From assembly GCA_023132135.1 (NCBI GenBank), contig JAGLYR010000007.1, positions 1 to 8,801 of the forward strand: a DNA stretch of 8,801 nt. The letters are read 5' to 3'. The translations under genes were made by a program, and so were the position numbers. This stretch comes from Candidatus Eiseniibacteriota bacterium. Its GTDB lineage: Bacteria; Arandabacterota; Arandabacteria; JAGLYR01. The notes below the pieces were generated by a model. That model was not told the DNA's origin. It did no database searches and saw nothing but the letters and a program-made list of their open reading frames with translations. This document shows, one piece after another, positions 1 to 8,801 of the stretch. The stretch's first letter is position 1, and the number at the start of each line of letters is the position of its first letter.

Positions 1-1
1 G

Positions 2-730
2 ATTCTTGAAGATGTGGGGTTCTACGAACTGGCAATGGAAGCCATGCGGCCCCTGCTCAAGGGAGCACCTCCTGGGGCTCGGCTGAGGTTCTGGATTCTA
101 GCGAAAAAGGCGGGGGAGTATCGCAAGGCAGCGGACGACATGGAGATCCACTACCAGAAGCAGATTGAGACGCGAGCAGCGGGGTTGCCTCTCGAGTTCT
201 GGAAGCTTGTGTTTCCCCTTCCCCACGAAGAGGAGATTTTCGCTGCCGCCCGGGAGTTCGGAGTGGATCCGCTCTTGGTGGCGGCGGTGATCCGCGAGGA
301 GAGCCGGTTCGACGCGGAGGCGGTATCCTCGGCAGGTGCGGCGGGACTCCTTCAGCTCATGCCGGGGACTGCAAGGGACGAGGCCCGCCGCCTGGGGCTG
401 CGCAGCCGCGGACTCGATCTCTTTGATCCTGCCACGAACATCCGGCTGGGTACCTATTCGCTGGGCCGACGATTAGAACGGTTTCACGGGAATGTGGTAC
501 TGGCACTGGCGGGGTATAATGCCGGAGACCAACGGGCGAAGCGTTGGAAAAGCGAGCTCAAGGGCATGGAACAGGACGAGTTCATCGATCAGATTCCGTA
601 CCGCGAAACGCGGCTCTATATCAAGCGAATCCTGACCAGCTACGATCACTACCGGCGAACGTACGGGGCGGAGTGTCCAGTGAGGGGAGAAATCAGAATC
701 GGATTGACAGAGCCTGGAACACCCCCCTAG
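2..730 (+). CDS. Soluble lytic transglycosylase (Slt-like), C-terminal part; 5' end cut by the window
   Basis: This is the C-terminal end of a periplasmic lytic transglycosylase, which cleaves the MurNAc-GlcNAc bond of peptidoglycan to give 1,6-anhydro ends. The frame is open to the left edge, so the start is missing; the GTG at 14 is only the first possible start codon and I do not believe it. Counting from that GTG, residues 1-65 are helical and resemble the end of the Slt70 superhelical domain. Residues about 70-190 form the SLT catalytic domain: 'REES' with the presumed catalytic Glu96, then 'AGLLQLMPGTA', and 'ALAGYNAG' near residue 165. These are the three hallmark motifs of family 1 transglycosylases, so the enzyme is probably active. 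A tail of about 40 residues follows. The TAG stop is at 728-730 and a strong hairpin begins on its last base. The Slt70 subfamily is inferred; the SLT domain is clear. Confidence 0.93.
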   Translation: MLEDVGFYELAMEAMRPLLKGAPPGARLRFWILAKKAGEYRKAADDMEIHYQKQIETRAAGLPLEFWKLVFPLPHEEEIFAAAREFGVDPLLVAAVIREESRFDAEAVSSAGAAGLLQLMPGTARDEARRLGLRSRGLDLFDPATNIRLGTYSLGRRLERFHGNVVLALAGYNAGDQRAKRWKSELKGMEQDEFIDQIPYRETRLYIKRILTSYDHYRRTYGAECPVRGEIRIGLTEPGTPP

Positions 731-778
731 CCTGGATTATGCATGGACCCCACGCCGGGGTTCATGCATAATCCAGGC
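730..778. repeat. Near-perfect 22-bp hairpin with a 5-nt loop directly after the transglycosylase stop
   Basis: Positions 730-751 pair with 757-778 around the loop 752-756. All pairs are Watson-Crick except one G-T (746/762). The outer arms are CCTGGATTATGCATG and its exact reverse complement. No T-run follows on the + strand and no A-run precedes it, so it is not a standard intrinsic terminator, although a hairpin this strong right after a stop could stabilise or end the upstream mRNA. Alternatives are a palindromic dispersed element or a deletion relic with two transposon ends joined. No obvious target duplication is seen: the flanks cctag and ccgag differ. Confidence 0.85.
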
Positions 779-780
779 CG

Positions 781-828
781 AGAAGCCGAGAAGCCGAGAA
801 GCCGAGAAGCCGAGAAGCCGAGAAGCCG
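781..828. repeat. Tandem repeat: six exact copies of the 8-bp unit AGAAGCCG
   Basis: Six uninterrupted identical copies of AGAAGCCG fill 781-828, with a partial unit (CCG) just before, between the hairpin and the channel gene. A period of 8 is not a multiple of three, and no gene is convincing here, so the repeat is non-coding. Exact identity suggests recent slippage expansion, and copy number may vary between strains. It also serves as the purine-rich arm of the larger inverted repeat described next. Confidence 0.95.
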
Positions 829-909
829 ATGCCGGAGAACGGCATCATGGGGAAAAGCAGTGCGTATTCTGTTTCGGTCTGGTTCTCCGTTTCTCTGCTT
901 CTCTATTCC
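781..909. repeat. Purine-arm / loop / pyrimidine-arm element 1
   Basis: The purine-rich repeat (781-840) is mirrored by a pyrimidine-rich stretch (882-909). CGGAGAAC at 833-840 is the exact reverse complement of 882-889, and GAGAAGC at 820-826 of 897-903; with a small bulge the arms 820-840 and 882-903 pair around a 41-nt loop (841-881). The loop contains GTGCGTATTCTGTTTC (860-875), which resembles the loop core of the elements near 3468 and 8694. No coding function is evident. It lies 15 nt before the channel start and could fold in that gene's leader. Confidence 0.55.
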
Positions 910-923
910 ATGCGAGGCAACGA

Positions 924-1928
924 ATGGAGCTCAAGGAGAGACTTCGGCTCGCCATTGTCCTGCTGGTGGTCATCCTGGTCGGAGGTACGATCGGGTACAT
1001 GACCATCGAGGGCTGGCCACTGCTGGACTCCGCCTATATGACCGTGATCACGTTGGCGTCGGTGGGGTTCATGGAGGTGCACGAGCTTTCTTCGGGCGGT
1101 CGGATTTTCACGATCTTCCTGATTCTGATCGGCCTGGGCACTCTGCTCTATGTGATCAGCACAGTGACGGCCTTCGTTGTCGAGGGTGAGCTGCGCGACG
1201 TTCTGAGGAGAAGAAGAATGGAAAGAAAGATCAAGGCTCTCCGCAATCACTACGTGATCTGCGGATTCTCGCGCATGGGCAGCCAGATTGCTCAGGAATT
1301 GGAGAAGTCGGGCAGGCGATTCGTTGTGATAGAGAAGGATGCAGAGAGAGTGGAGATGCCTGATCACGATGATGAGATCCTGACGGTGATCGGCGATGCG
1401 ACACTCGAGCAGGTACTTCTGGACGCAGGCCTCGAAAATGCTAGCGGTCTCGTGACTGTGCTCGCTCAGGATCAGGACAACCTGTTTGTAGTGCTCACGG
1501 CCCGGCGCCTCAACCCGAAATTGAGAATCGTATCACAGGTGGTGGAGGAGAACTCGGAGGCCAAGCTTCGAAGCGTGGGAGCGGACGCGGTGGTCTCGTC
1601 GCACAAGATAGGGGGGATGCGCATGGCGTCGGAGCTCATCCGGCCTGCAGTGGTTTCGTTCCTCGATGTGATGCTCAGACGCTCGGACGCTGTCTACAGG
1701 GTGGAGGAGGCCACCGTCGGAACCCACTGCGGATGGATCGGGCACACCCTGGGGGACGCTGCGGTGCCGGAACACGCAGATGTGGTGGTGGTGGGATTGA
1801 AACAGGATGGCCTGATTGTCTTCAACCCGAAGCCCGACGTGAAGATCCACGAGAACGACACCATCATCATGATCGGGGCGATGGAGGAAGTCGAGAAGAT
1901 CCGGAAACTGGCGCACAGCGCGGGATAG
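924..1928 (+). CDS. Two-TM potassium channel with cytoplasmic RCK (TrkA-N + TrkA-C) domain
   Basis: The 334-aa protein has MthK/Kch-like architecture. It has TM1 at about residues 9-28, a pore helix at 34-44, a filter region 'TLASVGFMEV' (43-52), TM2 at about 61-86, a basic linker 'RRRRMERK', then an RCK domain. The RCK nucleotide-binding half starts at 'HYVICGFSRMG' (109-119), where GFSRMG is the Rossmann glycine loop, with an acidic residue in 'VVIEKD' to hold the ribose. A TrkA-C half covers about 250-334. RCK channels are tetrameric inner-membrane pores gated by ligands such as nucleotides or Ca2+, which bind a cytoplasmic ring. The filter is odd: canonical TVGYGD is SVGFME here. The ATG at 924 follows GAGG (914-917) by 6 nt. 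It converges with the barrel gene, whose stop lies 5 nt beyond this one, leaving no room for a terminator. Ion selectivity is inferred from the family. Confidence 0.93.
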   Translation: MELKERLRLAIVLLVVILVGGTIGYMTIEGWPLLDSAYMTVITLASVGFMEVHELSSGGRIFTIFLILIGLGTLLYVISTVTAFVVEGELRDVLRRRRMERKIKALRNHYVICGFSRMGSQIAQELEKSGRRFVVIEKDAERVEMPDHDDEILTVIGDATLEQVLLDAGLENASGLVTVLAQDQDNLFVVLTARRLNPKLRIVSQVVEENSEAKLRSVGADAVVSSHKIGGMRMASELIRPAVVSFLDVMLRRSDAVYRVEEATVGTHCGWIGHTLGDAAVPEHADVVVVGLKQDGLIVFNPKPDVKIHENDTIIMIGAMEEVEKIRKLAHSAG

Positions 1929-1933
1929 ACCGC

Positions 1934-3472
1934 CTAAAATGTCGAGAATAGCTTGAACTCCAGGCCATCAAAGGCGGGCTCGTACCGGCACACACCACCG
2001 GCGCAGAGGAAGCCGGCTTGGCGCGTTCCGTACATCAGGCTGGCATAGTGATGCGTGCCGATACTGCGAGTGACGATCCCGTGGAGCCAGTTGGTTCGTT
2101 CCCCGGGATCGGACGTCTGGAGCTCCGACTTGTTGGTATACTCAGCGATCAGGGAAAAGGACAGGTCCACGCTGGGCGAGAATTCTACCAGAAAAAGATC
2201 ATCGTCATACTGACCAATGGAAAGCCCGTCCACGTGCTGGTGCTGGAGCTGGGCCTTGACGCTCATCTCCTCTCGAAACCAGGTTTTCGCTTCGCCGACG
2301 AGGGTGATCTGGTTTTGTTCCGGGCGCTTGGCAAAGTCTACGGCGGCGAGAACCTGCCCGCTCTCGAGCGTCTTTTCCCACTGGAAATACGTCTCCTGGA
2401 ACTGCAGGCGTCCATCCTGATTGTCCGTCTTGCTGCTTGAGATCAGGAAATCCCCCAAGGGGCCGGCGGAAGCCAGGATTTCCACCTGCGTGCCCTTCTC
2501 GTCGTCGCTGTCGAGCTCATGGGGATGGCGGTTGAGGAGAGTGAAGGTGTGCTCCCGGATGAGCGCGGGGGGGAGGTTGTACTCTGTGGCACAGTCGCTC
2601 TGGAGAAACCTGAATCCGCGGTAATCCTTGTGCTCGACGCTGATCCCCACGTGGTCCAGAGCGAGGCTGACAGCGCCATAGAAGCCACGGCCCTGATCGT
2701 GATCCGTGGAGCAGAAGTCCCAGCTTCCGCTGCGGTTTCCCTTCTCAAGGTAGAGGTCGAAGGAGCCGGTTGCGAGCTGGACGCGCCACGTCGTGAGTTC
2801 GTGGGTGCGCGTGCCTGGTTGCCGGGGTGCGCTGTTGGAGAGGTAGCTGAGCCCGGCGCGCAGGAAACCCAGGGGCTCGACGTTGATATCCAGGCCATGG
2901 AGTAGATCCCGGTGCTCACCCCGCTGGTTGAGGGTTTTCCCGGACAGGAGGGTGATGCCCGCGGGGCCGGAGGTCATCTCCAATTTGATCCCCTCGAGGT
3001 TGGAATCCTTCCGGATTCCCCGGTCCTCGTAAGTTCGGAGTGCGAGTCCCCGCCCGAAGAGTGTATAGAAGTTGCCGACGGTGAGTGTCATAGTGCGACT
3101 GGAGTAGTTGAGGTATTTGAACGGGATGCCATGGTTTGTGCTGTCGGGGCTCATCTCGTGAGGGTGGAACATCTCGTAGCGGAGGCCGGCGGAGAGATCA
3201 TCCGACGACCATTCCATGTCGAACCAGTCCTCGAGGATTTCGCGTCCGCCCTCGCGGGCCAGAGAATACTCCAGTTGGTTCCCGCCGCTCCAGTAGGTCT
3301 CCGCCGAGGCGTTCCGGCCGGAAACCAGTGCGATCGAGATTACTGCGGCTGCGAGAACAGCAATCCACCGGCAAGCCGCAGCAAGTGCGCACGCCGGGCC
3401 CGGCCCGGCAATCCGTCTTGCTGCAGAGGGGTGAAAGGAGAAAGGGGAAAGGTGAAACGCCAAGCCTGACAC
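1934..3472 (-). CDS. DUF6029-like outer-membrane beta-barrel protein; start uncertain
   Basis: The mature part of about 450 residues alternates short polar/hydrophobic strands with loops and ends in 'FKLFSTF', a terminal-aromatic strand typical of barrels inserted by BamA. Motifs I associate with DUF6029-type barrels are present: 'VGNFYTLFGRGLALRTYEDRG' in the N-terminal third and, near the end, 'YGTRQAGFLCAGGVCRYEPAF'. This points to an outer-membrane location; the function is unknown. A hydrophobic signal segment 'WIAVLAAAVISIALVSG' with a possible cleavage after 'ASA' is encoded at about 3367-3302. The start is unclear: there is no ATG in any frame between that segment and the TlpA stop at 3606. 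GTG at 3472 (512 aa) is given provisionally, with a GAGGG about 10 nt upstream; GTG 3484, TTG 3463 and ATT 3412 are alternatives. The frame also runs open back into the TlpA gene, which is not taken as coding. It is the last gene of the minus-strand operon. Confidence 0.8.
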   Translation of the reverse strand: MSGLAFHLSPFSFHPSAARRIAGPGPACALAAACRWIAVLAAAVISIALVSGRNASAETYWSGGNQLEYSLAREGGREILEDWFDMEWSSDDLSAGLRYEMFHPHEMSPDSTNHGIPFKYLNYSSRTMTLTVGNFYTLFGRGLALRTYEDRGIRKDSNLEGIKLEMTSGPAGITLLSGKTLNQRGEHRDLLHGLDINVEPLGFLRAGLSYLSNSAPRQPGTRTHELTTWRVQLATGSFDLYLEKGNRSGSWDFCSTDHDQGRGFYGAVSLALDHVGISVEHKDYRGFRFLQSDCATEYNLPPALIREHTFTLLNRHPHELDSDDEKGTQVEILASAGPLGDFLISSSKTDNQDGRLQFQETYFQWEKTLESGQVLAAVDFAKRPEQNQITLVGEAKTWFREEMSVKAQLQHQHVDGLSIGQYDDDLFLVEFSPSVDLSFSLIAEYTNKSELQTSDPGERTNWLHGIVTRSIGTHHYASLMYGTRQAGFLCAGGVCRYEPAFDGLEFKLFSTF

Positions 3473-3530
3473 CCAATAGTGCACCCTCACCCCGGTCACC
3501 TCTCTACTCTCTCCTTTCGCCTCTCGCCAC
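3427..3530. repeat. Purine-arm / loop / pyrimidine-arm element 2
   Basis: Arms 3427-3455 (purine-rich on the + strand) and 3496-3524 (pyrimidine-rich) are reverse complements at 23 of 29 positions, around a 40-nt loop (3456-3495). Read on the minus strand, the order is purine arm, loop, pyrimidine arm, as in element 1, and the loop holds GTGCACTATTGGGTGTC (3484-3468), similar to element 1's core. It sits between the TlpA gene and the barrel gene, exactly where the barrel's start should be. A 12-bp palindrome, GCCGGGCCCGGC (3393-3404), lies just beyond it. It may be a stem-loop controlling the last gene or an inserted repeat. Confidence 0.6.
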
Positions 3531-3605
3531 TGCCGCAATCGTCGGAGCCAAGAGCCTGATATCCGGACCCGCTTCCGGCCGCTGATGAGAAATAGAAATG
3601 CGCTC

Positions 3606-4136
3606 CTAGTCAATTTCGTGCTCCTGGGTGTCCTTGAGCAGACCCAGGACGATCTCCTCCAGCTCTTTCTCTTGGCCTTTTCGGTACCCGGTCCTGGAAT
3701 ACACAATGTCTCCCTCTGAATCAAGGATCAGAGTGTATGGAATTAGCTTGGTCTTGAACTTCCGGGTGAGGTCAGCGTTGGAGTCGGTGAGAACCCGCAG
3801 CGCGTATTTCCTGCTCTTGATGTAGGACTTGACCTTGTTCAGACTTCGGGGCGAATCCTGGGAAACGGCGAGCACCTGCAGGCCGCGATCCTTGTACTCA
3901 CGGTACATCTTGTCGAGGTGGGGCAGTTCCTCAAGACATGGGCGGCACCACAGGGCCCACAGCGAGATGAGAATGGGACCGTCGCCGTACAGGTCCGAGA
4001 GAGTGACCTTCTTATTGCCTAGGTCACGAAGCGTGAAGTCGGATGCCGGGCGGCCCTCCTTTTCGGCTGCACAGACCGAGCCGTATGATACGAGCAGAAC
4101 AATAACCGCGACGACCAGCGGGCGTAGAAAGCGCAT
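3606..4136 (-). CDS. TlpA/ResA-like extracytoplasmic thiol-disulfide oxidoreductase
   Basis: A 176-aa thioredoxin-fold protein of the AhpC/TSA-TlpA-Redoxin group. Residues 1-24 form a signal peptide or anchor (basic 'MRFLRP', hydrophobic 8-18, possible cleavage after 'VCAA'). 'PASDFTLRDLGNKKVTLSDLYGDGPILISLWALWCRPC' is the typical entry to the fold, and the redox pair is Cys64-Arg-Pro-Cys67. 'LIPYTLILD' carries the cis-Pro (133) that normally faces the active site. Such proteins reduce disulfides in periplasmic clients, classically cytochrome c maturation apoproteins, but no cytochrome gene is seen here. ATG 4136 was chosen because GGAGGG lies 7 nt upstream; a GTG at 4151 would place that motif inside the gene. 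It starts 16 nt after the previous gene's stop, so it is co-transcribed. The likely clients are its cysteine-bearing secreted neighbours, which is an inference. Confidence 0.93.
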   Translation of the reverse strand: MRFLRPLVVAVIVLLVSYGSVCAAEKEGRPASDFTLRDLGNKKVTLSDLYGDGPILISLWALWCRPCLEELPHLDKMYREYKDRGLQVLAVSQDSPRSLNKVKSYIKSRKYALRVLTDSNADLTRKFKTKLIPYTLILDSEGDIVYSRTGYRKGQEKELEEIVLGLLKDTQEHEID

Positions 4137-4152
4137 CAGAGTTCCCTCCACT

Positions 4153-5550
4153 CTACTTCAGAAGAACGAGTTTTGCCGTGAGAGCCTGGTTCTCGTCCAA
4201 CGTCACTCTGCAAGTGTACACGCCGCCGGCCACCGCTCGACCGCAGTGGTCGAGTCCGTTCCATTCGACGGACACCGGGCTGCCCAGGGATGCTTCCACC
4301 GGGATGGATACAACGCGCCGACCGCAGATATCAAAGATGTCCACACGTACGTCGCCCGCGCCTGGAATGGCAAAGGAAATGGTCACCGTGGGATTGAATG
4401 GGTTTGGATAGCAGCGGAGACCGGTCAGTCCGCGGACCACAGGGAACTCGCCCTCCACGTTTCCGACGGCCACCAGCCAGTCGTAGATGGCGGCGGCAAG
4501 ATCCGTCCGATCCGCGGGAGTGCTGATGCCCTCAAACCCGAAGGCGAGGTAGGCGAGCCTGTAGCCGTCCTTGTCCACCTTGACTCCTGCAGGGCCGCTC
4601 CTGCTCAGATAGTTGAAGATCACCGACGACCCGTCGCCGTTGGCCGCGATTTCGCTTGGTGCGGTCTGGTTACCGGCTCCGTCGCCGCCTGAGATGCTGA
4701 AGCTCATGCCATCCGAGATGGGGTCGCCGCCAACGCCGGTGATGTCGAGGATGCCGCTGTCGTCGGCCACATAGGTGGCGCCGAAGCGGTCTTCATAGAA
4801 TGCTTTCGTCTCAACCGAGTAGTCGGGGGATGCAGCATCGCACATGCCGTAGCCGATGTCCTGACCGGTGAGGAAGAGGCGTCCGCCGTCGTCCAGAAAG
4901 GCTCCGATCGCGAGCCTGTCCGCAGCCGACAGGGCGGGTGTAGCTTCTCCTGTCATCCAGGCCACCACAGGGAATGTCAGGAGATCAGCCGAAAGCACAG
5001 GTTCCAGCTCCCGCGGCCAGACGCCCCACGTGCGAGAACCCTGGAAGGCAGCGGACAGGTAATCCTGGTACTCCTGCCCGCCGTCGTCGTCCACAATGAG
5101 CACTTCAATCCCGTCCGTGACCACCACCAGTGTGATCGTTTTCTTCTTGCTGGGATCAAGGACTGAGCGGGCCATCAACTGGACGACTGCTCCGCCCTCG
5201 TCCGCGACGGTGTCGAAATTGATCCCGATCGTGGTGCTGTTGCCTGCGCCCAGCAGCACCTGAAGGCTGTCGACGTTGTCCTGCTGACATCCTCCCTCAA
5301 CACATATCGGAGTGAACCAGTTGTCCGGTCTGTAGATGATCGTGCGAAGAATATCGAAACGGTCGCCTTGGGCTCCGGTGTTTGTCAGAACAGCCTCCAG
5401 CTCCACGAACCAGTTGACCTGGGTGATATCCACAGGGTTGTCCGTGGTGAACTCCAGATTGGCCGCGCGGGTATCGGAAACCCAGGAACACACCAGCGCG
5501 GAACAGATCGCGACGACGAGCAACGGCAGACAGCGTTTGCAATGGGACAT
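4153..5550 (-). CDS. Secreted multidomain protein with C-terminal FlgD/Ig-like (sorting-type) domain
   Basis: A 465-aa exported protein. Residues 1-30 are a signal peptide ending '...DTRAA'. Residues 31-145 look like an Ig-like beta domain with 'NWFTPICVEGGC' (Cys83, Cys88). Residues 148-360 begin 'VLIVDDDGG' and include 'LGAFLDDGGRLFLTG'-style strands and 'YLAFGFEG'. This is reminiscent of a class I glutamine amidotransferase-like or ThuA-like flavodoxin fold, but no catalytic Cys-His pair is apparent, so it is probably non-enzymatic. Residues 375-465 are a FlgD/Ig-like domain: 'CYPNPFNPTVTISF', 'VDIFDICGRRV', 'GVYTCRV', ending 'KLVLLK'. That tail is common on secreted or surface proteins of FCB-type bacteria and resembles type IX sorting domains. 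The mature chain has seven Cys (83, 88, 237, 380, 409, 436, 447), four of them in the tail. ATG 5550 has AGGAGG just upstream; that motif overlaps the previous gene's stop, giving tight coupling. No specific function is assigned. Confidence 0.85.
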   Translation of the reverse strand: MSHCKRCLPLLVVAICSALVCSWVSDTRAANLEFTTDNPVDITQVNWFVELEAVLTNTGAQGDRFDILRTIIYRPDNWFTPICVEGGCQQDNVDSLQVLLGAGNSTTIGINFDTVADEGGAVVQLMARSVLDPSKKKTITLVVVTDGIEVLIVDDDGGQEYQDYLSAAFQGSRTWGVWPRELEPVLSADLLTFPVVAWMTGEATPALSAADRLAIGAFLDDGGRLFLTGQDIGYGMCDAASPDYSVETKAFYEDRFGATYVADDSGILDITGVGGDPISDGMSFSISGGDGAGNQTAPSEIAANGDGSSVIFNYLSRSGPAGVKVDKDGYRLAYLAFGFEGISTPADRTDLAAAIYDWLVAVGNVEGEFPVVRGLTGLRCYPNPFNPTVTISFAIPGAGDVRVDIFDICGRRVVSIPVEASLGSPVSVEWNGLDHCGRAVAGGVYTCRVTLDENQALTAKLVLLK

Positions 5551-5560
5551 AGCACTCCTC

Positions 5561-6571
5561 CTAGCGCCGGGCGGGCGTTGTGCCGAATGTGGATCCCGAC
5601 TGCAGTACATGCTTGGTAGAACGCGATTGGATGAAGACTACGGTTTCAATCTCGCTTTCATCCCAGCCGGCGTCAAGTGTTCGTGAGCGCCAGAAGCTAA
5701 GGGTTTCCCCGTACACTGGAGAGAAAGCCTGCCCCGAGGCGTTGGGCATGAGATCGCGAACGACGTTGTACGAAGTCTCCTCGGCAGGGCCCAGGACTAC
5801 CACAACCTCCGTCTCGACTACCCCGAACTGGATCACGAGATCGTTCAGCATGGGACAATCCAGGGGTGCGACCCTGGCCCCAACGCTGTACCGGAAACCG
5901 TCCAGCGTGTCGCTCACCTCGATCCAGAAATGAGGGGGGGTGGCAAGGGCCTGTTGGTACATGTTCTGGAGCGTCGCTTCCGTTGGAATGCTCATGGTTG
6001 AGATCCCATCGAAGACAATGGTTGGGGCCACCGAGATGGAATAGAACGCAATCCGTTCGCCGTGCAGGGCAGGGTTCTCGACATACACGGGATCTTGAGA
6101 AGCAGGCCAGTTTGTCCGGTACCCGAAAGTCAGCACGTGATCGGCCCCCAGGCTTTCCTGGAAATCGCGCATAAGAATCTCCGCCGGTCCACATGGCTCA
6201 CACCGGACATTCCCGAAATGCTCAATCAGAACTGTCCGCGACGCGCCCGTCGCTCCAGTAAGGAAGAGGCAGAACTCCGCCGTGGCCCCGCGGCCCTTCT
6301 CGATGTTGACCTCGCTCTCGGCCGGGAGCGCCTCGTGGTTGTCCAGGAACACGCGCACAGCGTGGGCACCGGTCGTCAACTCCAGCGTGTCGGGTGTGAC
6401 CCGACCCTCGCGGAGATCCCCGTCAATTTCGATGGACGCCCCGGGCGGTTCCGAGAAGACGGCCAGGAACCCCGTGGCAGGGGCCTGCACGGGGTCCTCC
6501 TGACCGCAACTGCAAGTGAAGATCAACGCTGCAACCGACGGTGCGCACAAGCTGCGCCACCTGTAAGCCAT
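5561..6571 (-). CDS. PEGA domain + Omp28/thioredoxin-like envelope protein (probable lipoprotein)
   Basis: A 336-aa protein. The N-terminus 'SVAALIFTCSCGQED' is a short signal ending in Cys20/Cys22, probably a lipidated cysteine, though it is not a textbook lipobox. Residues about 32-100 form a PEGA domain ('GFLAVFSEPPGASIEIDGD...TPDTLELTTGAHAVRVFL'), a small surface beta fold. From about 112 there is an Omp28-like thioredoxin fold: 'VLIEHFGNVRCEPCGPAE' with Cys124-Glu-Pro-Cys127, and 'SISVAPTIVFDG' with the candidate cis-Pro183. The C-terminal third is a beta-rich domain ('YNVVRDLMPNASG', '...VVFIQSRSTKHVLQSG') usual for Omp28 relatives. A cell-envelope redox or scaffold role is inferred. 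ATG 6571 was chosen because GGGAGGA lies directly upstream and the residues before it in the longer frame are the shadow of the previous gene. It starts 13 nt after that gene's stop, and 10 nt separate its own stop from the next ATG. Confidence 0.87.
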   Translation of the reverse strand: MAYRWRSLCAPSVAALIFTCSCGQEDPVQAPATGFLAVFSEPPGASIEIDGDLREGRVTPDTLELTTGAHAVRVFLDNHEALPAESEVNIEKGRGATAEFCLFLTGATGASRTVLIEHFGNVRCEPCGPAEILMRDFQESLGADHVLTFGYRTNWPASQDPVYVENPALHGERIAFYSISVAPTIVFDGISTMSIPTEATLQNMYQQALATPPHFWIEVSDTLDGFRYSVGARVAPLDCPMLNDLVIQFGVVETEVVVVLGPAEETSYNVVRDLMPNASGQAFSPVYGETLSFWRSRTLDAGWDESEIETVVFIQSRSTKHVLQSGSTFGTTPARR

Positions 6572-6584
6572 AGTCCTCCCTAAC

Positions 6585-7228
6585 CTAGCGCAGAAGCACC
6601 ATCTTCCTGGTCGCGACAAACCCTCCTGTTTCCAGCGTGCAGAAGTACACACCGCTGGCCACGGAATGCCCGGCGTTGTCCAGACCATCCCAGTGGACGG
6701 CGTGCTCGCCGGTTTCCCGAACGCCATTGGCCAGCATCCGGACCGTCTGGCCGCGAACGTTGTAGACGTTCAGGCGCACATGGCCCCGGGCCGGTACTGA
6801 GAACCTGATCTCGGTGTCGGGGTTGAATGGGTTCGGAGTGTTCTGAGCCAGCCACGCGGGCCGGATCAGACTTTCAGATTCGGCCACGTCTGTGGTGCCG
6901 AACAACCAGTCAAGCACGCGCTCCATCACAGTCGCCTGATCAGGGGCATTGTCAATAGCCTCGAAACCAAAGGCAAGGTAGACCGTCCGGAACGTACCGG
7001 ATCCATCCACCAGACTCGCTGGAAGTCCACTGCGTCGCCTTGGGAGATTGTGAAGCTCTCCCCATTGGCGTCAGGAACCATGTCGCGCATGATGTACATG
7101 TGCTTGCGGAAAGCATAGGGTCTGCGCCATTCGACGGCCAGACACTGGAAGGTGAGGGTGGCCTTCGAGTCGACGTCCCCGACAGCTATGACCCGGGTGT
7201 CCACGTAGACGCGAGACCACTTACGCAT
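6585..7228 (-). pseudogene. Decayed mosaic gene: Omp28-like fragment fused out of frame to a FlgD/Ig-like C-terminal domain
   Basis: Two overlapping frames form one apparent relic. The first frame starts at ATG 7228 behind a strong GGGAGG and encodes 100 aa to a stop at 6926. It has no signal peptide, and 'HMYIMRDMVPDANGESFTISQGD' aligns with 'SYNVVRDLMPNASGQAFSPVYGE' in the adjacent Omp28-like protein, so it is the C-terminal part of that family without its thioredoxin half. The second frame has no RBS-backed start and is open from about 7070 to TAG 6585. It encodes 'SGLPASLVDGSGTFRTVYLAFGFEAID', matching 'SGPAGVKVDKDGYRLAYLAFGFEGIS' of the neighbouring secreted protein, then a full FlgD/Ig-like domain ('NTPNPFNPDTEIRFSVP' ... 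'GVYFCTLE' ... 'KMVLLR'). The frame switch lies near 7015-7035. I read this as one or more deletions joining two tandem genes. A sequencing indel or a programmed frameshift is possible, but would not explain the missing thioredoxin half. Confidence 0.7.
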
Positions 7229-7321
7229 AATTCCTCCCAAGGCTAAAGAAACTCCTTTGACCGACGGGTGAACAAAGCACTCGATCCAGCCCCGTCCCGC
7301 CAAAGGTGCAATGGTAGAACC
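7229..7321 (-). other. Untranslated leader of the envelope operon
   Basis: About 90 nt separate the predicted transcription start (about 7321) from ATG 7228. The leader ends in a strong ribosome binding site (GGGAGG, 7233-7238). It contains GGTCAAAGGAG-type purine patches but no clear terminator, riboswitch fold or convincing leader peptide. Confidence 0.4.
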
Positions 7322-7327
7322 ACATAG

Positions 7328-7356
7328 ATTATATCATTCGGTGTGGCATTTGTCAA
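7328..7356 (-). promoter_or_regulatory. Consensus sigma-70 promoter for the envelope operon
   Basis: Read on the minus strand, TTGACA (7356-7351) is separated by exactly 17 nt from TATAAT (7333-7328). Both hexamers match the housekeeping consensus perfectly. Transcription would start near 7321 and run through the pseudogene, Omp28-like, secreted, TlpA-like and barrel genes. The promoter sits between the aminotransferase stop (7376) and the operon, with no operator palindrome that I could see, which suggests strong, largely constitutive expression. Confidence 0.9.
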
Positions 7357-7375
7357 TCGTAGTCCGGATGGGGCG

Positions 7376-8614
7376 CTATTTCATCGCGGTTTTTTCCTGG
7401 GTGGGCTCGCGGCCGCCGCGCTCCTGGTTGTACACTTCGACACCTTTCCTGAGGATTCGCATAGCGCGGCGGAGCGTTTTTTCTTCCAGCACATACGCGA
7501 GACGGACTTCGTCCCGACCCATCCCGGGGGTCCCGTAGAACCCCGCAGCGGGCGCGACCATTACCGTCTCATTGTCCACATGGAAGCTCTCCAGCATCCA
7601 GCGGGCAAACTCGTCGCCGTCGTCGATGGGCAGCTTGGCCACCAGGTAGAACGCGCCCTTCGGTTTGAGACAGACGGCGCCGGGGATTTCCATGACTCCC
7701 TCGTGACAGATGTCGCGCCGGCGCTGGTACTCGGCAATGACGCCATCGATGTAGCTGTCCGGGGTGTCGATAGCGGCCGCAGCGGCTGTCTGCTCGACGG
7801 TGGCCGGGCACAGGCGCGCCTGGGCGTACTTCATGAGGGACGCGATGAGGCTCTGATTCCTGGAGACGAGACACCCCACGCGGGCCCCGCAGGCGCTGTA
7901 TCGCTTGGAAACGCTGTCCAGCATGATAGCGTGGGGCTCGATCCCATCCAGGTGAAGAACGCTGGTGGGCGTGTCGCCGTCATAGGCGAACTCGCGGTAG
8001 ACCTCGTCGGACATGAGGAACAGATCGCGCTGCAGCGCGATGCTCTTCAGCATTTCCATTTCCTCACGGGTGTAGATGACGCCAGTGGGGTTCCCCGGAT
8101 TGCTGAAGAGAATGCCAACCGTCCGGTCCGTGATCCTGGATTCGATCTGTTCCATCGCGGGGAGATGGAATCCGTCCTCTGCCCGGGTTGTCAGGGGCAC
8201 AATCCTGATTCCGGCCATCGACGCAAATCCGTCGTAGTTCGTATAGTACGGTTCCGGGACGATGACCTCGTCTCCGACGGACCCGGTTGCAAGAAAGGCG
8301 AACAGGATGGCTTCGGACCCGCCAATGGTGACCAGGATGTTTTCGGAGTCCACGTCGATTCCGTGGCGCGCGTAGTAGCGGACCAGCGCCCTCCGGTACT
8401 CGGCAAGGCCGGCGCTGTGACCGTAGGCCAGGACCTTCTCGTCGAAGCGGCGAATGGCATCGAGCATTCTGTCGGGCGTGGGGATGTCGGGCTGGCCGAT
8501 GTTGAGGTGAATGACCTTGCGACCCTTTTCCCTGGCAGCCTCGGCAATGGGAACCAGCTTGCGAATGGGAGACGCCTGGACCTTCTGTGCTCTCTCCGAG
8601 ATCTCTGGTGCCAC
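7376..8614 (-). CDS. PLP-dependent class I/II aminotransferase (aspartate aminotransferase-like)
   Basis: A 412-aa fold-type I aminotransferase in the cytoplasm that transfers an amino group between an amino acid and a 2-oxo acid through pyridoxal phosphate. Visible motifs: 'ASPIRKLVPIAEAAREKG' and 'HLNIGQPDIPTPD' at the N-terminus, as in the AspB-like group common in Bacteroidetes; 'YGHSAGLAEYR' (64-74); 'GGSEAI' (98-103); 'NPGNPTG' (172-178); 'SDEVYREFAYDG' with Asp203 and Tyr206; 'DSVSKRYSACGARVG' with Schiff-base Lys237 and phosphate-binding Arg245; and 'RDEVRLAYV' with Arg371 for the substrate carboxylate. All catalytic residues are present and the length is normal. GTG 8614 is preceded by AGGAGG with a 7-nt spacer. 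It is separated from the operon by 147 nt and that operon's own promoter, so it is probably a separate unit. Substrate preference (aspartate or another amino acid) cannot be settled from sequence. Confidence 0.95.
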   Translation of the reverse strand: MAPEISERAQKVQASPIRKLVPIAEAAREKGRKVIHLNIGQPDIPTPDRMLDAIRRFDEKVLAYGHSAGLAEYRRALVRYYARHGIDVDSENILVTIGGSEAILFAFLATGSVGDEVIVPEPYYTNYDGFASMAGIRIVPLTTRAEDGFHLPAMEQIESRITDRTVGILFSNPGNPTGVIYTREEMEMLKSIALQRDLFLMSDEVYREFAYDGDTPTSVLHLDGIEPHAIMLDSVSKRYSACGARVGCLVSRNQSLIASLMKYAQARLCPATVEQTAAAAAIDTPDSYIDGVIAEYQRRRDICHEGVMEIPGAVCLKPKGAFYLVAKLPIDDGDEFARWMLESFHVDNETVMVAPAAGFYGTPGMGRDEVRLAYVLEEKTLRRAMRILRKGVEVYNQERGGREPTQEKTAMK

Positions 8615-8656
8615 GGGTTCCTCCTCTTTCGGGATTCACTAGACGCAGAACCCCCT

Positions 8657-8685
8657 ATATTAGCGCATCGCGGTGGGGGGGGCAA
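8657..8685 (-). promoter_or_regulatory. Possible sigma-70 promoter of the aminotransferase gene
   Basis: On the minus strand TTGCCC (8685-8680) and TAATAT (8662-8657) are 17 nt apart, giving partial -35 and -10 matches about 43 nt before the GTG start. The spacer includes a run of G on the + strand; the full run of eight is at 8675-8682 and touches the -35. The -35 box overlaps an arm of repeat element 3. Confidence 0.4.
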
Positions 8686-8760
8686 GGAAAAGGGTATCAG
8701 AACAAGTCCCCTCGCGCTCTCTCGCCCTCGCCTTGTCGCCCTTTTTGCCCTTTCGCGCCT
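8681..8760. repeat. Purine-arm / loop / pyrimidine-arm element 3
   Basis: Purine-rich 8681-8694 (GGCAAGGAAAAGGG) is approximately complementary to pyrimidine-rich 8739-8749 (CCCTTTTTGCC) across a loop of about 44 nt. 8711-8760 is a degenerate repeat of CTCGCC/CGCCCTTT-like units. On the minus strand the loop carries GGGGACTTGTTCTGATAC (8711-8694), related to the cores of elements 1 and 2. The remaining bases to the right edge (8761-8801) hold nothing I can assign. Confidence 0.45.
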
Positions 8761-8801
8761 TGGTGTCCTGGCGCACTTGCCGCAGCGCTTGCGTCTTGTG
8801 G

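Follow-up and report, generated by a model that had tools for sequence, protein, structure and literature searches.

Two families of lineage-specific spacer repeats with hairpins and complementary tandem-array arms in one bacterial genome

Abstract

The 8,801-nucleotide stretch of DNA analysed here (the window) carries, at two of three spacer sites, copies of two dispersed, lineage-specific repeat families, A and B, under one wider layout: a hairpin, the tetramer AGAG, a purine-rich tandem array, a core and a complementary pyrimidine-rich array. The third site, C, carries a short core (AAGGAAAAGGGYATCA) that is present at about 125 places in the genome, is related to the core of A and here adjoins an octamer array with no stem. 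On balance the A and B elements are probably mosaic, REP/MITE-like repeats that are non-autonomous and have dispersed among the spacers of a single lineage, with arrays that slip and arms that are re-copied.

Materials and Methods

The window lies on contig C313 of a metagenome-assembled genome of 345 contigs and 3.4 Mb, and the analyses of A, B and C apply to this one genome. Its contigs resemble short-read assemblies that break inside repeats, and genes are simple ORF calls. A sample of 141 stretches (given L-numbers) totalling 1.53 Mb was used, part of it picked for containing matches. The stem at each site was assessed by an inverted-repeat score and a folding z, each against 300 dinucleotide shuffles. 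Hairpins of 40-57 nt with an outer stem of at least 8 bp were listed throughout the sample (n = 1092), a listing considered to be unbiased. Similarity searches covered 40 related genomes and the B model was run on ten, seven of them of the same class.

Results

Sites A, B and C in the window

Inspection of the ORFs confirmed that sites A (781-909), B (3427-3530) and C (8681-8760) all lie in spacers between genes, as the original prediction had stated. The same prediction gave all three sites a purine-rich arm, a loop and a complementary pyrimidine-rich arm, and this was found at A and B but not at C. The stem of site A had an inverted-repeat score of 17 against 8.3±1.4 for shuffled sequences (0/300 as good, folding z of -3.6) and that of site B scored 17 against 7.2±1.35 (0/300 as good, folding z of -2.7). 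No stem above chance was observed at site C, where the score of 7.5 compares with 6.35±1.1 and 52/300 shuffles were as good (folding z of +0.15). The arms at site B are 30 nt long and 80% complementary with a 40-nt loop between them. Tandem Repeats Finder reported a perfect 8-bp array of GCCGAGAA, repeated 6.6 times, at 777-829 in site A. The palindrome ahead of this array has arms of 22 nt with 95% complementarity and belongs to the same palindrome family found across the genome. The features of the three sites are collected in Table 1.

Table 1. Features of the repeat elements at sites A, B and C, in window coordinates.
Site	Feature	Position	Strand	Remarks
A	Hairpin, palindrome GCCTGGATTATGCATGG...CATGCATAATCCAGGC	730..778	+	49 nt; head of A element; CTAG before it (727-730)
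A	Purine array of CGAGAAGCC octamers	779..829	+	Expanded in window copy
A	Group A core CCGGAGAACGGCATCATGGG	832..851	+	Aligned across subfamilies A1, A2 and A3; loop similarity p<=0.001
A	Pyrimidine arm TCTGGTTCTCCGTTTCTCTGCTTCTCTATTC	878..908	+	Complementary to purine array; 0/300 shuffles equal
A	Remnant of A tail (..GGCAACGA)	909..923	+	Alignment with L136
B	Bipartite hairpin GCAGCAAG..GCCGGGC.GCCCGGC..CTTGCTGC	3378..3424	+	47 nt; kept in B copies
B	Purine heptad array, begins AGAG (AGAGGGGTGAAAGGAGAAAGG..)	3425..3456	+	
B	Group B core ACGCCAAGCCTGACACCCAATAGTGCACCCTCACCCCGGTC	3457..3497	+	Kept in nine copies; recognisable in B2, B4 and B5
B	Pyrimidine array	3498..3525	+	Inverted-repeat partner; 0/300 shuffles
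B	Tail ..GATATCCGGACCCGCTTCCGGCCGCTGATGAGAAAT..CTCCTAG	3526..3609	+	Common to part of the B copies and to other repeats (alignment)
C	Core repeat AAGGAAAAGGGTATCAGAACAAGTCCCC	8684..8711	+	16-mer count
C	Pyrimidine octamer array (TCGCGCTC..., reverse strand of GCGAGGGC type)	8712..8760	+	Without complementary arm

The three loops had been said to share a core, quoted as GTGCGTATTCTGTTTC, GTGCACTATTGGGTGTC and GGGGACTTGTTCTGATAC. Such a core was not supported, with a three-way p of 0.91, pairwise values for the quoted cores from 0.19 to 1.0 and values for whole loops from 0.82 to 0.91 against shuffles. A and B do have in common the order hairpin, AGAG, array, core, array, which would favour a single undescribed family comprising all three sites, but the chance-level likeness of the loops and the missing stem at site C both speak against it. 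A covariance model built from the three oriented sites and scanned against the genome, the check proposed at the outset, recovered strongly only the B copies and one other GAGAAGCC copy, of type A1, and missed the main A family. A single family with a shared loop core is therefore hardly credible and was rejected in the form first proposed; A and B belong to separate families and C is a different repeat.

Families A and B in the genome

The recurrent layout itself was confirmed: 191 kb of spacers contained 17 purine-arm stem-loops (score >=12), whereas shuffled sets contained 0.67 each. The expectation of dispersed spacer repeats in high copy number was confirmed as well. A covariance model of the A family matched 21 places in the genome at E<1e-4, with at least three arm subfamilies, the B model gave 11 matches at E<1e-10, and the 16-mer of the site C core was found at 125 places against 5 for the reversed control. 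The motif at the end of the A palindrome gave 257 matches and its control none. Copies of 150-210 bp that are nearly identical number dozens.

The fullest A copies start with CTAG and a palindrome of 44-49 nt. AGAG then leads into the purine array, after which come the core GGACAAGAGCATCATAGAAACACC (the group A core is also given as GGAnAAnGGCATCAT), the pyrimidine array and the tail; the element closes with half a palindrome in inverted orientation and a further CTAG. One 212-bp element, L158 10849-11061, has both ends present as CTAG-bounded inverted ends. The window copy is of subtype A1 and has a single sister, 94% identical, on contig C182. That sister retains the right end ..TTTATGCATAATCCAGACTAG, which is missing in the window copy, where the start codon of the following gene cuts the element short. 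The purine array comprises 6.6 octamers in the window copy and about 2 in the C182 copy, with the 3' arm the same in both. At the other end of the window copy (727-730) the TAG of the element's CTAG is also the stop codon of an upstream lytic-transglycosylase-like ORF, which ends at 730. Several contigs terminate within an A element.

The array of site C matches other places at 81-91%. Elsewhere copies of its core alternate with arrays of heptads, among them AGTCCCT and GTGCTCC. The sequence common to the cores of A and C, GGAnAAnGGYATCA, lies off the loop core first quoted and has the opposite orientation in site C. At L118 8195 the shared core links a heptad-array/core repeat directly with an A2-type right half, and this fusion supports homology of the cores. 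Heptad arrays of many sequences are found in the spacers; one of them, from L151 9581 onwards, is a long degenerate GAGAGCCGAAAGCC array with no complementary arm. The array period is 7 in A2 and B and 8 at site A, and the degenerate heptamer arrays of the spacers are of the STRR/SSR type.

The B family has nine copies in the sample, with diverged subfamilies besides. In L146 8267-9157 (contig C249) a 299-bp unit made up of the truncated 5' part of a tRNA-Glu gene and a B2-type stem-loop element is repeated three times; immediately after the intact tRNA-Glu gene of L146 (8223-8298, minus strand) comes a further element of B type. A second abundant set of repeat ends, CTAGCCTGCATTTCTCACCAG, whose 14-mers reach 54 copies in the 1.53-Mb sample, occurs genome-wide (for example L101 1460-1736). 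These ends are distinct from the palindrome family, start with CTAG as it does, and in some B elements also make up the end of the tail.

A layout common to unrelated hairpins

The tetramer immediately following the 1092 hairpins was most often AGAG (35 cases, the next commonest having 16), counts which are inflated by copies of the same family. AGAG starts 16 of the 20 purine-rich 28-mers that follow hairpins, and only 2 hairpins were followed by pyrimidine-rich sequence. The AGAG layout is found with unrelated hairpins, namely GCCTGG.. (A), GCAGCAAG.. (B), GGCGGCAAA.. (B4) and GGCCACAC.. (B2), the hairpins of B5 and B6 being close variants. Comparison of the loops gave two groups, mostly with p<=0.003. 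The first contains A1, A2, A3 and the cores of sites C and D, the links of site C being weaker (p of about 0.01-0.03), and the second contains B, B2, B4 and B5. No loop match between group A and group B was seen in these comparisons. In one chimeric element, L167 5634-5899, the left half is of group A and the right half of group B, the two meeting inside the loop at CAC-TTCAC, which shows that halves have been exchanged between the families.

The elements might instead be passive products: slippage would have lengthened short purine arrays, occasional template switching would have given rise to the inverted copies, and recombination alone would have moved them around. The many different heptad arrays in spacers and the free variation in array length would agree with this, but neither the fixed order of parts and the fixed AGAG junction in unrelated hairpins nor the dozens of nearly identical long copies would be expected, and we regard a passive origin as rather unlikely. 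A further, quite improbable alternative is a new class of mobile repeat in which inheritance resides in the layout itself, with hairpin, AGAG, purine arm, core and pyrimidine arm in this order. Slippage would build an arm anew out of arbitrary heptads, re-copying would transfer it to the opposite arm, and some enzyme would recognise the one shape that unrelated arms and hairpins share.

Covariation of palindromes and arms

The flanking palindrome of the A elements showed strong covariation. Among 23 distinct copies pairing was 95.9% and both sides had changed in 10 of the 20 pairs, a result equalled in 0/500 shuffles. Two palindromes combine arms that are each known as perfect haplotypes in other copies, as would be expected of hybrids awaiting repair. 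Covariation in the inner arms of A was limited to two pairs changed on both sides between A2 and A3, and the stem pairs of the nine B copies had none. With the subfamilies mixed, A arms fit their own partner better than the partners from other copies (p=0.01); no such tracking was found within A2 (p=0.77) or within B (p=0.11). The arrays change length without compensation, as in the 6.6 units of the window copy against about 2 in C182. Complementarity is thus held across subfamilies and is not tightly tracked copy by copy. The claim that the arms vary while shape and core persist is correct between subfamilies of A and of B but not for the three sites as one set.

This pattern of covariation and length suits slippage with occasional re-copying of arms, or exchange between copies. 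The original prediction offered structural selection or re-copying from a template as explanations; this was judged to be the right pair of ideas, and the data fit re-copying or exchange and selection on pairing alike without separating them. Selection on RNA pairing would keep the arms complementary if the elements were transcribed structured RNAs or terminators at the 3' ends of genes and tRNAs. Three diverged members of group B, namely B4, B5 and B6, start directly at the 3' ends of tRNA-Glu, tRNA-Arg and tRNA-Glu genes respectively, a position that fits a terminator role as well, and the covariation in the palindrome and the A inner stem is in keeping with it. Against such a role, the hairpins have no T-run after them, A and B elements lie in mixed orientation between codirectional, convergent and divergent genes, and Rfam gave no match in the window and only tRNAs in four related loci. 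Moreover, sequence-identical copies at unrelated loci require a spreading process. An origin as RNAs or terminators seems unlikely.

Dispersal and possible mobilisation

The dispersal of the copies, their common layout and their restriction to one lineage point to non-autonomous mobile elements. Copies of A and B are found at unrelated loci and CTAG adjoins the hairpin or the tail end in many of them. The tetranucleotide at the foot of the hairpin was CTAG in 26 of 41 cases, GTAG in 8, CCAG in 5 and GCAG in 2, in a search that was seeded with a related motif. Matched, terminally inverted ends were found in seven elements in 1.53 Mb, most copies having one end only, and the seven gave no clean case of an empty site or flanking duplication; the one junction match was not clean.

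Similarity searches with A and B gave no full-length match in the 40 relatives, the only hit being a 41-base partial match to the B hairpin region in one genome of another phylum. In the seven genomes of the same class neither family was found by similarity and the B model returned nothing. The one isolated match of the B model among the ten relatives, on both strands of one genome from a different phylum, was taken as a chance purine/pyrimidine hairpin. A literature search by repeat sequence gave only unrelated chance matches.

If the A and B elements are indeed REP/MITE-like mobile repeats, the leading candidate for a transposase recognition site is the foot of the hairpin, where CTAG adjoins one side and AGAG the other. 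The arrays would lengthen and shorten through slippage, whereas complementarity of the hairpin and arms may be kept mainly via template switching between arms in replication, probably assisted by recombination between copies. Only two leads to a mobilising enzyme were obtained, which speaks against mobility. The sole Y1 match covers 62 residues, a fragment within an ORF of 89 codons on contig C145, with none of these palindromes in the 1.3 kb read around it, and no RAYT (Y1) gene flanked by such palindromes was found in the genome. Y1/RAYT was accordingly rejected as the mobiliser. The other lead is an intact IS1380-type transposase on contig C139, near which no exact copy of the palindrome end motif was seen.

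The last 41 bases of the window (8761-8801), which are unique sequence, are identical to L172 19520-19560 on contig C345. Beyond them C345 runs into an A2 element and the window runs into site C. The C313/C345 junction may be a recent insertion polymorphism; it may also reflect a strain mixture, a misassembly or an assembly branch.

Discussion

The A and B elements provide a natural set of paralogous stem-loops within one genome in which the sequence of the arms turns over while complementarity and core persist. Template switching has been described as a process that creates and maintains hairpins. Whether this process or selection preserves base pairing has been asked of RNA hairpins (PMC8794818), and the present set allows the question to be tested directly. 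The elements also call for caution, in that compensatory changes in repeats are by themselves no proof of a functional RNA. In a little-known lineage they show spacers densely set with a mosaic of lineage-specific repeats, at which assemblies break.

Comparison with known systems

Heptanucleotide arrays with pairing arms are known from two systems. The stem P6b of the cyanobacterial tRNA-Leu intron, a single intron stem at one locus, has degenerate heptads on both arms that pair and differ in copy number (PMC3488679), as here, but A and B are dispersed elements. In Xanthomonas, convergent GGGAATC heptad repeats form 70-75 pairs per genome (PMC4692102). These resemble the present repeats in being purine-rich spacer arrays, often in inverted pairs able to form stems; they use one heptad, whereas the present arrays draw on several heptads and octads and are coupled with a hairpin and with a conserved core.

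Some elements neighbouring the core repeat carry a motif, CCCTCTCCC-n-GGGAGAGGG-TA-GGGTGAGGG, that is nearly identical to the BoxC/PIT/TMECO intrastrand triplex motif of E. coli (PMC4666352, Table 1). It adjoins the AAGGAAAAGGGCATCA core and AGTCCCT heptad arrays at L109 9225, L119 2824, L136 2667 and other loci, in a host lineage far from E. coli. Reading of the sequences of sites A, B and C showed that the motif is absent from them.

Bacterial MITEs such as ERIC, NEMIS and RUP (PMC3733652) are similar to A and B in that the latter are non-coding, about 200 bp long, located in spacers and partly inverted at their ends, as in the L158 element. Few A and B copies have both ends, internal tandem-array arms are unusual for MITEs, and for the parent transposase and target duplication there are candidates only. 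The palindromes of REPs and REPINs are tagged with GTAG and CGTC (PMC3733652, PMC3116915). Like them, the present palindromes are short, dispersed in spacers, often paired, lineage-specific and non-autonomous, and their foot bears a tetranucleotide (34/41 with CTAG or GTAG in the motif-seeded search). The A and B elements differ in having much longer arms and a cargo of a fixed AGAG and a purine array, a core and the complementary array, and no intact RAYT was found. No known kind fits them in full; in their mode of working they resemble REP/MITE-type elements whose arms are, unusually, tandem arrays.
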